Positions 1 to 64,000 of a stretch of 64,000 nucleotides of DNA are shown here, piece by piece (positions within the stretch are counted from its first letter, which is position 1; every line of letters begins with the position of its first letter). The notes under the pieces are model-generated. The model was given only the letters and a program-made list of their open reading frames with translations, ran no database searches and was not told where the DNA came from. The DNA comes from Corynebacterium capitovis DSM 44611 (GTDB taxonomy: Bacteria > Actinomycetota > Actinomycetes > Mycobacteriales > Mycobacteriaceae). Where the stretch lies: contig NZ_CP047117.1 in NCBI RefSeq assembly GCF_030440535.1, positions 1,488,001-1,552,000 of the forward strand, in the 5' to 3' direction. The translations under genes were made by a program, and so were the position numbers.

Positions 1-435
1 CAGGCAGCGCGAGGGCTGAGCACCTTGTCTTCCGTTGCCCGCGCGGCCCACCTATTGCGCGCGGGCGCGGAAGAGGCGCTTCAGCCTTTCAAAGTCAGCT
101 TTGCCCAGTTCGAACTGCTGACCCTGCTCATGTGGACGCGTTCGGGCGGGCTTCCTATGTCGAAGATCAGCTCGCGGTTGCACGTGCCGCCGGGGTCGCT
201 GACGCACACCGTCTGTCGGCTGGAAAAAGAGGGGCTGATCGCGCGGACACAATCTTCGCGCGACCGCCGCTCGATTCTCGTCTCCATCACCGACCAGGGC
301 GTTGCCTTGGCGTCGGCAGCTGGGCCGGAGCTGAGCCGGTACTTCGAAGAAACAGATCTGACGGAGCAACAGCACCGCCAGATTGTGGAAGCGACAGCCG
401 CCTTGCGACGGGCCGCCGGGGAATTCGTCGAATAG
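1..435 (+). CDS. MarR-family transcriptional regulator (5' partial)
   Basis: The reading frame is open from base 1, so the true start lies upstream of the window; an internal TTG at 25 is not needed. At least 144 codons are visible. The protein has the MarR winged-helix layout: a helical dimerisation stretch, then a recognition region with SKISSRLHVPPGSLTHTV, followed by the wing with the DRR signature and VSITDQG. MarR proteins are dimeric DNA-binding repressors, often responding to small phenolics or acyl-CoAs. It converges on the enoyl-CoA hydratase with only 2 bases between the stops, so its target is not evident from position. The ligand is unknown. Confidence 0.85.
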   Translation, partial: QAARGLSTLSSVARAAHLLRAGAEEALQPFKVSFAQFELLTLLMWTRSGGLPMSKISSRLHVPPGSLTHTVCRLEKEGLIARTQSSRDRRSILVSITDQGVALASAAGPELSRYFEETDLTEQQHRQIVEATAALRRAAGEFVE

Positions 436-437
436 CT

Positions 438-1211
438 TTAGGAGTGGGTGAAGTCGGCGTCGCGTTTCTCCACGAACGCCGCCATCCCCTCCTTTTGGTC
501 GTGGGAGGCGAAAAGTGAGTGGAATGTACGACGCTCGAACAGTAGCCCCTGAGCGAGGGTGGTCTCTCCCACTGCGTTTATCTGCTCCTTGATCAAGGTG
601 GTCGCCACCGCCGACTTCGTGGCGATGACTTCGGCGGTCTCCAGGGCTGCATCCAGCAGTTCTGCCGCCGGCACGACGCGGGCGACAAGACCCGAGCGCT
701 CAGCTTCCTCGGCATCCATCATCCGGCCGGTGAGGCACATCTCCATCGCCTTTGCCTTTCCGACTGCCCGAGTGAGCCGCTGCGAACCACCCATGCCCGG
801 GGTGACGCCGAGGTTGACCTCGGGCTGGCCGAACTTCGCGCGGTCGCCCGCGATGATGAAGTCGCACATCATGGCGAGCTCGCAGCCGCCACCCAGGGCG
901 TACCCGTTGACCGCCGCAATGATCGGGGTGCGCGCACGCGTCAGCACGTCCCAGCCTGCAAACCAATCGGCGGTGTACATTTCCGTCGCCCCCTTCGCCG
1001 CCATTTCCTTGATGTCGGCGCCTGCGGCAAACGCCTTGTCGGAACCGGTGATGACGATCGCGCCGATCCCCCCGTCTCGGTCGAACTCGGTGACTGCCTC
1101 AGTGACCTGCTCCATGGTCTCTTTGTTGAGGGCATTGAGGGCCTCCGGTCGGTTCAAGGTAATCAGTCCGACGCGGCCGCGGGTCTCGCTAAGGATCGTG
1201 GACGTGCTCAT
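438..1211 (-). CDS. Enoyl-CoA hydratase (crotonase family)
   Basis: A 257-aa crotonase-fold protein, the usual family length, expected to hydrate trans-2-enoyl-CoA in fatty acid or amino acid degradation. It shows the N-terminal [11 protein letters not shown] motif and the oxyanion-hole segment AAGADIKEM. The two catalytic glutamates lie in GGGCELAM and in [13 protein letters not shown]. The start at 1211 is chosen because AGGAGG lies just upstream; the frame runs open to 1406, but that extension is arginine/proline-rich and unlike the family. It lies downstream of a thiolase on the same strand, separated by a crotonase remnant, suggesting an acyl-CoA degradation unit. The exact substrate cannot be told from sequence. 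Confidence 0.88.
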
Positions 1212-1327
1212 GGCATTCCTCCTAAATGGTGGTGAAAACTGAAGAAAGGGTGTCGGCGGGGACGCTGTCAAGCGACTCGCGCTCCCACATCGGCGCACTG
1301 TACTGTCCCGGGTTTTGTTTCTAGGCG

Positions 1328-1512
1328 TTAACCCGCTCCGCGCAGAATGACGAGGCGGACAGTTTCCTCGTCCGCCCATGCCTCGAAGACCCGGCGCATG
1401 TCGCACACCGTGTCGAGGTTGAGGGCGTTGAGTCCTTCCGGGCGGTTCAGGGCGATAATTCCGGCTTTTCCGCGGATCTCACCGACGACGACAGAAGTGT
1501 TGGTCGCCTGGG
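1328..1512 (-). pseudogene. Remnant of a second crotonase / 3-hydroxyisobutyryl-CoA hydrolase gene
   Basis: About 60 codons directly behind the thiolase stop encode a clear crotonase N-terminus: a beta-hairpin, then [18 protein letters not shown] and [23 protein letters not shown] follows exactly where the oxyanion-hole motif (CAGGD) should come. No plausible start codon with a ribosome binding site exists in the frame after the thiolase stop. The rest of the gene (over 200 codons) is absent from the 116 bases before the enoyl-CoA hydratase start. The fragment resembles the 3-hydroxyisobutyryl-CoA hydrolase-like protein at 12.7-13.7 kb more than the neighbouring hydratase. It is best read as a decayed paralogue, not a functional small protein. 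Confidence 0.7.
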
Positions 1513-2703
1513 TTACCCCTCTAGCAGCAAAGCTTCGCCCTGGCCGCCGCCACCGCACAACGCAACTCCGGCCGCGGTTGCGTTACCAGCCGCGAGTTGG
1601 TGCGCAGCATGCACAACGAGGCGTGCCCCCGAGGCGCCGATCGGGTGCCCTAACGCGATGGCTCCCCCATGCGGGTTGACAATGTCCTCGGACACCCCCA
1701 GCTGGCGCGCCGAATGGGCGACAACCGCACCGAAGGCTTCATTGATCTCGATGAGGTCCAGCTTGTCCACACGCCACCCCTGGCGCTGCAACGCCTGTTC
1801 CAGAGCATTCGCGGGTTGCGCCTGCAGGGAGGCGTCCGGACCGGCCACTTGGCCCACGGCACGCAGCGTTGCCAGGGCCGTCCAACCCTGCTCGGTGGCA
1901 TGGTGACGGGTAGTGAGGGCAACAGCAGCCGCCCCGTCCGTGATAGGAGAGGAATTGCCCGCCGTAATACTCCCGTCCTGGCTGAACGCCGAGCGTAAAG
2001 CCGCCAGCGATTCCTCGGTGACTCCTTCCCGAATGCCTTCATCAGTCTCGACGGTCGTTTCGCCACGCCGGGTGCGCACCGTGACCGGAGAGATCTCCAG
2101 GCCAAGCGTGCCGTCCTGTGTGGCGGCAAGCGCCCGCTGATGGGAAAGCGCCGCGACGCGGTCCTGCTCCTCGCGGGAGACGGGGTAATCGTTGCCGTGT
2201 TGCTCTGTCAGCAATCCCATGGAGATACCTTGGTGTGCGTCGCGCAGACCGTCGTACTCCATATGGTCAACGGCCTCGAGTGCGCCGAACTTCACGCCGG
2301 CCCGCGTATTGCGCAGCAGATGCGGCGCATTCGTCATCGACTCCATCCCCCCTGCAACGACCACCGAGGCCTCACCCGAGCGGATGAGGCGGGCGGCGTC
2401 GATCACGGCGGTGAGCCCCGATAGGCAGACTTTGTTAACCGTCGAAGTATGCGCGCTCGCGGGAATGCCCGCCCCTAGGGCAGCTTGCTTGGCCGGGTTC
2501 TGCCCCGCTCCGGCCTGCAGAACCTGCCCAAGAATGACCGCTTCCACGGCGTCTGCCGAGACCCCGCCTTGGGCGAGGGCACCCTGGATTGCATGGCTTC
2601 CCAACTTCGTCGCTTCTAGCTGTGCAAGAGCGCCGAGAAGCTTGCCAAACGGGGTGCGCGCCGCACCCACAATCACTACATCGTCGTTCTCTCTGCTCGC
2701 CAT
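1513..2703 (-). CDS. Acetyl-CoA C-acetyltransferase (thiolase)
   Basis: A 396-aa thiolase, typical length. It carries the nucleophilic cysteine motif NKVCLSGL near residue 90, the GGMESMTNAP motif, the catalytic histidine in GGAIALGHPIGASGAR, and the C-terminal CGGGGQGEALLLE. It should condense two acetyl-CoA, or cleave 3-ketoacyl-CoA in beta-oxidation. The start at 2703 is preceded by a purine-rich GAAGGGTGG; an upstream in-frame TTG at 2721 is possible. It precedes the crotonase remnant and the enoyl-CoA hydratase on the same strand, consistent with a small acyl-CoA metabolism operon. Direction of use (synthesis or degradation) is not decidable here. Confidence 0.92.
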   Translation of the reverse strand: MASRENDDVVIVGAARTPFGKLLGALAQLEATKLGSHAIQGALAQGGVSADAVEAVILGQVLQAGAGQNPAKQAALGAGIPASAHTSTVNKVCLSGLTAVIDAARLIRSGEASVVVAGGMESMTNAPHLLRNTRAGVKFGALEAVDHMEYDGLRDAHQGISMGLLTEQHGNDYPVSREEQDRVAALSHQRALAATQDGTLGLEISPVTVRTRRGETTVETDEGIREGVTEESLAALRSAFSQDGSITAGNSSPITDGAAAVALTTRHHATEQGWTALATLRAVGQVAGPDASLQAQPANALEQALQRQGWRVDKLDLIEINEAFGAVVAHSARQLGVSEDIVNPHGGAIALGHPIGASGARLVVHAAHQLAAGNATAAGVALCGGGGQGEALLLEG

Positions 2704-2774
2704 GGAGTGACCACCCTTCAAACGGTACGTAGTTCTTTGGAATCGTACCGTTGAAGCGTGATCCGCGCCACCAC

Positions 2775-3644
2775 CTACGCTCCCCTAAGGAAGCGCTCCC
2801 ACTGCGGCCACTCCCGCTCCACCTGCGCCTCTCCGGCCACATAGTTTTCCTTCAACTTGGCGACGTTCAACTCTGTCGCCTCCACCTGCATGGAATCGGG
2901 GAAGAAGAGCTGCGCCTGCCCCGCTGCTTCGAGGTCTAGGAGCGTCTGCTTCGAGGCGTTGTACCGCGCGGGACGGCTGATAATGCTCTCGGCGACCGCC
3001 GGGTTTTTCCGGAACATTCGCCGGGTAACGCGGGGTCGCGTCACCTCAGGGCGGACGTAGTCCCTCGGCTTTGTAGCTAGGAAGAAGAAGCGAGTGAACC
3101 CGGCGCGGCGGGCGGCGTCGATAAGAATGCCCCCGGAGTCGCCGAGGGCGCCGTCGACGTACGGGGCGTCGCCGATGAGTGGCATCTGCATGATCAGGGG
3201 AAGTGTTGAGGAGGCGCGGGTGGCCCGGTTGATGTCGTCGATCGTTGCCATGTCGGCCCGGTTCCACACCACCGTTTCCCCCGAATCAGCCCGGGTCGCC
3301 TCCACGTGGACTTCCTCCTCGGTGGAGAGGTACGTGTCGTAGTCGAAGGGCAGGGCCTCCGACGAACCCTCGTAGATAAACTCCCCGTTTATGTAGCCTC
3401 GGCCTCGCACGAAACTGCGCCATCCGCCAAACTCCGGGTGGCCGACGAATTCCGTGAAGGAGCGGCGGGAGCGCTCGATATCGCGCGAGGCGTAATTCAG
3501 CGCGTGCACCGAACCCGCGGAGACGCCCCCGACCCACCCGAAGCGCACCTCGTGCTCGAGGAGCTTGATCACGCCGGGGGCTGTATACGAGTTGCGGGTT
3601 CCCCCGCCTTCGAGAATTAGGGCGGTGTCACGCGCGTCGATCAT
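2775..3644 (-). CDS. Patatin-like phospholipase family protein
   Basis: A 289-aa bacterial patatin of the YjjU/RssA type. The oxyanion loop is EGGGTRNSYTAG (usually GGGxRG), the serine elbow is GVSAGS near residue 42, and the catalytic aspartate lies in YVDGALGDSGG. Patatins use a Ser-Asp dyad to hydrolyse acyl esters of lipids. No signal peptide or membrane segment is seen, so it is probably cytosolic. A TATAAT lies 8 nt before the ATG, so the mRNA is probably leaderless. It lies 25 bases downstream of the SDR gene start on the same strand numbering, but has its own promoter-like element. Natural substrate unknown. Confidence 0.85.
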   Translation of the reverse strand: MIDARDTALILEGGGTRNSYTAPGVIKLLEHEVRFGWVGGVSAGSVHALNYASRDIERSRRSFTEFVGHPEFGGWRSFVRGRGYINGEFIYEGSSEALPFDYDTYLSTEEEVHVEATRADSGETVVWNRADMATIDDINRATRASSTLPLIMQMPLIGDAPYVDGALGDSGGILIDAARRAGFTRFFFLATKPRDYVRPEVTRPRVTRRMFRKNPAVAESIISRPARYNASKQTLLDLEAAGQAQLFFPDSMQVEATELNVAKLKENYVAGEAQVEREWPQWERFLRGA

Positions 3645-3652
3645 GGCAGCCT

Positions 3653-3658
3653 ATTATA
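3653..3658 (-). promoter_or_regulatory. -10 box TATAAT of a probable leaderless transcript (patatin gene)
   Basis: TATAAT on the minus strand ends 8 nt before the ATG at 3644, and no Shine-Dalgarno lies between. This spacing puts the transcription start at or near the start codon. Confidence 0.5.
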
Positions 3659-3669
3659 GGGCCCCGACG

Positions 3670-4554
3670 CTACGGCGTCTGGGTTCCGCCGGTCGCCGAT
3701 AGCGTCGAGCCCGACACGTAGGACGAGTCGTCCGAGGCGAGGAACACGTAGGCCGCCGCGAGCTCGGCGGGCTGCCCGGCGCGCCCGACGGGGGACTGCT
3801 GCCCGAAGGTCGTGATCTTCTCCTGGGGCTGACCATGGCTCGGCTGTAGCACGGTCCAGAACGGGCCGGGAGCCACAGCGTTAACGCGGATGCCCTTGTT
3901 CGGCAGCAGGTCCTGCGACAGGCCCTTTGCCAAGTTGTTCATCGCGGCCTTCGTCATCGCGTAATCCAGCAGCGTCTCCGAGGGGTTGTACGCCTGGATC
4001 GAGCTGGTGAAGATAATCGACGAACCGGGCGGCATGTGGGGCACGGCCGCCTTGGTCACGCGGAACGAGGAGTAAATGTTCGACTTCATCGTCGCGTCGA
4101 AGTCTTCGTCGGAAATCTTCTCGATTCCCTCGTGGAAGATTTGGCGAGAGGCGTTGTTCACCAGCACGTCCAGCCCGCCCAGCTCGGCCACGGCCTTCTC
4201 CACTGTCGCGTTGCAGGTTTCAAGGTCCTGCAGGTCACCGGGTATTGCAACCGCTTTGCGTCCGGCCTCTTCGATAGCTTCGATCACACGACGCGCGTCC
4301 TGCTCCTCCTCGGGGAGGTAAGCGATCGCCACATCGGCGCCTTCGCGCGCAAACGCCACGGCGGCGGCGGCCCCAATGCCCGAATCACCACCCGTGATTA
4401 GGGCTTTGCGCCCCTCCAGCTTGCCGGAACCGACGTAGGTATCAAGACCGATGTCGGGTACCGGCGTAGCTTCCGTCTCAAGGCCGGGGTGTTCCTGCAC
4501 CTGCTCGGGAGGGGAAATAACGGGGTACTTCTTGCGGGGATCGGTGAGAGCCAT
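3670..4554 (-). CDS. SDR-family oxidoreductase (YghA / general stress protein 39 type)
   Basis: A 294-aa short-chain dehydrogenase with an N-terminal extension of about 45 residues (PEQVQEHPGLE...) typical of the YghA/GSP39/YdaD subfamily. The Rossmann motif is ALITGGDSGIGAA, NNAS follows, and the catalytic triad is Ser in TSSIQAYN with the YAMTK Tyr-Lys pair. The C-terminus has the VAPGPFWT and SGSTLSATGG segments normal for this group. It probably uses NAD(P) to interconvert an alcohol and a ketone or aldehyde. An AGGAGG sits 8 nt before the ATG. Members are often stress-induced; the true substrate is unknown. Confidence 0.9.
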   Translation of the reverse strand: MALTDPRKKYPVISPPEQVQEHPGLETEATPVPDIGLDTYVGSGKLEGRKALITGGDSGIGAAAAVAFAREGADVAIAYLPEEEQDARRVIEAIEEAGRKAVAIPGDLQDLETCNATVEKAVAELGGLDVLVNNASRQIFHEGIEKISDEDFDATMKSNIYSSFRVTKAAVPHMPPGSSIIFTSSIQAYNPSETLLDYAMTKAAMNNLAKGLSQDLLPNKGIRVNAVAPGPFWTVLQPSHGQPQEKITTFGQQSPVGRAGQPAELAAAYVFLASDDSSYVSGSTLSATGGTQTP

Positions 4555-4612
4555 TGAAGCTGCCTCCTATAATGATCGTCTTATCGTTTGCAGGGCCCGA
4601 GTGTACCGAAAC

Positions 4613-4966
4613 TCACCGTGCCTCCTCGCCGCGCTTGATGCTCCCCACCTTCTTGCCCCGCGCTAGCTCGTCGACAACTTTGTCCATGTAGCGGATCGCG
4701 CGCATCAGCGGGTCCTCGATCTCCTCGACCCTCACCCCGCACACGACTCCCGTGATGAGCTGGGAGGATGGGTTAAGCGGATGGTCATCGAAGAACTCCC
4801 GCAGGGTCGCATCGGACTCCGCTGCAGCGTGGATCTCGCCGCTACTGAGCCCGGTGAGCCACCCGAGGACGTCGTCAAGGTGCTCAATGTCCTTTCCCTT
4901 TCGTTGGACCTTTGCCACGTAGTTGTTGTAGATATCGCCGAACCGGTAATTGAAGGCGCGTTCCAT
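4613..4966 (-). CDS. DUF2200 family protein
   Basis: A 117-aa small soluble protein matching the DUF2200 pattern: an N-terminal Y-R-F-x-D-IY-x-x-Y motif, a K-G-K-D segment, the conserved VIEWLTGY-like stretch here read as VLGWLTGLS, and a C-terminal basic tail. Its function is not known. The start at 4966 is chosen because the family begins near this methionine and because a TACGAT box lies 8 nt upstream, giving a leaderless mRNA. The divergent hypothetical gene starts 33 bases away. Confidence 0.8.
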   Translation of the reverse strand: MERAFNYRFGDIYNNYVAKVQRKGKDIEHLDDVLGWLTGLSSGEIHAAAESDATLREFFDDHPLNPSSQLITGVVCGVRVEEIEDPLMRAIRYMDKVVDELARGKKVGSIKRGEEAR

Positions 4967-4974
4967 ACCGCGCG

Positions 4975-4980
4975 ATCGTA
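4975..4980 (-). promoter_or_regulatory. -10 box TACGAT, probable leaderless start of the DUF2200 gene
   Basis: TACGAT on the minus strand is followed by 8 nt and then the ATG at 4966. The neighbouring divergent gene carries its own box at 4988-4993, so two promoters lie almost back to back. Confidence 0.45.
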
Positions 4981-4987
4981 GCGGGGT

Positions 4988-4993
4988 TAGACT
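4988..4993 (+). promoter_or_regulatory. -10 box TAGACT, probable leaderless start of the gene at 5000
   Basis: TAGACT is followed by 6 nt and then ATG at 5000, with no ribosome binding site. The arrangement mirrors the minus-strand box at 4975-4980. Confidence 0.4.
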
Positions 4994-4999
4994 TCGGCC

Positions 5000-5395
5000 A
5001 TGGGCTTGCTGGAACGGATCCGCACGATCTTCGGTGGCACCGCATTGGTGGACTACCCCGCACACGTCAGGGACGTGTCGGCGGGCAGGCTCGATACGTA
5101 CACCGTCAAGCTCGACCCCGACACCGACGAGTCGCGCGTGGTACTCACCATCGACGCCCCTTCTCTACGGGCACTTTCGCCTCTCGACGCCCCCGTGCGC
5201 CTCTGGTCGCCGTCTTCTGAGGACGTCACGTTCGTCCCCGTTCGTCGCGCGGCCAATCCCGCGCTCGACCCAAACCTGGGCTGGATCATTCCCGTCACAC
5301 CGGACGCCGTGGCCGAGCTGAGTGCATTGACGGGCGTGCCCGGTGAGTACGACCTAGCCTCGCTCCACCTTTCGCTGATCGTGTCGGGTTCCTAG
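5000..5395 (+). CDS. Hypothetical protein
   Basis: A 131-aa protein that I do not recognise. It has no signal peptide, membrane segment or cysteine. It is rich in beta-prone stretches with repeated short acidic/threonine patches (VKLDPDTDESRVVLTID) and a proline/tryptophan-containing middle (RLWSPSSEDVTFVPV, GWIIPVTPDA), suggesting a compact all-beta fold. It starts with ATG behind a leaderless-type -10 box, divergent from DUF2200. Codon usage and third-position GC match the neighbours, so it is likely a real corynebacterial gene. Confidence 0.65.
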   Translation: MGLLERIRTIFGGTALVDYPAHVRDVSAGRLDTYTVKLDPDTDESRVVLTIDAPSLRALSPLDAPVRLWSPSSEDVTFVPVRRAANPALDPNLGWIIPVTPDAVAELSALTGVPGEYDLASLHLSLIVSGS

Positions 5396-5431
5396 GCCGG
5401 GGCGCGGCTAGCTGGCGACGGACAACCGATT

Positions 5432-6880
5432 TTAATCAAAGATCGCCGGATCGGGCGCTCGACTGTGACGGGCCCCCCGCGCTTTGGCCGCGGTGCGTTG
5501 CCCTGGTGCTTGCCGGTATTGATGCGTGCGCGTCGGCATCGGGGGCCCGCCACGAGCTGAGTGGTACCGGACCTCTCCGTTCACCGGGTCTTTCGTGAAG
5601 TAGCCCTTCCCGCCTTCCCCGTCGCGCCGGTCGTTGTTGCACCGGTGGTGCTCTCGACACAGCAGGACGAGGTTGTCCAGCGACGTCATTCCGCCGTCGA
5701 GGTACGACACGAGGTGGTGCGCTTCGAGCTCAATACCCGGCTTCGTGCAGCCATTCCAAGCGCACACCGATTGGAGAGCCAGCAACGCAATCTTCTCTTC
5801 AATGCTGGCAAAGCGGGCACGCCCCAGGCTGAGCGGGACGCCGGTCGCGGAATCGAGCTGGAGGACGAAGCTGTCCCCCGCCAACCCGAGTTCTGCTAAG
5901 TCAAGCGCCGTTAGCGGCGTGCCGGTGTTGCTCGGGAAGACCGTGGGAGGGTCTGCGTTGAGCAAGTCCTCGAGGGTAAGGGTGACAACGACGGTTCCGA
6001 CCCCGGACTGGCGTCGTGCTTTGTCAACCGAGTACGAGCGGAGAATGTGAAGGAGGTGGTCGAATCGGCGCTGGCGCTTCGTTCTCATATCCACGGCTCC
6101 CCCTGGTAAGTGGGATCCGGGCGCGTCACCACCGGCGAGCGCTGCCTCAATGAGAGCGCGGTGCGCTCGGTCGACATAGAGCTTCATCCAGCTCCCGCCG
6201 TCCCCGTCCTCTGCGCCAAAAACTACCGTTCGCTTTTTGAAGGCTGCGAACGGGTCCACCTTGCCACCCAGATCGCGGCCGTTGCGGTTCGCCCTACGCA
6301 CAAGCGTATCGACGTAAGACCGCAATTCCTCCGGGTTCATCCGCGTGGCCGCATCCATCGCTTCCGCATACACGGCGCGGTATCCGGGGTTGGAATGCTC
6401 ATTAAGTGCGCGCAAGGCGTTGCGGATAATGCGGTGCTTTTCCTCGGATGCCTGCTTCTCCTTGGCCGCCTTCCGGGCCCGCGACTGGGCCGCCTTCTCG
6501 GCCGCCCGGCGACGCTCGGCCTCTTGCTCGCGCGCGGGATCGGGGTCGTCCTTATCCTCGCGCGGGGCGCTGGGTTCACCGAAGAGCGTCTGGCCGCGTG
6601 ATAGCCACTCGAAGGCCGTGGCCCGAGAGACGCCGAGGCGCTGAGTGAGGTATTCAACCGGGTGGGTCGCCCCAACGAGCGAACCGGCGTCGTCGCGTTG
6701 ACACAAGTAGGCAAACGACGCATGGATGCCGGCTAGGTATCCCAGTGTTTCTTGCAGCCGCTCCATCGACTGGCGTGTACCCGAAAGTTGCAGCTCCTCG
6801 GGGTTCGACATGGTCTCGGCGAGGGAAGCTAACCCCTGCTCGATGAGCTCAACAGAATGCTCGATCGTCCGCATGGTCAC
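5432..6880 (-). CDS. DUF222 / HNH endonuclease domain protein (13E12-like)
   Basis: A 482-aa protein of the actinobacterial DUF222-HNH family. The N-terminal half is helical and charged; residues about 105-155 are extremely rich in Arg, Ala and Glu (likely coiled coil). The C-terminal HNH nuclease module has CAWNGCTKPG, ELEAHHLV, LDNLVLLCREHHR and the paired zinc cysteines of an HNH finger. Such genes are often multicopy in actinobacteria and are suspected, not proven, mobile or repair-linked nucleases. AAAGGGGG precedes the start; GTG 6880 and ATG 6874 are both possible. No flanking repeats were seen, so recent mobility is not supported here. Confidence 0.85.
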   Translation of the reverse strand: MTMRTIEHSVELIEQGLASLAETMSNPEELQLSGTRQSMERLQETLGYLAGIHASFAYLCQRDDAGSLVGATHPVEYLTQRLGVSRATAFEWLSRGQTLFGEPSAPREDKDDPDPAREQEAERRRAAEKAAQSRARKAAKEKQASEEKHRIIRNALRALNEHSNPGYRAVYAEAMDAATRMNPEELRSYVDTLVRRANRNGRDLGGKVDPFAAFKKRTVVFGAEDGDGGSWMKLYVDRAHRALIEAALAGGDAPGSHLPGGAVDMRTKRQRRFDHLLHILRSYSVDKARRQSGVGTVVVTLTLEDLLNADPPTVFPSNTGTPLTALDLAELGLAGDSFVLQLDSATGVPLSLGRARFASIEEKIALLALQSVCAWNGCTKPGIELEAHHLVSYLDGGMTSLDNLVLLCREHHRCNNDRRDGEGGKGYFTKDPVNGEVRYHSARGGPPMPTRTHQYRQAPGQRTAAKARGARHSRAPDPAIFD

Positions 6881-6969
6881 CTGCCCCCTTTCTGGTCACA
6901 ACATTAGGGGCCCACCAAGACAAGGAGGTGCAGACTATCGAAAATGTTTTCGAACGGGTGGCGAGGCCC

Positions 6970-8634
6970 CTACGCCCGCGCCAGCGCCTCCCCGACGCGC
7001 TTACCAGAGTGGATGCACCCGCCAAGGAACGTCCCTTCCAACGCGTTCTTGCCGTGCATTCCCCCGCCGCCAAAGCCAGCGGCCTCACCGCAGGCGTAAA
7101 GGCCGGGGAAGACGGTGCCGTCGGCAAGCAAAGCCCGCCCTGAAAGATCCGTCTCGATTCCGCCGAGCGTCTTACGGGTGAGCACGTGGAGGCGGACCGC
7201 GATGAGCGGGCCCTTCTTCTCGTCGAGAATCCGGTGCGGCGGGTGGACCCGCACGATCTTGTCACCCAGGAAGTGCCGGGCCATTCGAATGTAGTTGACC
7301 TGGATGTCCTTGGAGAAGGGGTTCATGGTCTGAGAGTCGCGGTCGATGAGCTGTGCGCGAACGAGCTCGAGGTCGACGGGGACGTCGCCAATCTCATTCA
7401 TACCCTCGACGAGCTCTTCGATCGTGTCGGCCGTGACCCAATCCTCGCCGTGATCCTGGAACGCCTTAATGGACCCGGGAGTGCCTGGCCCGAGCTTGCC
7501 GGCGAGCTTCTTCAGGGACTTGTCCGTTAAGTCCGGGTTCTGCTCGGAACCGGAGAAGATGAACTCCTTATCGGCAATGGACTGGTTGAGCACAAACCAG
7601 GAGTACCCGTAACCGGTACGGCCGATGTGCGCCAGCGCGGCAAGGTTGTCCGATCCCGGGAAAAGGTGAGCCGGAAGGCGCTTGCCCGTAGCATCCAGCC
7701 ACATTGCCGACGGCCCCGGGATGATGCGAATACCGTGACCCGGCCAAATCGGATTCCAGTTGATCATTCCTTCTGGGTAGTGCCACATCCGGTCGGTGTT
7801 GACCAATCGGGCACCGGCCTCCGACGCGATATCGATTCCGCGGCCGTCCACAAACTCGGGCACGCCCGTGACTAAATTGTCCGGGCACCGGCCCCAGCGG
7901 TCCTCTGGCCACGTGCGTCGCACCTTGTCGAGGTTTCCGCCGATCCCCCCCGTGGCGACAACCACGGCCGCGCCGCGCAGTTCAAACGGGCCCTGCTCGT
8001 CGTTATTGGACGCGGCCCCACGTACCCCACCGTCCTCGGCGAGCTTCACTCCGCGGACTCCCACCGCGCGCCCGTCTTCGACAATGATCTCGTCCACGCG
8101 GTGCCGGAAGCGGAACTCGACGTCTCCGCGCTTTTCCGCCTCGAGCAGCGGTTCCCGGAACACTCGCACGACCTCAGGGCCGGTTCCCCATGTGACATGG
8201 AAACGGGGAACGGAGTTGCCGTGCCCCGATGCGTCACCCGAACCGCGCTCCGCCCACCCAATCGTGGGAAGCACCCTCAGCCCCAGGTCCTTGAGGTAGG
8301 CGTGCATATCATTGGCGGCGAAGCGGACGAACTCGCGGCCCCAGCGGCGGGGCCATTCGTCGTGCTCAGAGTCGTCGTAATCCGCGGAGTTTTCCCAGTC
8401 CCGCCACGCAAGCTCTTCGGAGTCGGACACTTGCATCAGTTTCTGCTCTGGCGAGCCAACCATGAACAGGCCTCCGAGCGACCAGAACGCCTGGCCACCC
8501 AGATTCTCTCTGCTTTCTTGGTCCACGAACACGACTTTTCGCCCCGCTGCGGATGCCTCGTATCCGGCAACCATTCCTGAAAGACCGGAGCCTACGATGA
8601 TAACGGTGTGTGGTTGATCCTTTGTCTCGCCCAT
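6970..8634 (-). CDS. FAD-binding dehydrogenase (fumarate reductase/KstD superfamily)
   Basis: A 554-aa flavoprotein. The dinucleotide-binding motif VGSGLSGMVAGYEA lies at residues 13-26, the FAD contact VVVATGGIGGN in the middle, and the C-terminal LYACGEAAGFGGGGMHGKNALEGTFLGGCI closes the flavin site (segments cited separately in the family). It resembles the mycobacterial Rv0785-type dehydrogenases related to 3-ketosteroid-delta1-dehydrogenase and flavocytochrome c. It lacks a Tat signal and appears cytosolic. The start at 8634 (MGETKDQ) is preferred to the open extension to 8679. It is divergent from the sqdB-like gene, with 149 bases between the starts. Substrate unknown. Confidence 0.85.
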   Translation of the reverse strand: MGETKDQPHTVIIVGSGLSGMVAGYEASAAGRKVVFVDQESRENLGGQAFWSLGGLFMVGSPEQKLMQVSDSEELAWRDWENSADYDDSEHDEWPRRWGREFVRFAANDMHAYLKDLGLRVLPTIGWAERGSGDASGHGNSVPRFHVTWGTGPEVVRVFREPLLEAEKRGDVEFRFRHRVDEIIVEDGRAVGVRGVKLAEDGGVRGAASNNDEQGPFELRGAAVVVATGGIGGNLDKVRRTWPEDRWGRCPDNLVTGVPEFVDGRGIDIASEAGARLVNTDRMWHYPEGMINWNPIWPGHGIRIIPGPSAMWLDATGKRLPAHLFPGSDNLAALAHIGRTGYGYSWFVLNQSIADKEFIFSGSEQNPDLTDKSLKKLAGKLGPGTPGSIKAFQDHGEDWVTADTIEELVEGMNEIGDVPVDLELVRAQLIDRDSQTMNPFSKDIQVNYIRMARHFLGDKIVRVHPPHRILDEKKGPLIAVRLHVLTRKTLGGIETDLSGRALLADGTVFPGLYACGEAAGFGGGGMHGKNALEGTFLGGCIHSGKRVGEALARA

Positions 8635-8685
8635 GGTCGGAATGGTACAGGCAGAACGCGCCCACGTGTGTGGGATCACGTCACC

Positions 8686-8750
8686 TAACGTTAACCCAGT
8701 TCACCGCGCGCACTGACTTCCTGGCCGGTACCGTGAAACAAAGGCTTTGT
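8686..8750. promoter_or_regulatory. Divergent promoter region with two palindromes
   Basis: Between the FAD dehydrogenase and the sqdB-like gene lie TAACGTTA (8686-8693) and the 13-base palindrome ACAAAGGCTTTGT (8738-8750). Both are symmetrical enough to be operators. The second sits about 34 bases before the GTG of the sqdB-like gene. No regulator can be named. Confidence 0.3.
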
Positions 8751-8783
8751 CAGTGGTTTAAGTGGTTCAGAAAGGTGTTTCGA

Positions 8784-9980
8784 GTGCGCGTTGCAGTGTT
8801 GGGTGGAGACGGTTTCTGCGGATGGCCAGCGTCATTGCACCTCTCGGATCTTGGCCACACCATCGCGATCGTCGATAATTTGTCGCGCAGGCAGATCGAT
8901 AAGGAGCTGGGCGCGGAGTCGCTCACGCCGATCGCGACGATGGGAGAACGCCTCGCTGCGTGGCAGGAGACCTCGGGAAAGAGCATCGAGTTCCACAACC
9001 TGGACATCGCGCAGGATTACGCCGAGTTGGCGGAGTTCATCTCCACGTTCCGCCCGGATGCCGTCGTCCACTTCGCGGAGCAGCGTGCCGCCCCCTATTC
9101 GATGAAGAACCACGCGACGAAGCGCTACACAGTGGACAACAACGTCAGAGCGACCCACAACCTGCTCGTCGCGATCGTCGAGTCGGGCCTTGATGTCCAC
9201 GTCGTTCACCTCGGAACGATGGGGGTGTACGGGTATGGCACGGCGGGGATGAAGATTCCGGAAGGTTACCTGGACGTGCAGGTGGCGTCGGAAAGCAGTG
9301 AGCCCCTCTCCCAGCAGATCCTCTACCCCACCAACCCTGGGTCGGTCTATCACATGACGAAGGTGCTGGACCAGCATCTCTTCGCGTACTACGCCAAGAA
9401 CGACGAGCTGCGAATCACCGACCTCCACCAGGGAATTATTTGGGGCACGAACACCCCTCAGACCCTGCGCAGCGAGCGCCTGATCAACCGCTTCGACTAC
9501 GACGGGGATTACGGCACCGTGCTCAACCGCTTCCTCATGCAGGCGGCTGTGGGATACCCTCTGACGGTCCACGGGACGGGTGGCCAGACGCGCGCTTTTA
9601 TCCACATCCGCGACATGGTCACCTGTATCCAGCTTGCACTAGAGAACCCTCCCGCCAAGGGTGAGCGGGTGAAGATCTACAACCAGATGACCGAGACGCA
9701 CCGTGTTCGTGACCTCGCTGAGCTGGTGGCCCGCCTCTCTGGCGCGCAGGTCGCCTACGTACCCAATCCGCGGAAAGAAAGTGCGGAAAACGAGCTCTAC
9801 GTCTCAAACGACACGTTCCTTGACCTCGGTTTGCACCCCACGCGACTAGAGGAGGGCTTACTCCAGGAGGTGGAGGACGTCGCCCGCAAGTACGCCCACC
9901 GCGCGGACCGATCCAAGATCCCCGCGCGGTCGCTGTGGACCTCCGCCCAGGCTGCTGGCGTGCCTGACAGCGAGAAGTAG
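8784..9980 (+). CDS. sqdB: UDP-sulfoquinovose synthase-like epimerase/dehydratase (SQD1/SqdB family)
   Basis: A 398-aa extended SDR strikingly like plant SQD1, which makes UDP-sulfoquinovose from UDP-glucose and sulfite for sulfolipid synthesis. Family-specific stretches are all present: VLGGDGFCGWPASLHLS, IVDNLSRR, ESLTPIA, VVHFAEQRAAPYSM, LGTMGVYG with the catalytic Thr, YHMTKV with the Tyr-Lys pair, LNRFLMQAAVGYPLTV and GGQTRAFIHIRD. The GTG at 8784 is chosen because GAAAGG lies 9 nt upstream and because the Rossmann strand begins at once. The next gene is an SQD2-like glycosyltransferase starting on the base after this stop, so the two are co-translated. A UDP-sugar epimerase of different specificity is the main alternative, but the SQD1 signature is specific. 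Confidence 0.85.
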   Translation: MRVAVLGGDGFCGWPASLHLSDLGHTIAIVDNLSRRQIDKELGAESLTPIATMGERLAAWQETSGKSIEFHNLDIAQDYAELAEFISTFRPDAVVHFAEQRAAPYSMKNHATKRYTVDNNVRATHNLLVAIVESGLDVHVVHLGTMGVYGYGTAGMKIPEGYLDVQVASESSEPLSQQILYPTNPGSVYHMTKVLDQHLFAYYAKNDELRITDLHQGIIWGTNTPQTLRSERLINRFDYDGDYGTVLNRFLMQAAVGYPLTVHGTGGQTRAFIHIRDMVTCIQLALENPPAKGERVKIYNQMTETHRVRDLAELVARLSGAQVAYVPNPRKESAENELYVSNDTFLDLGLHPTRLEEGLLQEVEDVARKYAHRADRSKIPARSLWTSAQAAGVPDSEK

Positions 9981-11108
9981 ATGCGGATAGCGCTCTTCAC
10001 CGAGGTTTTTCTGCCCAAAATCGACGGGGTGGTCACGCGCATCATCCGCACCCTGGACGAGCTGGCTGCCGCCGGGCATGAGGTGCTTATCTTCGCTACC
10101 GGCGCTCCCCCGCGCGAGTACGCGGGCTTCGAGGTCGTGCGTATCCCCTCCTTTCCATTTTGGCCGGTCTACCCCGAAATCCAGGTGGGGGTGCCCGTCG
10201 CCCGCATCCCACGGCGGCTCGCAGAGTTCAATCCGGATGTCGTCCACGCCGTCAACCCGATGTGGACGGCGGGTTTCGGCTCCCTCGTGTCGCGCCTCCA
10301 GGGCGTGCCCGTAGTGGCATCCTTCCACACCGACGTCCCCGAATACACCGTTAAGCTCGGCATTCCTTGGGTCAGACCCGCCTCCGAGTGGGGCGTGCGC
10401 ACCTTTCACTCCCTGGCCGCCACAAACCTCGTCACGTCTGGGCCCATGCGGGAAAAAGTCGCCTCCTACGGTATCAAGAACATCGAGCTGTGGCCCAAAG
10501 CCGTCGACACGGTGGGTTTTCACCCCTCGCACGCCTCGCGCGAGTCGCGAGCGCTTCTTAGCGACGATCACCCCGACGCCCCCCTCGTCATCTACATTGG
10601 CCGGATGTCCGCCGAAAAGGACGTGGGACGAACGCTCGGAATCATGGAGCGCGTCCGGGAGACAGTGCCCGGGGCCCGTCTCGCCCTCGTCGGCGAGGGG
10701 CCTCAGTACAAAGAGCTGAGCGCGACTATGGACCGCGACTGGATCACCTTTACGGGCTACCTCTCGGGATCTGAGCTCGCGGCGGCCTTCGCCTCCGCGG
10801 ATGTCTTCCTGTTCCCGTCGACGACGGAGACACTCGGATTCGTGGCCTTGGAGTCGTTTGCATCGGGCGTGCCCGTCGTCGGGGCCGACGCGGGGGGCGT
10901 GCCCTTTGTTATCGACGACGGCGTGACCGGCTTCCTCGTCAACCCCGAGAGTTCGGACGCGGAGTGGGCCGGCCGGGTGGCGCACTTGCTGGAGAATAAA
11001 GCGGACCGGGACGCTATGGCTGGGCGGGCGCGGAAGGAGGCGCAGCGCTGGTCCTGGTCTGCCTCAACGAGCCGGCTGGCCGAGGTGTACCGGGAAGCGA
11101 TCGGTTAG
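9981..11108 (+). CDS. GT4 glycosyltransferase, SQD2/SqdX-like (sulfoquinovosyl- or mannosyltransferase)
   Basis: A 375-aa GT-B fold glycosyltransferase. The N-terminus IALFTEVFLPKIDGVVTRI and the stretches HAVNPMWTAGFG, VASFHTDVP and LWPKAVD parallel plant SQD2 (which has LWNKGVD). The donor site has YIGRMSAEKD and the E-x7-E motif in PSTTETLGFVALE. The ATG follows the sqdB-like stop directly, with GAGAAG as the ribosome binding site. In the context of SQD1, the simplest role is transfer of sulfoquinovose from UDP-SQ to diacylglycerol at the inner membrane face. Corynebacterial MgtA-type GDP-mannose-dependent mannosyltransferases belong to the same family and are the alternative. Its stop overlaps that of the convergent GAPDH. 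Confidence 0.85.
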   Translation: MRIALFTEVFLPKIDGVVTRIIRTLDELAAAGHEVLIFATGAPPREYAGFEVVRIPSFPFWPVYPEIQVGVPVARIPRRLAEFNPDVVHAVNPMWTAGFGSLVSRLQGVPVVASFHTDVPEYTVKLGIPWVRPASEWGVRTFHSLAATNLVTSGPMREKVASYGIKNIELWPKAVDTVGFHPSHASRESRALLSDDHPDAPLVIYIGRMSAEKDVGRTLGIMERVRETVPGARLALVGEGPQYKELSATMDRDWITFTGYLSGSELAAAFASADVFLFPSTTETLGFVALESFASGVPVVGADAGGVPFVIDDGVTGFLVNPESSDAEWAGRVAHLLENKADRDAMAGRARKEAQRWSWSASTSRLAEVYREAIG

Positions 11109-12607
11109 CGGATGTCCTGCGGGTCCTTGCGCTCCGGGTAAATCCGGGGGCGGACACCGGCGATCTCCTCCACAATCCTGATCACCTGGTTCGAGTACCC
11201 AAACTCGTTGTCGTACCAGACGTAGAGGACGAGGTGATTGCCCGAGGCGATCGTGGCCAGTCCATCGACCACGCCGGCGTGGGTCGAGCCGAGCAAATCG
11301 GTGGACACGACATCGGGTGAGTGGATGTAGTCAATTTGCTGCCGCAGGGTGGAGTCGGTAGACACTCGGCGGATGAAGTCGTTGACCTCGCGCTTTTCGA
11401 CGTCAGTAGCGAGGTCGAGATTAAGCACCGCCATGGACACATCGGGCGTGGGGACGCGGATGGCGTTTCCTGTCAGCTTGCCTTCGAATTCCGGCAGAGC
11501 CTTCGATACGGCCTTGGCCGCGCCAGTTTCGGTAAGCACCATATTCAACCCCGCCGCGCGCCCACGCCGCGGCCCCTTGTGGAAGTTGTCGGCCAGGTTC
11601 TGGTCGTTGGTGTAAGAGTGCACCGTCTCGACGTGGCCGTGCGTAACCCCATAGCGGTCGCCGATGACCTTCAACACGGGCGTGATCGCGTTTGTCGTAC
11701 ACGACGCAGCAGACACAATGCGGTCGCTTTCGGCATCCGTGATGTCCCCATGATTGACGCCGTAAACAATGTTGCGCACGTCTCCCTTGCCCGGTGCGGT
11801 GAGCACGACGCGGGACGCACCCGCCGACTGCAGGTGCTGCGCCAGCCCGGCGCGGTCACGCCAGCGGCCTGTGTTGTCGACGACAATCGCATCGTTGATC
11901 CCGTAGGCCGTGTAGTCGATGCTAGCCGGGTCATCAGAGTAGATCATCTGGATGGGGGTGCCGTTAGCCCAGATGATGTCGTTGTCGCGGTCCACGGAAA
12001 TAGTGCCGTTGAACGCACCGTGCACGGAGTCGCGGCGCAGCAGGGAGGCTCGCTTGACGATGTCATCGTCGCCCTTCTTGCGCACGACCACTGCGCGGAG
12101 GCGGACACCCCCGTAGGTGGCCTCGCGAGCAATGAGGATGCGAGCGAGCAAACGGCCGATGCGCCCGAAGCCATAAAGCACAACGTCCCTGGGCTGCAGG
12201 GTACTCGCACCGCCAATCACATCCGAAAGCTCCTCTTCGAGGAAGGTGCGAAGGTCCACCCCTTCGACGCGGGAGTAGTTCTTCGCCAAGCGGCCTAGGT
12301 CGATGGAGGCCGTCCCCAGATCGAAGGTGACGAGCTCCTCCAAGATCGGCAGCGTGTCGTCGAGGGGAAGCTCGCGCGCGACAATCCGCCGGGCGTAACG
12401 GTGCGCCTTAATAATGTCGATATCGGTCACGCCCACGAGCAAGCGACCATAGATCGAGGTGACGGCGTTGTTTTCGCGGTGCAAGCGGCTGATCAATGGC
12501 AACATGTGTTGCGCCAGCTGGAGTTTGTGGTTCCAGTCGTTGTCGGGAGAGAGCGCGGAGGAGGGCGATTGACTCACGTGGGGGTCCACGTGGGATGCGT
12601 CGGTCAC
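11105..12607 (-). CDS. gapX: Glyceraldehyde-3-phosphate dehydrogenase, long form (GapX/GapB type)
   Basis: A 500-aa GAPDH carrying about 145 residues N-terminal to the catalytic core, like the corynebacterial GapX (GapB, NADP-preferring, anabolic) and unlike the 335-aa glycolytic GapA. The core begins at VVLYGFGRIGR; the active-site motif SAASCTTNAI, the HSYTNDQN segment and the C-terminal WYDNEFGYSNQ are intact. The GTG start is preceded by AAAGGAC. It probably oxidises or reduces glyceraldehyde-3-phosphate in gluconeogenesis. The stop codon overlaps that of the convergent glycosyltransferase, with no terminator hairpin between them. Confidence 0.9.
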   Translation of the reverse strand: MTDASHVDPHVSQSPSSALSPDNDWNHKLQLAQHMLPLISRLHRENNAVTSIYGRLLVGVTDIDIIKAHRYARRIVARELPLDDTLPILEELVTFDLGTASIDLGRLAKNYSRVEGVDLRTFLEEELSDVIGGASTLQPRDVVLYGFGRIGRLLARILIAREATYGGVRLRAVVVRKKGDDDIVKRASLLRRDSVHGAFNGTISVDRDNDIIWANGTPIQMIYSDDPASIDYTAYGINDAIVVDNTGRWRDRAGLAQHLQSAGASRVVLTAPGKGDVRNIVYGVNHGDITDAESDRIVSAASCTTNAITPVLKVIGDRYGVTHGHVETVHSYTNDQNLADNFHKGPRRGRAAGLNMVLTETGAAKAVSKALPEFEGKLTGNAIRVPTPDVSMAVLNLDLATDVEKREVNDFIRRVSTDSTLRQQIDYIHSPDVVSTDLLGSTHAGVVDGLATIASGNHLVLYVWYDNEFGYSNQVIRIVEEIAGVRPRIYPERKDPQDIR

Positions 12608-12734
12608 TACTGTCCTTTTCGGGGTTGAGCTTCGGGTGTGAACCCGCCGTGAAACCCGCGAACCGGGGGTACGCAGGCACAGGTAGCTTAAACCCCGCAG
12701 GGGCTACTGCTCCCCTCGGCCCTCCCCCCGTTTT

Positions 12735-13721
12735 CTACCCCAGCGCGGCGCGGTAGCGTTCCACGTCCGCTTCGGGGGTAAACGAGGCGTCGTTCGTCTT
12801 ATCGACGAGTACCGCGCGCACACCCTCGGCGAAATCGGGCTCCCGGCTGACTAAAGCACCGAGGGAGCGTTCGTTGGCGAGAGCCCCAGCGAGGTCCGTC
12901 TCAGCATTTGCCTGCATTAACTCCGCAGCGGCCACAAGCGCAGACGGGGAAGCCTGGCTGGTCAACGTGGCGACCAAGGCTTGGAGCTCGGGGTGAGCGG
13001 CCAGCGCGCGTTTGATGTCCGCCCACGAGCCGACGAACACCTCGTCTATCACGTCGAACCAGCGCTCCAGGTCGGAGGGCCCGGCCGGCAGCGCGACGTC
13101 GTCAAGCGAGCGTGCCCCACCTGCCACGACGCGCTCGACGACGCCGTCGAGGCTGGCCACTTTATGCGTGGCGAGCCCCGTGGCGAGCATGTCATCGGCG
13201 CTGAGGCGGTAACCGGTTAGGGCGAGAAATGCACCGAGGCCCTGGGAGGGGTGTCCCGGCAAGTGCTGCAGCCGCCAGCTCATGCCTACGTCAGTGATGT
13301 ACCCGATGTTCATCTCGGGCATGGATGCGAAGGCGTCTTCCGTGACGGCAAGGTGCGACCCGTGTGCGGACACACCCAGTCCCCCGCCCATGATTACCCC
13401 GCTGGCCAGTGCGATGTAGGGCTTGGGATAGTTCGCAATGTCCAGGTTCATCTCGTACTCCCGCGCGAAGAACTCATCGACGTCGACCGCGCGGCCGGAG
13501 AGAATGCCCTCCCGCGCGGCGCGGACGTCGCCTCCGGCACAAAAATGCTTGCCCGATGAGCGGATGATCACCTGCTCCACGCCCGCGTCCTCGCGCCATG
13601 CGTCTAGCGCCCCTTTGATCGCGTCAACCATCTCGCGGTTCAGCGAGTTCAGAGCCTTGGGGCGGTTGAGGGTGATGACTCCGGTAGAGTCCATAACGTC
13701 GGTAAGCACTGGTTTTTCCAT
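12735..13721 (-). CDS. 3-hydroxyisobutyryl-CoA hydrolase-like crotonase
   Basis: A 328-aa crotonase longer than a plain enoyl-CoA hydratase and matching the HIBYL-CoA hydrolase group, which acts in valine breakdown. Diagnostic stretches are TLNRPKALNSL, KHFCAGGDVRAA, SGVIMGGGLGVSAHG, MPEMNIGYITDVGMSW (catalytic Glu and Asp) and TGYRLSADDMLATGLATH. ATG 13721 is used; an upstream GTG at 13742 is also open, and neither has a strong ribosome binding site. It is divergent from the HAD phosphatase. No other valine-pathway gene is visible nearby. The broken fragment at 1.3-1.5 kb is a relative. Confidence 0.85.
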   Translation of the reverse strand: MEKPVLTDVMDSTGVITLNRPKALNSLNREMVDAIKGALDAWREDAGVEQVIIRSSGKHFCAGGDVRAAREGILSGRAVDVDEFFAREYEMNLDIANYPKPYIALASGVIMGGGLGVSAHGSHLAVTEDAFASMPEMNIGYITDVGMSWRLQHLPGHPSQGLGAFLALTGYRLSADDMLATGLATHKVASLDGVVERVVAGGARSLDDVALPAGPSDLERWFDVIDEVFVGSWADIKRALAAHPELQALVATLTSQASPSALVAAAELMQANAETDLAGALANERSLGALVSREPDFAEGVRAVLVDKTNDASFTPEADVERYRAALG

Positions 13722-13756
13722 GCTGCCAGTGTTACACATCACAGCGAAAGTTGGCT

Positions 13757-14557
13757 ATGACTCAACCCCGGATTGTCGCCATCGACATGGACGGCACCCT
13801 CATCGATCCTTCGGGGTCAATTCCTGATGAATTTTGGCCCCTGCTGGATCGCGCCCTCGCCGCCGGAATGATCATCGCCCCCGCCTCTGGCCGCCAGCTC
13901 GCAACACTTCAACACATGTTCGAGCGCAACGAACCGGACACTTTCATCGCCGAAAACGGAGCAGTCGTCTGGCACAAGGGGGACATCGTCTCCACCAAAC
14001 CCATGCCAGACGCCGTTGTGCAGCGCGTCCTCGAGGCCCTGCCCGCCGCACCCTTCCGCGCCACCGCGGTGTTGTGCAAGCCCGAAATCTCGTACACGGA
14101 ACGCGGGATTTCTCCTGACATCGAGGCCGAGGTGGACAAGTACTACCTGGCCAATGTGCACACCGACTCGCTTCTCGACGAAGCGATTGCCGCGCCCGAC
14201 GACACCGTCAAAATCGCTCTGTTCATCGAATCAGACGCCGAGCGCGACGCGCTGCCCTGGCTACGGGAGATCGCGCCCGAACTCAACGCCGTCGTCAGCT
14301 CCCAGCACTGGCTTGACCTCATGAACCCCGGTGCGCACAAGGGTGCGGCCTTAGAGGCCCTGGCGTCCGCTCTCGGGGTGGACATCTCGCAGACCGCGGC
14401 CATCGGGGATTATTTGAACGACTACGAGATGCTCCAAGCCGCGGGCCACGCCGTTGCGATGGGAAACGCCCACCCCTCCCTCAAGGAGATCGCAGACGAG
14501 ATCGCGCCCACCAATGCCGAGCAGGGGGCGTTGCGGATCATCGGCAGCTGGCTCTAG
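13757..14557 (+). CDS. HAD-superfamily phosphatase, Cof type
   Basis: A 266-aa Cof/YbiV-like phosphatase. Motif I is AIDMDGTLID (nucleophile Asp), motif II lies in PASGRQ, the conserved Lys in AHKGAALEAL, and motif IV in IGDYLNDYEML. The central C2B cap fits the length. These enzymes dephosphorylate sugar phosphates, nucleotides or flavin/PLP precursors in the cytosol; the substrate cannot be assigned. ATG 13757 is preferred to the TTG at 13751, with GAAAG upstream. It is followed by hmuO after 110 bases. Confidence 0.85.
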   Translation: MTQPRIVAIDMDGTLIDPSGSIPDEFWPLLDRALAAGMIIAPASGRQLATLQHMFERNEPDTFIAENGAVVWHKGDIVSTKPMPDAVVQRVLEALPAAPFRATAVLCKPEISYTERGISPDIEAEVDKYYLANVHTDSLLDEAIAAPDDTVKIALFIESDAERDALPWLREIAPELNAVVSSQHWLDLMNPGAHKGAALEALASALGVDISQTAAIGDYLNDYEMLQAAGHAVAMGNAHPSLKEIADEIAPTNAEQGALRIIGSWL

Positions 14558-14667
14558 CGGCGCACGTCGCTGGCAATCCTTGCCTTTCTTCCGGGGTCCA
14601 CCCTATTGTTGTACGGAGTTCAGCATTTAGGGCACATCAATGTTCACTAATTCACCGGAGGACCCCG

Positions 14668-15333
14668 ATGACAACCGCCGCGAACCCCACCCTCCCCCTT
14701 TCCGCAGCTCTTCGCGACGGCACCCGGGAGGCACACGAGTCGGCTGAGAACTCGACGTTCATGTCCGACCTCATCGGCGGGAAGCTTAGCCCGCAGGACG
14801 TAGTGAACCTCACCGCTCAATACTGGTTTATCTACACCGCTTTGGAAGACGCGGTCGTGCGCGCAAGCGGTGACGCCGCCGTCGCTGCCATCGCGGACCG
14901 GAGGTTAGAGCGGACCGGCGCGCTCGCCCGAGACCTCGAGGCCATGGTCGGGCGGGACTGGTTCGACGAGATCGAAGCAACACCGGCAACCGAGACGTAT
15001 GTCGACACGCTTAACGCCCTAGACCCGCAGGACACCCCCACCGTGATCGCCCACCACTACGTGCGCTACCTCGGGGACATCGCGGGAGGCCAAGTCGTCG
15101 CTCGCTGCCTTTCATCCGAGTACGGGTTTGAGAGCGCCTGCCTCAACTTCTACGACTTCAGCGCAATCGGCAAGATCCCCCCGTTCCGAGCGCGGTACCG
15201 CGAGGCGCTCGACAGCGTGGACCTCACCCAGCAGCAACGCGAGGACGTCATCGCCGCCGCCCGGCAGGCCTTCTCGCTCAACCAAAACGTGTTTGCCAGC
15301 TTGGAATCCCGAGGGGTTATCGTGGCTGGGTGA
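14668..15333 (+). CDS. hmuO: Heme oxygenase HmuO
   Basis: A 221-aa canonical heme oxygenase resembling C. diphtheriae HmuO. It splits heme to biliverdin, CO and Fe2+ in the cytosol, allowing host heme to serve as iron source. The proximal histidine is in REAHESAEN, STFMSDL follows, HHYVRYLGD is intact, and the distal-helix glycines are in DIAGGQV. The ATG follows ACCGGAGGACCCCG, with a good GGAGG. The 110-base upstream gap shows a TTAGG half-site but no convincing full DtxR palindrome. The stop overlaps the start of the 3-methyladenine glycosylase by 4 bases. Confidence 0.95.
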   Translation: MTTAANPTLPLSAALRDGTREAHESAENSTFMSDLIGGKLSPQDVVNLTAQYWFIYTALEDAVVRASGDAAVAAIADRRLERTGALARDLEAMVGRDWFDEIEATPATETYVDTLNALDPQDTPTVIAHHYVRYLGDIAGGQVVARCLSSEYGFESACLNFYDFSAIGKIPPFRARYREALDSVDLTQQQREDVIAAARQAFSLNQNVFASLESRGVIVAG

Positions 15334-15902
15334 TTGACTTCGAAGCCCACAGCGACGTCGTCGCCCCGCAACTCCTTGGATGCCTCATCACCCACAACGG
15401 CGTGACCATCCGCCTCACCGAAGTTGAGGCTTACCGCGGGGCCGATGACCCGGCGGCGCACACCTACAAAGGCAAAACGGCCCGCAACGCCGCCATGTTC
15501 GGCCCACCGGGCAGGCTCTACGTCTACTTCTCCTACGGGATCCACCACAACGGCAACATCGTGTGCGCTCCCGAAGGCGTGGGCGAGGGGTGCCTCATGC
15601 GGGGCGGCGAAGTGGTCGAAGGAGTCGAGCTCGCCCGCCAGCGGCGCCAACGACCCGGGCGAGCCGATGTCGAGTTCACCAACCTCGCCCGCGGCCCGGG
15701 GAACCTAGGCCAAGCCCTTGGACTGGGCCTCGGAGATAACGGAACACCCGTCATCCTCACCGAACGCACCGCCGAGCCTGAATGGGTACGGGGCCCGCGT
15801 GTGGGCATCTCGAAAAACGCGGACGCGCCCCTGCGGTTCTGGATCCCCGGCGACAAGACGGTCTCTACCCCGCGGGGATATCCGAAGCAGAAGTCGTCGT
15901 AA
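15330..15902 (+). CDS. 3-methyladenine DNA glycosylase (AAG/MPG family)
   Basis: A 190-aa alkyladenine DNA glycosylase that removes alkylated purines in base excision repair. Recognisable stretches are LLGCLI, RLTEVEAYRGADDPAAH (catalytic Glu), YVYFSYGIHH and the C-terminal RGPRVGISKNADAPLRFWIPG. The GTG start shares bases with the hmuO stop (GTGA), so translation is likely coupled. Pairing of a heme oxygenase with an alkylation-repair enzyme may simply be positional, though iron release and DNA damage are linked. A second, unrelated 3-methyladenine glycosylase (Tag type) lies at 39.3 kb. Confidence 0.9.
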   Translation: MIDFEAHSDVVAPQLLGCLITHNGVTIRLTEVEAYRGADDPAAHTYKGKTARNAAMFGPPGRLYVYFSYGIHHNGNIVCAPEGVGEGCLMRGGEVVEGVELARQRRQRPGRADVEFTNLARGPGNLGQALGLGLGDNGTPVILTERTAEPEWVRGPRVGISKNADAPLRFWIPGDKTVSTPRGYPKQKSS

Positions 15903-15905
15903 AGC

Positions 15906-16739
15906 TTATTTGCCCTTCTTTTTCTTTCGCTCAAGCTTCGCCGCGACGTCGGGGACGTAGTTGAATTCGTCGCGAGGTGGGCGCTCGTAGGTGCCCGTGC
16001 TGGGGCGCTTCGGTATCTTCGGCAGATCCTGCGTGACGTGCTCGTACGGCACCGTGGACAAGAGGTGGGAGATGACGTTGATGCGGGAGCGCTTCTTGTC
16101 CTCGCTCTCCACCGTGTACCACGGCGCCGAAGGAATGTCCGTGTGCACGAACATCTCATCTTTCGCCCGCGAGTACTCCTCCCAGCGGGTGATCGACTCT
16201 AGGTCCATGGGAGAGAGCTTCCATCGGCGGAGGGGATCGTCCAAACGAGACTGGAAGCGGGCGTACTGCTCCTCGTCCGACACCGAGAACCAGTACTTGC
16301 GCAGCATAATGCCGTCCTCGACGAGGAGACGCTCGAAGATGGGTGCCTGGTGCAGGAAACGGCGATACTCCTGCGAGGTGCAAAAGCCCATCACCCGCTC
16401 GACGCCGGCGCGGTTGTACCACGAGCGATCGAAGATCACGATTTCCCCCGCCGCGGGGAGGCGTTCGACGTAGCGCTGGAAGTACCACTGTGTGCGCTCC
16501 CGCTCGGTGGGGGTCGGCAGGGCCTCGATGCGGCAAGTGCGGGGGTTGAGGTACTGCGTCATCCGCTTGATCGCGGAACCCTTTCCCGCCGCGTCGCGCC
16601 CTTCCATCACGATGACCAGGCGGGATCCGGTCTCGACGACCCACTGCTGCATTTCAACGAGCTCAGCCTGAAGGCGGAGCAATTCCTTCTCATACGCCTT
16701 CTTAGACAGTTTCTGCGAAGTGCTGGCACGGTCACTCAT
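15906..16739 (-). CDS. ppk2: Polyphosphate kinase 2 (PPK2)
   Basis: A 277-aa single-domain PPK2. Walker A is EGRDAAGKGSAIKR, the lid/Walker B region has VIFDRSWYNRAGVERVMGFC (catalytic Asp and Arg), and KYWFSVSDEEQ follows. PPK2 transfers phosphate between polyphosphate and nucleoside di- or triphosphates, commonly making GTP or ATP from polyphosphate. Corynebacteria store polyphosphate and have several PPK2 copies. The C-terminus is very basic (ERKKKKGK). It converges on the mpg gene with 3 bases between. The exact nucleotide preference (class I or II) is not decidable. Confidence 0.9.
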   Translation of the reverse strand: MSDRASTSQKLSKKAYEKELLRLQAELVEMQQWVVETGSRLVIVMEGRDAAGKGSAIKRMTQYLNPRTCRIEALPTPTERERTQWYFQRYVERLPAAGEIVIFDRSWYNRAGVERVMGFCTSQEYRRFLHQAPIFERLLVEDGIMLRKYWFSVSDEEQYARFQSRLDDPLRRWKLSPMDLESITRWEEYSRAKDEMFVHTDIPSAPWYTVESEDKKRSRINVISHLLSTVPYEHVTQDLPKIPKRPSTGTYERPPRDEFNYVPDVAAKLERKKKKGK

Positions 16740-16802
16740 AGTCTCTACGCTACCTCCCCGCGCCGTGGCCCCCTACTCGTCTACATGCCCGTCTCTGTTC
16801 CG

Positions 16803-17126
16803 CTAGTCGACCTGAAACTCCGCCATCTCGTCCCACTGCGTCGTGCCCTCGATGAGCGTGTTGATGATGCGCGGGGTTGAGGTCAGAATCGTTGGGAAGA
16901 ATACCTGCGCCGCCTTGAAGTGCGCGGAGTTGACGTGGGCCTCGGCTGCGTCGTCCTTGAATCCCTCCACCAGGATGTACTCCCCCGGATCTTCCTCGCT
17001 GCGGTACCAGTCGAAGAAAAGACACCCCTCTTCGGCGCGGGTTGCGCGGGTAAAGTCGTCCACCAATTCGCGGAAGTTCTCCACGTGCTCAGGCAGTGGG
17101 GTGAATTTCACATTGATCAAAATCAT
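16803..17126 (-). CDS. Antibiotic biosynthesis monooxygenase (ABM) domain protein
   Basis: A 107-aa ferredoxin-like alpha/beta barrel protein. The pattern is typical of YgiN-like quinol monooxygenases: ILINVKFTPLPEH, then FTRATRAEEGCLFFDWYRS, then EYILVEGFKDDAAEAHVNSAHF. These small cofactor-free dimers oxidise quinols or act on reactive metabolites; the role here is unknown. It is distinct from the MhuD-like ABM protein at 60.4 kb, since it lacks the Asn and Trp used for heme. It precedes ppk2 on the same strand. Confidence 0.8.
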   Translation of the reverse strand: MILINVKFTPLPEHVENFRELVDDFTRATRAEEGCLFFDWYRSEEDPGEYILVEGFKDDAAEAHVNSAHFKAAQVFFPTILTSTPRIINTLIEGTTQWDEMAEFQVD

Positions 17127-17175
17127 GATGCCACCTTACAGAGCCGTCCGGGGAGCGCGGTATAAATAAGCGAAC

Positions 17176-17183
17176 AGCGATAC
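17176..17183 (+). promoter_or_regulatory. Possible promoter region of the pxp operon
   Basis: An A/T-rich patch (TATAAAT and neighbours at about 17161-17200) stands out in the otherwise GC-rich gap before pxpA. It would give a leader of roughly 30-45 nt ending in AAGGGAAGG. No -35 or operator is clear. Confidence 0.3.
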
Positions 17184-17219
17184 GGCTATTCAATGTTTAA
17201 AAGGGAAGGCACACGACAC

Positions 17220-17981
17220 GTGAGCACCGCTATTGACCTCAATGCAGATCTCGGGGAGACCACCGCCGGCAACCCCGTCGCCGACGACGGCGCCATGCTG
17301 GACATGGTCTCCAGCGCAAACGTCGCGACCGGCTTCCACGCCGGGGACCCGCACTCCATCGCACGCACCCTCTCCGCCGCCGCAGCAGCCGGGGTCACCG
17401 TCGGAGCGCACCCCGCCTACAATGACCCAGCCGCGTTCGGTCGCCGCTTCGTCGATTACGCGCCCGCAGATCTTACCGACGAAGTCCTCTACCAGATCGG
17501 CGCCCTGGACGCCCTCGCCCGCGCCAACGGAACGCAGGTCTCCTACGTCAAGCCCCACGGCGCTCTCTACAACACCATCGTCCACCACGAGGCGCATGCG
17601 CGAGCCGTCGTCGACGGTGTCAAGGCGTTCGGTCGCGATCTGCCGCTGCTCCTCCTCCCCGGCTCCATTGCCGCTGAGATCGCGGAACAAGCTGGCCTGC
17701 GCGTCGTGCGCGAGGCCTTCGCCGACCGCGGTTACAACCCCGACGGCACGCTCGTTTCCCGTCGCGAGCCCAACGCCGTCATGCATGACCCCGCCGCCGT
17801 AGCTGAGCGGGTGCTCCACGTCGCTGCCACCGGTTCGGTCACAGCGATCGACGGCAGCGAGATTGCCGTCTCTGCGGAGTCCGTGTGCGTCCACGGCGAC
17901 TCCCCGGGGGCCGTCGAGTTGACCCGCAGCATCGTCGCGCGCCTGGCAGACGAAGGCATCGAGATCCGGAGCTTCCTGTGA
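17220..17981 (+). CDS. pxpA: 5-oxoprolinase subunit A (LamB/YcsF family)
   Basis: A 253-aa PxpA. Together with PxpB and PxpC it hydrolyses 5-oxoproline (pyroglutamate) to glutamate with ATP. Family motifs are all present: IDLNADLGE, NVATGFHAGDP, VGAHPAYNDP, VKPHGALYN, EAFADRGYNPDG and CVHGDSPGAV. The GTG at 17220 is chosen because it puts IDLNADLGE near the N-terminus as in the family and follows AAGGGAAGG; the ATG at 17193 would add nine residues. The stop overlaps the GTG of the next gene by 4 bases, so subunits are translationally coupled. Confidence 0.93.
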   Translation: MSTAIDLNADLGETTAGNPVADDGAMLDMVSSANVATGFHAGDPHSIARTLSAAAAAGVTVGAHPAYNDPAAFGRRFVDYAPADLTDEVLYQIGALDALARANGTQVSYVKPHGALYNTIVHHEAHARAVVDGVKAFGRDLPLLLLPGSIAAEIAEQAGLRVVREAFADRGYNPDGTLVSRREPNAVMHDPAAVAERVLHVAATGSVTAIDGSEIAVSAESVCVHGDSPGAVELTRSIVARLADEGIEIRSFL

Positions 17982-19531
17982 GCACCCAGCCGACTATTCA
18001 TCCGGTCGGGTCGCGGGCGCTCCTCGTCGACCTTCCCGACCTCACCGCCGTGATGGACTGGCACGCCGCCCTGTCCGCCTCACCGCTTGAACACCAAACC
18101 GACGTGATCGCCGCAGCGCGCACGGTCCTTGTCACTTTCGACTCGCCCGCCGCAGCCACGGCGGCAGCATCGCAGCTCCGCGACTTTCACCCCGCTACCG
18201 CGCGCCGCTCTGATCCGCGCGACATCACAATTGAGGTGCTCTACGACGGCGCGGACCTGGGTGAGCTTGCCTCCTCGCTGGGAAAGAGCCCCGAGGAGCT
18301 GATTACGTGGCACACCTCGACGACGTGGGTCGCCGCATTCGGCGGGTTCGCCCCAGGTTTCACCTATTGCGTCCCCGAAGACCCCGCCCAGGCGCTTGAC
18401 ATCCCGCGCCGGGCAACACCGCGCACCGCGGTGCCTGCCGGGGCCGTCGCGCTCGCCGGGGACTTCTCCGCTGTCTACCCCCGCACATCTCCGGGCGGCT
18501 GGCAGCTCATCGGCACCACGACCACTCCCATGTGGGACTCGGCTGCGAACCCTCCGGCACTCGTCGCGCCGGGTGACCGGGTGCGGTACGTGGCCGTCGA
18601 CACGCTGGCAAGCAACGCTGCGCCCAGCCACAGCCACCTCGCCCGGCCGTCGCGCCGCCCTATCTTCACTGTCGACGATCCCGGCCTACAGACGCTCTAC
18701 CAAGACCTGGGGCGTCAAGGCAACGGGAACCTGGGGGTCACGACGTCGGGTTCGGCCGACCGGGCCTCAGCACGCACCGCGAACGCGGCCGTGGGCAACG
18801 ACAGGAACGCAACGCTGTTGGAAAACGTGGGGGGACTTACCCTCACCGCCCTCGCGGAGACGGTGGTCTGCGTGACGGGGGCCGCCGCCGACGTCACCGT
18901 CGGTGGCCGGCCAATCCTCCTCGCCACACCCACCATCGTGCCCGCGGGCGCGGAACTTGTGGTCTCCGCTCCCCGCACGGGAATGCGCAGCTACATCGCC
19001 GTCCGCGGTGGGCTCATCGCCGACACCGAACTTGATTCCGCGGCCACCGACATGCTCTCCGGCCTGGGCCCTGCGCCGCTTCAGGCCGGGGACACGGTGT
19101 CCGTCTCCCTCACGCCGCCACAGTCCGCGAACGCCCTGCTGAGCAATCCCCTTCGCGTTTCCCGCGAGGGGGCGGCGACGGTGGGCGTGGTGCGCTGCGT
19201 CCTGGGTCCGCGCGACGACTGGTTCTCCGCCGAGGATGTAGAGAGGTTCCTGTCCACCACGTTCACGGTGACCGCCGATTCGAACCGGGTGGGCGTGCGG
19301 CTCGAGACCGACACACCCATTGAACGAAGTCGCGCGGGTGAGCTGCCCTCCGAGGGGATGGTGGCCGGCTCCGTGCAGATCCCCCCCTCGGGCCAGCCCG
19401 TCGTTTTCCTCCGCGACCACGCCGTTACCGGCGGCTACCCCGTCATCGCGACCGTCATCAACGAAGATGTTGACATCGCCGCCCAGCTCCCGCCGGGCGG
19501 GAAAATTCGCTTCGAGCTCTACTCCCGATAA
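17978..19531 (+). CDS. pxpBC: Fused 5-oxoprolinase subunits B and C (PxpB-PxpC)
   Basis: A 517-aa fusion. Residues about 1-210 are PxpB/KipI (AHS1): FGGFAPGFTYC, IPRRATPRTAVPAGAVALAG and SPGGWQLIG. Residues about 225-517 are PxpC/KipA (AHS2): VDDPGLQTLYQDLGRQG, the SGSADRASARTAN segment, LEN, and the C-terminal MVAGSVQIPPSGQPVVFLRDH. The pair carries the ATP-dependent activation of 5-oxoproline for PxpA. In E. coli and B. subtilis they are separate genes. The true start is the GTG at 17978, overlapping the pxpA stop; the frame is open further upstream but antisense-like. A biotin carboxylase follows 12 bases later. Confidence 0.92.
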   Translation: MSTQPTIHPVGSRALLVDLPDLTAVMDWHAALSASPLEHQTDVIAAARTVLVTFDSPAAATAAASQLRDFHPATARRSDPRDITIEVLYDGADLGELASSLGKSPEELITWHTSTTWVAAFGGFAPGFTYCVPEDPAQALDIPRRATPRTAVPAGAVALAGDFSAVYPRTSPGGWQLIGTTTTPMWDSAANPPALVAPGDRVRYVAVDTLASNAAPSHSHLARPSRRPIFTVDDPGLQTLYQDLGRQGNGNLGVTTSGSADRASARTANAAVGNDRNATLLENVGGLTLTALAETVVCVTGAAADVTVGGRPILLATPTIVPAGAELVVSAPRTGMRSYIAVRGGLIADTELDSAATDMLSGLGPAPLQAGDTVSVSLTPPQSANALLSNPLRVSREGAATVGVVRCVLGPRDDWFSAEDVERFLSTTFTVTADSNRVGVRLETDTPIERSRAGELPSEGMVAGSVQIPPSGQPVVFLRDHAVTGGYPVIATVINEDVDIAAQLPPGGKIRFELYSR

Positions 19532-19543
19532 GGACTACTCCCC

Positions 19544-21277
19544 ATGAATCTACAAGCCGTCCTCATTGCCAACCGCGGGGAAATCGCGGTACGCATCGCG
19601 CGGACCGCTCGCGACCTCGGTATTCGCTCCATCGCTGTCTACTCAGAACCCGACACCGGTGCCCTTCACACGCAGATCGCCGATGAGGCCTACCTTTTGC
19701 CGGGGAAGACCTCCTCTGAGACGTACATGAACATTCCCGCTCTTATCGACGTCGCCCAGCGCGCCGGCGCGGATTGCGTCCACCCGGGGTACGGTTTCCT
19801 CTCCGAGAACGCCGATTTCGCCCGCACGGTTCAGGATGCGGGCCTGACGTGGGTCGGCCCCTCGCCCGAGTCGATCGAGTTGCTCGGCGACAAGCTGGCC
19901 GCCCGGGCTGTGGCCGTCGAGGCGGGTGCTCCCCTCGCCCCCGGTACATCGGAGCCGCTGCAAACCTGGGAGGAGGCCCGCGACTTCGCCGCCGAGCACG
20001 GCATGCCGATTGCTATCAAGGCCGCCTTCGGTGGCGGCGGGCGCGGCCTGAAGGTCGTCTTCGACGAGGCCGACATTGAAGAGGGCTTCGCCTCCGCGGG
20101 GCGTGAGGCCCGCGAGGCGTTTGGCCGCGGCGAGTGCTACGTGGAGAAGTTCCTCACCCACCCGCGCCACGTCGAGGCGCAGGTCCTTGCGGATACACAC
20201 GGCAACGTCGCCGTGCTCGGCACGCGTGACTGTTCCACGCAGCGTCGCTTCCAGAAGCTCATCGAGGAGGCACCCGCTCCGTTCCTCACCGAGGAACAGC
20301 GACGCGGAATTGAAGAAGGCGCTCGCGCCATCTGCACCAAGGCCGGGTACGTGTCGGCGGGCACGGTGGAATACATCGTCTCCGAGGACGGCACCGTGTC
20401 ATTCCTGGAGGTCAACACCCGTGTGCAGGTGGAGCACCCCGTCACCGAGGCGGTGACGGGTGTGGACATCATCGCCGAGCAGTTCCGCATCGCCGACGGT
20501 CAGCCACTGTCCTTCGGCGGCAACGACCCAGAGATCAACGGGCACGCCTTTGAATTCCGCATCAACGCCGAAGATGTGACAAACGGCTTCGCCCCTTCGC
20601 CGGGAACCATCACCCGCTTCGATGTTCCCACCGGCCCGGCCGTGCGCGTCGACACGGGCGTGCGCACGGGCACAACCATTCCGGCCTACTACGACTCACT
20701 CATGGGCAAGCTCATCGTGTGGGGCCCTGACCGCGCCACCGCGATCAGCCGTGCCCAGCGCGCACTGAACGAATTCACCATCGAGGGCGTGCGCTCGGTC
20801 CTGCCGTTCCACCGGGACATGATCACCGCGCCGGAGCTGACGGGCGACAGCCTCGACGTGTACACCGACTGGGTGGACCACAACTACTCCCCTTCCGCGA
20901 AGCACTACGTCGACGACATCGAGCACATCTACGACGAGCGCACCAGCGTGGTCGTCGAGATCGACGGCAGGCTGCACACGGTGGGCATTCCGGTGTCCCT
21001 CCTCAGCGCCGGTTCCGCTGCTCCGGCCCCGGGCACCGCTGACGCGGTGGCGGGGGCCGCGCCGGGCGCCAACGCAGTGACCACGAAATACGAGGCAACG
21101 ATCGTGGACTGGCTGGTCGCCGACGGCGAGGTCGTGGCGAAGGGTGACGCGCTCGCCACCATAGAAGCGATGAAGATGGAGTCGACCATCAAGGCCCCCC
21201 GGAACGGCCACATCTCCCTCGCCGCCGCCCCGGGCGAGCGGGTAAAGGCGAACGCGACGATCGCGACGATCTCCTAA
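19544..21277 (+). CDS. Biotin carboxylase-BCCP fusion (acyl-CoA carboxylase alpha-like)
   Basis: A 577-aa protein. The biotin carboxylase is at residues 1-450: [20 protein letters not shown], the ATP-grasp loop [14 protein letters not shown], the segment [21 protein letters not shown], and [15 protein letters not shown] linker follows, then a biotinyl domain at about 507-577 with EAMKMES, the lysine being the biotin site. It has the layout of AccA3/AccBC alpha subunits, but no carboxyltransferase gene is in the window. Its position 12 bases after pxpBC suggests a role tied to 5-oxoproline, as urea carboxylases join the same BC, AHS1, AHS2 and BCCP modules. A housekeeping acyl-CoA carboxylase role cannot be excluded. 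Confidence 0.9.
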
Positions 21278-22065
21278 GGCACCTGGTAGAAGCTGTCCCG
21301 GACGTCGGTGATGAGCATCTTGCCCGGTGAATGGCAGATGGCCAGGTCGGGTTTTGAGCTCATCACGACCGATTGGGGCGTGACTCCGCACGCCCAAAAC
21401 ACGGGGATGTGTCCGGGCGCGATGTCGACCGCGTCACCGAAGTCGGGGGCCGCGAGGTCGCCGATGCCAATCGCCGCCGGGTCGCCGACATGGACGGGCG
21501 CGCCGTGGACCGCGGGGTAGCGTGAGGTGACCCGCACCGCGTCCGCGACCTGCGACGCCGGGATCGGGCGCATGGATACAACCATTTTCCCGCTGAACGT
21601 CCCGGCGGGCACACAATCGATGTTTGTCACGTACATCGGGACGTTGCGCCCTTGCTCGATGTGGGCGACGGGGACGTGGGCGTCGATAAGTGCCTGCTCA
21701 AACGTAAACGAGCACCCGATGAGGAAGGCCACGGTCGAGGGGGTCCAGTAGGAGGTGGCGTCAGCGACCTCGTCGACGAGCTCGCCGTCGCGGTATACGC
21801 GGTAGGCGGGGATGTCCGTGCGAATGTCGCCGCCGCGCACGAGGTCTGAAGTAACGTGCCCCGCCTCGAGCACCCCGAGGATCGGGCAGGGCTTCGGGTT
21901 GCGCTGTGCGAAAAGGAGAAAATCGAAGGCGTAGCGCCGGTCGACCGCGATGAGGTTGGCCTGGGCGTAGCCAAGCGAAAAGCCCGCCGTCGTGGCGACG
22001 GACGATGTCTTGTCGCGGAACAACGCGCGGGCTTGCGAGGGGCTGTAGCTGCGAGGGAGAACCAT
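21274..22065 (-). CDS. DUF1445 protein (YcsI / D-glutamate cyclase-like)
   Basis: A 263-aa DUF1445 protein. Typical stretches are [25 protein letters not shown] (N-terminal, cited in part), a SFTFEQAL motif after [24 protein letters not shown] and the C-terminal [14 protein letters not shown]. The human homologue DGLUCY is a D-glutamate cyclase making 5-oxo-D-proline, and the B. subtilis homologue YcsI lies in the pxp operon. This fits delivery of 5-oxoproline to PxpABC. ATG 22065 is preferred; GTG 22068 is adjacent. The stop overlaps the convergent biotin carboxylase stop. It lies 24 bases behind the NRAMP gene, so an operon is likely. Confidence 0.85.
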
Positions 22066-22089
22066 CACCCTTGCTTACCACAGGCATCC

Positions 22090-23361
22090 TTACCAGAGGG
22101 CGCTCAATCCGGAGATGGAGCGCCACCCCATAAAGATCGTCACGAGGAGCACGAGCGCGCCGATGATGAGCAACCCAACCGGGTACTTGTAGCCCTGCAG
22201 CAGATCTTTGCGACGCCACGCCGCCCACATCACCACCGCGAAACCGATCGGCAAGATCAGGCCGTTGAACGCGCCCGCGAAGATGAGCAGCGTCTGCGGA
22301 GCCTGCCCGAGCGCCAGGTACAGGACGGCGCATACGACAACGAAAGCGACCGTCAGCCAGTTGCGGGTGCGCTCGGGCGTGCTCTGGGTGGTGATGAAGG
22401 ATACCGAGGTGTACGACGCGCCGATGACGGACGACAGCCCGGCGGCCCACAACACGAGGCCGAAGGCGCGCAGACCGAACTCCCCGGCCGCGTGGAAGAA
22501 GGCATCCGCGGCGGTGTTGCTCTCAGACAGCGCCACCCCCGTGGACACGACACCCAGCACGGCGAGGAAGAGCAGGACGCGCATAATGCCGATCACAACG
22601 ATGCCCATGATGGACGAGTTGCTGATCTGCTTGAGGTTGTCCACACCGGCGTTGCCGGAGTCGATGAGACGGTGCACGCCAGCGAAGGTGATGTACCCGC
22701 CCACGGTTCCGCCGATCAGCGTGGTGATGACGAGGAAGTCAACCCTCTCCGGCAGCACGGTCTGCTTGAGGGCTTCACCGACCGGGGGCTGGGAGACGAT
22801 GGCGACGTAGAGCATCAGCAGGATCATGATCGCGCCGAGCGCGACCACAATGCGGTCCAAAGCAACACCCGCGCGCTTGGACAAGAACACGAAAATGGCG
22901 ATCGCAGCAGAGACGCCTCCGCCGATCCTGGGGTCGATCCCGAACATCGCGTTCGTCCCCAGCCCCGTGCCGGCGATATTGCCAATGTTGAACACAATGC
23001 CGCCGAGGAAGACGAGGACCGCCATCACCCAGCCGAGACCCGGCAACACCTTATTACCCAGCTCGTTGGCACGCAGCCCGGAGATCCCGAGGACACGCCA
23101 CACATTGAGCTGGATCGCGATGTCCACCAGGATGGACAGCAAGATGGCGAAGGCAAACGCGGCGCCCATCTTGACGGTAAAGACGGATGTCTGCGTCAAG
23201 AATCCTGGGCCGATGGACGACGTCGCCATGAGGAAGACCGCGCCGACCGCGGGGCCGATCCCGCGCGGAGCTGCCTTTTCGGTCCCGGCGGTTTCAGCGG
23301 ACTCGACGGTCTCGACGGTCTCGACGGCGTGACTATCGCCCGGGGAGGTGGGAGCACTCAA
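22090..23361 (-). CDS. NRAMP-family transporter (YcsG-like)
   Basis: A 423-aa integral membrane protein with about 11 hydrophobic segments, resembling B. subtilis YcsG, an NRAMP-fold protein of the pxp locus. The signature around TM1 is MATSSIGPGFLTQTS, in place of the metal-binding DPGN of true Mn/Fe NRAMPs, so divalent metal transport is unlikely; a carrier for 5-oxoproline or a related acid is inferred. The TTG at 23361 is chosen because AAAGGGGTG precedes it. The first 35 residues are acidic, with a VETVETVESAETAG run built on a DNA repeat. It starts an operon with the DUF1445 gene. Confidence 0.85.
   Translation of the reverse strand: MSAPTSPGDSHAVETVETVESAETAGTEKAAPRGIGPAVGAVFLMATSSIGPGFLTQTSVFTVKMGAAFAFAILLSILVDIAIQLNVWRVLGISGLRANELGNKVLPGLGWVMAVLVFLGGIVFNIGNIAGTGLGTNAMFGIDPRIGGGVSAAIAIFVFLSKRAGVALDRIVVALGAIMILLMLYVAIVSQPPVGEALKQTVLPERVDFLVITTLIGGTVGGYITFAGVHRLIDSGNAGVDNLKQISNSSIMGIVVIGIMRVLLFLAVLGVVSTGVALSESNTAADAFFHAAGEFGLRAFGLVLWAAGLSSVIGASYTSVSFITTQSTPERTRNWLTVAFVVVCAVLYLALGQAPQTLLIFAGAFNGLILPIGFAVVMWAAWRRKDLLQGYKYPVGLLIIGALVLLVTIFMGWRSISGLSALW
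23310..23336. repeat. Short tandem repeat in the NRAMP gene
   Basis: Three near-perfect copies of a 9-base unit (CTCGACGGT) in the 5' part of the carrier gene encode its VET/VES repeats. The unit is a multiple of three, so copy changes would keep the frame. Confidence 0.55.
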
Positions 23362-23442
23362 CGTGGCACCCCTTTCAGTATGAGGTTCGTGTGACGTGGG
23401 AAATAGTAGAGCACACCTCCCCGATTTCATTTTTCTTGCCCC

Positions 23443-25248
<1,806 letters not shown>

Positions 25249-25283
25249 AGGGGCGCCATTCTATTCGCACCCGAGCTTGGCCC

Positions 25284-26396
25284 CTACCCCAGCAAGCGGT
25301 TGAGGGAGGGGGTGCGCTGGAACATTGACACGATATGGGCGCAGGCGAGGGCATCGGAATCCGCGGTGTGATGCACGAGGCGAAAGGCCGGGGCGCAATA
25401 GGCGGTGACGGTGGGCAACGTGTGGTTAGGCAGGTGGGGCAGCAACCGTCGAGCTGTCCTGCACGTGCAATAAAACTCGCGGGGGAAGGTTCCGGTGAAG
25501 AAGTGGGCGTCAAGCGCTCGCCACACCCTCGCGTCAAAGGAGGCGTTGTGTGCATAGACGGGAAGGTCGGCAACGAATTCGTGCACGTGGTCTGCGATGT
25601 CGTACCAGGTGGGGGCTGCGGCAACGTCGGCAAATTCAATCCCGTGTATATCGGTGAACTCGAACCGGCTGTACTCTTCGGGCGGGCGGAGGTACGTCAC
25701 CAGCGAATCCACCACGGAACCGCTCTTCACCTTAATCAACGCGACCTGGCACGCAGAGGCCTGGCTTACCCTGTTCGCCGTTTCGAAATCAACGGCGACG
25801 AATTCATCGCGGTTTAACGCCTCGCGGGTGGGTATGTACACCGCAGCTCGCTGGCGCGGCCGCGTGGCGGCGGCGCGGGAGCGGCCGGTCAGGTCCCCCC
25901 GCGCCACCTGGCCTGATTTTTTCAGCGCCTTTTCTTCTGCCAGCTTGACACGCCACAGCGCCCGGTGGGGGCTCGGGTCGAGTCCCTCGGCGCGGGCGAC
26001 GAGCTCCCGGGCTTTGGCAAGACGCTTTTCCAAGTTCACCCGCACGTCAGCGCGCGGGGCGGGAATGCGCAGGTCCAGCCACGATTCGATCGTGCGCGCC
26101 TCATCTGCAAAACGCCCGAGCTTGTGCTGGAGCAGGGCGACCTCGGCGACGTAGACCTCCATCGCGCTTCCGGGATCGCGCAGCGCCGCCTCTCGCATGG
26201 CCGCCATGCACCCCTGGGCGACCCGGAGAGCCTCCTCATCGGCGTGAGAGCGCTTAAACTGCCCCACCCGAGCGAGCTGTTCGTAAATCGGCCTGCCCTC
26301 GAACGTGGGCGCAGACCACCCCGGGTCTTCGACGGCGGGTTCACGTTTTTCGGGGATGCCCCCGAGTCGGTTACGGTGTGCATCGACAAGCGACAT
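25284..26396 (-). CDS. DEDDh 3'-5' exonuclease (DnaQ-like) with helical N-terminal region
   Basis: A 370-aa protein. Residues about 195-365 form a DnaQ/epsilon-type exonuclease: FVAVDFETAN (Asp and Glu), AHNASFDARV (Asp) and HTADSDALA (His and Asp) supply the DEDDh residues for two-metal hydrolysis of DNA or RNA 3' ends. The first 190 residues are charged and helical, with a region like tetratricopeptide helices (VYVAEVALLQHKLGRF...RTIESWLDL), common to actinobacterial homologues. It lies upstream of the ABC-F gene by 35 bases, same strand. Its role in replication proofreading or in nucleic acid turnover is not decidable. Confidence 0.85.
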   Translation of the reverse strand: MSLVDAHRNRLGGIPEKREPAVEDPGWSAPTFEGRPIYEQLARVGQFKRSHADEEALRVAQGCMAAMREAALRDPGSAMEVYVAEVALLQHKLGRFADEARTIESWLDLRIPAPRADVRVNLEKRLAKARELVARAEGLDPSPHRALWRVKLAEEKALKKSGQVARGDLTGRSRAAATRPRQRAAVYIPTREALNRDEFVAVDFETANRVSQASACQVALIKVKSGSVVDSLVTYLRPPEEYSRFEFTDIHGIEFADVAAAPTWYDIADHVHEFVADLPVYAHNASFDARVWRALDAHFFTGTFPREFYCTCRTARRLLPHLPNHTLPTVTAYCAPAFRLVHHTADSDALACAHIVSMFQRTPSLNRLLG

Positions 26397-26485
26397 GGCG
26401 CTTCATTCCTTCCTCGTTTAAGGCTCTCACCCTACGCGGTAGGCGAGACTCCGCTGCCGAGCGAATTCACACACGTGTTCGCAGA

Positions 26486-27454
26486 CTACAGGAGCGCCGC
26501 GCCCTCGGCCGGTCCGCACGCCGTGAGAACCTCGAATGTGGGAAAGCGCGCACGCAGCCTCTCGGCTAGGCTCTGGGCACCACTTTCGCCCGCACGCAAG
26601 ACCGCCACCGTCGGCCCAGAACCAGACACGATCGCTCGGGCGCCCGCCTCGGCCACCGCCGCGAACACCTCGCGGATCTCGGGGCGCATCGCTAGCGCCA
26701 CCGGCTCAAGGTCGTTGTGCAGTGCCCTCCCCAACGCCTCGAGATCATCCGACTGCAAGGCCGTTTCAACATCTCGCGAGTCCAGGTGGGGCTCGTTTCC
26801 GGCACCCGCGCCGCGAAGTTCGTCGAGGCGGGCGAAAACCTCGCCCGTCGACAGCGGCACCCGCGGGTTAACCAACACCCACCACGCGTCACCCGCGGTG
26901 GGCACGGAAACAAGCTCGTCACCGCGCCCGGCGCCCACGGCCGTGCCGCCAAGGAGACAAAATGGGACATCCGCCCCGAGGCGTGCCGCAAGCTCGAACA
27001 GCACGTCCCTGCCGAGCTTCTCTCCGCCCGCGTGTGCGATGAGCGCATTTGCAGCAACGAGCGCAGCCGCCGCGTCCGCCGACCCGCCAGCCATACCACC
27101 GGCCACAAAAACGGACTTGTCTACGGCCAGCCGGACCTGCGGCAACACGATGTCTGGGTCGACCCGCCGCGCTCTGTCGACCACGGCGTCCACCGCGCGC
27201 CAGGCTAGATTCGAGGGGCGATCGATGTCTTCCGCAGGGGCGGCAACGTGAAAACGCGTGGTCATGCCCCTGACAATTGAACCCCTCCGGGCGACGGGCG
27301 CCTGGCTATCCACCGCGATGTGCACGACCTCGCGACGCTCCACCGCCTGAAACACGGTGAGCAGGTCGTGATAACCGCTTTCCTGCAGGGCTCCCACACC
27401 GAGGTGCAGGTTGACCTTCCCCGGAGCGCTCGCCGCAAACTCGACGGGGCTCAC
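26486..27454 (-). CDS. ispE: 4-diphosphocytidyl-2-C-methyl-D-erythritol kinase
   Basis: A 322-aa GHMP kinase for the fourth step of the MEP isoprenoid pathway. [12 protein letters not shown] is at the N-terminus, the ATP-binding [16 protein letters not shown] lies near residue 117, and [10 protein letters not shown] is at the C-terminal GHMP motif. The GTG start overlaps the ksgA stop by 4 bases (GTGA), so it is translationally coupled. The order tatD-rpfB-ksgA-ispE is conserved in mycobacteria. Confidence 0.95.
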
Positions 27455-28296
27455 CGAGCCCCGCTCAAACGCACGAAATCGTCCACGGAGAGGGCCTCAC
27501 CCCGCAAACCGGGGTCGATCCCGGCCGTCGTCAGGGCTGTCTCCGCCGCGGCCGGTGACCCAAAAACCCCCGCCAAAGCAGTGCGCAGGGTCTTGCGGCG
27601 TTGCGCGAAGGCGGCATCGATAAGCGGGAAAGTCTTGGCCGCCAGCGCGCGCGGGAAGCGCCCGGTGACATCGATGCGCACGAGACCACTCTCGACGTTG
27701 GGGGCGGGCCAAAACACGTTCTTGCCCACCACCCCGGCGCGCGTCACGTTCCCGTAGAACGACGCCTTGACACTCGGCACGCCGTACACCTTCGACCCGG
27801 GCCGCGCGGCCAGCCGGTCCGCGACCTCTTTCTGCACCATCACAAGCACTCGGCTTATCGACGGAAACTCCGCGAGCAGATGAAGAAGGACCGGCACCGA
27901 AACGTTGTATGGAAGGTTAGCGACGAGCGCGTCCGGCTCTTCCTGCACGTCCGCACGCTGGACGCGGAGAGCGTCTGTGGTGACCACGGACAGGCGGTCG
28001 GCAAGCTCCGGGGCGCGCTGCGCAACGGTGCGTGGCAACCGCTGGGCGAGTCGGCCATCGATCTCAAGCGCGGTGACGTGCCGCGACCCTTCGAGCAGCC
28101 CAATCGTCAGCGACCCCAAGCCCGGCCCGACCTCGACGACGGAACTAGTGGGTGCAAGCTCTGCCGCCGCGACGATGCGCCGCACCGTATTGGGATCGTG
28201 GACAAAGTTTTGGCCCAGCTTTTTTGTCGGCGTGACACCGAGCTCCGCGGCGAGCTTCCGGATGTCGGCCGGGCCCAAAAGGTGGGCGTGGTTCAT
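27451..28296 (-). CDS. ksgA: 16S rRNA (adenine1518-N6/adenine1519-N6)-dimethyltransferase
   Basis: A 281-aa RsmA/KsgA that dimethylates two adjacent adenosines in the 3' helix of 16S rRNA during 30S assembly. The family entry is [12 protein letters not shown]; the SAM site is [12 protein letters not shown]; the catalytic motif IV is NLPYNVSVP. The [12 protein letters not shown] and [13 protein letters not shown] segments are intact. It lies 29 bases after rpfB. Loss of this gene gives kasugamycin resistance in many bacteria. Confidence 0.96.
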
Positions 28297-28325
28297 CGGT
28301 AGGTCATCCGAAGGTCAACCGGTTA

Positions 28326-29546
<1,221 letters not shown>

Positions 29547-29577
29547 CTACGCCAATAGCACGCCGGCTCGTGCGCCT

Positions 29578-30414
29578 TTACACCGCATACGTCCTGCGGA
29601 ACGTCTCTCCAACTTCCGCAGCTAGAGCCTCCGGCTCCATCCCTCGAGTGGCCGCAACGACTCGCGCCGTGTGCCCAATGAGCGACGGTTCATTGCGCGC
29701 GCCGCGGAAAGGCTCGGGCGCCATGTAGGGAGCGTCCGTTTCAATGAGCAGCTGCCCGGGGGGCGTCTCGCCGGCGATCTCGCGCAGCTCGGTGTTGGGC
29801 TTGAACGTCACATTGCCCGCAAAACTGAGGACGTAACCGCGCTCTATCGCCTCACGCGCCACCTCGCGCGGCGAGGAGAAACAGTGGAGGATGACTTCGC
29901 GCGGGCGGGGGGCGTCGCCAAGAATGCGTATGACGTGCGCGTCCGCCTCGCGGTTGTGGATCATGAGTGCCTTTCCCGTCGCGACAGCGAGCTGAATGTG
30001 CCACCGAAACACCTCCTCCTGCACATCAAGGGGGGCGGTCCCGCTCGGGTCATGCGCAATCCAGTAGGAATCCATCCCCGTCTCCCCCACCGCGACGCAT
30101 CGGGGGTCGGCCACCATCTGCGTCAGCCGCTCCCGCGTCGCGTCGTCGGCCTCACCCGCCCGGACAGGGTGTATCGCGCAGGCGGCGAAAACTGCCTCGC
30201 TGTAGTGCGCGGCTTCAAGGGCGCGTTCTGCCTCGTCGAGACCGTCGCCGACCGTGCAGATCCGCTCTACCCCGGCGCGCGCCGCCCGTTCCACCATTGC
30301 CTGGACCTCTGCCTCGTCGACGGCACCGGTAGAAGCCAGGTGCGTGTGGGCGTCGACAAGTCCGGGGATTTTTGCTGCGGGCTCTGGCGTCGGGCGGGGC
30401 TTCTTCTTGCTCAT
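29578..30414 (-). CDS. tatD: TatD-family metal-dependent hydrolase
   Basis: A 278-aa TIM-barrel hydrolase, a putative 3'-5' DNA exonuclease. Metal ligands are DAHTHL (HxH), GETGMD, MIHNRE, ILHCFS and ETDAPYMAPEP. The start at 30414 is chosen because the preceding frame lies over the divergent gene and because a TAGGCT box lies 7 nt upstream. It heads the tatD-rpfB-ksgA-ispE cluster. TatD proteins are linked to DNA repair and quality control; direct evidence in corynebacteria is not known to me. Confidence 0.92.
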   Translation of the reverse strand: MSKKKPRPTPEPAAKIPGLVDAHTHLASTGAVDEAEVQAMVERAARAGVERICTVGDGLDEAERALEAAHYSEAVFAACAIHPVRAGEADDATRERLTQMVADPRCVAVGETGMDSYWIAHDPSGTAPLDVQEEVFRWHIQLAVATGKALMIHNREADAHVIRILGDAPRPREVILHCFSSPREVAREAIERGYVLSFAGNVTFKPNTELREIAGETPPGQLLIETDAPYMAPEPFRGARNEPSLIGHTARVVAATRGMEPEALAAEVGETFRRTYAV

Positions 30415-30427
30415 ACGATAGAGCCTA
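30414..30427. promoter_or_regulatory. Overlapping divergent leaderless promoters (tatD and DUF3806 gene)
   Basis: TACGAT at 30414-30419 (plus) ends 7 nt before ATG 30427. TAGGCT at 30422-30427 (minus) ends 7 nt before ATG 30414. The two start codons are only 12 bases apart and each -10 box overlaps the other gene's first codon. Confidence 0.55.
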
Positions 30428-30822
30428 TGGCATTTAGCGACATCGACCCGCAGACCCGCACACAAATAGACCGCGACCTCGCCGAGGCAGCTGGGCGCGG
30501 GATTGGCGGCACCCCCCGCGACGTGGCGGAGACCTTTGAATCCACCCTGGCGGACTATTTATCGCTCGACCCTGACCTCCAGCGCACGTTCCCGCGTGGC
30601 GAGACGGCCCGGATGTACGGGACAGCGCTGGGAGAGGCCTTCGTCCGCGAGCACGGGTACTCGTGGGCCTATCTTGACGACGACTACGGCACCGACCTGG
30701 TTGTCAACCGGGGAGACTCGTACACCGCTCCCCTCGTCGTCGTTAGCGCCCGCTTCGACGACGACGCCCCCGGCAAGCTGACCACCTTCGTCGATCGTTT
30801 CCTAGACGCACACCCCGCCTAG
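30427..30822 (+). CDS. DUF3806-like small protein
   Basis: A 131-aa soluble protein that looks like the DUF3806 group: an acidic N-terminal helix, then the GTALGEAFVREHGYSWAYLDDDYGTDLVV segment (cited in outline: an E-x-x-V...W-x-x-L-D-D-D-x-G-T-D pattern), and a C-terminal VDRFL. Function unknown. The ATG at 30427 is used because of the leaderless box; the frame is open over the tatD antisense, which is not coding. Its stop overlaps the convergent MFS gene by 4 bases. Confidence 0.7.
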   Translation: MAFSDIDPQTRTQIDRDLAEAAGRGIGGTPRDVAETFESTLADYLSLDPDLQRTFPRGETARMYGTALGEAFVREHGYSWAYLDDDYGTDLVVNRGDSYTAPLVVVSARFDDDAPGKLTTFVDRFLDAHPA

Positions 30823-32030
30823 CGGCGCAACTCGTCCTCAATAAACACAGGCCGCGCCGCGACGACCCCAAGCGCGCCCATGATCAGGGCGAGGACAATG
30901 AGCACCAGCAGGATGGGGCGGAAAGAACCAACCGCGCCGTACGCGAGGCCCACCGCAAACGGCCCAGCCGCCGCGAGGACGTAACCCACAGGCTGCACAA
31001 AGCCGGCAAGGCGCGCGGTGACTAGCGCCGAACGTGTCCGCGCCGGGATAAGGGAGATGGCAAGCGGGAAACACCAGCCGCCGAAGCCGAGGACGACGCA
31101 CCAAAACAGAGGAGCAGACGCGGGGGCGAGCAGCACCCCGGTGTACCCCGCCGCGGTCAGTAGCCCGAACGCGATGACCAACGGGCTCAAGGTGCGCGCC
31201 CGCGAGATGACCGTTGGAAGAATCAGCCCGCCGCCAGCGCCGATCAAACCGATAATGGACAGCCCGATCGCTGCGTCGGAGCTCGACGCCCCCGCCTGGG
31301 TCAGCATCGCGGGCAGCCAGCCCATTTGTATGTATGCGTTCATCGACTGCAAGCCGAAGAAGAACATGAGGGCCACAACGGTGCGCGAGCGGTAGATTTT
31401 GCCTTCAGCCCCGCCGGAGGGGTCGTCCCCGTCAGCGGACCCCTCTGGCGCCGGCGCGTCGCGGCCGACACGCGCCCAGACAAGAAGCCACACGGCGAGC
31501 TGCGCCACGGCGGTGGCTCCCCATAAGCCCAGCGTCGCCTGCCAGGTGTCCGTCACGAGAGCACTGAGCGGCCCGACGGCCGCCGACAGCGACAGCGTGA
31601 CGGAGTACACGGTTGTGAGCGCAACGATCTGCTTCCCGCCGTACTGCTTAATCCACGCGGGGAGCAACACGTTTGCCAGCGCGATCCCCGCGGCAACGGC
31701 GAGGGTAGCGAGGATAAACAGTGACAACCCCGGCGCGAATGGACGCAGGACGAGCCCGACAGTTATCGCCAAACCCGCGGCAACGAGGGCCGGGGTGAAA
31801 CCCACCTGCCGCGCGAGAGGCACCGCGCTGACACCGAAGATGAAGAAGCACAGACCGGGCAGCGAGGTGATCACCCCGCCTATCGACGCCGGCGCACCGT
31901 AGAAAGCGATGACCTGGTCGAGGACCGGCCCGACTGATGCAACACCCGCCCGCAAATTGATCGCCGCGGAGACGACCGCAGCGAAAAGTAGCGTGATTGG
32001 AAGCGCCCGCACTACTGCACCGGTGCCCAT
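30819..32030 (-). CDS. MFS transporter, CynX/NimT family
   Basis: A 403-aa membrane protein with about 12 hydrophobic segments and a charged central loop ([19 protein letters not shown]) between the two halves. The TM1 region [16 protein letters not shown] and the [16 protein letters not shown] segment match CynX/NimT carriers, which handle cyanate, 2-nitroimidazole or related anions. The substrate is not evident. ATG 32030 lies within metG (19-base overlap); a GTG at 32012 that shares bases with the metG stop is an alternative start. It is probably transcribed from the metG promoter. Confidence 0.85.
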
Positions 32031-33871
32031 TCAGGGCCCGTCACGCCTAGCTCGGGGTCGAGCTTTGCAATCAACGGCTTCGGCTTGCTCAGCGGAGTGC
32101 CCGGCTTGACGTCCACCCGGGCCCACGTCGCCTGCTGGCCCCGGTAGTCACCCGTGATGGTGCGGTACGTCCGGCCGCGTTCGGGCAAACCGACACCGAC
32201 CAGCTCGAGGGGAGTGTCGTCGACAACTTCCTCAATGCGGGGAGCAGCCGCCCATTCCCCTCTCCTGCCGAGCGTCTCGTGGACCTGCTGGGCAATGTGC
32301 GGCAGGAAGGGGGTGAGCATGGCGTTGCAGTCGGATACGACTTGCAGGGCCGTCCACAGCACGGTGGCTAGGCGCTCCCGCTGGGTGTCGTCTTTTGCCA
32401 ACTTCCACGGTTCTTGCTCGGCGATGTACGCGTTCGCTTCACCCACAACGTGCATAATCTGCGTGATCGCCGACTTGAACCTGGCGCGGGAAAGATCCTC
32501 CCCCGCCGAGTCGAAGGTGCGGCTGGCAAGGTCCAGGATCGCGGAATCCGCTTCGCTCAACTCACTTGGCGACGGAACCTGGCCAAAGTTTTTGTGCGCC
32601 ATAGACACCGTCCGGTTCACCAGGTTGCCCCAGCCGTTGGCCAGTTCGTTGTTGACCCGTCGTACGAACTCGTCCCACGTGAAGTCGGTGTCGTTGTTCT
32701 CCGGCCCTGCCACCGCGATGAAGTAGCGCAGCGGGTCCGGGCCAAATTCTGCCAAGAAGTCCTTAACGTAAATCACCACCCCCTTGGAGGAAGAGAACTT
32801 GGACCCGGACATCGTGAGGAACTCCGAGGACACGACCTCAGTGGGCAGGTTGAGCTGGCCAAGGGCGTGCGTGGCGCCGCCCTTGTCCCCTCGTCCGGCG
32901 TAGCCGAGAAGCTCCGCGGGCCAGATTTGAGAGTGGAACGTGATGTTGTCCTTGCCCATGAAGTAGTAACCGCGAGTGTCGGGGTCCTGCCAGAAATCCT
33001 TCCATGCCTCCGGGTTGCCCGAACGGGTCGCCCATTCGATGGAGGCGGAGAGGTAACCCACCACCGCGTCGAACCACACATACAGTTTCTTTGATGCGTC
33101 GTCCTCCCAGCCTTCGACGGGCACGGGAATGCCCCAGTCGATGTCGCGGGTCATGGCCCGCGGGCGCATGTCCTCTAGGAGGTTAAGAGAGAACTTCAGC
33201 ACGTTCGGGCGCCAATCCTCGCGGGTTTCTAGCCACGCCTTCAGGGCGTCGTGAAGCGCGGGCAAATCGAGCATAAAGTGCTCGGTCTCGACGAATTGTG
33301 GCGTCTCACCGTTGATCTTAGACACCGGGCAGATGAGGTCGGCCGGGTCCAGCTGGTTGCCGCAGGTATCACACTGGTCCCCGCGCGCGTCGGTGGCCCC
33401 GCAAATGGGACAGGTTCCTTCGATGTACCGGTCCGGAAGCGTGCGCCCCGTCGACGGGGAGATCGCACCCTTCGTTGTCTCCTTCACCATGTACCCATTT
33501 GCGTACAAGCCCCTGAACAGCTCTTGCACGACCGCGTAGTGGTTCCGTGTGGTCGTACGGGTAAACAGGTCGTAGGACAGGCCAAGACCGGCTAAGTCGT
33601 CCACGATCTGGGCGTTGTAACGGTCGGCGAGCTCCCCCACGCCCACGCCCTCCTTGTCGGCTTGGACGAGAAGGGGGGTGCCGTGTTCGTCCGTTCCCGA
33701 GACCATGAGGACGTTATTGCCGGCCATGCGCTGGTAGCGCGCAAAGACGTCGGAGGGTACGCCAAAACCGGCGACGTGTCCGATGTGGCGCGGGCCGTTC
33801 GCGTAGGGCCACGCAACGCACACCAAGATGTTGCGCACAGAAGAAGCGGAAGAGTCTGTCTCGGAAATCAT
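32012..33871 (-). CDS. metG: Methionyl-tRNA synthetase
   Basis: A 619-aa class I synthetase that charges tRNA-Met in the cytosol. The HIGH motif lies in [14 protein letters not shown], the CP domain has a four-cysteine zinc knuckle ([17 protein letters not shown]), and the KMSKS loop reads KFSSSKG. The anticodon-binding helical domain follows to the end; the EMAP-like tRNA-binding extension of some bacteria is absent. The ATG is not preceded by a clear ribosome binding site. Order metG then MFS on the same strand. Confidence 0.96.
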
Positions 33872-33902
33872 GGAACCAGCATAAATGACCGGCCCATACC
33901 CG

Positions 33903-35669
33903 CTAGTCGACGCCCTGCCGCCGCCCGCGCGACGTCACGAGACCCTTCTTTTGTTTCGTGCGGCGGTCCGTCTTGCGCTGCTCCCGGTGGATGCGGCGTT
34001 CGATGGCGAGCTGCCGGGCGAATCGCTCCTGCTCCTTCTTGTCCAGGTAGATCGTGTCGTTGGACATGTCTTTCACGATCGCGAACATGAGGGCGATGAG
34101 GATGAGAAGGAAGGGCGTGGCGGCCACGATGGTGACCGACTGAAGGGCGCTCAGGGCGTCTTCCCCGCCGGCGATCAGCAATGTGAGACCCACCCCGGCT
34201 GTGGCTAGCCCCCACACGCCCGAAAGCCACGGTTTAGCGTCGGACTTCCCGTTTTGAGACAGGGACGCCATCACCGTCGAGGCGGAGTCCGCCGAGGTGA
34301 TAAAGAACGTAGCGAGGAGAACCATCGCGCAGATTCCGGCGATGTAACCGCCTGGGAGCGAATGGAGGAGCCCAAAGAGCTGTTCCTCCGCCACCCCGGA
34401 GCCGTAGATGGAGTGGCCGTCCTGTTCCGCTTTGATCGCGCTGCCACCGAAAATGACAAACCATACCGTCGAAAGCAGCGAGGGGACCAAGAGCACTCCC
34501 AGGCAAAACTCCCGGATCGTGCGCCCGCGGGAAATACGGGCAAGGAAGGTACCGACGAACGGTGACCAAGAGATCCACCACGCCCAGTAGAAAATGGTCC
34601 ACGAGGATAAGAACCCGCCTGCGGTGCCATCGGCGCTAGACGCCGTGCGACCGGCGATGTAGAAGAACTGATCCAGGTAAGAACCAATCGCGGTGGGCAG
34701 CAAGTTTAACAGGCTCACTGTTGGCCCTACCGCGAAAACGAACACCGCGAGTACCGCAGCGATGACCATGTTTACGTTGGACAGGATCCGGATGCCTGTA
34801 CCCACCCCGGACATCGCGGAGAGCAGAAAAGCCAGGGTGAGCACCGCGACGATACTGACCGTAAGCTGCGTGGACGGGCTTTCAACCAAGCCGGAGGCCC
34901 GCAGACCAGAGGTGATCTGCAGGGCTCCGAGGCCCAGCGAACAGGCGGTGCCGAAGATCGTGGCGAAGATTGCTAGGCCGTCAATAGCCTTGCCCACGGG
35001 GCCAGCCACTCGCTTCTCCCCAATTAGCGGGACAAACGCGCTGGACAGCAGTTGCTTACGCCCCAGCCGAAACGTCGAGTAAGCGATGGCGAGGCCCAGG
35101 ATGGCATAAATCGCCCAGGGGTGGAGGGTCCAATGGAACATTGTCTGCGCCATGGAGGTTCCCACCTCGTGGCTGGGGCGGCCAGGGACTCCTTCGCGAT
35201 ACATCGCCAGCGGCTCCGAGGCACCGTAAAACATCAGGCCGATTCCCATCCCCGCAGCAAACATCATGGAGATCCACGACGTGGTCTTGAATTCGGGCCG
35301 TTCGTCGGGCCCGCCCAACCTGATGCTGCCGAAGCTGGAGAACGCGATGAACAGGACGAAGAAGACAAACACTGTGCCAAACAACACGAAGGCCCAGCCG
35401 AGATTGTCGATTACCCAGCTAAATGACGTGTCGGCGAACGAGGAAAAACTGCCCGCGCCGGCTAATCCCCACGTCACCAGGGCGACGATGATCCCCGCGA
35501 GCGGGATGATGATGGCCCAGTCGACGGGAGCGTTTTCGTCCTCCGCCGCGAGAGGCTCGGGTGTTTCCGCGCCCGAGTAGTTCGCGAGGGTGCCGGTTCG
35601 GTCGGCGTGCAACAGGGAGGCAAGCTCGCTGGTCGCGGTTTGCTCGCCCGGGGGCGTGGATTCGGCCAT
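33903..35669 (-). CDS. betP: BetP-type glycine betaine transporter (BCCT family)
   Basis: A 588-aa Na+-coupled betaine carrier very close to C. glutamicum BetP. The N-terminal tail is acidic, followed by 12 TM segments. Landmarks: [21 protein letters not shown], where the glycines form the betaine/Na+ site, the tryptophans in [18 protein letters not shown], and [11 protein letters not shown]. The C-terminal tail of about 45 residues is strongly basic ([19 protein letters not shown]), the osmosensing element of BetP. It should import glycine betaine on hyperosmotic shock. It lies 53 bases after rsmI. Confidence 0.95.
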
Positions 35670-35722
35670 AAAATCGACTCTCCTTCAAGAGCTTTCGGGG
35701 AAAATGGCTGCCAATTCGCAGG

Positions 35723-36598
35723 CTAACGCACTCTGTTTCGGGCGGCCAACGCCGCCTCGTAGAGCTCACCCGCTTTTATGCCGTTGGCGCGGGCGAGTTC
35801 TTTCGCGGCGTCTTTCAACCTCTCTCCCGCCTCTTCCCGCTGGAGCACCTGCCCGACCACGGTAGCCACGTCTTCTGCGCCCGGGTTAGCATCCGCCGCG
35901 CCCTCGATCACCACAGTGACTTCCCCCCGCAATCCGTCGGCGGCCCACTGTGCTAATTCTCCTAAGGGGGCGCGTTTGACCTCCTCAAACGCTTTCGTCA
36001 GCTCGCGGCACACCGCCGCCCGGCGCGCGGACCCGAGGATCGCGGCGGCATCGGCAAGCGTTGTGCCCACGCGGTGCGGGGAGTCGAAGAAGCACACCGC
36101 TCTCGTCTCCCCGCGCAGGGACTCCAGCCATTGTCTGCGCGCGCCTTGCTTGCGCGGAGCGAAACCGTCGAAAATGAACCGGCCCACGTTTAACCCGCTG
36201 AGCGCCAGCGCCGTTGTCACCGCGGAGGGCCCCGGAACGCACGTAACGGGCACACCTGCGTCATGGGCCGCTGCGACAAGCGCATGGCCTGGGTCCGACA
36301 CGAGGGGCATTCCTGCATCGGACACCACGAGCACGGTCCCAGAACGAGCGGCGTCAATGAGTTCAGCAGCTCGGCCCCGCTCATTGTGGTCGAAGTTGGA
36401 CACAACCCGCCCGCGAAGCGTCACGCCGAGCGCTGTCGCGAGGGAGCGGACCCGGCGCGTGTCCTCCGCGGCGATGACGTCGGCGGTGGAAAGGGCGTCG
36501 ATAAGGCGGGGCGAGGCATCGGCCAGGTTGCCCAGCGGGGTCGCAGCAACGACGATGCCGTTCGGGCTCGTGTGACTGGGGTGAGAGGTCTCGCTCAT
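35723..36598 (-). CDS. rsmI: 16S rRNA (cytidine1402-2'-O)-methyltransferase
   Basis: A 291-aa RsmI that methylates the ribose of C1402 in the decoding centre of 16S rRNA. Landmarks: VVAATPLGNLADASPRL, AEDTRRVRSLA, VSDAGMPLVSDPGHAL and PGPSAVTTALALSG, the SAM pocket of the tetrapyrrole-methylase fold. ATG 36598 is used; an ATG at 36610 is also open. It is divergent from pmt with 35 bases between starts, the same arrangement as mycobacterial Rv1002c/Rv1003. Confidence 0.94.
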   Translation of the reverse strand: MSETSHPSHTSPNGIVVAATPLGNLADASPRLIDALSTADVIAAEDTRRVRSLATALGVTLRGRVVSNFDHNERGRAAELIDAARSGTVLVVSDAGMPLVSDPGHALVAAAHDAGVPVTCVPGPSAVTTALALSGLNVGRFIFDGFAPRKQGARRQWLESLRGETRAVCFFDSPHRVGTTLADAAAILGSARRAAVCRELTKAFEEVKRAPLGELAQWAADGLRGEVTVVIEGAADANPGAEDVATVVGQVLQREEAGERLKDAAKELARANGIKAGELYEAALAARNRVR

Positions 36599-36620
36599 GC
36601 GTCCCAGCATGGCACACCAG

Positions 36621-36626
36621 TAGTAT
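36621..36626 (+). promoter_or_regulatory. -10 box TAGTAT, probable leaderless start of pmt
   Basis: TAGTAT is followed by 7 nt and the GTG at 36634, without a Shine-Dalgarno. Confidence 0.5.
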
Positions 36627-36633
36627 CCATTGG

Positions 36634-38208
36634 GTGAAATGGACAGCCCCCGCCGCTCGGCCCCCGGCTCGACCTCGTGCCCCCCAGCCCCCGTCTGTCC
36701 CCTGGTCGCGCCGGGACAGTCTGACGGTAGCCTCGGTCGGAGTGGTGGCGCTGTGCACCCGGTTTATCGGGCTGACCCTGCCGACCGCCGGCGGGACGCC
36801 CATTTTCGACGAGAAGCACTACGTCCCCCAGGCCTGGGACATGGTGCGATCGTGGCTCGGGCCCGCCCTTGGGGGCATCGAATCGAACCCCGGTTACGGG
36901 CTAGTCGTTCACCCTCCCTTGGGCAAGCAGCTACTCGCGGTCGGCGAAGCTCTCTTCGGGTACACCCCGCTGGGCTGGAGATTCATGACCGCTCTGTTTG
37001 GGGCAGCCACGATCGTAGCCATCATGCTCCTGTGCCGCCGCCTCACCCAGTCGACCACGATTGCCCTCTTTGCCGGCGTGATGGCACTTTGCGATGGCGT
37101 TCTCCTCGTCGCGGCGAAGTTCGGGATGCTCGACATTTTCCAGGTCTTCTTCATCGTTGCGGCGGCCTGGGCTCTGGTGGGAGACATGAGGCAGGTCCAC
37201 CAGCGCGTCCACGACGCATATTCGCGCGGCACCGATGTGAAGGGAGCGTTCGGTCCCCGCTTCGGGGTGCGCTGGTGGCGCTTCACCGCCGGTGTCTTCC
37301 TCGGCCTCTCCCTGTCGGTGAAGTGGTCGGGGTTGTACTACATCGCGTTCTTCGGTCTGCTCAGCGTGGGCTGGGACGCGTGGTTACGCAGCAAGTACGG
37401 GGCGCGCCGCCCACTGGCCGGGGCGCTTCTTCGCGACGCCCCCGCGGCCTTCGCTTCCCTCGTGATCGTTCCCGTTGCGCTGTACCTGTGGTCGTGGCGC
37501 GCGTGGTTTGCTTCCGAGACCTCGGTCTACCGCCACGCCGCTACGGACGGCACGATCACCGCCAGCCAGTGGCCGTGGTTGTCGGGGCTGCCCGACCCCC
37601 TGGCTAGTTGGCTTTATTACCAGCTCTCGGTTTTGGAGTTCCACGGTTCGTTGACGTCGTCAAGTGGGCATTCGCACCCGTGGGACTCCAAACCCTGGGC
37701 CTGGCTGGTCGCGGCGCGGCCCATCCTCTACTACTCGTCGACGGGCATCGATTGCGGGGGCCATACCTGCCGCGAGATGATCTACCTCTTCGGCACGCCA
37801 CCAATCTGGTGGCTCACGGTACCCGTGCTCTTGTGGGCGTTGTGGGCGTGGGTGACGCGGCGCGACGGCCGGGTGGTCGTCCCCCTTGTCGCCTTCGCCG
37901 CGGGATTTCTTCCCTGGCTGGCGGCCTATGACCGGCAGATGTACTTCTTCTACGCGACGGCGCTTGTCCCGTTTACGATCGTGCTGCTCGCCCTCGCCCT
38001 TGGGCGCCTGTCCAGTGCAGGAAGTCCGATCCACACCGGGTGGGTGAGACGCCTCGCCGGGTATCCCATCACGACGGGCCAGCTCGCGGTCGTGTGTTAC
38101 CTCGCCGCCGTCGTGGCGTTCTTCGTTTATTGGGCGCCAATTCTCTACGGCTTCGCCGTGCCGGAGGGCTACTACCAATCACTCATGTGGCTGCCTAGCT
38201 GGAAGTAG
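36634..38208 (+). CDS. pmt: Protein O-mannosyltransferase (GT39)
   Basis: A 524-aa polytopic enzyme that moves mannose from polyprenyl-phosphomannose to Ser/Thr of proteins being secreted by Sec. The first extracytoplasmic loop has the PIFDEKHYVPQ motif, whose Asp-Glu pair is the catalytic site of PMT enzymes. HPPLGKQL follows, and about 11 TM segments run to the C-terminus ending in SLMWLPSWK. The GTG start is supported by the leaderless -10 box. It converges with the zinc-finger membrane gene (14-base overlap). Confidence 0.94.
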   Translation: MKWTAPAARPPARPRAPQPPSVPWSRRDSLTVASVGVVALCTRFIGLTLPTAGGTPIFDEKHYVPQAWDMVRSWLGPALGGIESNPGYGLVVHPPLGKQLLAVGEALFGYTPLGWRFMTALFGAATIVAIMLLCRRLTQSTTIALFAGVMALCDGVLLVAAKFGMLDIFQVFFIVAAAWALVGDMRQVHQRVHDAYSRGTDVKGAFGPRFGVRWWRFTAGVFLGLSLSVKWSGLYYIAFFGLLSVGWDAWLRSKYGARRPLAGALLRDAPAAFASLVIVPVALYLWSWRAWFASETSVYRHAATDGTITASQWPWLSGLPDPLASWLYYQLSVLEFHGSLTSSSGHSHPWDSKPWAWLVAARPILYYSSTGIDCGGHTCREMIYLFGTPPIWWLTVPVLLWALWAWVTRRDGRVVVPLVAFAAGFLPWLAAYDRQMYFFYATALVPFTIVLLALALGRLSSAGSPIHTGWVRRLAGYPITTGQLAVVCYLAAVVAFFVYWAPILYGFAVPEGYYQSLMWLPSWK

Positions 38209-38845
38209 GGCCTGAACCGAGGGCGCTCCATAACCTAGCGGCGTCAACCCCCCTATCTGCCGCCCACGTCACGGCTAGCGCGAAGAGGGAAAACAGAAGG
38301 ATCGCTACGTGGCCCAGCGCCGAGCCGGCCTCGCCGTCGACGGCATCGCGCACGGCAAACCCGAGAGTAAAGGTGAACATCGTGCCCACGACGAGCGCGA
38401 TCCCGGGAATAAACCGCGGCTTCCACGCGGCGAAACCAAGCGCCACCGCCACGCCCAGTCGCTGCGAGGAGGTGGAGACGAGCAGTCGCGCCAACTCGGC
38501 GTCGGCGTCCCAGTCCACCCCTGTGAGCAGTCCGACCGCCCACATAACCCACACCACGGCAGCACTGCCAAGAAGCACGCGACCCACAGCGACGACGAGC
38601 GCCCGGCGCCGTGACACCCTCCGCCACTCGCTCTCGACACCGGCGAGGATGACCTGGGATAAATCACGCGGAGGCTCGAACTGCCCCACCCGCAGGGTCC
38701 GTGAGAGCGTGAGAAGCTGATCCCAATACCGGCGGCATTCCTCGCAGTGCTCGAGGTGAGCATCAACGACGGCCCAGTCCAGCGTGGACGGCTCCCCGTC
38801 GACCCGAGCTGATAGAGCGGCCTGCACCTCCTCATGTTCAACCAC
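38195..38845 (-). CDS. zf-HC2 anti-sigma-like membrane protein
   Basis: A 216-aa protein. Residues 1-65 carry the ZAS signature HLEHCEEC (HxxxCxxC), typical of zinc-containing anti-sigma factors that bind ECF sigma factors and respond to thiol stress. After a basic stretch come about four TM segments, more than the single one of classical anti-sigmas. No sigma factor gene lies beside it. The GTG start lies inside the DoxX gene end (8-base overlap), so the pair is translationally coupled. Confidence 0.8.
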   Translation of the reverse strand: MVEHEEVQAALSARVDGEPSTLDWAVVDAHLEHCEECRRYWDQLLTLSRTLRVGQFEPPRDLSQVILAGVESEWRRVSRRRALVVAVGRVLLGSAAVVWVMWAVGLLTGVDWDADAELARLLVSTSSQRLGVAVALGFAAWKPRFIPGIALVVGTMFTFTLGFAVRDAVDGEAGSALGHVAILLFSLFALAVTWAADRGVDAARLWSALGSGPTSS

Positions 38846-39245
38846 GCGCCATCACCCCGTCCAGGCTCGCACGCCCGGAGCCGAAGACAACGACGACGAG
38901 GAGGGCCGCCGCAAGCACCACGGGGTACTCGATCCCGCCTGTCTCTACAAAGAACCCGTGGCCAAGGTGCACGAAATACGCTGCGGCCGCGGTGAGAAGG
39001 AACAAAACGGCCGCGACCAGGGTGGTAAGCAGCCCGATGATTAAGAGGGACCCGCCGACGAGCTCGCACGCCCCGGCGAGGTAGGAGGAAAGAGCGGGTT
39101 GTGGCACCCCCGCCTCCGCCAATTGCGCGGCGGAGGCGCTCATTCCCGTTTCAAACCAACGGCGGTAGCCATGTGCGACGAAAACCGCCCCGACGACGAG
39201 GCGCAGGACGAGAAGGGTGAAATCACGAACTGCGGGCCTGTTCAT
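38838..39245 (-). CDS. DoxX-family membrane protein
   Basis: A 135-aa four-TM DoxX protein. Key stretches are VLRLVVGAVFVAHGYRRWFE (TM1, HG motif), the ACELVGGSLLIIGLLT segment (TM2), and AAYFVHLGHGFFVETGGIEYPVVL, where VHLGHGFF is characteristic. DoxX proteins are linked to thiol/redox stress complexes in mycobacteria; a specific function is unproven here. ATG 39245 gives the family-like start; the frame is open to 39284. Confidence 0.88.
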   Translation of the reverse strand: MNRPAVRDFTLLVLRLVVGAVFVAHGYRRWFETGMSASAAQLAEAGVPQPALSSYLAGACELVGGSLLIIGLLTTLVAAVLFLLTAAAAYFVHLGHGFFVETGGIEYPVVLAAALLVVVVFGSGRASLDGVMARG

Positions 39246-39298
39246 GCACATAAGAGTACAGATGGAACCAAACTGCCAAAGCACGAGTCAAAGAGGTT

Positions 39299-39901
39299 AT
39301 GACGACACTGATAGACGGCCCCGTCACCGGCGCTGACGGCCTAGCCAGGCCCCCGTGGGCGGCGCAGGACGAGCTACTGCGTGCGTATTACGACACAGAA
39401 TGGGGCATGCCCGTGCGCGACGAGCGCGGCATGTTTGAACGTCTCTGCTTGGAGTCGTTCCAGGTGGGGCTTTCGTGGCGCCTGATTCTGCAGAAGCGCA
39501 CCGCCCTACGCAAGGCGTTTTACGGGTTCGATCCCGACTCGGTGGCCGCGATGGACAGTATCGAGCACCTGCTTGACGACGCCGCCTTGATCCGCAACCG
39601 GCGCAAACTCGCGGCCGCCGTGACCAACGCCCGGGCTACCCTCGCGATGCGAGAAGAAGGAACCAACGTGGCGCAGTTCGTCTGGTCTTTTCAACCGGAT
39701 GAAACGCCCGCGCCGGTAGTGATGTCCGAGGTTCCAACGCGCTCGCCCGAATCCGAGCGGTTAGCCGCGGAACTAAAAAAGCGCGGTTTTACCTTCGTGG
39801 GGCCCGTGACCATGTACGCGCTAATGGAATCCACGGGCGTGGTGGACACCAATTTGGTGGGGACGTGGCGCCGCGGTGCGTCAGGGGTGTGGCCTGTTTG
39901 A
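39299..39901 (+). CDS. tag: DNA-3-methyladenine glycosylase I, zinc-less Tag
   Basis: A 200-aa Tag-type helix-hairpin-helix glycosylase excising 3-methyladenine. AYYDTEWGMP, the catalytic-pocket CLESFQVGLSW (Glu38 and Trp46 equivalents) and KKRGFTFVGPVTMYALMESTGVV align well with E. coli Tag. Unusually, the four zinc ligands of E. coli Tag (Cys4, His17, His175, Cys179) read here as Pro, Tyr, Asn and Thr, so no zinc snap can form. The ATG at 39299 has AAGAGG only 2 nt upstream, which is too close, so translation initiation may be atypical. It is divergent from DoxX. Confidence 0.9.
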   Translation: MTTLIDGPVTGADGLARPPWAAQDELLRAYYDTEWGMPVRDERGMFERLCLESFQVGLSWRLILQKRTALRKAFYGFDPDSVAAMDSIEHLLDDAALIRNRRKLAAAVTNARATLAMREEGTNVAQFVWSFQPDETPAPVVMSEVPTRSPESERLAAELKKRGFTFVGPVTMYALMESTGVVDTNLVGTWRRGASGVWPV

Positions 39902-40028
39902 TTAGTTTCACCCGGACAACCGCCCGTTTTCTTGACCCCGCGCCCATCTCAGCAGTCGGCGCCTACAGTGGGCGAAACCAGGTTCCGATGATGACGGCAC
40001 AACGGACAGCAAGGAAGCGATCAGAAAC

Positions 40029-40910
40029 GTGATTGACAGCATCATCCTCAACAACGGCGTCGCCATGCCGCAGCTCGGCTTCGGTGTCTTCCAAGCCCCG
40101 CCGGAAGAAACCTCGCTTGCCGTGGAAACCGCGCTGAGAGCCGGGTACCGGCACATTGATACCGCTGCGGCCTACTTCAACGAACGCGAAGTGGGCGAAG
40201 GCCTGCGTCGCTCCGGTGTCAACCGAGCGGACGTCTTTATCGAAACCAAGGTCTGGATCAGCGACTATGAAGACTCCCGCCACGCCTTCGAGAAGGCGTC
40301 GCGCAAGCTCGGTGTCGACGTGATCGACCTGTTCATCCTCCACCAACCCCTCCCGACCAACTTCGACCGCACGATCGCGGCGTATAAGGGCCTCGAGCAC
40401 CTCCTCGCGGACGGCAAGGTGCGTTCCATCGGCATAAGCAACTTTATGCCGGAGCACGTGCAGCAGCTTCTCGACGCCACGGACGTCGTTCCGGCCATCA
40501 ACCAAGTTGAACTGCACCCGTACTTCCAGCAGCCCGACGTGCAGACGGCCAACGCCCAGCACGGCATCCTGACCCAGGCGTGGTCGCCCATCGGCGGCAT
40601 CACTTTTTACCCGGGCTTCGGAGAGGAGCGTCGCAGCACGCTCCAGGACCCGGTTATCAACGAGATCGCAGGCGCCCACGGGAAGTCTCCGGCGCAGGTC
40701 ATGCTGCGGTGGCACATTCAGGAGGGTCGGCAGGTTATTCCGAAGTCGACCAACGCTGGTCGCATTGCGGAAAACATCGACGTACTCGATTTCTCCCTGA
40801 GCGACGAGGAGATCGCCACGATTGACGCCCTTGACACCGGCGTGCGCGGCGGCCCCGAGCCCGCGGCGATCACCCTCGAAACAAACGGAATGCCGATCCC
40901 GGAGGATTAA
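40029..40910 (+). CDS. Aldo/keto reductase
   Basis: A 293-aa NADPH-dependent AKR of the 2,5-diketo-D-gluconate reductase group. GYRHIDTAAAYFNE holds the catalytic Asp and Tyr, ETKVWISDY the Lys, and FILHQPLP the His. The cofactor loop is IPKSTNAGRIAENI. It should reduce aldehydes or ketones in the cytosol. The start is GTG with AAGGAAG 13 nt upstream. The dehydratase on the other strand begins its stop codon right after this gene. The 127-base upstream gap holds no recognisable element beyond a weak TACAGT. Confidence 0.9.
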   Translation: MIDSIILNNGVAMPQLGFGVFQAPPEETSLAVETALRAGYRHIDTAAAYFNEREVGEGLRRSGVNRADVFIETKVWISDYEDSRHAFEKASRKLGVDVIDLFILHQPLPTNFDRTIAAYKGLEHLLADGKVRSIGISNFMPEHVQQLLDATDVVPAINQVELHPYFQQPDVQTANAQHGILTQAWSPIGGITFYPGFGEERRSTLQDPVINEIAGAHGKSPAQVMLRWHIQEGRQVIPKSTNAGRIAENIDVLDFSLSDEEIATIDALDTGVRGGPEPAAITLETNGMPIPED

Positions 40911-41828
40911 TCACAGGGTGGCGGGGTCCGTGTTGGCCCCGCACAGCACGACGCAGACGGTCTCTTCCGCTGACGCGTTGTAATGGTTCAACCCAGCCAG
41001 CGCGGTAGCCGCCGCGTGCTCGACAGCGAGCCGGTGGTCTGCCCATAGGCCCTCGCGCGCCTGGACGATCTCCGCGTCCGAGACGAGCAGCGACGAGACA
41101 TCGTCGTGGCCGGCGCTTCGCAGCGCCATCTCTGAGGCACGGCGCGCCCCGAGGGAGTCGACGGCGACGGAATCGACGGCGACGTCGACAAGCTGGCCCG
41201 CTTCGAGCGCCGCGTTGAGGGCGCGGCACGTCTCCGGTTCAACGGCAACGGTGCGGATACCGAAGTGCCGGGCGGCCGTCGAGATACCGGAAAACAACCC
41301 ACCGCCGCCGACGGCGACGACAAGGGTGTCGAGCCCGGGGATGGCCTCGCGCAGCTCAAGGAGGAGCGTTCCCGCCCCAGCCGCGACGTAGGGGTCGTCG
41401 TAGGCGTGGGAAGCGAGTGCGCCGGTGTGCGCCGTGAACTCTTCGCACGCTGCTAGGGCATCCGCGTACTGGGTGCCAACAAGGCGAACATCCGCACCAT
41501 AGCTGCGCAACCGCTCCACCTTCACGGATGGGGCGGTTGCGGGGAGGAAGACAGTGGCGCAGACCCCCTCGGCCTGAGCCGCCCACGCGTTAGCCAGTCC
41601 TGCGTTGCCGCCCGAGGCGATCGTTATTCCCGCGTCGGGTAGCGTTCCCCTCTCGCGGTGGGCGCGGATGAAGTTCTGCGCACCGCGGGCTTTGAAGCTG
41701 CCGGTGTGCTGCATGAATTCCAGGCTGTAGTACACACCGGGCCCCGCAGCGATGACAGGAGTTCGCCGCACTCGGCCGGCGACACGCGTCGCGGCCGCCT
41801 CAATATCTGCATAATCCAGCTCCGACAC
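40911..41828 (-). CDS. PLP-dependent serine/threonine dehydratase-like protein
   Basis: A 305-aa fold-type II PLP enzyme. The lysine that binds PLP is in HTGSFKARGA, the substrate loop is ASGGNAGLANA, and the phosphate-binding loop is VAVGGGGLFSG. It resembles catabolic threonine/serine dehydratases and threo-3-hydroxyaspartate ammonia-lyases. There is no regulatory ACT domain, so it is not biosynthetic IlvA. The GTG start is fixed by GGAGG 5 nt upstream. It lies behind a strong tRNA terminator and seems to lack a separate promoter. Confidence 0.85.
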   Translation of the reverse strand: MSELDYADIEAAATRVAGRVRRTPVIAAGPGVYYSLEFMQHTGSFKARGAQNFIRAHRERGTLPDAGITIASGGNAGLANAWAAQAEGVCATVFLPATAPSVKVERLRSYGADVRLVGTQYADALAACEEFTAHTGALASHAYDDPYVAAGAGTLLLELREAIPGLDTLVVAVGGGGLFSGISTAARHFGIRTVAVEPETCRALNAALEAGQLVDVAVDSVAVDSLGARRASEMALRSAGHDDVSSLLVSDAEIVQAREGLWADHRLAVEHAAATALAGLNHYNASAEETVCVVLCGANTDPATL

Positions 41829-41844
41829 GGTGGCCTCCTGGTCG

Positions 41845-41875
41845 AAAAACGCCCCCCGGGCGATTCCGGGGGGCG
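41845..41875 (-). terminator. Intrinsic terminator of tRNA-Ala
   Basis: A perfect 10-bp GC-rich stem (41850-41859 with 41866-41875, six-base loop) is followed on the minus strand by TTTTT. It sits between the tRNA and the dehydratase gene. Confidence 0.85.
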
Positions 41876-41882
41876 GGGAAAG

Positions 41883-41955
41883 TGGAGCTATGGGGAATCG
41901 AACCCCAGACCTTCGCATTGCGAACGCGACGCTCTACCAACTGAGCTATAGCCCC
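41883..41955 (-). tRNA. tRNA-Ala (anticodon CGC)
   Basis: The minus strand folds as a complete tRNA: acceptor stem GGGGCTA/TAGCTCC with the alanine identity pair G3-U70, D-arm GCTC-AGTTGGTA-GAGC, anticodon arm with loop TTCGCAA (anticodon CGC), and T-arm GGGGTTCGATTCCCC. The discriminator base is A. CCA is not encoded. It reads GCG codons, common in this GC-rich genome. Confidence 0.95.
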
Positions 41956-41966
41956 GTGCATGTGCT

Positions 41967-41992
41967 GCAGGGGAGAGGTTACTCTCCCCTGC
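41967..41992. terminator. Perfect hairpin behind the GLPR-like gene
   Basis: GCAGGGGAGAG (41967-41977), loop GTTA, CTCTCCCCTGC (41982-41992) form a perfect 11-bp stem just after the GLPR-like stop at 41998. No T-run follows in either direction, so it may slow polymerase or protect the mRNA end instead of acting as a full terminator. Confidence 0.45.
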
Positions 41993-41997
41993 CGGGT

Positions 41998-43020
41998 TTA
42001 AGAAACTCGCAGCTCAGACCGGCGATCGGCGGAGAGATCCACCGCCTCCACGTAGCTCGGCAGCGCCTCGAAATCGGGGCTGTCGTCGTCCATCGCAACC
42101 ACGAACCCTCCCGGCCGACGCAGCGAGCGGTCCACGGAATCCGTCACGACCCCCAGGCGGGCACGTCGAAGTTGACGGACCCTGCGCTCATGCAGGGCTC
42201 GTTCCTGGCGTACGACGTTGCGCAGCGCGATCATGTAGAGCACCGTGAGCGTAATCGTGAGCGCCGGGGCCACCCAGGCCCACCCCCCAAAGACGTACGC
42301 AACCACAAAACTGAGCACGTCCGCGACGATCAAACCCAGTAGCGTGCGCTGACGGCGCTGGAAGCGATCCGCCTTCGCGGATTTCTCGCGGGCCGGGTCC
42401 CACCCGCCGCGGCCAAGTCGAGTCTGGGCGAAAGCGACGTCGTCCTCAGTAAGCTCGGTGAGCTCACTGGACTCTTCACCGGATTCGTCGCCGACGTCCT
42501 GGGGTTGCTTCTCACTACGATCGCGGTCCAGCTCTGCTGTCTGGGTAACGGCGTTCCCTGCCTCCTTATCGTCATTCGGGTACCCGTAATCGCCAGCGGA
42601 CACGTAGGTCTCGTCGAATGCGTATGGCTCCAGGGCCTCTTCCCCCTGCTCTTCCTCGCGCAGGACGGACACCGCCGTGGAGCCTCCCTGGGGTTCTCCC
42701 TGGGGTTCCTCGACAACTTCCCCGTCTACCTCTAAGTCGCTGTCGACGGGCTCGACAGGTTGCCTTTCCGCCGGCTCGGCCTTCAGGACTTCATAGTCCT
42801 CCCTCGCCTCCGCTTCATCGAAGCGGTGCACGTCGGCGCTGGTGAACTTGGGGCGCCGCCGCGTCGTGATCGGCGCCGACCCACCACTGTGAAGGACCCG
42901 CGTCTCGTTGAAACCCTCCCCCGAGCGGCGGATCGGTTTACTGTTGCCCAGCACCATAGGTGCCAGGACGATGACCCAGACAATGATGATCAGGACGATG
43001 ATCAGGCTGAGACTGCCCAT
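41998..43020 (-). CDS. GLPR/SepX-like divisome membrane protein
   Basis: A 340-aa membrane protein. TM1 is at residues 4-24 (SLIIVLIIIVWVIVLAPMVL), followed by a basic juxtamembrane stretch, a long acidic disordered region (about 60-215, Glu/Gln/Asp-rich), two TM segments (about 230-275), and a C-terminal basic/acidic tail. Position next to rimJ, the MoeA-like gene and galU equals mycobacterial Rv0993-Rv0996. In C. glutamicum the corresponding membrane receptor (GLPR) binds the MoeA-like Glp and links FtsZ to polar growth; in Streptomyces the relative is SepX. That function is inferred here from synteny and topology. Confidence 0.75.
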   Translation of the reverse strand: MGSLSLIIVLIIIVWVIVLAPMVLGNSKPIRRSGEGFNETRVLHSGGSAPITTRRRPKFTSADVHRFDEAEAREDYEVLKAEPAERQPVEPVDSDLEVDGEVVEEPQGEPQGGSTAVSVLREEEQGEEALEPYAFDETYVSAGDYGYPNDDKEAGNAVTQTAELDRDRSEKQPQDVGDESGEESSELTELTEDDVAFAQTRLGRGGWDPAREKSAKADRFQRRQRTLLGLIVADVLSFVVAYVFGGWAWVAPALTITLTVLYMIALRNVVRQERALHERRVRQLRRARLGVVTDSVDRSLRRPGGFVVAMDDDSPDFEALPSYVEAVDLSADRRSELRVS

Positions 43021-43084
43021 CGCGTCGCCGCCTTTCTCGGGGTGGGGGGAACGTGGTTTTTAGGCTATCGCCGGGCACCGAGTT

Positions 43085-43732
43085 TTAGGTCAAGGCGCGC
43101 CCAGAGCGCACAAGCTTGTCGACGGCGCCCGCCCCCGCATCCTCCGCATTGAGGGCGACGAAGTGGTGATCCCTCCACTCGCCGTCGATGTGAAGGTTGC
43201 GCCGCAGGTACCCCTCTTCCCGGAACCCGTTGGCGGCGAGGACTCGGCCCGATGCCGGGTTGTCGGGCAGGTAGGTCGCCGTCACTCGGTGCAACCCGAC
43301 GCGTTCGAGCGCGTGGTCGGTTCCAAGCGCGCACGCCACGGTGGCGATTCCCCGCCCGGTGTAGGGGGTGTGCACCCAGTAGCCGATCCAGCATTCGCTC
43401 ACCGCGCCGTGTTGAATGTTGCCCAGAGTGACCTGGCCCGCAAACTGGCCATTCACCTCGATGACGAGCGGAACAGCAAGACCGTCAGCCGCTAAGCGGC
43501 GCAGGTTGGTCCACGTTGCCCGCCATGCGGATTGCGAGTGCGCTTGGCGCCACGTCCCGGCGACCGTCGGCTCAACCGGGCGCAGTGCGGCTTCGTCGGC
43601 GATGCGCTCCTCGCGCCAGCTCGTGCCATCGGTCGCGCGGAGCGGGCGGAGACGGACACGGGCGCCGTCGGGAAGCGAGAGTGCTGGCGTCGATTCTGGC
43701 CAGCCGGGGTGGTAGCGCGGTAGGAAAAACAC
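43085..43732 (-). CDS. rimJ: RimJ/RimL-type GNAT acetyltransferase
   Basis: A 215-aa GNAT enzyme. The acetyl-CoA pyrophosphate loop is PYTGRGIATVACAL, followed by LHRVTATYLPDNPASGRVLAANGF, EGYLRRNLHIDGEWRDH: a classic RimJ pattern. It should acetylate an N-terminal amino group of a protein. The GTG at 43732 lies 7 bases after the MoeA-like stop; no good ribosome binding site is seen. It is a fixed member of the galU-glp-rimJ-receptor block. Its true target is unknown. Confidence 0.85.
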   Translation of the reverse strand: MFFLPRYHPGWPESTPALSLPDGARVRLRPLRATDGTSWREERIADEAALRPVEPTVAGTWRQAHSQSAWRATWTNLRRLAADGLAVPLVIEVNGQFAGQVTLGNIQHGAVSECWIGYWVHTPYTGRGIATVACALGTDHALERVGLHRVTATYLPDNPASGRVLAANGFREEGYLRRNLHIDGEWRDHHFVALNAEDAGAGAVDKLVRSGRALT

Positions 43733-43739
43733 GGGCCAC

Positions 43740-44996
43740 TTACGTCCGCTGCTGCAAGAAAATGACGTCGACCGTGTCACCGGGACGAACCTGGGTCGTT
43801 TCTTCAGGGATCCGGATCATGGCGTTAGCCTCGGCGAACCCGGCGAGAAGGTGGGCGGGTGCCCCGGTGACGCCGCCGAGGCTCTGCACGACGTAGGCCC
43901 CCGTTTCAGCATCGCGCATGAGGCGAGCGCGGATATATCCGCGACGGTCCCGGATGGACTCGATGGGTCCGAGCGAGCGGGCCTGCACAATGTGGCGGGT
44001 GGGGTTTGTCTTGCCAAGCGCTTGGCGGATCGCAGGCCGGACAAGAGTTTCGAAGATAACAAGGCCGGCAACCGGGTTCGACGGGAGTAGGAAAACGGGG
44101 ATGCGTCCCTCGCCGAGCAACCCGAACCCCTGAACGGAACCGGGGTGCATGGCCACCCGGGTTGTATCGATGTCCCCGAGCTCACGCAACACCTCCTGGA
44201 TTGCGGCGGCCCCGCTTCCCCCGACGGCGCCCGCGATGACGACGATCTCACTGCGTGCGACGTGGTTTGCGATAGTTTCGCGAAGCCGGCGCGGCTCGGC
44301 GTTGACAATACCCACGCGCTGCACATCGGCGCCGGCCTCTTTCGCCGCCGCAGCCAGGGCGTAGGAGTTGACGTCGAAAATTTGTCCCAGCCCCGGCTCC
44401 CGCTCGATGTCAACAAGCTCCAACCCGTAGGACAACACCGCGACTCGGGGCCGGGGGTGGACGAGAACCTTATCGCGCCCCGCCGCGGCGAGGAGACCGA
44501 TCTGCGGTGGGCCAAGCACAACTCCCGCGGAGACGGCCACGTCGCCGGGCTGAATGTCATCACCGGTCTTGCGCACGAAATCCCCCGAGCGGACGGGTCG
44601 CTTCGCGGTCACGCGCTTGCGGCCCAAGTCGGTCCACTCGAGGGGAATAACGGCGTCGGATAGCGTGGGCAACGGCGCACCCGTTGCCACGCGCACCGCC
44701 TGCCGCGGCTGCAGACGCAGTGGCCGTTGAGATCCCGCCTGCACCTCACCGACAACGGGGAGGGATGCATCCGTCACCGCCTCCCCTGGCGGCCCGAGTG
44801 CCACCCCGCCGCCGACGTCAACCGCACGAACGGCATACCCGTCTACGGCGGCCTGCGGGAAACCGGGCAGCGGCTGGGTGGCCGTCACCTCCTCCGCGCA
44901 CATCAGGCCAAGAGCGTCGGTGATGCCGATGCGGATTGGCGCGGGCGTCGGCACCGCGTCGACCACCATCGACAATTGCTCGTCAACGCTGCGCAT
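43740..44996 (-). CDS. glp: Gephyrin-like MoeA homologue (Glp)
   Basis: A 418-aa MoeA-fold protein: LPGFPQAAVDGYAVR (N-terminal domain), VRVATGAPLP, GDFVRKTGDD, PRVAVLSYGLELV, then the LPSNPVAG motif of domain III and an SH3-like C-terminal domain. Two catalytic elements of true MoeA are altered: the STGDEL loop reads SYGLEL, losing the acidic residue, and the SGGVSxG loop reads AGAVGGSG. This fits the corynebacterial Glp, a MoeA relative that binds FtsZ and its membrane receptor instead of inserting molybdenum. The start at 44996 overlaps galU by 14 bases. Confidence 0.8.
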   Translation of the reverse strand: MRSVDEQLSMVVDAVPTPAPIRIGITDALGLMCAEEVTATQPLPGFPQAAVDGYAVRAVDVGGGVALGPPGEAVTDASLPVVGEVQAGSQRPLRLQPRQAVRVATGAPLPTLSDAVIPLEWTDLGRKRVTAKRPVRSGDFVRKTGDDIQPGDVAVSAGVVLGPPQIGLLAAAGRDKVLVHPRPRVAVLSYGLELVDIEREPGLGQIFDVNSYALAAAAKEAGADVQRVGIVNAEPRRLRETIANHVARSEIVVIAGAVGGSGAAAIQEVLRELGDIDTTRVAMHPGSVQGFGLLGEGRIPVFLLPSNPVAGLVIFETLVRPAIRQALGKTNPTRHIVQARSLGPIESIRDRRGYIRARLMRDAETGAYVVQSLGGVTGAPAHLLAGFAEANAMIRIPEETTQVRPGDTVDVIFLQQRT

Positions 44997-45921
44997 ATTC
45001 CTCAATCCCTGGGTTGGCAGCCTCGAAGTCACGCAAGATTTGGGAAATCGCTCGATACAACTGCGGGCCGTACTTCGGGTCGCGCAACCCAAAGTCGACG
45101 TTTGCCGGAATGTACCCTCCCGGGTTGCCCAGATCGTGGCGCCCACCCTCGTGGACAACGATGTGAACTGGATGGCCCTCGCTGATCAAGAGGTCAATCG
45201 CGTCGGTGAGCTGAATCTCGCCACCCTTCCCCGGCTGGATGCGCCGGAGGGCGTCGAAAATCGATCGATCCAGCAGGTAGCGCCCTGTCGCGGCGAGCGT
45301 CGATGGGGCCTCCCCCACCGCGGGTTTCTCCACCATCCCGCGGACGCGTTTTACGTCGAAGCCCTCGAAATCCGCTCCCGCGTCCTCGACATCAAAGATC
45401 CCGTAGTTGAAGACCTCGTCGGGCAGGACGTTGTACGCACAGAGGACGGAGCCGCCGAACTCCTCGCGCACGCGCACCATCTTCTCCATCACCCCGGCTG
45501 GGAGCACGAGGTCGTCCGGAAGCATGACTGCTACGACGTCTTCATCGACCCCCAACGCCGTCTCCGCGCACGCGACGGCGTGGCCCAAACCGAGGGGACG
45601 GTCTTGTTCGACGGCGACTGCCTCAATCAGCTGCGCCGCCCGCGCAACCTTCTCAACCTGCTCCATCTTCCCCCGCGAACGAAGGGTTGCACATAAGTCC
45701 TCGAAGGTGCCGAAGTGCCGCATGATTTCCTGCTTTTCAGGCGCGGTAACAATAACCATGCGCTGCGCGCCGAGCTGGGCCGCTTCCTCGGCGATGAGCT
45801 CGATGCCTGGGGTATCTACGACCGGGAGCAACTCCTTCGGAACTGTCTTCGTCGCGGGCAAAAAACGGGTTCCCATCCCCGCTGCGGGTACGACGACGGT
45901 CTTAACGGTCGGATTGCGCAT
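44983..45921 (-). CDS. galU: UTP-glucose-1-phosphate uridylyltransferase
   Basis: A 312-aa GalU producing UDP-glucose for trehalose, glycogen and cell-wall precursors, and potentially for UDP-sulfoquinovose here. The nucleotide loop is VVPAAGMGTRFLPATKTVPKE, followed by LGHAVACAE, VMLPDDLV, NYGIFDV, VEKP and GGEIQLTDAI. ATG 45921 is chosen because a TAAGCT box lies 8 nt upstream and no ribosome binding site is present. It is divergent from the 5-formyl-THF cyclo-ligase gene. Confidence 0.94.
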   Translation of the reverse strand: MRNPTVKTVVVPAAGMGTRFLPATKTVPKELLPVVDTPGIELIAEEAAQLGAQRMVIVTAPEKQEIMRHFGTFEDLCATLRSRGKMEQVEKVARAAQLIEAVAVEQDRPLGLGHAVACAETALGVDEDVVAVMLPDDLVLPAGVMEKMVRVREEFGGSVLCAYNVLPDEVFNYGIFDVEDAGADFEGFDVKRVRGMVEKPAVGEAPSTLAATGRYLLDRSIFDALRRIQPGKGGEIQLTDAIDLLISEGHPVHIVVHEGGRHDLGNPGGYIPANVDFGLRDPKYGPQLYRAISQILRDFEAANPGIEEYAQR

Positions 45922-45929
45922 AATGAGGG

Positions 45930-45935
45930 AGCTTA
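45930..45935 (-). promoter_or_regulatory. -10 box TAAGCT, probable leaderless start of galU
   Basis: TAAGCT on the minus strand is followed by 8 nt and the ATG at 45921; there is no Shine-Dalgarno. Confidence 0.4.
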
Positions 45936-45985
45936 CCCGCCGCACCCACACCGTTGGGGTTTCAACTCCGTGTAAAAATGCTGCC

Positions 45986-46537
45986 ATGATGACCTCGGCG
46001 CGCGCGAAGGAACTTTTGAGGCGCGAGCTCCTCGCGCGAAGACGACAACTGCGCGATTCCCCTGAACGCAAAGCGGAACTGGACTCCCAGATCACCCGTC
46101 ACGCCCTAGCTTTGGTACGCGAGCTGAACGCCCGGACCGTCGCAGCCTACGACCCCTTTCCCACCGAGCCGGCAGGGCGCGGTTTCCCCGCCGCGCTCGC
46201 CGCTGAGGTGCCAACGTTATTGCTCCCGGTGACCCTCCCCCACGGGCTCATGGCGTGGAAGGACTACGAAGGGTCGGAACAGCTCCCGCCGGGCATCCTC
46301 GCTAGCTGCGATGTGGTACTCGTGCCGGCCGCGGCCGTCGATAAGAGCGGCCTCCGGCTGGGGAAAGGAGGAGGGTACTATGATCGCGCGCTCGCTGGTC
46401 TTAGCGTTCCCACCGCGGCCGTGGTTTACCACGACGAATACGTCCACACCGTCCCCCACGATCCTCACGATGTCGCTGTGTCCGCCATCATCACCGAAGA
46501 AGGTTGGTGGCGCAGCGAGGGAACCAAAACGCCTTAG
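45986..46537 (+). CDS. 5-formyltetrahydrofolate cyclo-ligase
   Basis: A 183-aa MTHFS converting 5-formyl-THF to 5,10-methenyl-THF with ATP. The N-terminus has the RARRRQLRDSPE basic helix, YDPFPTEP follows, and the ATP site is RLGKGGGYYDRAL. Two ATG codons in tandem (45986, 45989) are possible starts; no ribosome binding site is evident. The SAF-domain gene follows after 18 bases. The divergent partner of galU, as in mycobacteria. Confidence 0.92.
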   Translation: MMTSARAKELLRRELLARRRQLRDSPERKAELDSQITRHALALVRELNARTVAAYDPFPTEPAGRGFPAALAAEVPTLLLPVTLPHGLMAWKDYEGSEQLPPGILASCDVVLVPAAAVDKSGLRLGKGGGYYDRALAGLSVPTAAVVYHDEYVHTVPHDPHDVAVSAIITEEGWWRSEGTKTP

Positions 46538-46555
46538 CAGCAGTCCAACAAGGGC

Positions 46556-47185
46556 ATGAAGCTTGTCGACGCCCTCCGCACCCCCAGCTACCGCCGTAGC
46601 GTCTTGATCCGTCGTTGCCTTTCGCTTCTCTTCGTTGGTACCGCCGCGGTTAGCGTTGTGTCATCGCGAGCCGCAGAGCCTCTCGTCGTGTCCTTCGCGC
46701 GAGACGTCAGCGCGGGCTCCGTCGTGGGCGCGGCGGACCTCGAGCTACGTCGCGTGCCGGCTAGTTCTGTACCCGACAACGCGGTGACCGCGGTGGAGGG
46801 GGCAAACGGGAAGGTGCTTGCGGCCGCCGCCTCGGCCGGGGAGATCCTCACCACGACCCGCCTCGTCGGCGCGGAGCTCGCCGACGACCTCACGCAGGGG
46901 GAGACCAGCGGGGAGCCGTTCACAATGGTTCCGGTCGCGCTGGCCGAGCCTGACATCATTCCCATGCTTTACCACGGTGCAACAGTCAGCGTGATTACCG
47001 CGACGGGGGACGCCGCGCGCCCGAGCACAATCGCCACTGGGGGCCGCGTGGTTCTTGCCGGGGGAGCGGAGAAGAAAAACGACGCGACCGTGCTCTTGCT
47101 CTTGCGTGAATCCCAGGCAGCAGCGGTGGCAGCGGCATCCTTGACATCGCCACTGACAGTTGTGCTGGGCAGACCGGGCGTTTAA
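46556..47185 (+). CDS. SAF-domain protein (CpaB/RcpC-like)
   Basis: A 209-aa protein with an N-terminal basic stretch and a TM segment (CLSLLFVGTAAVSVV, residues 20-36), then an extracytoplasmic SAF domain: VVSFARDVSAGSVVGAADLELR and AAAASAGEILTTTRLVG. SAF domains occur in CpaB of Flp pili and in antifreeze-like proteins; no pilus genes are near. It is likely anchored outside the membrane. The ATG follows AAGGG closely. Function unknown; a conserved actinobacterial neighbour of mscL. Confidence 0.8.
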   Translation: MKLVDALRTPSYRRSVLIRRCLSLLFVGTAAVSVVSSRAAEPLVVSFARDVSAGSVVGAADLELRRVPASSVPDNAVTAVEGANGKVLAAAASAGEILTTTRLVGAELADDLTQGETSGEPFTMVPVALAEPDIIPMLYHGATVSVITATGDAARPSTIATGGRVVLAGGAEKKNDATVLLLLRESQAAAVAAASLTSPLTVVLGRPGV

Positions 47186-47236
47186 CGTCTAGCCTTATTC
47201 CAGGTTATGTCAATCCCCTGTCCCGAAAGGTTGAGG

Positions 47237-47665
47237 ATGCTCAAAGGATTCAGAGACTTCATCATGCGTGGCAACGTCATCGACCTCGCAGTCGGTGTCG
47301 TCATCGGTTCGGCGTTTACCGCCGTCGTCACGGCTTTCTCCAACTACATCATCAACCCGCTCATCGCAGGCATCGGCGGCAACGAGTTTGGGTTCGGCTT
47401 CAACGTCATCCCAGGCAACGAGTCGACCTTCGTCAACCTCGGCGCCGTTTTGACTGCGCTGATCAACTTCCTCCTCATCGCGGCAGTGGTGTACTTCCTC
47501 ATCGTCCTCCCGAAGAACAAGTTCGACGAGCTGCAGAAGCGCGCCCGCGGCATCTCAGAGAAGGAACCGGCCCCGACCGACACCGAGCTGCTCACCGAGA
47601 TCCGCGACCTCCTCGCCGGTCAGTCCCCCAAGGATGCGGGCACTCCCCCGCCGGTTGAGCGTTAG
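47237..47665 (+). CDS. mscL: Large-conductance mechanosensitive channel
   Basis: A 142-aa two-TM channel that opens on hypo-osmotic stress. MLKGFRDFIMRGNVIDLAVGVVIG holds the N-terminal helix and TM1; AFTAVVTAFSNYIINPL follows; TM2 is INFLLIAAVVYFLIV; the C-terminal charged helix ends in a proline-rich tail. ATG 47237 is supported by GAAAGG 8-9 nt upstream; the frame is open to 47207. In C. glutamicum it is one of the channels that excretes compatible solutes and glutamate. A strong terminator follows. Confidence 0.95.
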   Translation: MLKGFRDFIMRGNVIDLAVGVVIGSAFTAVVTAFSNYIINPLIAGIGGNEFGFGFNVIPGNESTFVNLGAVLTALINFLLIAAVVYFLIVLPKNKFDELQKRARGISEKEPAPTDTELLTEIRDLLAGQSPKDAGTPPPVER

Positions 47666-47835
47666 TCGCCGCCGTAGTGCGGGGGGCGTTCTCGAAGGTA
47701 AAATTCGAGAACGCCCCCCTTTTCGTTGTCACGGGACTGCTCGCGCGACGGACGGGGCGCCGTGTCCGGGCTCCGGTCGTAGTCTCGCTCGGAGATCCGG
47801 CGAGCTCGCCGCCGAGCCTTCCTGCCGAGTGCCAT
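47662..47835 (-). CDS. Small basic hypothetical protein behind mogA
   Basis: A possible 57-aa protein: MALGRKARRRARRISERD, then a proline/arginine-rich middle and an acidic/aromatic end. It starts 16 bases after the mogA stop on the same strand, with no clear ribosome binding site. In C. glutamicum a small hypothetical gene is remembered at the same place between mogA and mscL. Its 3' half runs across the mscL terminator hairpin and its stop overlaps the mscL stop. It may be a real translated gene or an open frame only. Confidence 0.4.
   Translation of the reverse strand: MALGRKARRRARRISERDYDRSPDTAPRPSREQSRDNEKGGVLEFYLRERPPHYGGD
47681..47723 (+). terminator. Intrinsic terminator of mscL
   Basis: A perfect 16-bp stem (47681-47696 with 47704-47719, seven-base loop) is followed by TTTT. 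It is the strongest hairpin seen in the window and lies 15 bases after the mscL stop. Confidence 0.9.
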
Positions 47836-47851
47836 GAAAAGACCCGGTTTC

Positions 47852-48448
47852 TTACTGGACGCTGTGCTTGTGCAGCTCGTCGATGAGATGCCTAACCAAC
47901 GGGGCGCTGATGGAAAGCCCATCTCGAATGGCCATGCGTGACGACGCTAGGTTGACGATTACGGTTGAACCCGAGACTCCGCAGATCCCCCGGGACGTAC
48001 ACGCGTCGACCGCGCCGCAGGCTTGGCCCGAAGAACGAATCGCTTGCCCGACACCGGGGACCATCTTGTCGATGACGGCACGCGTCGCCTCCGGCGCTTT
48101 GTCCCGCGGGCCGACCCCCGTAGCTCCCACCGTCAACACGAAGTCGACTCCCCCAACAACACCCGTCTCAATGGCCTTGCGGATATCCGCCTTCTTTGAG
48201 CGAACGCGTACGACAGCATCGACGATGTAGCCGGCCTCGTCGAGAAGTTCACAGACGAGCCGGTCCGTGTCATCCCCGGGGGCCTCGAAATCCCGGTCCG
48301 AAATCAACACGACTAAGGCGCATGGCCGCAGCGGCTGCTGGCCCGCCAGCTCAGCGGCGCGGAGCGATTCTTCATCGGGCTCGGTCAGCTCGCTCAGTTC
48401 GAGCGGATCAACAGACCCAGCTATCGTGTCCGCAACCGTATCCGACAT
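47852..48448 (-). CDS. mogA: Molybdopterin-binding domain protein (MogA/MoaB family)
   Basis: A 198-aa protein. The first 40 residues are an acidic extension; the MPT-binding core follows with VVLISDRDF, LTVGATGVGPRDKAPEA (family TTGGTG..PRD..PE) and CGVSGSTVIVNL. It may adenylate molybdopterin, although TVGATG departs from the consensus. ATG 48448 is used because AAAGGAG is 7 nt away; ATG 48454 is too close. It follows htrA after 50 bases. In mycobacteria the same position holds moaB2 after pepD. Confidence 0.85.
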   Translation of the reverse strand: MSDTVADTIAGSVDPLELSELTEPDEESLRAAELAGQQPLRPCALVVLISDRDFEAPGDDTDRLVCELLDEAGYIVDAVVRVRSKKADIRKAIETGVVGGVDFVLTVGATGVGPRDKAPEATRAVIDKMVPGVGQAIRSSGQACGAVDACTSRGICGVSGSTVIVNLASSRMAIRDGLSISAPLVRHLIDELHKHSVQ

Positions 48449-48498
48449 GAGCATGCTCCTTTAGCGTGACGTACGTCCCCGTTAGTTCCGTTAAGAAC

Positions 48499-49764
48499 TT
48501 ACTCGGAACTGAGCGTCACATCTACCGATTCGGTGTTGTCACTACCCTGCCTGCGCACCTGCAGCGTCACCGTCTCTCCGAAGTCGCGGGACCGCGTAGC
48601 GGCGACCAGCGCGTCTGCGGAATCAATCACCCTGTCGTTGAGCCGCGTGACCACGTCACCGGCCTTCAGCCCTGCAGCCTCAGCGGGGCTACCCGATTCC
48701 ACCGAGGCGATGAGGGCTCCGTCGGTAGTCGACCGGCTATTCACCTGCACACCCAGCATCGGCTGGGTCGCCGTCCCAGTCTCGATCAGCTGCTGGGCCA
48801 CCCGCTTCGCGAAGTTCGATGGAATCGCGAAACCCAGGCCGATGGAGCCGCTGCTCGAGCTCGACCCCGTCGACCCCGAAGAAAGCGAAGCGATAACAGA
48901 GTTCATACCGATCAGGTTGCCGTTCATGTCAACGAGCGGGCCACCCGAGTTACCCGGGTTGATCGCCGCGTCGGTTTGGATCCCGTCCATGAGCGAGCTC
49001 TCCGTCCCACCCTGGTAGGCACGCACGGGGCGGTTCAGCGCGGAAACGATGCCGCTTGTCACAGTCGCGGAAAGCCCCAGGGGAGAACCAACCGCGACGA
49101 CGTCTTGGCCCACCTTCAGACCGCTCGAGTCCCCAAAGTTAATCACCGGGAGGTTCGTTGAGTTCTGAATTTTCACGACGCCGACGTCGGTATTGACATC
49201 CGAGGCCACGTACTGGGCGGTACGCCGAGTGCCGTCGTTAAGCGTCGCCACGATTTGCGCTCCGCCATTGGCCGCGTCCGCAATGACGTGGTGGTTGGTC
49301 AAGACGTACCCGTCTGAGGAGATGATCGACCCGGATCCTTCCGCGACCCCGGAGCGGGTCTCCACTTCGAGGGAAACGACAGCGGGCAGGACCGCGCTGG
49401 CTACAGCCTCGACGGACCCCTCCGGCGCGTCGTCAGTACTGGACACACTCGGATTATCTAGCGCGTTGTAGGCACTGGCCTGGTCTCGTCCAACGGTGCC
49501 GGCGACGTACCCGGCGCCACCGCCTGCCAAAAGCGACGTGGCCAGGGCAACCGCGGCCACCGCTGCACCGCCGGAGCGGCGCCGCTTCTGAGCGGGGGCT
49601 TGCTGCACTGTGCCAGTTTCGTAGCCAGTTTCGTTGCCCGCCACGGAGCCAGCCCCGTACCCGGTCTGGTAGCCAGCCCCGTAGGTCGGCCCAGAGCCAT
49701 TCCCGGATTGAGGAACATTCGGAGTAGTCATGGGCATATCATCCACGCTTTCACTGTGCTTCAT
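48499..49764 (-). CDS. htrA: HtrA/DegP-type serine protease with PDZ domain
   Basis: A 421-aa envelope protease. The first 60 residues are Gly/Tyr/Thr-rich and low complexity; a TM anchor follows (AAVAAVALATSLLAGGGAGYVAG, in outline). The trypsin-like domain has His in VLTNHHVIAD, Asp in DVNTDVGVV and Ser in NPGNSGGPL. A serine-rich insertion precedes GFAIPSNFAKRV, and one PDZ domain ends the protein. It degrades or refolds misfolded exported proteins. In relatives it is controlled by MprAB; here the regulator precedes it by 56 bases without a kinase. ATG 49764 lacks a ribosome binding site; inner ATGs are possible. Confidence 0.93.
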   Translation of the reverse strand: MKHSESVDDMPMTTPNVPQSGNGSGPTYGAGYQTGYGAGSVAGNETGYETGTVQQAPAQKRRRSGGAAVAAVALATSLLAGGGAGYVAGTVGRDQASAYNALDNPSVSSTDDAPEGSVEAVASAVLPAVVSLEVETRSGVAEGSGSIISSDGYVLTNHHVIADAANGGAQIVATLNDGTRRTAQYVASDVNTDVGVVKIQNSTNLPVINFGDSSGLKVGQDVVAVGSPLGLSATVTSGIVSALNRPVRAYQGGTESSLMDGIQTDAAINPGNSGGPLVDMNGNLIGMNSVIASLSSGSTGSSSSSGSIGLGFAIPSNFAKRVAQQLIETGTATQPMLGVQVNSRSTTDGALIASVESGSPAEAAGLKAGDVVTRLNDRVIDSADALVAATRSRDFGETVTLQVRRQGSDNTESVDVTLSSE

Positions 49765-49820
49765 CTGGCGGAGCCGGCGCTCTCAGCGTAACAGTCTCTG
49801 GATGTTTCCTGTGCCCGGCT

Positions 49821-50534
49821 CTACTCAGCTTTCTCTTCGTCGTGACGCAGAACATACCCCACGCCGCGCACCGTGTGAATGAGCCGAGCCTCGCCAGCCT
49901 TTTCCAGCTTACGACGCAAATACCCGATGTAGACCTCGAGCACATTGCCTGACGACGGCGCGGTGTTGCCCCATACCTCCCGCAGGATATCCGTACGCGC
50001 CATCACCCGGCGCGGGTTCCGGAGGAACACCTCAAGCAGCTCGAATTCGGTCCGAGTCAGCTCAATTGGCCGGCCTCCGCGTCGCACCTCGCGAGTGTCC
50101 GGGTTTAACTCCAAATCCGCCAGTACGCACTGTCCCCCTTGCCTCGTGGGTGCTTCGTGGCCCCACTTGCTCACGTGGGCGCGGCGCAGCAACGAGCGCA
50201 TTCTTGCCAACAGCTCTTCGAGTGCATAGGGCTGCGACATGACATCATCGGCACCCGCGTCAAGCGCCATCACACGCGCCACCGAGTCGTCTTCGGGGCA
50301 CAGCATTAGGAGAGGACCTTGATACCCGGTGGAACGCAACGAGCGGGAGACCGTCAACCCGTCGATTTCTTTAAGCGAAGCATCAATAATTGCCAGCTCG
50401 GGGTGTTGGCCCCCGATCGCTTCGACGGCGCTAGCGCCGTCTTCCACGCCTGTCACCTCGTAGCCATGAAAACTAAGTGAGCGACGGAGGGCTTCCCGCT
50501 CATCTTTGTCGCTGCCAGCCACAACTACTCTCAT
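49821..50534 (-). CDS. Orphan MprA/CgtR2-like response regulator with degenerate receiver
   Basis: A 237-aa OmpR-type regulator. The receiver (1-120) aligns with MprA (LRRSLSF.GY, ALEELLARMRSLLRR), but most catalytic residues are changed: the acidic pair VVDD reads VAGS, the conserved Thr of the LTA motif reads Cys in MLCPED, and the Lys of KPF reads Gln in SQPY. The phospho-acceptor Asp remains in AIIDASLKEIDG. The C-terminal winged helix is intact (ELTRTEFELLEVF, VHTVRGVGYVLR-like end). The partner kinase normally encoded next is missing: htrA follows after 56 bases. It probably works without phosphorylation. Confidence 0.9.
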   Translation of the reverse strand: MRVVVAGSDKDEREALRRSLSFHGYEVTGVEDGASAVEAIGGQHPELAIIDASLKEIDGLTVSRSLRSTGYQGPLLMLCPEDDSVARVMALDAGADDVMSQPYALEELLARMRSLLRRAHVSKWGHEAPTRQGGQCVLADLELNPDTREVRRGGRPIELTRTEFELLEVFLRNPRRVMARTDILREVWGNTAPSSGNVLEVYIGYLRRKLEKAGEARLIHTVRGVGYVLRHDEEKAE

Positions 50535-50540
50535 ATCCTG

Positions 50541-50546
50541 ATTATA
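50541..50546 (-). promoter_or_regulatory. -10 box TATAAT, probable leaderless start of the response regulator
   Basis: A consensus TATAAT on the minus strand lies 6 nt before ATG 50534. A TTGACG is present further upstream but only 10 bases from the box, too close for a normal -35. Confidence 0.5.
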
Positions 50547-50576
50547 TTGGAGGACACGTCAACCGTTACTGCTGGG

Positions 50577-50614
50577 AAAGAAAAACCGGGCATCCCCTTA
50601 TCGGGGATACCCGG
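50577..50614 (-). terminator. Intrinsic terminator of rpmE-rpmF
   Basis: A 12-bp stem (50586-50597 with 50603-50614, one G-U pair, five-base loop) is followed on the minus strand by TTTTTCTTTCC. It closes the rpmE-rpmF transcript before the response regulator. Confidence 0.85.
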
Positions 50615-50631
50615 CGAGGGCGTGCGCAGCC

Positions 50632-50805
50632 CTAGAACTGCTCAACCTCGATCAGGCCGGCCTTCGCAGCCTTTACCAGGCGGCGCGGAATGCGGACTTC
50701 CTGGCCGTCAATCTTGACCGTCTGCAGCGCGGCATTGTCGGCCTTCCACTGCGAACGGCGGGAGTGGGTATTCGCGCGGGACTTGCGGAATTTGGGGGTT
50801 GCCAT
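50632..50805 (-). CDS. rpmF: 50S ribosomal protein L32
   Basis: A 57-aa basic protein beginning [17 protein letters not shown], read directly from the minus strand. It lacks the CxxC pairs of zinc-binding L32, typical of actinobacterial C-minus forms. It is 24 bases behind rpmE and has a GGAGGAGA ribosome binding site. Part of the large ribosomal subunit near the exit region. Confidence 0.92.
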
Positions 50806-50829
50806 AACGTGTTCTCCTCCTTCGACCTG

Positions 50830-51102
50830 TTAGTTTGCGGACTTCTTCTTGCGGCGGGCCATGCCACCGAAACGCTGGTTGAACTTCTCGACGCGGCCGG
50901 CGGTGTCCATGAGACGCTGCGCGCCCGTCCAGAAGGGGTGAGACTCGGAGGTCACGTCCACGACGACGAGCGGGTACTCGTTGCCGTCTTCCCAGGTGTC
51001 CGTGCGGTCGGAGGTCATGGTGGAACGGGTCAGGAACTTGTGGCCGGTGTTGCCGTCCTGAATGATCACCGGGTGGTAATCCGGGTGGATCTCACTCTTC
51101 AT
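50830..51102 (-). CDS. rpmE2: 50S ribosomal protein L31 type B
   Basis: A 90-aa L31 of the zinc-independent B type: [39 protein letters not shown] and a basic ARRKKKSAN tail. It has no CxxC motif. In many actinobacteria type-B L31 replaces the zinc form when zinc is scarce; here no Zur-like operator could be recognised upstream. Co-transcribed with rpmF. Confidence 0.95.
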
Positions 51103-51317
51103 GTGTAATTCGTCTCCCTCAGGATTGAACTTCAGGTCGGTTCCCCGTTCGGACCGTGCCTGAGTTGGGTGCGAAAATGGTCCTTCGCCCAGCGATAGCT
51201 AGACAACCTGCAACATCCTACAGCCCAGCGCCCCGCTCGCCTAATCTCGCGCGATCACTTTTCGACGCCACACCCCTCTACCCCGACCCTCCACTTACAC
51301 CTGTGCTCTCGCCCCGC

Positions 51318-51596
51318 ATGTCAGCCGCCACGTGGCCTACAGCAGCCGTTAACAACCTCCCGGCCTACGTCGTGCTCGAACCCGCCGACGCACGCAGTCG
51401 GATGCAACTGCTCGCTGGGGTCAACTTCGGCCCGCTCATCACCCCGTGGGCATCGTTGGCGCCGCTGCTGTGGCACGGCCAGCTCACCCGCGCCGGGCTA
51501 CGAATTCCGCGGCGGGTATATACGGCATACGGGCTCATTATCGCACCCGTCGCAGTTGCTGCCGGAGTACACGCTTTACCACCTGCAGAGAATTAG
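51318..51596 (+). CDS. Possible small membrane protein
   Basis: A possible 92-aa protein within the gap between rpmE2 and rpmB. The frame is open from 51156, but the stretch from ATG 51318 looks more protein-like, with two moderately hydrophobic segments (LLAGVNFGPLITPWASLAPLLW and YGLIIAPVAVAAGVHAL, in outline) and typical codon bias. No clear ribosome binding site or homologue is recognised. It could be a short membrane protein or chance. Confidence 0.35.
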   Translation: MSAATWPTAAVNNLPAYVVLEPADARSRMQLLAGVNFGPLITPWASLAPLLWHGQLTRAGLRIPRRVYTAYGLIIAPVAVAAGVHALPPAEN

Positions 51597-51803
51597 GAAA
51601 AAACGGGCCGAAGCTGTATTGTTGACTCTCGCTGTTGTCGAAGTACACGTATACGCCTACGTCAACCGATTGCCTTCGACACCCTCGGCATCCGCGATTT
51701 CGCTGGCCAGCCCTCACATCCGGCCACGTGATCGTGACCGAGCGCGGTGTCACCCTCACCTGGCAATTAGTGCGTGGGCGGCAGAAGAGAAGGAAGCTAA
51801 CCC
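51597..51803. other. Leader region of the rpmB-rpmG-rpsN-rpsR operon
   Basis: Together with 51103-51317 this makes about 700 bases that hold only one weak gene candidate. The 207 bases before rpmB contain TTGACT at about 51623 and an A/T-richer patch, but no Zur-type palindrome, riboswitch or hairpin was recognised. In 51103-51317 nothing beyond the divergent promoter zone of rpmE2 was seen. Confidence 0.4.
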
Positions 51804-52040
51804 ATGTCGGCACATTGCCAGGTCACGGGACGTCAGCCGTCATTCGGCAAGTCTGTCTCGCACTCGCACCGCCGCACTTCCCGCCGTTGGAACCCCAACG
51901 TGCAGAAGAAGCGGTTTTACCTGCCCTCCGAGGGCCGCACGGTGACCCTCACGGTGTCCACCAAAGGCCTCAAGATCATCGACCGCGACGGCATCGAGTC
52001 TGTCGTCGCCCAGATTCGCGCGCGAGGTGAGAAGGTCTAA
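51804..52040 (+). CDS. rpmB: 50S ribosomal protein L28
   Basis: A 78-aa L28: [32 protein letters not shown] (in outline) with the QVTG entry and the [16 protein letters not shown] strand. AAGGAAG precedes the ATG. First gene of a four-gene ribosomal operon; its stop shares a base with the rpmG start. Confidence 0.95.
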
Positions 52041-52204
52041 TGGCACGCAACGATATCCGCCCGATCATCAAGCTCAAGAGCACCGCGGGCACCGGGTACA
52101 CCTATGTCACCCGCAAGAACAAGCGGAACAACCCGGATCGCATCACCCTGAAGAAATACGACCCGGTCGTGCGCAAGCACGTTGACTTCCGCGAGGAGCG
52201 ATAA
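52040..52204 (+). CDS. rpmG: 50S ribosomal protein L33
   Basis: A 54-aa L33: [34 protein letters not shown] and [18 protein letters not shown]. It has no cysteine, so it is the zinc-free form. It overlaps rpmB by one base and lies 3 bases before rpsN. Binds 23S rRNA near the E site. Confidence 0.95.
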
Positions 52205-52207
52205 TCT

Positions 52208-52513
52208 ATGGCAAAGAAGTCCAAGATCGCCAAGAACGAAAAGCGCAAGGAGATCGTCGCGCGCTACGCAGAGCGTCGCGCCGAGCTCAAGGCCATCATC
52301 CGTAACCCGGAAACCTCTGACGAGGACCGCCTCGACGCTCAGTTCGAGCTCAACCGCCAGCCGCGCGACGCATCGCCCTCCCGCGTGCGCAACCGCGACT
52401 CGCACGATGGTCGTCCGCGCGGTTACCTCCGCAAGTTCGGCCTGTCCCGTGTCCGTATGCGCGAGATGGCTCACCGCGGTGAGCTGCCGGGCGTCCGCAA
52501 GTCTTCGTGGTAA
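52208..52513 (+). CDS. rpsN: 30S ribosomal protein S14 (long, zinc-free)
   Basis: A 101-aa S14 of the long C-minus type: [37 protein letters not shown] and the C-terminal [11 protein letters not shown]. The short zinc-binding form has CxxC pairs, absent here. It sits in the 30S head. Part of the rpmB-rpmG-rpsN-rpsR operon. Confidence 0.96.
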
Positions 52514-52528
52514 GGAGGAACCCACACT

Positions 52529-52780
52529 ATGAAGCGCAACACTAATCAGCGCAAGGCGCGGATGGAGCAGTCCCGTCGCCCGAAGAAGAACCCTTTGAAG
52601 GTCAAGGGCATCGAGAAGGTCGACTACAAGGACATTGAGACCCTTCGACTGTTCATCTCCGATCGCCACAAGATCCGCTCTCGCCGCGTCACCGGCCTGA
52701 CGCCGCAGCAGCAGCGCCAGGTGGCCACCGCCGTGAAGAACGCCCGCGAGATGGCTCTCCTGCCGTTCACCAGCCGCTAA
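52529..52780 (+). CDS. rpsR: 30S ribosomal protein S18
   Basis: An 83-aa S18: [31 protein letters not shown] (in outline), [30 protein letters not shown]. No zinc cysteines. AAGGAGGA lies before the ATG. Last gene of the operon, followed by a hairpin at 52832-52859. Confidence 0.96.
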
Positions 52781-52831
52781 TTCTACGGTTGACGACGGCA
52801 GCGTATCGATCTCCTTAGGGATCTTCGACCC

Positions 52832-52859
52832 ACCCGCCTCCCCTCGCTGGGAGGCGGGT
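52832..52859 (+). terminator. Terminator hairpin after rpsR
   Basis: A perfect 11-bp stem (52832-52842 with 52849-52859, loop CTCGCT) lies 51 bases after rpsR. Only a short T-run (ATTTCG) follows, so termination may be partial. Confidence 0.65.
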
Positions 52860-52927
52860 GATTTCGTGCTTGGTGTAACTTTTGGTTAATCACTCAAAAC
52901 CCCGGTAATCCAGAAAGAGGTGCCTGA

Positions 52928-53599
52928 ATGGCGGGAACGGTCGGGCGTCCGCGCAAAAACAGCCCCCGCCGGCGTGGCAAGACGGCACGAGATGAGATTC
53001 TCGACGCATCCTCGGAGCTGTTTACCACCCAAGGTTTCGCGACCACCTCAACGCACCAGATCGCCGACGCGGTGGGGATCCGCCAAGCGTCGCTGTACTA
53101 CCACTTCCCCTCCAAGGCGGAGATCTTTCTCACGCTGCTGATGGGGACCGTGCAGCCCTCCCTTGACCTCGCGTCAGAGCTTTCTAAATCCGACGAGCCC
53201 CCGGCCCTGAAGCTCTGGGCCCTCGTCGCCGCCGAGACGCGCATCCTCCTCTCCTCCAACTGGAACATCGGCCGGCTCTATCAGCTCCCCATCGCCGTCT
53301 CGGAGGAATTCCACGATTATCACGAGGCTCGACGAGCGCTCGAGAACATCTTCCGCGGTCTCGCGGCCGAAATCGTGGGGGACGACGACCCCCGCATCGA
53401 ACTGCCCTTCCACATGACCCTCGCGGCGATCGAAATGCGTGACAACACCGGCGTTGCGCCTTATCCGCTAGTCGACGACGCGCTGCCGGCCCCCTCCGTT
53501 GTCATCGCTGACGCCGTCTTGGACGTTTTGCACGCCGATCTGCCGGAGAATCGAGGCGAGCGCACCCTCGATCTCGTCTCCACTGCCCTCGGCGACTAG
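52928..53599 (+). CDS. amtR: TetR-family nitrogen regulator AmtR
   Basis: A 223-aa TetR repressor closely resembling C. glutamicum AmtR, the master regulator of nitrogen uptake and assimilation whose release is controlled by the PII protein GlnK. The DNA-binding end is nearly identical in pattern: GRPRKNSPRRRGK, EILDASSELFTTQGFATTST, HQIADAVGIRQASLYYHFPSK. WNIGRLYQLPI and AEIVGDDDPRIELPFHMT match the AmtR core. AAAGAGG lies before the ATG. It lies between rpsR and purH as in C. glutamicum. Confidence 0.92.
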   Translation: MAGTVGRPRKNSPRRRGKTARDEILDASSELFTTQGFATTSTHQIADAVGIRQASLYYHFPSKAEIFLTLLMGTVQPSLDLASELSKSDEPPALKLWALVAAETRILLSSNWNIGRLYQLPIAVSEEFHDYHEARRALENIFRGLAAEIVGDDDPRIELPFHMTLAAIEMRDNTGVAPYPLVDDALPAPSVVIADAVLDVLHADLPENRGERTLDLVSTALGD

Positions 53600-53611
53600 C
53601 AGGCTGCGACC

Positions 53612-55135
53612 CTAGTGGGCGAAGTGGCGCGTGCCTGTGAAGTACATCGTCACGCCCGCATCCTCGGCTGCGGCGATGACCTCCTCATCGCGGATGGACC
53701 CGCCGGGCTGAACGACGGCCGTGATCCCGGCGTCGGCGAGAACCTGGAACCCGTCGGCGAAGGGGAAAAAGGCGTCCGAGGCGGCGACGGCTCCGTTGGT
53801 ACGGTTCCGCCCCTCGTCAAGGGTGTTGGCACGCTCCACTGCAAGGCGTGCGGAGTCGACGCGATTGACCTGCCCCATCCCAATACCCACCGAGGCCCCG
53901 CCTGCCGCGATGAGGATCGCGTTGGACTTCACGCAGCGCACCGCGTGCCATGCGAACTCGAGGTCAGCGAGGGTCTCGGGCGAGGCTGGCTCCCCGGCAG
54001 CGAGCTCCCAGTTCGCCGGGTCGTCCCCCTCAGCCTGATACACGTCGCGCTCCTGAACTAGGTAGCCACCGGAGATGTGCTTGATCTCCTCCTCCGCCTC
54101 CTCAGGCGCGACTTCGAGGACGCGCAGGTTCTTCTTTTCCCGCAGGATGTCAAGGGCTGCGGGTTCGTAACCGGGGGCCACGACGACCTCGGTGAAGATG
54201 GGGCGGACTTGTTCAGCCATCTCGGCGGTCACCACACGATTCGACGCGATGACACCGCCGTAGGCCGACACGGGGTCGCAGGCGTGGGCCAACAGGTGCG
54301 CCTGCGCGATCGAGGTGTCCGACACCGCGACTCCACACGGGTTGGCGTGCTTGATAATGGCCACGCAGGGTCGGTCGTGGTCCCAGGCTGCCCGCCAGGC
54401 GGCGTCGGCGTCTTGGTAGTTGTTGTAACTCATCTCCTTGCCGCCGTGCTGGACGGCGTTGGCAAGGCCCCACCCCTCATTGATGAGCTTCGCTGCTTGG
54501 TGCGGGTTCTCTCCGTAGCGCAGATCAGTGGTCGCGTCGCCGATCTGCTCTTCCATCCAGTCGGCGACGGCGGAGTCGTAATCGGCCGTGTGGGCGAAGG
54601 CCTCGGCGGCGAGGCGGCGCCGCTCCTCGAGCGTGAAGCCACCGGCTCGGAGGGCGTCGATAAGCTGGGCGTACTGCGAGGGCGCCGTGATCACCGCAAC
54701 CGACGGGTGGTTTTTCGCGGCCGCCCGAACCATGGACGGGCCTCCGATGTCGATCTGCTCGACGCACTCGTCGAAGCTGGCGCCCGATTCCACGGTGTCC
54801 TCGAAGGGGTAGAGGTTCACCACGACGAGCTCGAAGGGTTCGATCCCAAGCTCACGGAGCTGGTCGGCGTGGTCCTGCTTGCGCACATCCGCGAGGATGC
54901 CCGCGTGAACTCGCGGGTGGAGGGTCTTCACCCGTCCCTCTAGGACCTCGGGGAACCCGGTCAGGTCCGCCACCTCGGTCACGCTGACACCCGCGCCTGC
55001 GATCTGTTTGGCGGTGGAGCCGGTCGACACGATTTCCACGCCCGCCTCCCCGAGCGCCCGCGCGAGCTCGTCGAGCCCGGACTTGTCGTACACGCTCACG
55101 AGGGCGCGCCTAATTGGGGTTCGGTTGTTGCTCAT
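53612..55135 (-). CDS. purH: Bifunctional AICAR transformylase / IMP cyclohydrolase
   Basis: A 507-aa PurH for the last two steps of IMP synthesis. The N-terminal MGS-like cyclohydrolase has [35 protein letters not shown] and [15 protein letters not shown]; the transformylase has [30 protein letters not shown] and the C-terminal TGTRHFAH. The ATG shares a base with the purN stop (TGATG). Convergent with amtR, 12 bases apart. Confidence 0.97.
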
Positions 55136-55707
55136 CAGAAGGTGACCTTTCCGTCTTCTAAGCGGGCGCGGCGCAGCACATCGACGATGAGCTCCCGCTC
55201 CTGCTGTTTGATTCGTTCATGCAGGTGTTCCTCGGTCTCACCGGGGCGAACGTCAACTGCCCGCTGCGCGATGATCTCCCCCGAATCGATGCCCAAGTCG
55301 ATGTAATGGACTGTGGTACCTGTGACCTTCACGCCGTACGCCAACGCGTCACGCACCGCATGAGCGCCAGGGAAAGCGGGAAGCAGCGCTGGGTGGGTGT
55401 TGATGAGGCGCCCCTCGAAGCGCGCAAGGAACTCCGGACCGAGGATGCGCATGAAACCAGCCGATACGACCACATCGGGCCCGCCAGCCTCCACAACCTG
55501 GCGCAGGCGTAAGTTCCACTCAGCGCGGTCCTCCCCCATCTCGACCACACGCGTCGGCACCCCAGCTCTGCGAGCTCGATCGACCGCCGGGCAGACCTGA
55601 TCAGCCACGACAAGAACCACACGGTAGTTCTCGTCTTGGTGGTCGAGGATCGACTGCAAAAGCGTCCCCGAACCGGAGACAAGCACGGCGACGTCGCTAA
55701 AGGTCAC
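55135..55707 (-). CDS. purN: Phosphoribosylglycinamide formyltransferase
   Basis: A 190-aa formyl-THF-dependent GAR transformylase. [14 protein letters not shown] is the phosphate loop, [17 protein letters not shown] carries the catalytic Asn/His, and [14 protein letters not shown] holds the Asp. The GTG at 55707 is chosen because TAGTAT lies 7 nt upstream and the extension to 55770 overlaps the DUF6350 gene. Co-translated with purH. Confidence 0.95.
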
Positions 55708-55714
55708 ACGCTTA

Positions 55715-55720
55715 ATACTA
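55715..55720 (-). promoter_or_regulatory. -10 box TAGTAT, probable leaderless start of purN
   Basis: TAGTAT on the minus strand ends 7 nt before GTG 55707 and overlaps the stop region of the DUF6350 gene. No purine-regulator site was recognised. Confidence 0.5.
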
Positions 55721-56878
55721 GCCGTTGCGACGAGTCCGAAGCTTCTCGACGCCCCAGGCAACCGCACCAACTACTTCCGCCCACAGGAATGCCAACCCGC
55801 CGGCCATCCAGGGCGTCGGCCCAATGTACCCGTAGGCTCCGGCGGTTCCCCCCGCCAAAGCTGCGAAAAAGAAGGTCAGCGCTCCCACATAGGCTGCGGT
55901 CAGGGCGACGTCGGTAAGCGAATGCCTAGAACCCATCGCCCACCTCACGAACACCGCTGCCGGGATGGCTAGTAACACTGGCGCCCACGCTGGAACGCTG
56001 CCCGGGATCGCGGCGAATACGGGTAACGGGGGGAGGGCGATGTTGTCCACAGCAAAAAGCGAAGCGGAACCGCTGGCGTAGGCGACGCGGCCGCCGAGCA
56101 GCACCGCGAGAGTGCTAATGACAGCGTTAGGCAGATACAGCAAGCTCATCACGCACAGACCAAGCACCCCGCCCGCGGACAAGACGGGGAATGCACCCGC
56201 TAGATCGCTCACGCGCTGGTAACCGGCAATGAACAGGACGACGTACACCGCCCCGGCTACGCCCAGCAGCATAAGGAGCAGTCTTATTGCGTCTTTAACA
56301 GTGCGAGGAAGGCCCAGCTTCGCGCCCAACCCCAGGCCCAGACCCGCTGCGTGGACGAGCAACGGAACACATACAGCCCGCGCAAGGGGTGGCACGGACA
56401 CCGGGTACACCGGGGACGCATCTGCAACCATGAACAACGCACTAAGGGTCAGCACGAGTGGCAGGCCCAGCGCAAGACCGGCGACGACGATGTAGTCTTC
56501 TTTCCCCTCCGTGTCGCGCACCGCGGCGCGAACTCTGCGGGCGACGAGCGCCGCGGTTCCCACCGCGGGCAAAAGGGGCACGGCGGCGAGGGTCACCCCG
56601 GACATGCTGACGGGGGCCGCGTGCACCGCCAGCCACAGGGTCCCGATCACCGCGGCCAGCGCCGACAAGGGGAGGCCGCCGAAGATCACAATCGCGAGGC
56701 CGAGGGTGATCACGGCGAGCACTATGACAAGGTCAGCTGGGCCGACGCGGGGGAGGAACGCGCGGATTCGGCCCGCCCAGGTCACCTTTGCACGCTCTTG
56801 AGACTGAGGGGGCGCGACCTTCGGCGCGACGCGGCGTGGCCTGGACCGGGAGGACCGTGGACTGGACTTGTTACTCAT
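55718..56878 (-). CDS. DUF6350 polytopic membrane protein (PerM-like)
   Basis: A 386-aa membrane protein: a basic cytoplasmic N-terminus of about 60 residues, then some nine to ten TM segments. It resembles the actinobacterial DUF6350 family, including mycobacterial PerM, which supports division under stress and lies near purN/purH in several genomes. ATG 56878 gives the basic start; the frame is open to 56968. No catalytic motif is visible; a divisome or transport role is inferred from the family only. Confidence 0.8.
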   Translation of the reverse strand: MSNKSSPRSSRSRPRRVAPKVAPPQSQERAKVTWAGRIRAFLPRVGPADLVIVLAVITLGLAIVIFGGLPLSALAAVIGTLWLAVHAAPVSMSGVTLAAVPLLPAVGTAALVARRVRAAVRDTEGKEDYIVVAGLALGLPLVLTLSALFMVADASPVYPVSVPPLARAVCVPLLVHAAGLGLGLGAKLGLPRTVKDAIRLLLMLLGVAGAVYVVLFIAGYQRVSDLAGAFPVLSAGGVLGLCVMSLLYLPNAVISTLAVLLGGRVAYASGSASLFAVDNIALPPLPVFAAIPGSVPAWAPVLLAIPAAVFVRWAMGSRHSLTDVALTAAYVGALTFFFAALAGGTAGAYGYIGPTPWMAGGLAFLWAEVVGAVAWGVEKLRTRRNG

Positions 56879-56982
56879 CCCAGATAACTTTGCCACAGAC
56901 GCGACGTAACATTCGGTGGCCCACCGCCGACAAACAAGTTGCACGCGTTTTTTGCAGCGGGTTGCCATGTTGAAACCAGTTC

Positions 56983-57038
56983 GTTACAGTAACCGTTCGT
57001 AGATAACAAGAAGGTTACAATTCAAGCGCGAATGTAAC
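56983..57038. promoter_or_regulatory. Four GTAAC/GTTAC motifs upstream of the M23 peptidase gene
   Basis: GTTAC at 56983, GTAAC at 56989, GTTAC at 57014 and GTAAC at 57034 lie within 56 bases before the M23 gene. The last two form an imperfect inverted repeat. MtrA of actinobacteria binds GTAAC-type repeats and in C. glutamicum controls the M23 gene mepA, so this is a good MtrA candidate. No other feature explains the repetition. Confidence 0.5.
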
Positions 57039-57067
57039 CCCGTAGACGATCTAGAACGAGGTCTCAC

Positions 57068-57754
57068 ATGGTCAACCGGGTCGCGGGCGGCAGGCACCGT
57101 AAGCACTCCCCGAACAAGGGTCGCGCCGCATTGGTAGCTGTCGCCACGGGCGCGGTTACCACTGCCGGCGTCTCCGCTGCGGCAGAGCAGCCGGTCGATT
57201 ACGAACTGACTTCGAACGACGTCGCTGAGGCCGCCCCCAGCGCCGAAACTACTCCGCAGATCCTGGCGATCCCGGAATACAAGCCCGTTGACAACCTCAC
57301 GGAGCAACTCAATAAGGCGGTTGAGCATTCCAGCGTGGTCGCAGCGTTGGATGAGGCGGCCCGCGCCCCGCTGAGCATCAAGCCCGCCGACGGCACCTTC
57401 ACCTCTGGCTTCGGGGCCCGCTGGGGGGCGATGCACAACGGCATCGACATCGCCAACGCCATCGGAACGCCCATCCGGGCAGTCGCCGATGGGATTGTCA
57501 TTGACTCCGGCCCCGCCCAGGGTTTCGGCCAGTGGATTCGCATTCGCCATGACGACGGCTCCGTGTCGGTTTACGGCCACATGGAGACCCTTAACGTCGC
57601 CGTTGGCCAGCACGTCACCGCGGGCCAGCAGATCGCAGGGATGGGCAGCCAGGGATTCTCCACCGGCAGCCACCTGCACTTCGAAATCCACCCGGACGGA
57701 ACGAACCCGGTCGACCCGGTTCCGTGGCTCGCCGCCCGGGGTATCACCCTCTAG
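57068..57754 (+). CDS. M23-family metallopeptidase (LytM domain)
   Basis: A 228-aa exported protein. A basic start and a hydrophobic signal (ALVAVATGAVTTAGVSAAAE) with AxA-like cleavage, a helical linker, then the LytM domain: MHNGIDIANAIGTPIRA (zinc His and Asp), YGHM and SHLHFEIHP (zinc and catalytic His). It cleaves peptide bridges in peptidoglycan or activates a hydrolase. GAGG precedes the ATG. The upstream GTAAC cluster suggests MtrA control. Overlaps the convergent pcrA stop by 4 bases. Confidence 0.9.
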   Translation: MVNRVAGGRHRKHSPNKGRAALVAVATGAVTTAGVSAAAEQPVDYELTSNDVAEAAPSAETTPQILAIPEYKPVDNLTEQLNKAVEHSSVVAALDEAARAPLSIKPADGTFTSGFGARWGAMHNGIDIANAIGTPIRAVADGIVIDSGPAQGFGQWIRIRHDDGSVSVYGHMETLNVAVGQHVTAGQQIAGMGSQGFSTGSHLHFEIHPDGTNPVDPVPWLAARGITL

Positions 57755-60030
57755 AGCTTCTCCATCGGCACACCGCCGATAAGCATGAGGCGGACAGTTC
57801 CGGAGGAACCAAAGTCCACCGTCACTGTTTCACGCACACCTGCACCCTCCACAGTGAGGACCGTGCCCAACCCGTATTTGGCGTGGTTGACGCGGTCCCC
57901 CTGTTCGAGGTGCAGGTTTTTGTTTACCTTGGTTCGCGGGGCAGGCCGAGCTGGCCGGCGCGGATGCACCCACGCTCGGTCCCGTTCAGGGTCCCGTTCA
58001 GGCTCGAGACGGCGCCAGTCGACGAGCTCGCTCGGAACTTCAGACAAGAACCGGCTCGCCGGGTTCGCGGCAGGATCCCCCCACGACGAGCGCAGTATTG
58101 CGCGCGTGAGGTAGAGCCTGCGCTTGGCTCGGGTAATTCCCACGTAGGCGAGGCGCCTTTCCTCAGCCAGTTCGTGCGGGTCGCCGAGGGCGCGCATGTG
58201 AGGGAACTGGCCGTCTTCCCACCCCGTGACGAAGACGTAGGGGAATTCGAGCCCCTTCGCCGTGTGCAACGTCATGAGGGTGACCACCCCTTGCTCGTTG
58301 TCCGGAATCTGGTCGGCGTCCGCAACCAGCGAAACACGTTCCAAGAACGCCTGGAGGCTGCCCGGCGCGGGTTCCCCTTCATCGGGTTCCGCGTACGCGA
58401 GCTGATTGGCAGCTTCGGAGGAAAACTCCCGGGCCACGGACACCAATTCGTTGAGGTTGTCTAGGCGCGCTCCGTCCTGGGGGTCGTTCGACGTGGCGAG
58501 TTCCTCTTGGTATCCGGTCGCCTCCAACACTCGCGTGACAAGGGCGCCCAAATCCGGCATTCCGGTCACCTCGTTGCGCATTGAATTCGCATCCGCGCGT
58601 AGGCCGTCTAAGAGGTCAACAAATTTTCTTATCGCGTTGACCGCACGCCCGCCTAGCAGAGGCACCCTGCCCTCTGCCGCCTCCTTCAGGGCGGCACCGA
58701 AACTGACATTCGTGTTGTCTGCGTGGAGCGCCACTAGCGCCTGCGCCTTGTCACCGATGGCGCGTTTCGGCACGTTGACAATCCGACGCAAGGAAACGGA
58801 GTCGTCGGGGTTATCGAGCACCTTGAGGTACGCGACGATGTCGCGGACTTCTCGCCTTTCGTAAAAGCGGGTTCCGCCGACCACCTTGTAGGGAATGCCG
58901 GAACGGATGAAGATGTCTTCCAGCGCGCGAGAAGCGTTGTTTGTCCGATACATCACGGCGATGTCTGAATAGGCCACGCCTGAGTCGGCCAGCTGGTCAA
59001 TCTCCGTGGCAACGAAGCGGGCCTCGTCGTGCTCGTTATCGGCCACGTACCCGACGATCTTGTCACCAGACCCCTGATCGGTCCACAGGTTTTTGGGGCG
59101 CCGGCCCGCGTTCTGCGCAATGACCGCGTTGGCGGCGCTGAGGATCGTCTGCGTCGAGCGATAGTTTTGTTCCAGGAGAACTGTGGTGGCATCGGGGTAG
59201 TCCCGCTCAAACTCCTCGATGTTGCGGATCGTCGCGCCACGGAACGCGTAGATGGACTGGTCCGAATCTCCCACGACGGCGAGTTCCGGGGCATCGGGCC
59301 CGGCCCCGACGAGCGCGTGGATGAGCTCGTATTGCGCGTGGTTCGTGTCCTGGTACTCGTCAACGAGGACATGGCGGAAACGGCGCCTGTAGTAATCCAG
59401 CACCGGGGGGTGCTGGTGGAAGATGCGGACGACTTCCCCGATTAAGTCATCGAAATCCAGGGAGTTGGACTGCCGCAACCGGCGCTGGTAATCCGCGTAG
59501 ACACCAGCGACTGCCGTGTCGAAGGGGTTGTGAGTGCGGGCTGCCTCGGCATAAGCCTCCTCTGGGCCGATCAGTTCGTTCTTGAGAGCCGATATAGCGT
59601 TGGCGAGCGTCCGCGGCGAGAACTTTTTCGGATCGAGGTTCGTCTCCTTGGCAATCATGGCGAGCAGACGGCGCGAGTCGTCGCTGTCGTAAATGGAGAA
59701 GTTGCTGTTAAGGCCGGGCACGAGCTGGGCTTGCTGGCGCAGGATGCGCACGCACACGGAGTGGAAGGTGGCAACCCACATCCGCTCCGCTTCCGGGCCC
59801 ACGAGCTGCGCAACCCGCTCCCGCATCTCTGCGGCGGCCTTATTGGTAAACGTGATGGCGAGGATCTGCCACGGTGCCACGCCCCGTTCCTGGAGGAGGT
59901 AGGCGATGCGCCGCGTGAGCACTGCGGTCTTACCAGAACCGGCGCCGGCGACGATGAGGAGAGGCCCACCGGCGTGCGTGACGGCAGCCCGTTGCTGCGG
60001 GTTGAGGCCTAAAACAAGATCTGAATTCAT
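57751..60030 (-). CDS. pcrA: ATP-dependent DNA helicase PcrA/UvrD1
   Basis: A 759-aa superfamily 1A helicase. Motifs in order: LNPQQRAAVTH (Q), VAGAGSGKTAVL (I), ITFTNKAA (Ia), DEYQDTN (II), VGDSDQSIYAFRGA (III), EQNYRST (IV), VTLMTLHTAKGLEF (V) and YVGITRAKRRL (VI). A C-terminal Tudor-like region (DRVNHAKYGLGTVL) binds RNA polymerase in homologues. It unwinds DNA in repair and removes stalled complexes. ATG 60030 (MNSDLV) is preferred over the open extension to 60063. Confidence 0.96.
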   Translation of the reverse strand: MNSDLVLGLNPQQRAAVTHAGGPLLIVAGAGSGKTAVLTRRIAYLLQERGVAPWQILAITFTNKAAAEMRERVAQLVGPEAERMWVATFHSVCVRILRQQAQLVPGLNSNFSIYDSDDSRRLLAMIAKETNLDPKKFSPRTLANAISALKNELIGPEEAYAEAARTHNPFDTAVAGVYADYQRRLRQSNSLDFDDLIGEVVRIFHQHPPVLDYYRRRFRHVLVDEYQDTNHAQYELIHALVGAGPDAPELAVVGDSDQSIYAFRGATIRNIEEFERDYPDATTVLLEQNYRSTQTILSAANAVIAQNAGRRPKNLWTDQGSGDKIVGYVADNEHDEARFVATEIDQLADSGVAYSDIAVMYRTNNASRALEDIFIRSGIPYKVVGGTRFYERREVRDIVAYLKVLDNPDDSVSLRRIVNVPKRAIGDKAQALVALHADNTNVSFGAALKEAAEGRVPLLGGRAVNAIRKFVDLLDGLRADANSMRNEVTGMPDLGALVTRVLEATGYQEELATSNDPQDGARLDNLNELVSVAREFSSEAANQLAYAEPDEGEPAPGSLQAFLERVSLVADADQIPDNEQGVVTLMTLHTAKGLEFPYVFVTGWEDGQFPHMRALGDPHELAEERRLAYVGITRAKRRLYLTRAILRSSWGDPAANPASRFLSEVPSELVDWRRLEPERDPERDRAWVHPRRPARPAPRTKVNKNLHLEQGDRVNHAKYGLGTVLTVEGAGVRETVTVDFGSSGTVRLMLIGGVPMEKL

Positions 60031-60083
60031 GATGGATCCAACCCTACAATCCCCTTCAGACACGCCCGAGCGCCCCGGTGTCG

Positions 60084-60089
60084 TACCCT
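60084..60089 (+). promoter_or_regulatory. -10 box TACCCT, possible leaderless start of the chorismate mutase gene
   Basis: TACCCT is followed by 6 nt and ATG 60096. It supports the internal ATG over GTG 60078. Confidence 0.35.
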
Positions 60090-60095
60090 CACCCC

Positions 60096-60389
60096 ATGAG
60101 CGAGTTAGAGATCCGTCTCCCCTCCGGCACCGACGACCCGCTGACGGATGCGGAAATCCAGGACTACCGGAAAGAAATCGATCGCCTCGACCGCGTCATC
60201 CTTGACGCGGTCAAAAGGCGGTCTCAGGTGTCCCAGGCCATCGGCCGAGCGCGCATGGGCTCCGGGGGAACCAAGCTTGTCCACACCCGCGAGCTGGCCA
60301 TCGTCAACATGTTTCGCGACGAGCTCGGAGAGGAAGGTCCCGCTTTAGCGACCGTTTTGCTTCGTCTGGGACGCGGGAAGCTCGGTTAG
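60096..60389 (+). CDS. Chorismate mutase (AroQ, short actinobacterial type)
   Basis: A 97-aa AroQ-delta enzyme that turns chorismate into prephenate for Phe/Tyr. The segment DYRKEIDRLDRVILDAVKRRSQVSQAIGRARM (in outline) holds the catalytic Arg and Lys of helix 1. It is short and, as in mycobacteria and C. glutamicum, depends on complex formation with DAHP synthase for full activity. ATG 60096 is preferred. Its stop overlaps the convergent monooxygenase gene by 4 bases. Confidence 0.92.
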   Translation: MSELEIRLPSGTDDPLTDAEIQDYRKEIDRLDRVILDAVKRRSQVSQAIGRARMGSGGTKLVHTRELAIVNMFRDELGEEGPALATVLLRLGRGKLG

Positions 60390-60673
60390 AACACGACCTC
60401 GAACTCGAGCAGCTCCGCAGCGGTCGCGACGGGTGCCCCTCCTCCCCCGTGAGCGGCGCGCCCTTCCCCGCTCCACCAGGCGTCATAGGATTCTTGATCC
60501 GCCCACCGCGTCACAACGAAGTAGCGGGTCTCGCCCCGGACGGGGCGGAGCAGCTCGAAGCCCTCGAACCCCTGCTGCTCATCAATGGCGTGTCTGCGGG
60601 CCGCGAAGCGTTTTTCCAGCTCCTCGCCGGCCCCCTCTGGGACGGAAATGGCGTTGATCTTCACAATGCTCAT
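60386..60673 (-). CDS. MhuD/IsdG-type heme-degrading monooxygenase
   Basis: A 95-aa dimeric ABM-fold protein that resembles Mtb MhuD along its whole length: VVKINAI with the key Asn7, [36 protein letters not shown] with the Trp66 equivalent, AAHGG with the axial His75, and the ending LLEFEVV. MhuD degrades heme to mycobilin without releasing CO. Presence beside HmuO at 14.7 kb gives two unrelated heme-degrading routes. Divergent from pgi with 58 bases between starts. Confidence 0.88.
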
Positions 60674-60731
60674 GGCTCCCTATTTTTCACTAGCGTGGAG
60701 TGCGTTATCAATGCCCGCCCGAGGAGGAGCA

Positions 60732-62360
60732 ATGAAGAACCTTTCGTCCGCCCGTCACCTGCAGGAACTGTTTGAGGCGAAGCGCGGGCTGAACCTACGC
60801 GAGCTTTTCGTCTCTGACCCCGAGCGAGCCCGCCGCTACACCTTCGACGCGGCGGGGCTGCACGTCGATATGTCCAAGAACCTTATCGACGACGACGTGG
60901 TCGACGGCCTGATCGCCCTGGCCGAGGAAGCCGGGCTGCGTAGCCGTATTGAGGCGATGTTTAATGGCGAGCGCATCAACAACACGGAAGACCGTTCCGT
61001 GTTGCACACCGCCCTGCGTCTCCCGCCCGAGGCGGATCTCACCGTCGGCGACCAAGACGTCGCGGCGGATGTTCACGAGGTGCTTGGGCGGATGCGCGAT
61101 TTCGCCAGTGCCCTGCGGTCCGGCGCATGGCTGGGCCATAGCGGGCACACCATCAAGAAGGTGGTCAACATCGGAATAGGCGGGTCTGATTTGGGCCCTG
61201 CCATGGCGACGCACGCCTTGCGTTCCTACGCTACAGCCGGGATCACCGCGGAGTTCGTCTCTAACGTCGATCCGGCCGATCTCGCCCGGGTCCTCGACAC
61301 CTGCAACCCGGCGGAAACTCTCTTCATCGTCGCCTCCAAGACGTTCACGACGCAGGAGACCCTCTCGAACGCCCACGCCGCGAAGCGGTGGCTGCTGGAG
61401 AGGTGTGACGGGGATACCTCCGCGATTGCCAAGCACTTCGTCGCGGTGTCCACCAACGCGCAGAAAGTCTCCGAGTTCGGCATCGACACGGCCAACATGT
61501 TCCCCTTCTGGGATTGGGTCGGCGGCCGTTACTCGGTTGATTCCGCAATCGGGCTGGCGCTGATGGCGGTCATCGGCCCGCGCGACTTCATGCGCTTCTT
61601 GGAGGGATTTCACGACGTCGACGAGCACTTCCGCACCGCCGACCTCCGCGGCAACGTCCCGGCTCTGCTCGGTCTGCTCAACGTCTGGTACCGCAACTTC
61701 TACGGCACGCAGACCCATGCGGTTTTGCCCTATTCCGAAGACTTGGCGCGCCTCCCCGCGTATCTTCAGCAGCTCACGATGGAATCTAACGGAAAGTCCG
61801 TCACACGCGACGGGCGTCCTGTCGATTGCGACACCGGGGAGGTGTTCTGGGGCGAGCCCGGGACGAACGGCCAGCACGCGTTCTACCAGCTCCTCCACCA
61901 GGGCACGACGGTGGTCCCGGCAGATTTCATCGGCTTTGCCAACCCAGCCGAGGACTTTGCGACGGCCACCGGGACCGGTTCCATGCACGACCTATTAATG
62001 GGCAATCTGTTTGCCCAGACCAAGGTGCTCGCCTTTGGCAAGACGCTGGACGAGGTGGAGCGTGAGGGCGTCGATAAGCGCCTTGCTCCGCATAAGGTAA
62101 TGCCGGGCAACCGTCCCTCGACGACCATCCTCGCTCCTGCGCTCACGCCGCGCGCGCTGGGTGCGTTGATCGCGCTATACGAACACATCGTGTTCACAGA
62201 ATCGGTGATCTGGGACATCAATGCCTTCGACCAGTGGGGGGTTGAGCTGGGCAAACAGCAGGCGAACGATCTGGCCCCCGCGGTGTCCGGGCAGGAAGAG
62301 CCCGACACCGGCGACGGGTCCACCGACGCCCTCATTGCGTGGTACAGGAGCCAGAAGTAA
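60732..62360 (+). CDS. pgi: Glucose-6-phosphate isomerase
   Basis: A 542-aa Pgi interconverting glucose-6-P and fructose-6-P. Landmarks: [47 protein letters not shown], the active-site Glu in TMESNGKSV, and [16 protein letters not shown] with catalytic His. ATG 60732 is fixed by GAGGAGG. The next gene starts on the base after its stop. Confidence 0.97.
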
Positions 62361-63848
62361 ATGGGTGACTCCATTTCGACCGATTCGTACACCCCCCGTC
62401 AACGGTCGATCTACCGCAAACGCTTAGAAGACGAGTTGGAGGTGTTCGACCGGCACCTGCAGGATGCGGAGTTCATTTCGCGCGGCACGATCGGCCTCGA
62501 GCTCGAGCTCAATCTTGTCGACGACGCTATGCAGCCGGCCCGGCGCAACAACGATGTCCTCGCCCGGTTAAGCGACGACTATCAGTCCGAGATCGGTTCC
62601 TACAACGTAGAGCTGAACCTCCCGCCACAAAGCATCGGGGGCGACGGCCTGGCGGAGATGGAAGCGATGCTGCGCGACCGCCTGGGCAGGGTGAAGCGCG
62701 CGGCCGCGGACGTCGGGACGCGCGTCGCGATGATTGGCACCCTACCCACGGTGACGCCCGAGTTTTTGGAAGAAGCGGGGTGGATGACCAATGAGTTTCG
62801 CTACCTGGGGCTCAATAACTCGGTGATGGAGTCCCGCGGGGAGCTGGTCCGCATCGATCTGAACAGGGTAGAAAGTCTCGTACACGAGTTCGACGACATC
62901 TCCCCGGAGTCGACCTGCACGTCCATCCAACTGCACCTGCAGGTCGCGCCCGATCGTTTCGCCAGCGCGTGGAACGCTTCCCAAGCCATTGCCGGTGTCC
63001 AGGCGGCTATCGGTGCCAATTCTCCCCTGCTGATGGGCCGCCGGCTCTGGCACGAGTCCCGCATACCGGTGTTCAAGCAGTCCATCGATACACGAACCAA
63101 GGAACTGATCAACCAGGGCGTGCGGCCACGAGTATGGTTCGGCGAGCGGTGGATCACCTCGGTATTCGACCTCTTCGAAGAAAACGTGCGCTACTTCTCC
63201 CCTCTCATCCCCGAAGGCCGCTTGGAGGCTGGACGCCCCATGATGTCGGGCGACAACCCAGGTTTGCACTACCTGAACCTGCATAACGGGACCGTCTGGC
63301 GGTGGAACCGCCCGATCTACGACCCCAACGGGCAGCTCTCGCACATTCGGGTGGAAAATCGCCTGCTCCCCGCAGGGCCAACGGTCAAGGACATCGTCGC
63401 CGACGCGGCGTTCTACTACGGGCTGGTTAAATACCTCGGCGAGCAAACGCGGCCGGTGTGGTCCCGCCTCGGATTCGAGCAGGCGCGCCGCAATTTTGAA
63501 GCGGGCGCCCGCGACGGTTTAACTGCTCGCATGGAATGGCCAACGCTTGGCACCATCGAGGTGGCCCAGCTGGTGAAAGAGCATCTGCTCCCGCAGGCGC
63601 GGCGCGGACTGGACAAACTCGACGTGAGCCAGCGGCGCATCGACGAATACATGGGAATCATCGAAGGGCGCGCCACCCGCCGGCAAAACGGCGCCACGTG
63701 GCAGCTCGCCGCCCTGACGCAGGCGGGCGCCGGCACTCACCCGGGCACGCCGGAGCGGGCGGAGGCGCTCGCCAGGGTCCTGCGCCAATACCTGCGCAAT
63801 CAAGAGGAAGACACGCCGGTTCATACATGGTCCACCGCCGTGGAATAG
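62361..63848 (+). CDS. Glutamate-cysteine ligase-family protein
   Basis: A 495-aa protein of the GCS2/GshA-like superfamily: GTIGLELELNLVDD (metal-binding Glu residues), EIGSYNVELNLPP, STCTSIQLHLQV and SHIRVENRLLPAGPT. This family in actinobacteria joins glutamate to an amine (for example in mycothiol-unrelated or ergothioneine-like routes); no substrate can be set from sequence. It is translated immediately after pgi (stop then ATG), so they share a transcript. Confidence 0.82.
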   Translation: MGDSISTDSYTPRQRSIYRKRLEDELEVFDRHLQDAEFISRGTIGLELELNLVDDAMQPARRNNDVLARLSDDYQSEIGSYNVELNLPPQSIGGDGLAEMEAMLRDRLGRVKRAAADVGTRVAMIGTLPTVTPEFLEEAGWMTNEFRYLGLNNSVMESRGELVRIDLNRVESLVHEFDDISPESTCTSIQLHLQVAPDRFASAWNASQAIAGVQAAIGANSPLLMGRRLWHESRIPVFKQSIDTRTKELINQGVRPRVWFGERWITSVFDLFEENVRYFSPLIPEGRLEAGRPMMSGDNPGLHYLNLHNGTVWRWNRPIYDPNGQLSHIRVENRLLPAGPTVKDIVADAAFYYGLVKYLGEQTRPVWSRLGFEQARRNFEAGARDGLTARMEWPTLGTIEVAQLVKEHLLPQARRGLDKLDVSQRRIDEYMGIIEGRATRRQNGATWQLAALTQAGAGTHPGTPERAEALARVLRQYLRNQEEDTPVHTWSTAVE

Positions 63849-63863
63849 TGCACAATCAGGAGC

Positions 63864-64000
63864 ATGCAACCCCTCATTGACTGGATTGTGCACTTGATGG
63901 AGGTGCTCGGCGCCCCCGGTGTCGGCATCGCCATCCTGCTAGAGAACCTCTTTCCCCCGATTCCCTCAGAGGTTGTGCTCCCGCTGGCAGGCTTCACCGT
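63864..64000 (+). CDS. DedA-family membrane protein (3' partial)
   Basis: Only the first 45 codons are in the window. The start IDWIVHLMEVLGAPGVGIAI and the motif ENLFPPIPSEVVLPLAGF are characteristic of DedA proteins, which carry polyprenyl-phosphate or lipids across the membrane. AGGAG lies before the ATG. It follows the glutamate-cysteine ligase-like gene by 15 bases. Confidence 0.85.
   Translation, partial: MQPLIDWIVHLMEVLGAPGVGIAILLENLFPPIPSEVVLPLAGFT

Follow-up and report, generated by a model that had tools for sequence, protein, structure and literature searches.

MprA of Corynebacterium glutamicum (CgtR2, cg0996) binds htrA and sigE only if it is phosphorylated or carries the substitution D51E, while at the mprA and cg0793 promoters it also binds in unphosphorylated form; its action is predominantly that of a repressor (PMC12113857). 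In the OmpR-type regulator system CosR/CosS, the kinase gene and the phosphorylation site are both absent in some Campylobacter species and kept in others (PMC3938529), and how receivers lose phosphorylation and yet stay useful has been described as largely unknown (PMC12632262). The window analysed here, a stretch of 64,000 nucleotides from Corynebacterium capitovis DSM 44611, contains a regulator of the MprA type from which the kinase has disappeared. We consider it probable, though well short of certain, that this MprA orthologue, having lost its kinase in the C. capitovis lineage, turned into an orphan, phosphorylation-independent pseudo-receiver regulator, most likely a constitutive repressor.

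By sequence and neighbourhood, the window regulator is an MprA (CgtR2) orthologue by descent: its best orthologues are about 60% identical and share its gene neighbourhood, and the gene lies after rpmE2-rpmF and before htrA-mogA (Table 1). The open reading frame runs uninterrupted from an ATG start and encodes the OmpR/PhoB architecture, with Pfam matches to Response_reg (PF00072, 62 bits) and Trans_reg_C (PF00486, 92 bits). The order regulator, kinase, htrA that the earlier note had attributed to relatives is indeed present in the kinase-bearing relatives inspected. Upstream of rpmE2 lies an L31-Corynebacteriaceae ribosomal protein leader (Rfam RF03129; 51115-51165, minus strand), and the mogA-like gene may be an orthologue of MoaB2, which in M. 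smegmatis is reported in PMC11656743 to bind sigma-A.

Table 1. Features of the mprA-htrA-mogA locus, in coordinates of the window.
Feature	Position	Strand	Basis or remark
Orphan MprA/CgtR2-type OmpR-family regulator	49821..50534	-	Intact 237-aa ORF, REC + Trans_reg_C
Receiver domain (residues 1-118), predicted pseudo-receiver	50181..50534	-	18/63 near-invariant positions changed
Codons 7-8, Asp-Asp (Mg2+ ligands) to Gly-Ser	50511..50516	-	[D/E]D in 152/152 kinase-bearing orthologues
Codon 51, phospho-acceptor Asp kept	50382..50384	-	Sequence, orthologue alignment
Codon 79, conserved Thr to Cys	50298..50300	-	Thr in 152/152 kinase-bearing orthologues
Codons 98-101, Y98V (switch Tyr) and K101Q (catalytic Lys)	50232..50243	-	Orthologue comparison
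Winged-helix DNA-binding domain (residues 138-231)	49842..50123	-	Pfam; recognition helix and wing nearly unchanged
Alpha2-alpha3 transactivation loop (residues 185-192), altered	49959..49982	-	E185R, Y190N, D191T, F192A
TATAAT -10-like box, 6 nt before ATG, leaderless start, ancestral	50541..50546	-	Sequence, relatives
56-bp gap between regulator and htrA; mprB site in relatives; no kinase remnant	49765..49820	-	ORFs, tblastn
Tandem-repeat element before htrA (ACAGGAAACATCCAGAGACTGTTACG), conserved; candidate operator	49787..49812	-	Score 29.0
htrA/pepD-type serine protease	48499..49764	-	ORF, Pfam
mogA/moaB2-type protein (MoCF_biosynth)	47852..48454	-	ORF, Pfam

The kinase is gone from the locus, as the earlier note had stated, with exactly 56 bp left before htrA (whose ORF starts at 49764), and the adjacent MprB that marks an MprAB two-component system is missing. 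No MprB orthologue was found anywhere in the window genome with the canonical MprB of G017 (P0001) as query, and a loose tblastn with seven MprBs detected no kinase remnant in the gap. That mprB might be missing from the assembly only had been raised as an objection, and it holds to the extent that sister species keep the kinase, with mprB present at the same spot in the closest mprAB-bearing relatives; however, the genome is a single contig of 1.98 Mb with 99.98% completeness, neither side of the 56-bp junction shows a truncated kinase end, the receiver active site was lost in step with the kinase, and the same kinase-less arrangement recurs at 12 further inspected loci, all of which makes an artefact exceedingly improbable. 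Three HisKA kinases exist in the window genome, each adjoining a different OmpR-type regulator; the remaining histidine kinases are of the HisKA_3 or PspC-HATPase types, the remaining regulators examined are LuxR-type, and the window regulator is the sole OmpR-type orphan. As is common, though not required, among pseudo-receiver regulators, it has no partner kinase gene, and the genome holds no spare HisKA kinase that could be the phosphorylating kinase elsewhere envisaged as a further objection.

The receiver has changed along with the loss of its partner. Alignment to 152 kinase-bearing orthologues bears out that the acidic pair (now part of VAGS), the Thr (now Cys) and the Lys (now Gln) are lost and that Asp51 is kept; the changes D7G, D8S, T79C and K101Q remove four of the five active-site residues (D, D, D, T, K) expected of an MprAB system, whereas the set [D/E]D-D-T-K is intact in all 152 orthologues checked. 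Where canonical receivers read VVDDE...ILDVMMP...LTARD...DYLPKPF, the window regulator reads VAGSD...IIDASLK...LCPED...DVMSQPY. With four of five active-site residues gone, the receiver would be a pseudo-receiver as Bourret et al. define it (PMC12632262). Among the near-invariant positions, 11 of 12 in the active site and switch are changed (hypergeometric P = 5 × 10-7) and none of eight on the alpha4-beta5-alpha5 dimer face, although we chose both position sets ourselves and the P value is a guide only. The dimer-interface positions were assigned through E. coli PhoB numbering. A receiver fold is supported by the Pfam Response_reg match; the single-sequence AlphaFold model of the protein has a mean pLDDT of 42.6, too low to be of use. 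The retention of Asp51 and the presence of other kinases in the genome speak for continued phosphorylation of this residue, with a non-cognate kinase or acetyl phosphate as the donor, but since the receiver has neither Thr nor Lys nor the Asp pair for Mg2+ binding, and with each HisKA kinase provided with an adjacent regulator of its own and the others of the HisKA_3 or PspC-HATPase types, we regard this as very improbable.

The DNA-binding domain is less well preserved than the earlier note had it ("fully intact"): 27-32% of its residues differ from those of the nearest relatives, which are themselves only 2-8% apart, with the recognition helix and the wing nearly unchanged. In the OmpR family, the alpha2-alpha3 loop contacts the sigma subunit of RNA polymerase. 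Two residues of this loop that are changed in the window regulator, F192 and E185, are found in 152/152 and 149/152 kinase-bearing orthologues, respectively.

To place these changes in context, we surveyed 242 genomes of the genus, finding the regulator in 195 and the kinase in 182; comparison of the two lists gives about 181 genomes with both genes, 46 with neither, 14 with the regulator only and one (G169) with the kinase only. The regulator-only genomes fall into three separate lineages, namely the window genome, G042, and a 12-member clade whose genomes are mostly large; 13 of the 14 loci were inspected, and in the remaining one (G203, a fragmented assembly) the absence of the kinase is unconfirmed. 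Thr79 is missing in 13/13 kinase-less orthologues vs 0/152 kinase-bearing ones, with Ser or Ala in the 12-genome clade, Ser in G042 and Cys in the window, and the regulators of G119 and G216 additionally carry D8E; of all of them, the window regulator has gone furthest. The regulator tree shows three changes of kinase state and likewise three at Thr79, and these three events (two to three independent pairs) are too few for a formal association or sign test to reach significance. The proposal that kinase loss and receiver decay belong together is nevertheless strengthened by the genus, in which three kinase losses were each accompanied by a changed active site. The window regulator and the 12-genome clade have also changed at the same receiver positions (7/8 of the majority positions of the clade; hypergeometric P = 4 × 10-4, uncorrected for phylogeny), and the changes M54L, L99M and F103Y are identical in both.

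Most regulators of the 12-genome clade (loci L040 and L042-L051) and of G042 (L041) have changed neighbouring receiver positions as well, and their DNA-binding domain is conserved. One of them, G216 (L050), is a kinase-less MprA that combines natural D51E with D8E and T79S; this D51E is the very substitution with which MprA of C. glutamicum no longer needs phosphate to bind DNA of htrA and sigE. With dN/dS values of 0.03-0.10 for the receiver and 0-0.04 for the DNA-binding domain, the kinase-less regulators of the clade are maintained. Corynebacterium variabile, which possibly belongs to this clade, has four regulators without a kinase gene, including CVAR_1009, according to PMC3219685, in the consulted passages of which we found no analysis of their receiver residues, and apparently lacks the CgtSR2 pair according to a table of PMC3353115. 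Genomes that lost both genes (L053-L086) include independent losses beside the window lineage; nearly all keep htrA, and those inspected have rpmE2/rpmF followed by htrA, sometimes with a longer stretch in between.

Comparison with sister species, suggested earlier as a means of dating the loss, places it on the window's own branch. In a tree of 13 proteins (3413 columns), the window genome is sister to (G109, (G147, (G017, G218))), with five genomes that lost both genes adjoining that group, and since G147, G017 and G218 keep mprAB intact, the loss falls on the branch of the window itself; on this phylogeny, G109 and the five-genome group lost their genes in separate events. The terminal branch of the window gene measures 3.59 in the regulator tree vs a median of 0.059, and that of the window genome 0.31 in the multi-gene tree. 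The second-longest branch of the MprA tree belongs to G207 (L099), which has a strongly diverged MprB (32% identity) and an intact active site. Both domains of the window gene evolved fast, the DNA-binding domain included, with the receiver differing at 45-47% of residues from the three nearest relatives, which differ among themselves at 3-12%.

The accelerated DNA-binding domain and the changed sigma-contact loop make gradual decay of the gene toward loss a serious alternative: mprA may have become purposeless after the deletion of mprB and now be a decaying relic with little or no function. Its branch is the longest by far, both domains are hit, and both genes are absent from 46 of the 242 genomes, six of them within the window's own clade of ten. 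However, the 237-codon reading frame, the start codon and the -10 box are intact despite about 44% amino acid change, whereas in a neutral simulation with substitutions only, the frame stayed free of stops in 2.5% of runs at 40% amino acid divergence, and would do so in fewer with indels. Near-invariant and other sites still differ sharply in constraint, with changes at 11% vs 47% of positions in the DNA-binding domain (P = 3 × 10-4) and at 29% vs 62% in the receiver (P = 0.001), and the recognition helix, the wing and the dimer face have been selectively retained. This remaining constraint, a contrast that partly predates the loss of the kinase, lends support to function rather than proof of it, and we consider a relic unlikely, with perhaps a fifth of our belief resting on it.

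The nearest candidate target of the regulator lies immediately before htrA, where near relatives carry a tandem element with an 11-bp period, of the consensus-like form (A/T)CAGNAAACGTTCAGNAAACGTTACG; the window element (ACAGGAAACATCCAGAGACTGTTACG), scored with the window sequence left out of the training set, reaches 29.0, when 99% of shuffled sequences score below 7.3. A half-site of this element overlaps the published MprA site of C. glutamicum htrA, TTTTCAGCAA (PMC12113857). Control of htrA by the window regulator is thus plausible on sequence grounds, but the earlier claim that it governs the htrA-mogA unit is not supported as stated, as the upstream element persists in genomes without mprA and mprB. 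Indeed, it is equally strong there (scores 31-37, for example in G140, G118, G094 and G146), and since this holds for several genomes lacking mprAB, the element would have another reader or form part of the core promoter. The published motif TKTTAAGAAM gave no match upstream of the window mprA or htrA (best 3.6 and 1.3 of 16.7), although this motif is loose, scores low in near relatives too and is at noise level in most loci. A pattern search of the whole genome for the htrA element returned four matches at three mismatches and one control match, from which no regulon can be defined.

The same observations raise a further alternative, in which the protein is a functional phosphorylation-independent regulator that has been re-purposed elsewhere, the htrA element being read by PhoR, RegX3 or MtrA. 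The strength of the tandem element in genomes without mprAB favours this, as does the presence of three other OmpR-type regulators with kinases in the window genome; against it, the window regulator still adjoins htrA, the C. glutamicum htrA site overlaps the half-site of the element, and the recognition helix is almost unchanged. We rate such a re-purposing as rather unlikely, although a chance of nearly one in three may be conceded to it.

Returning to the constitutive regulator that we favour, the window genome lacks MprB and any spare HisKA kinase, the receiver lacks the Asp pair, the Thr and the Lys, and the protein retains its dimer face, recognition helix and wing. Phosphorylation-independent action, already suggested by the earlier note, seems the best reading of a protein in which the dimer face and the recognition helix have outlasted the residues for Mg2+ binding and catalysis. 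Such a regulator would not be usefully phosphorylatable, would dimerise free of phosphate via the alpha4-beta5-alpha5 face, and would bind tandem half-sites constitutively. Given the changes in the sigma-contact loop and the mainly repressive action of MprA in C. glutamicum, it would most likely act as a constitutive repressor or occluder. Several points weigh against this model: the whole protein has accelerated and its transactivation loop is changed; C. glutamicum MprA needed phosphorylation or D51E at htrA, and the window regulator has neither; the htrA element persists in genomes without mprA and is therefore not diagnostic of MprA; the published motif has no match upstream of the window mprA or htrA; and 46 genomes dropped both genes.

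Activity may then be set by the amount of the regulator or by a partner protein. In this regard, the leaderless TATAAT start described earlier is real, but a box of the TATAAT/CATAAT/CACAAT type stands at the same place in most of the relatives shown, with and without the kinase, and being ancestral it is silent on any switch to control by abundance. The sequence TTGACG lies about 19 bp before the -10 box in G017 and about 10 bp before it in the window, and one may speculate that the upstream promoter has been altered and autoregulation lost in the latter.

Across the genus, we tentatively propose, at somewhat less than even odds, a graded path that has been followed repeatedly in Corynebacterium. 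The kinase would be deleted first and Thr79 would go next (G042); switch and neighbouring residues would then be lost, or the phosphomimetic D51E acquired (the 12-genome clade, with G216), until almost none of the catalytic set remained (window), each stage being a functional constitutive regulator and no relic. Versions of one regulator that are intact, converted in part or fully converted stand at one locus in one genus and would form a natural series in which to follow how a regulator of envelope stress under phosphorylation control becomes phosphorylation-free, and the three kinase losses, together with the 46 genomes without either gene, make the order of steps and their outcome (new regulator or decay) directly testable. 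We found no previously described orphan MprA in the literature searched; the kind, a pseudo-receiver regulator, is known, but the papers searched contained no case of MprA being converted repeatedly and by degrees alongside intact sisters.

With C. glutamicum MprA and mycobacterial MprAB, the window regulator shares orthologous sequence, the neighbourhood rpmE2-rpmF-mprA-[mprB]-htrA-mogA, and a recognition helix and wing that are nearly the same; it departs from C. glutamicum MprA in the absence of MprB, in an active site that is dead except for Asp51, and in the altered transactivation loop. The closest evolutionary parallel is Campylobacter CosR/CosS. CosR, however, is essential and has lost Asp51 itself (N51), whereas the window regulator keeps Asp51 and loses the rest of the active site, and the two differ in regulon and genus. 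The states of ChxR, HP1043, GlnR and NblR are older and family-wide. These pseudo-receiver or atypical OmpR-type regulators are likewise orphans with a non-canonical active site that have kept the receiver and the winged helix (definition in PMC12632262). Unlike them, the window regulator has closest relatives that hold intact orthologues, with intermediate stages in the same genus.
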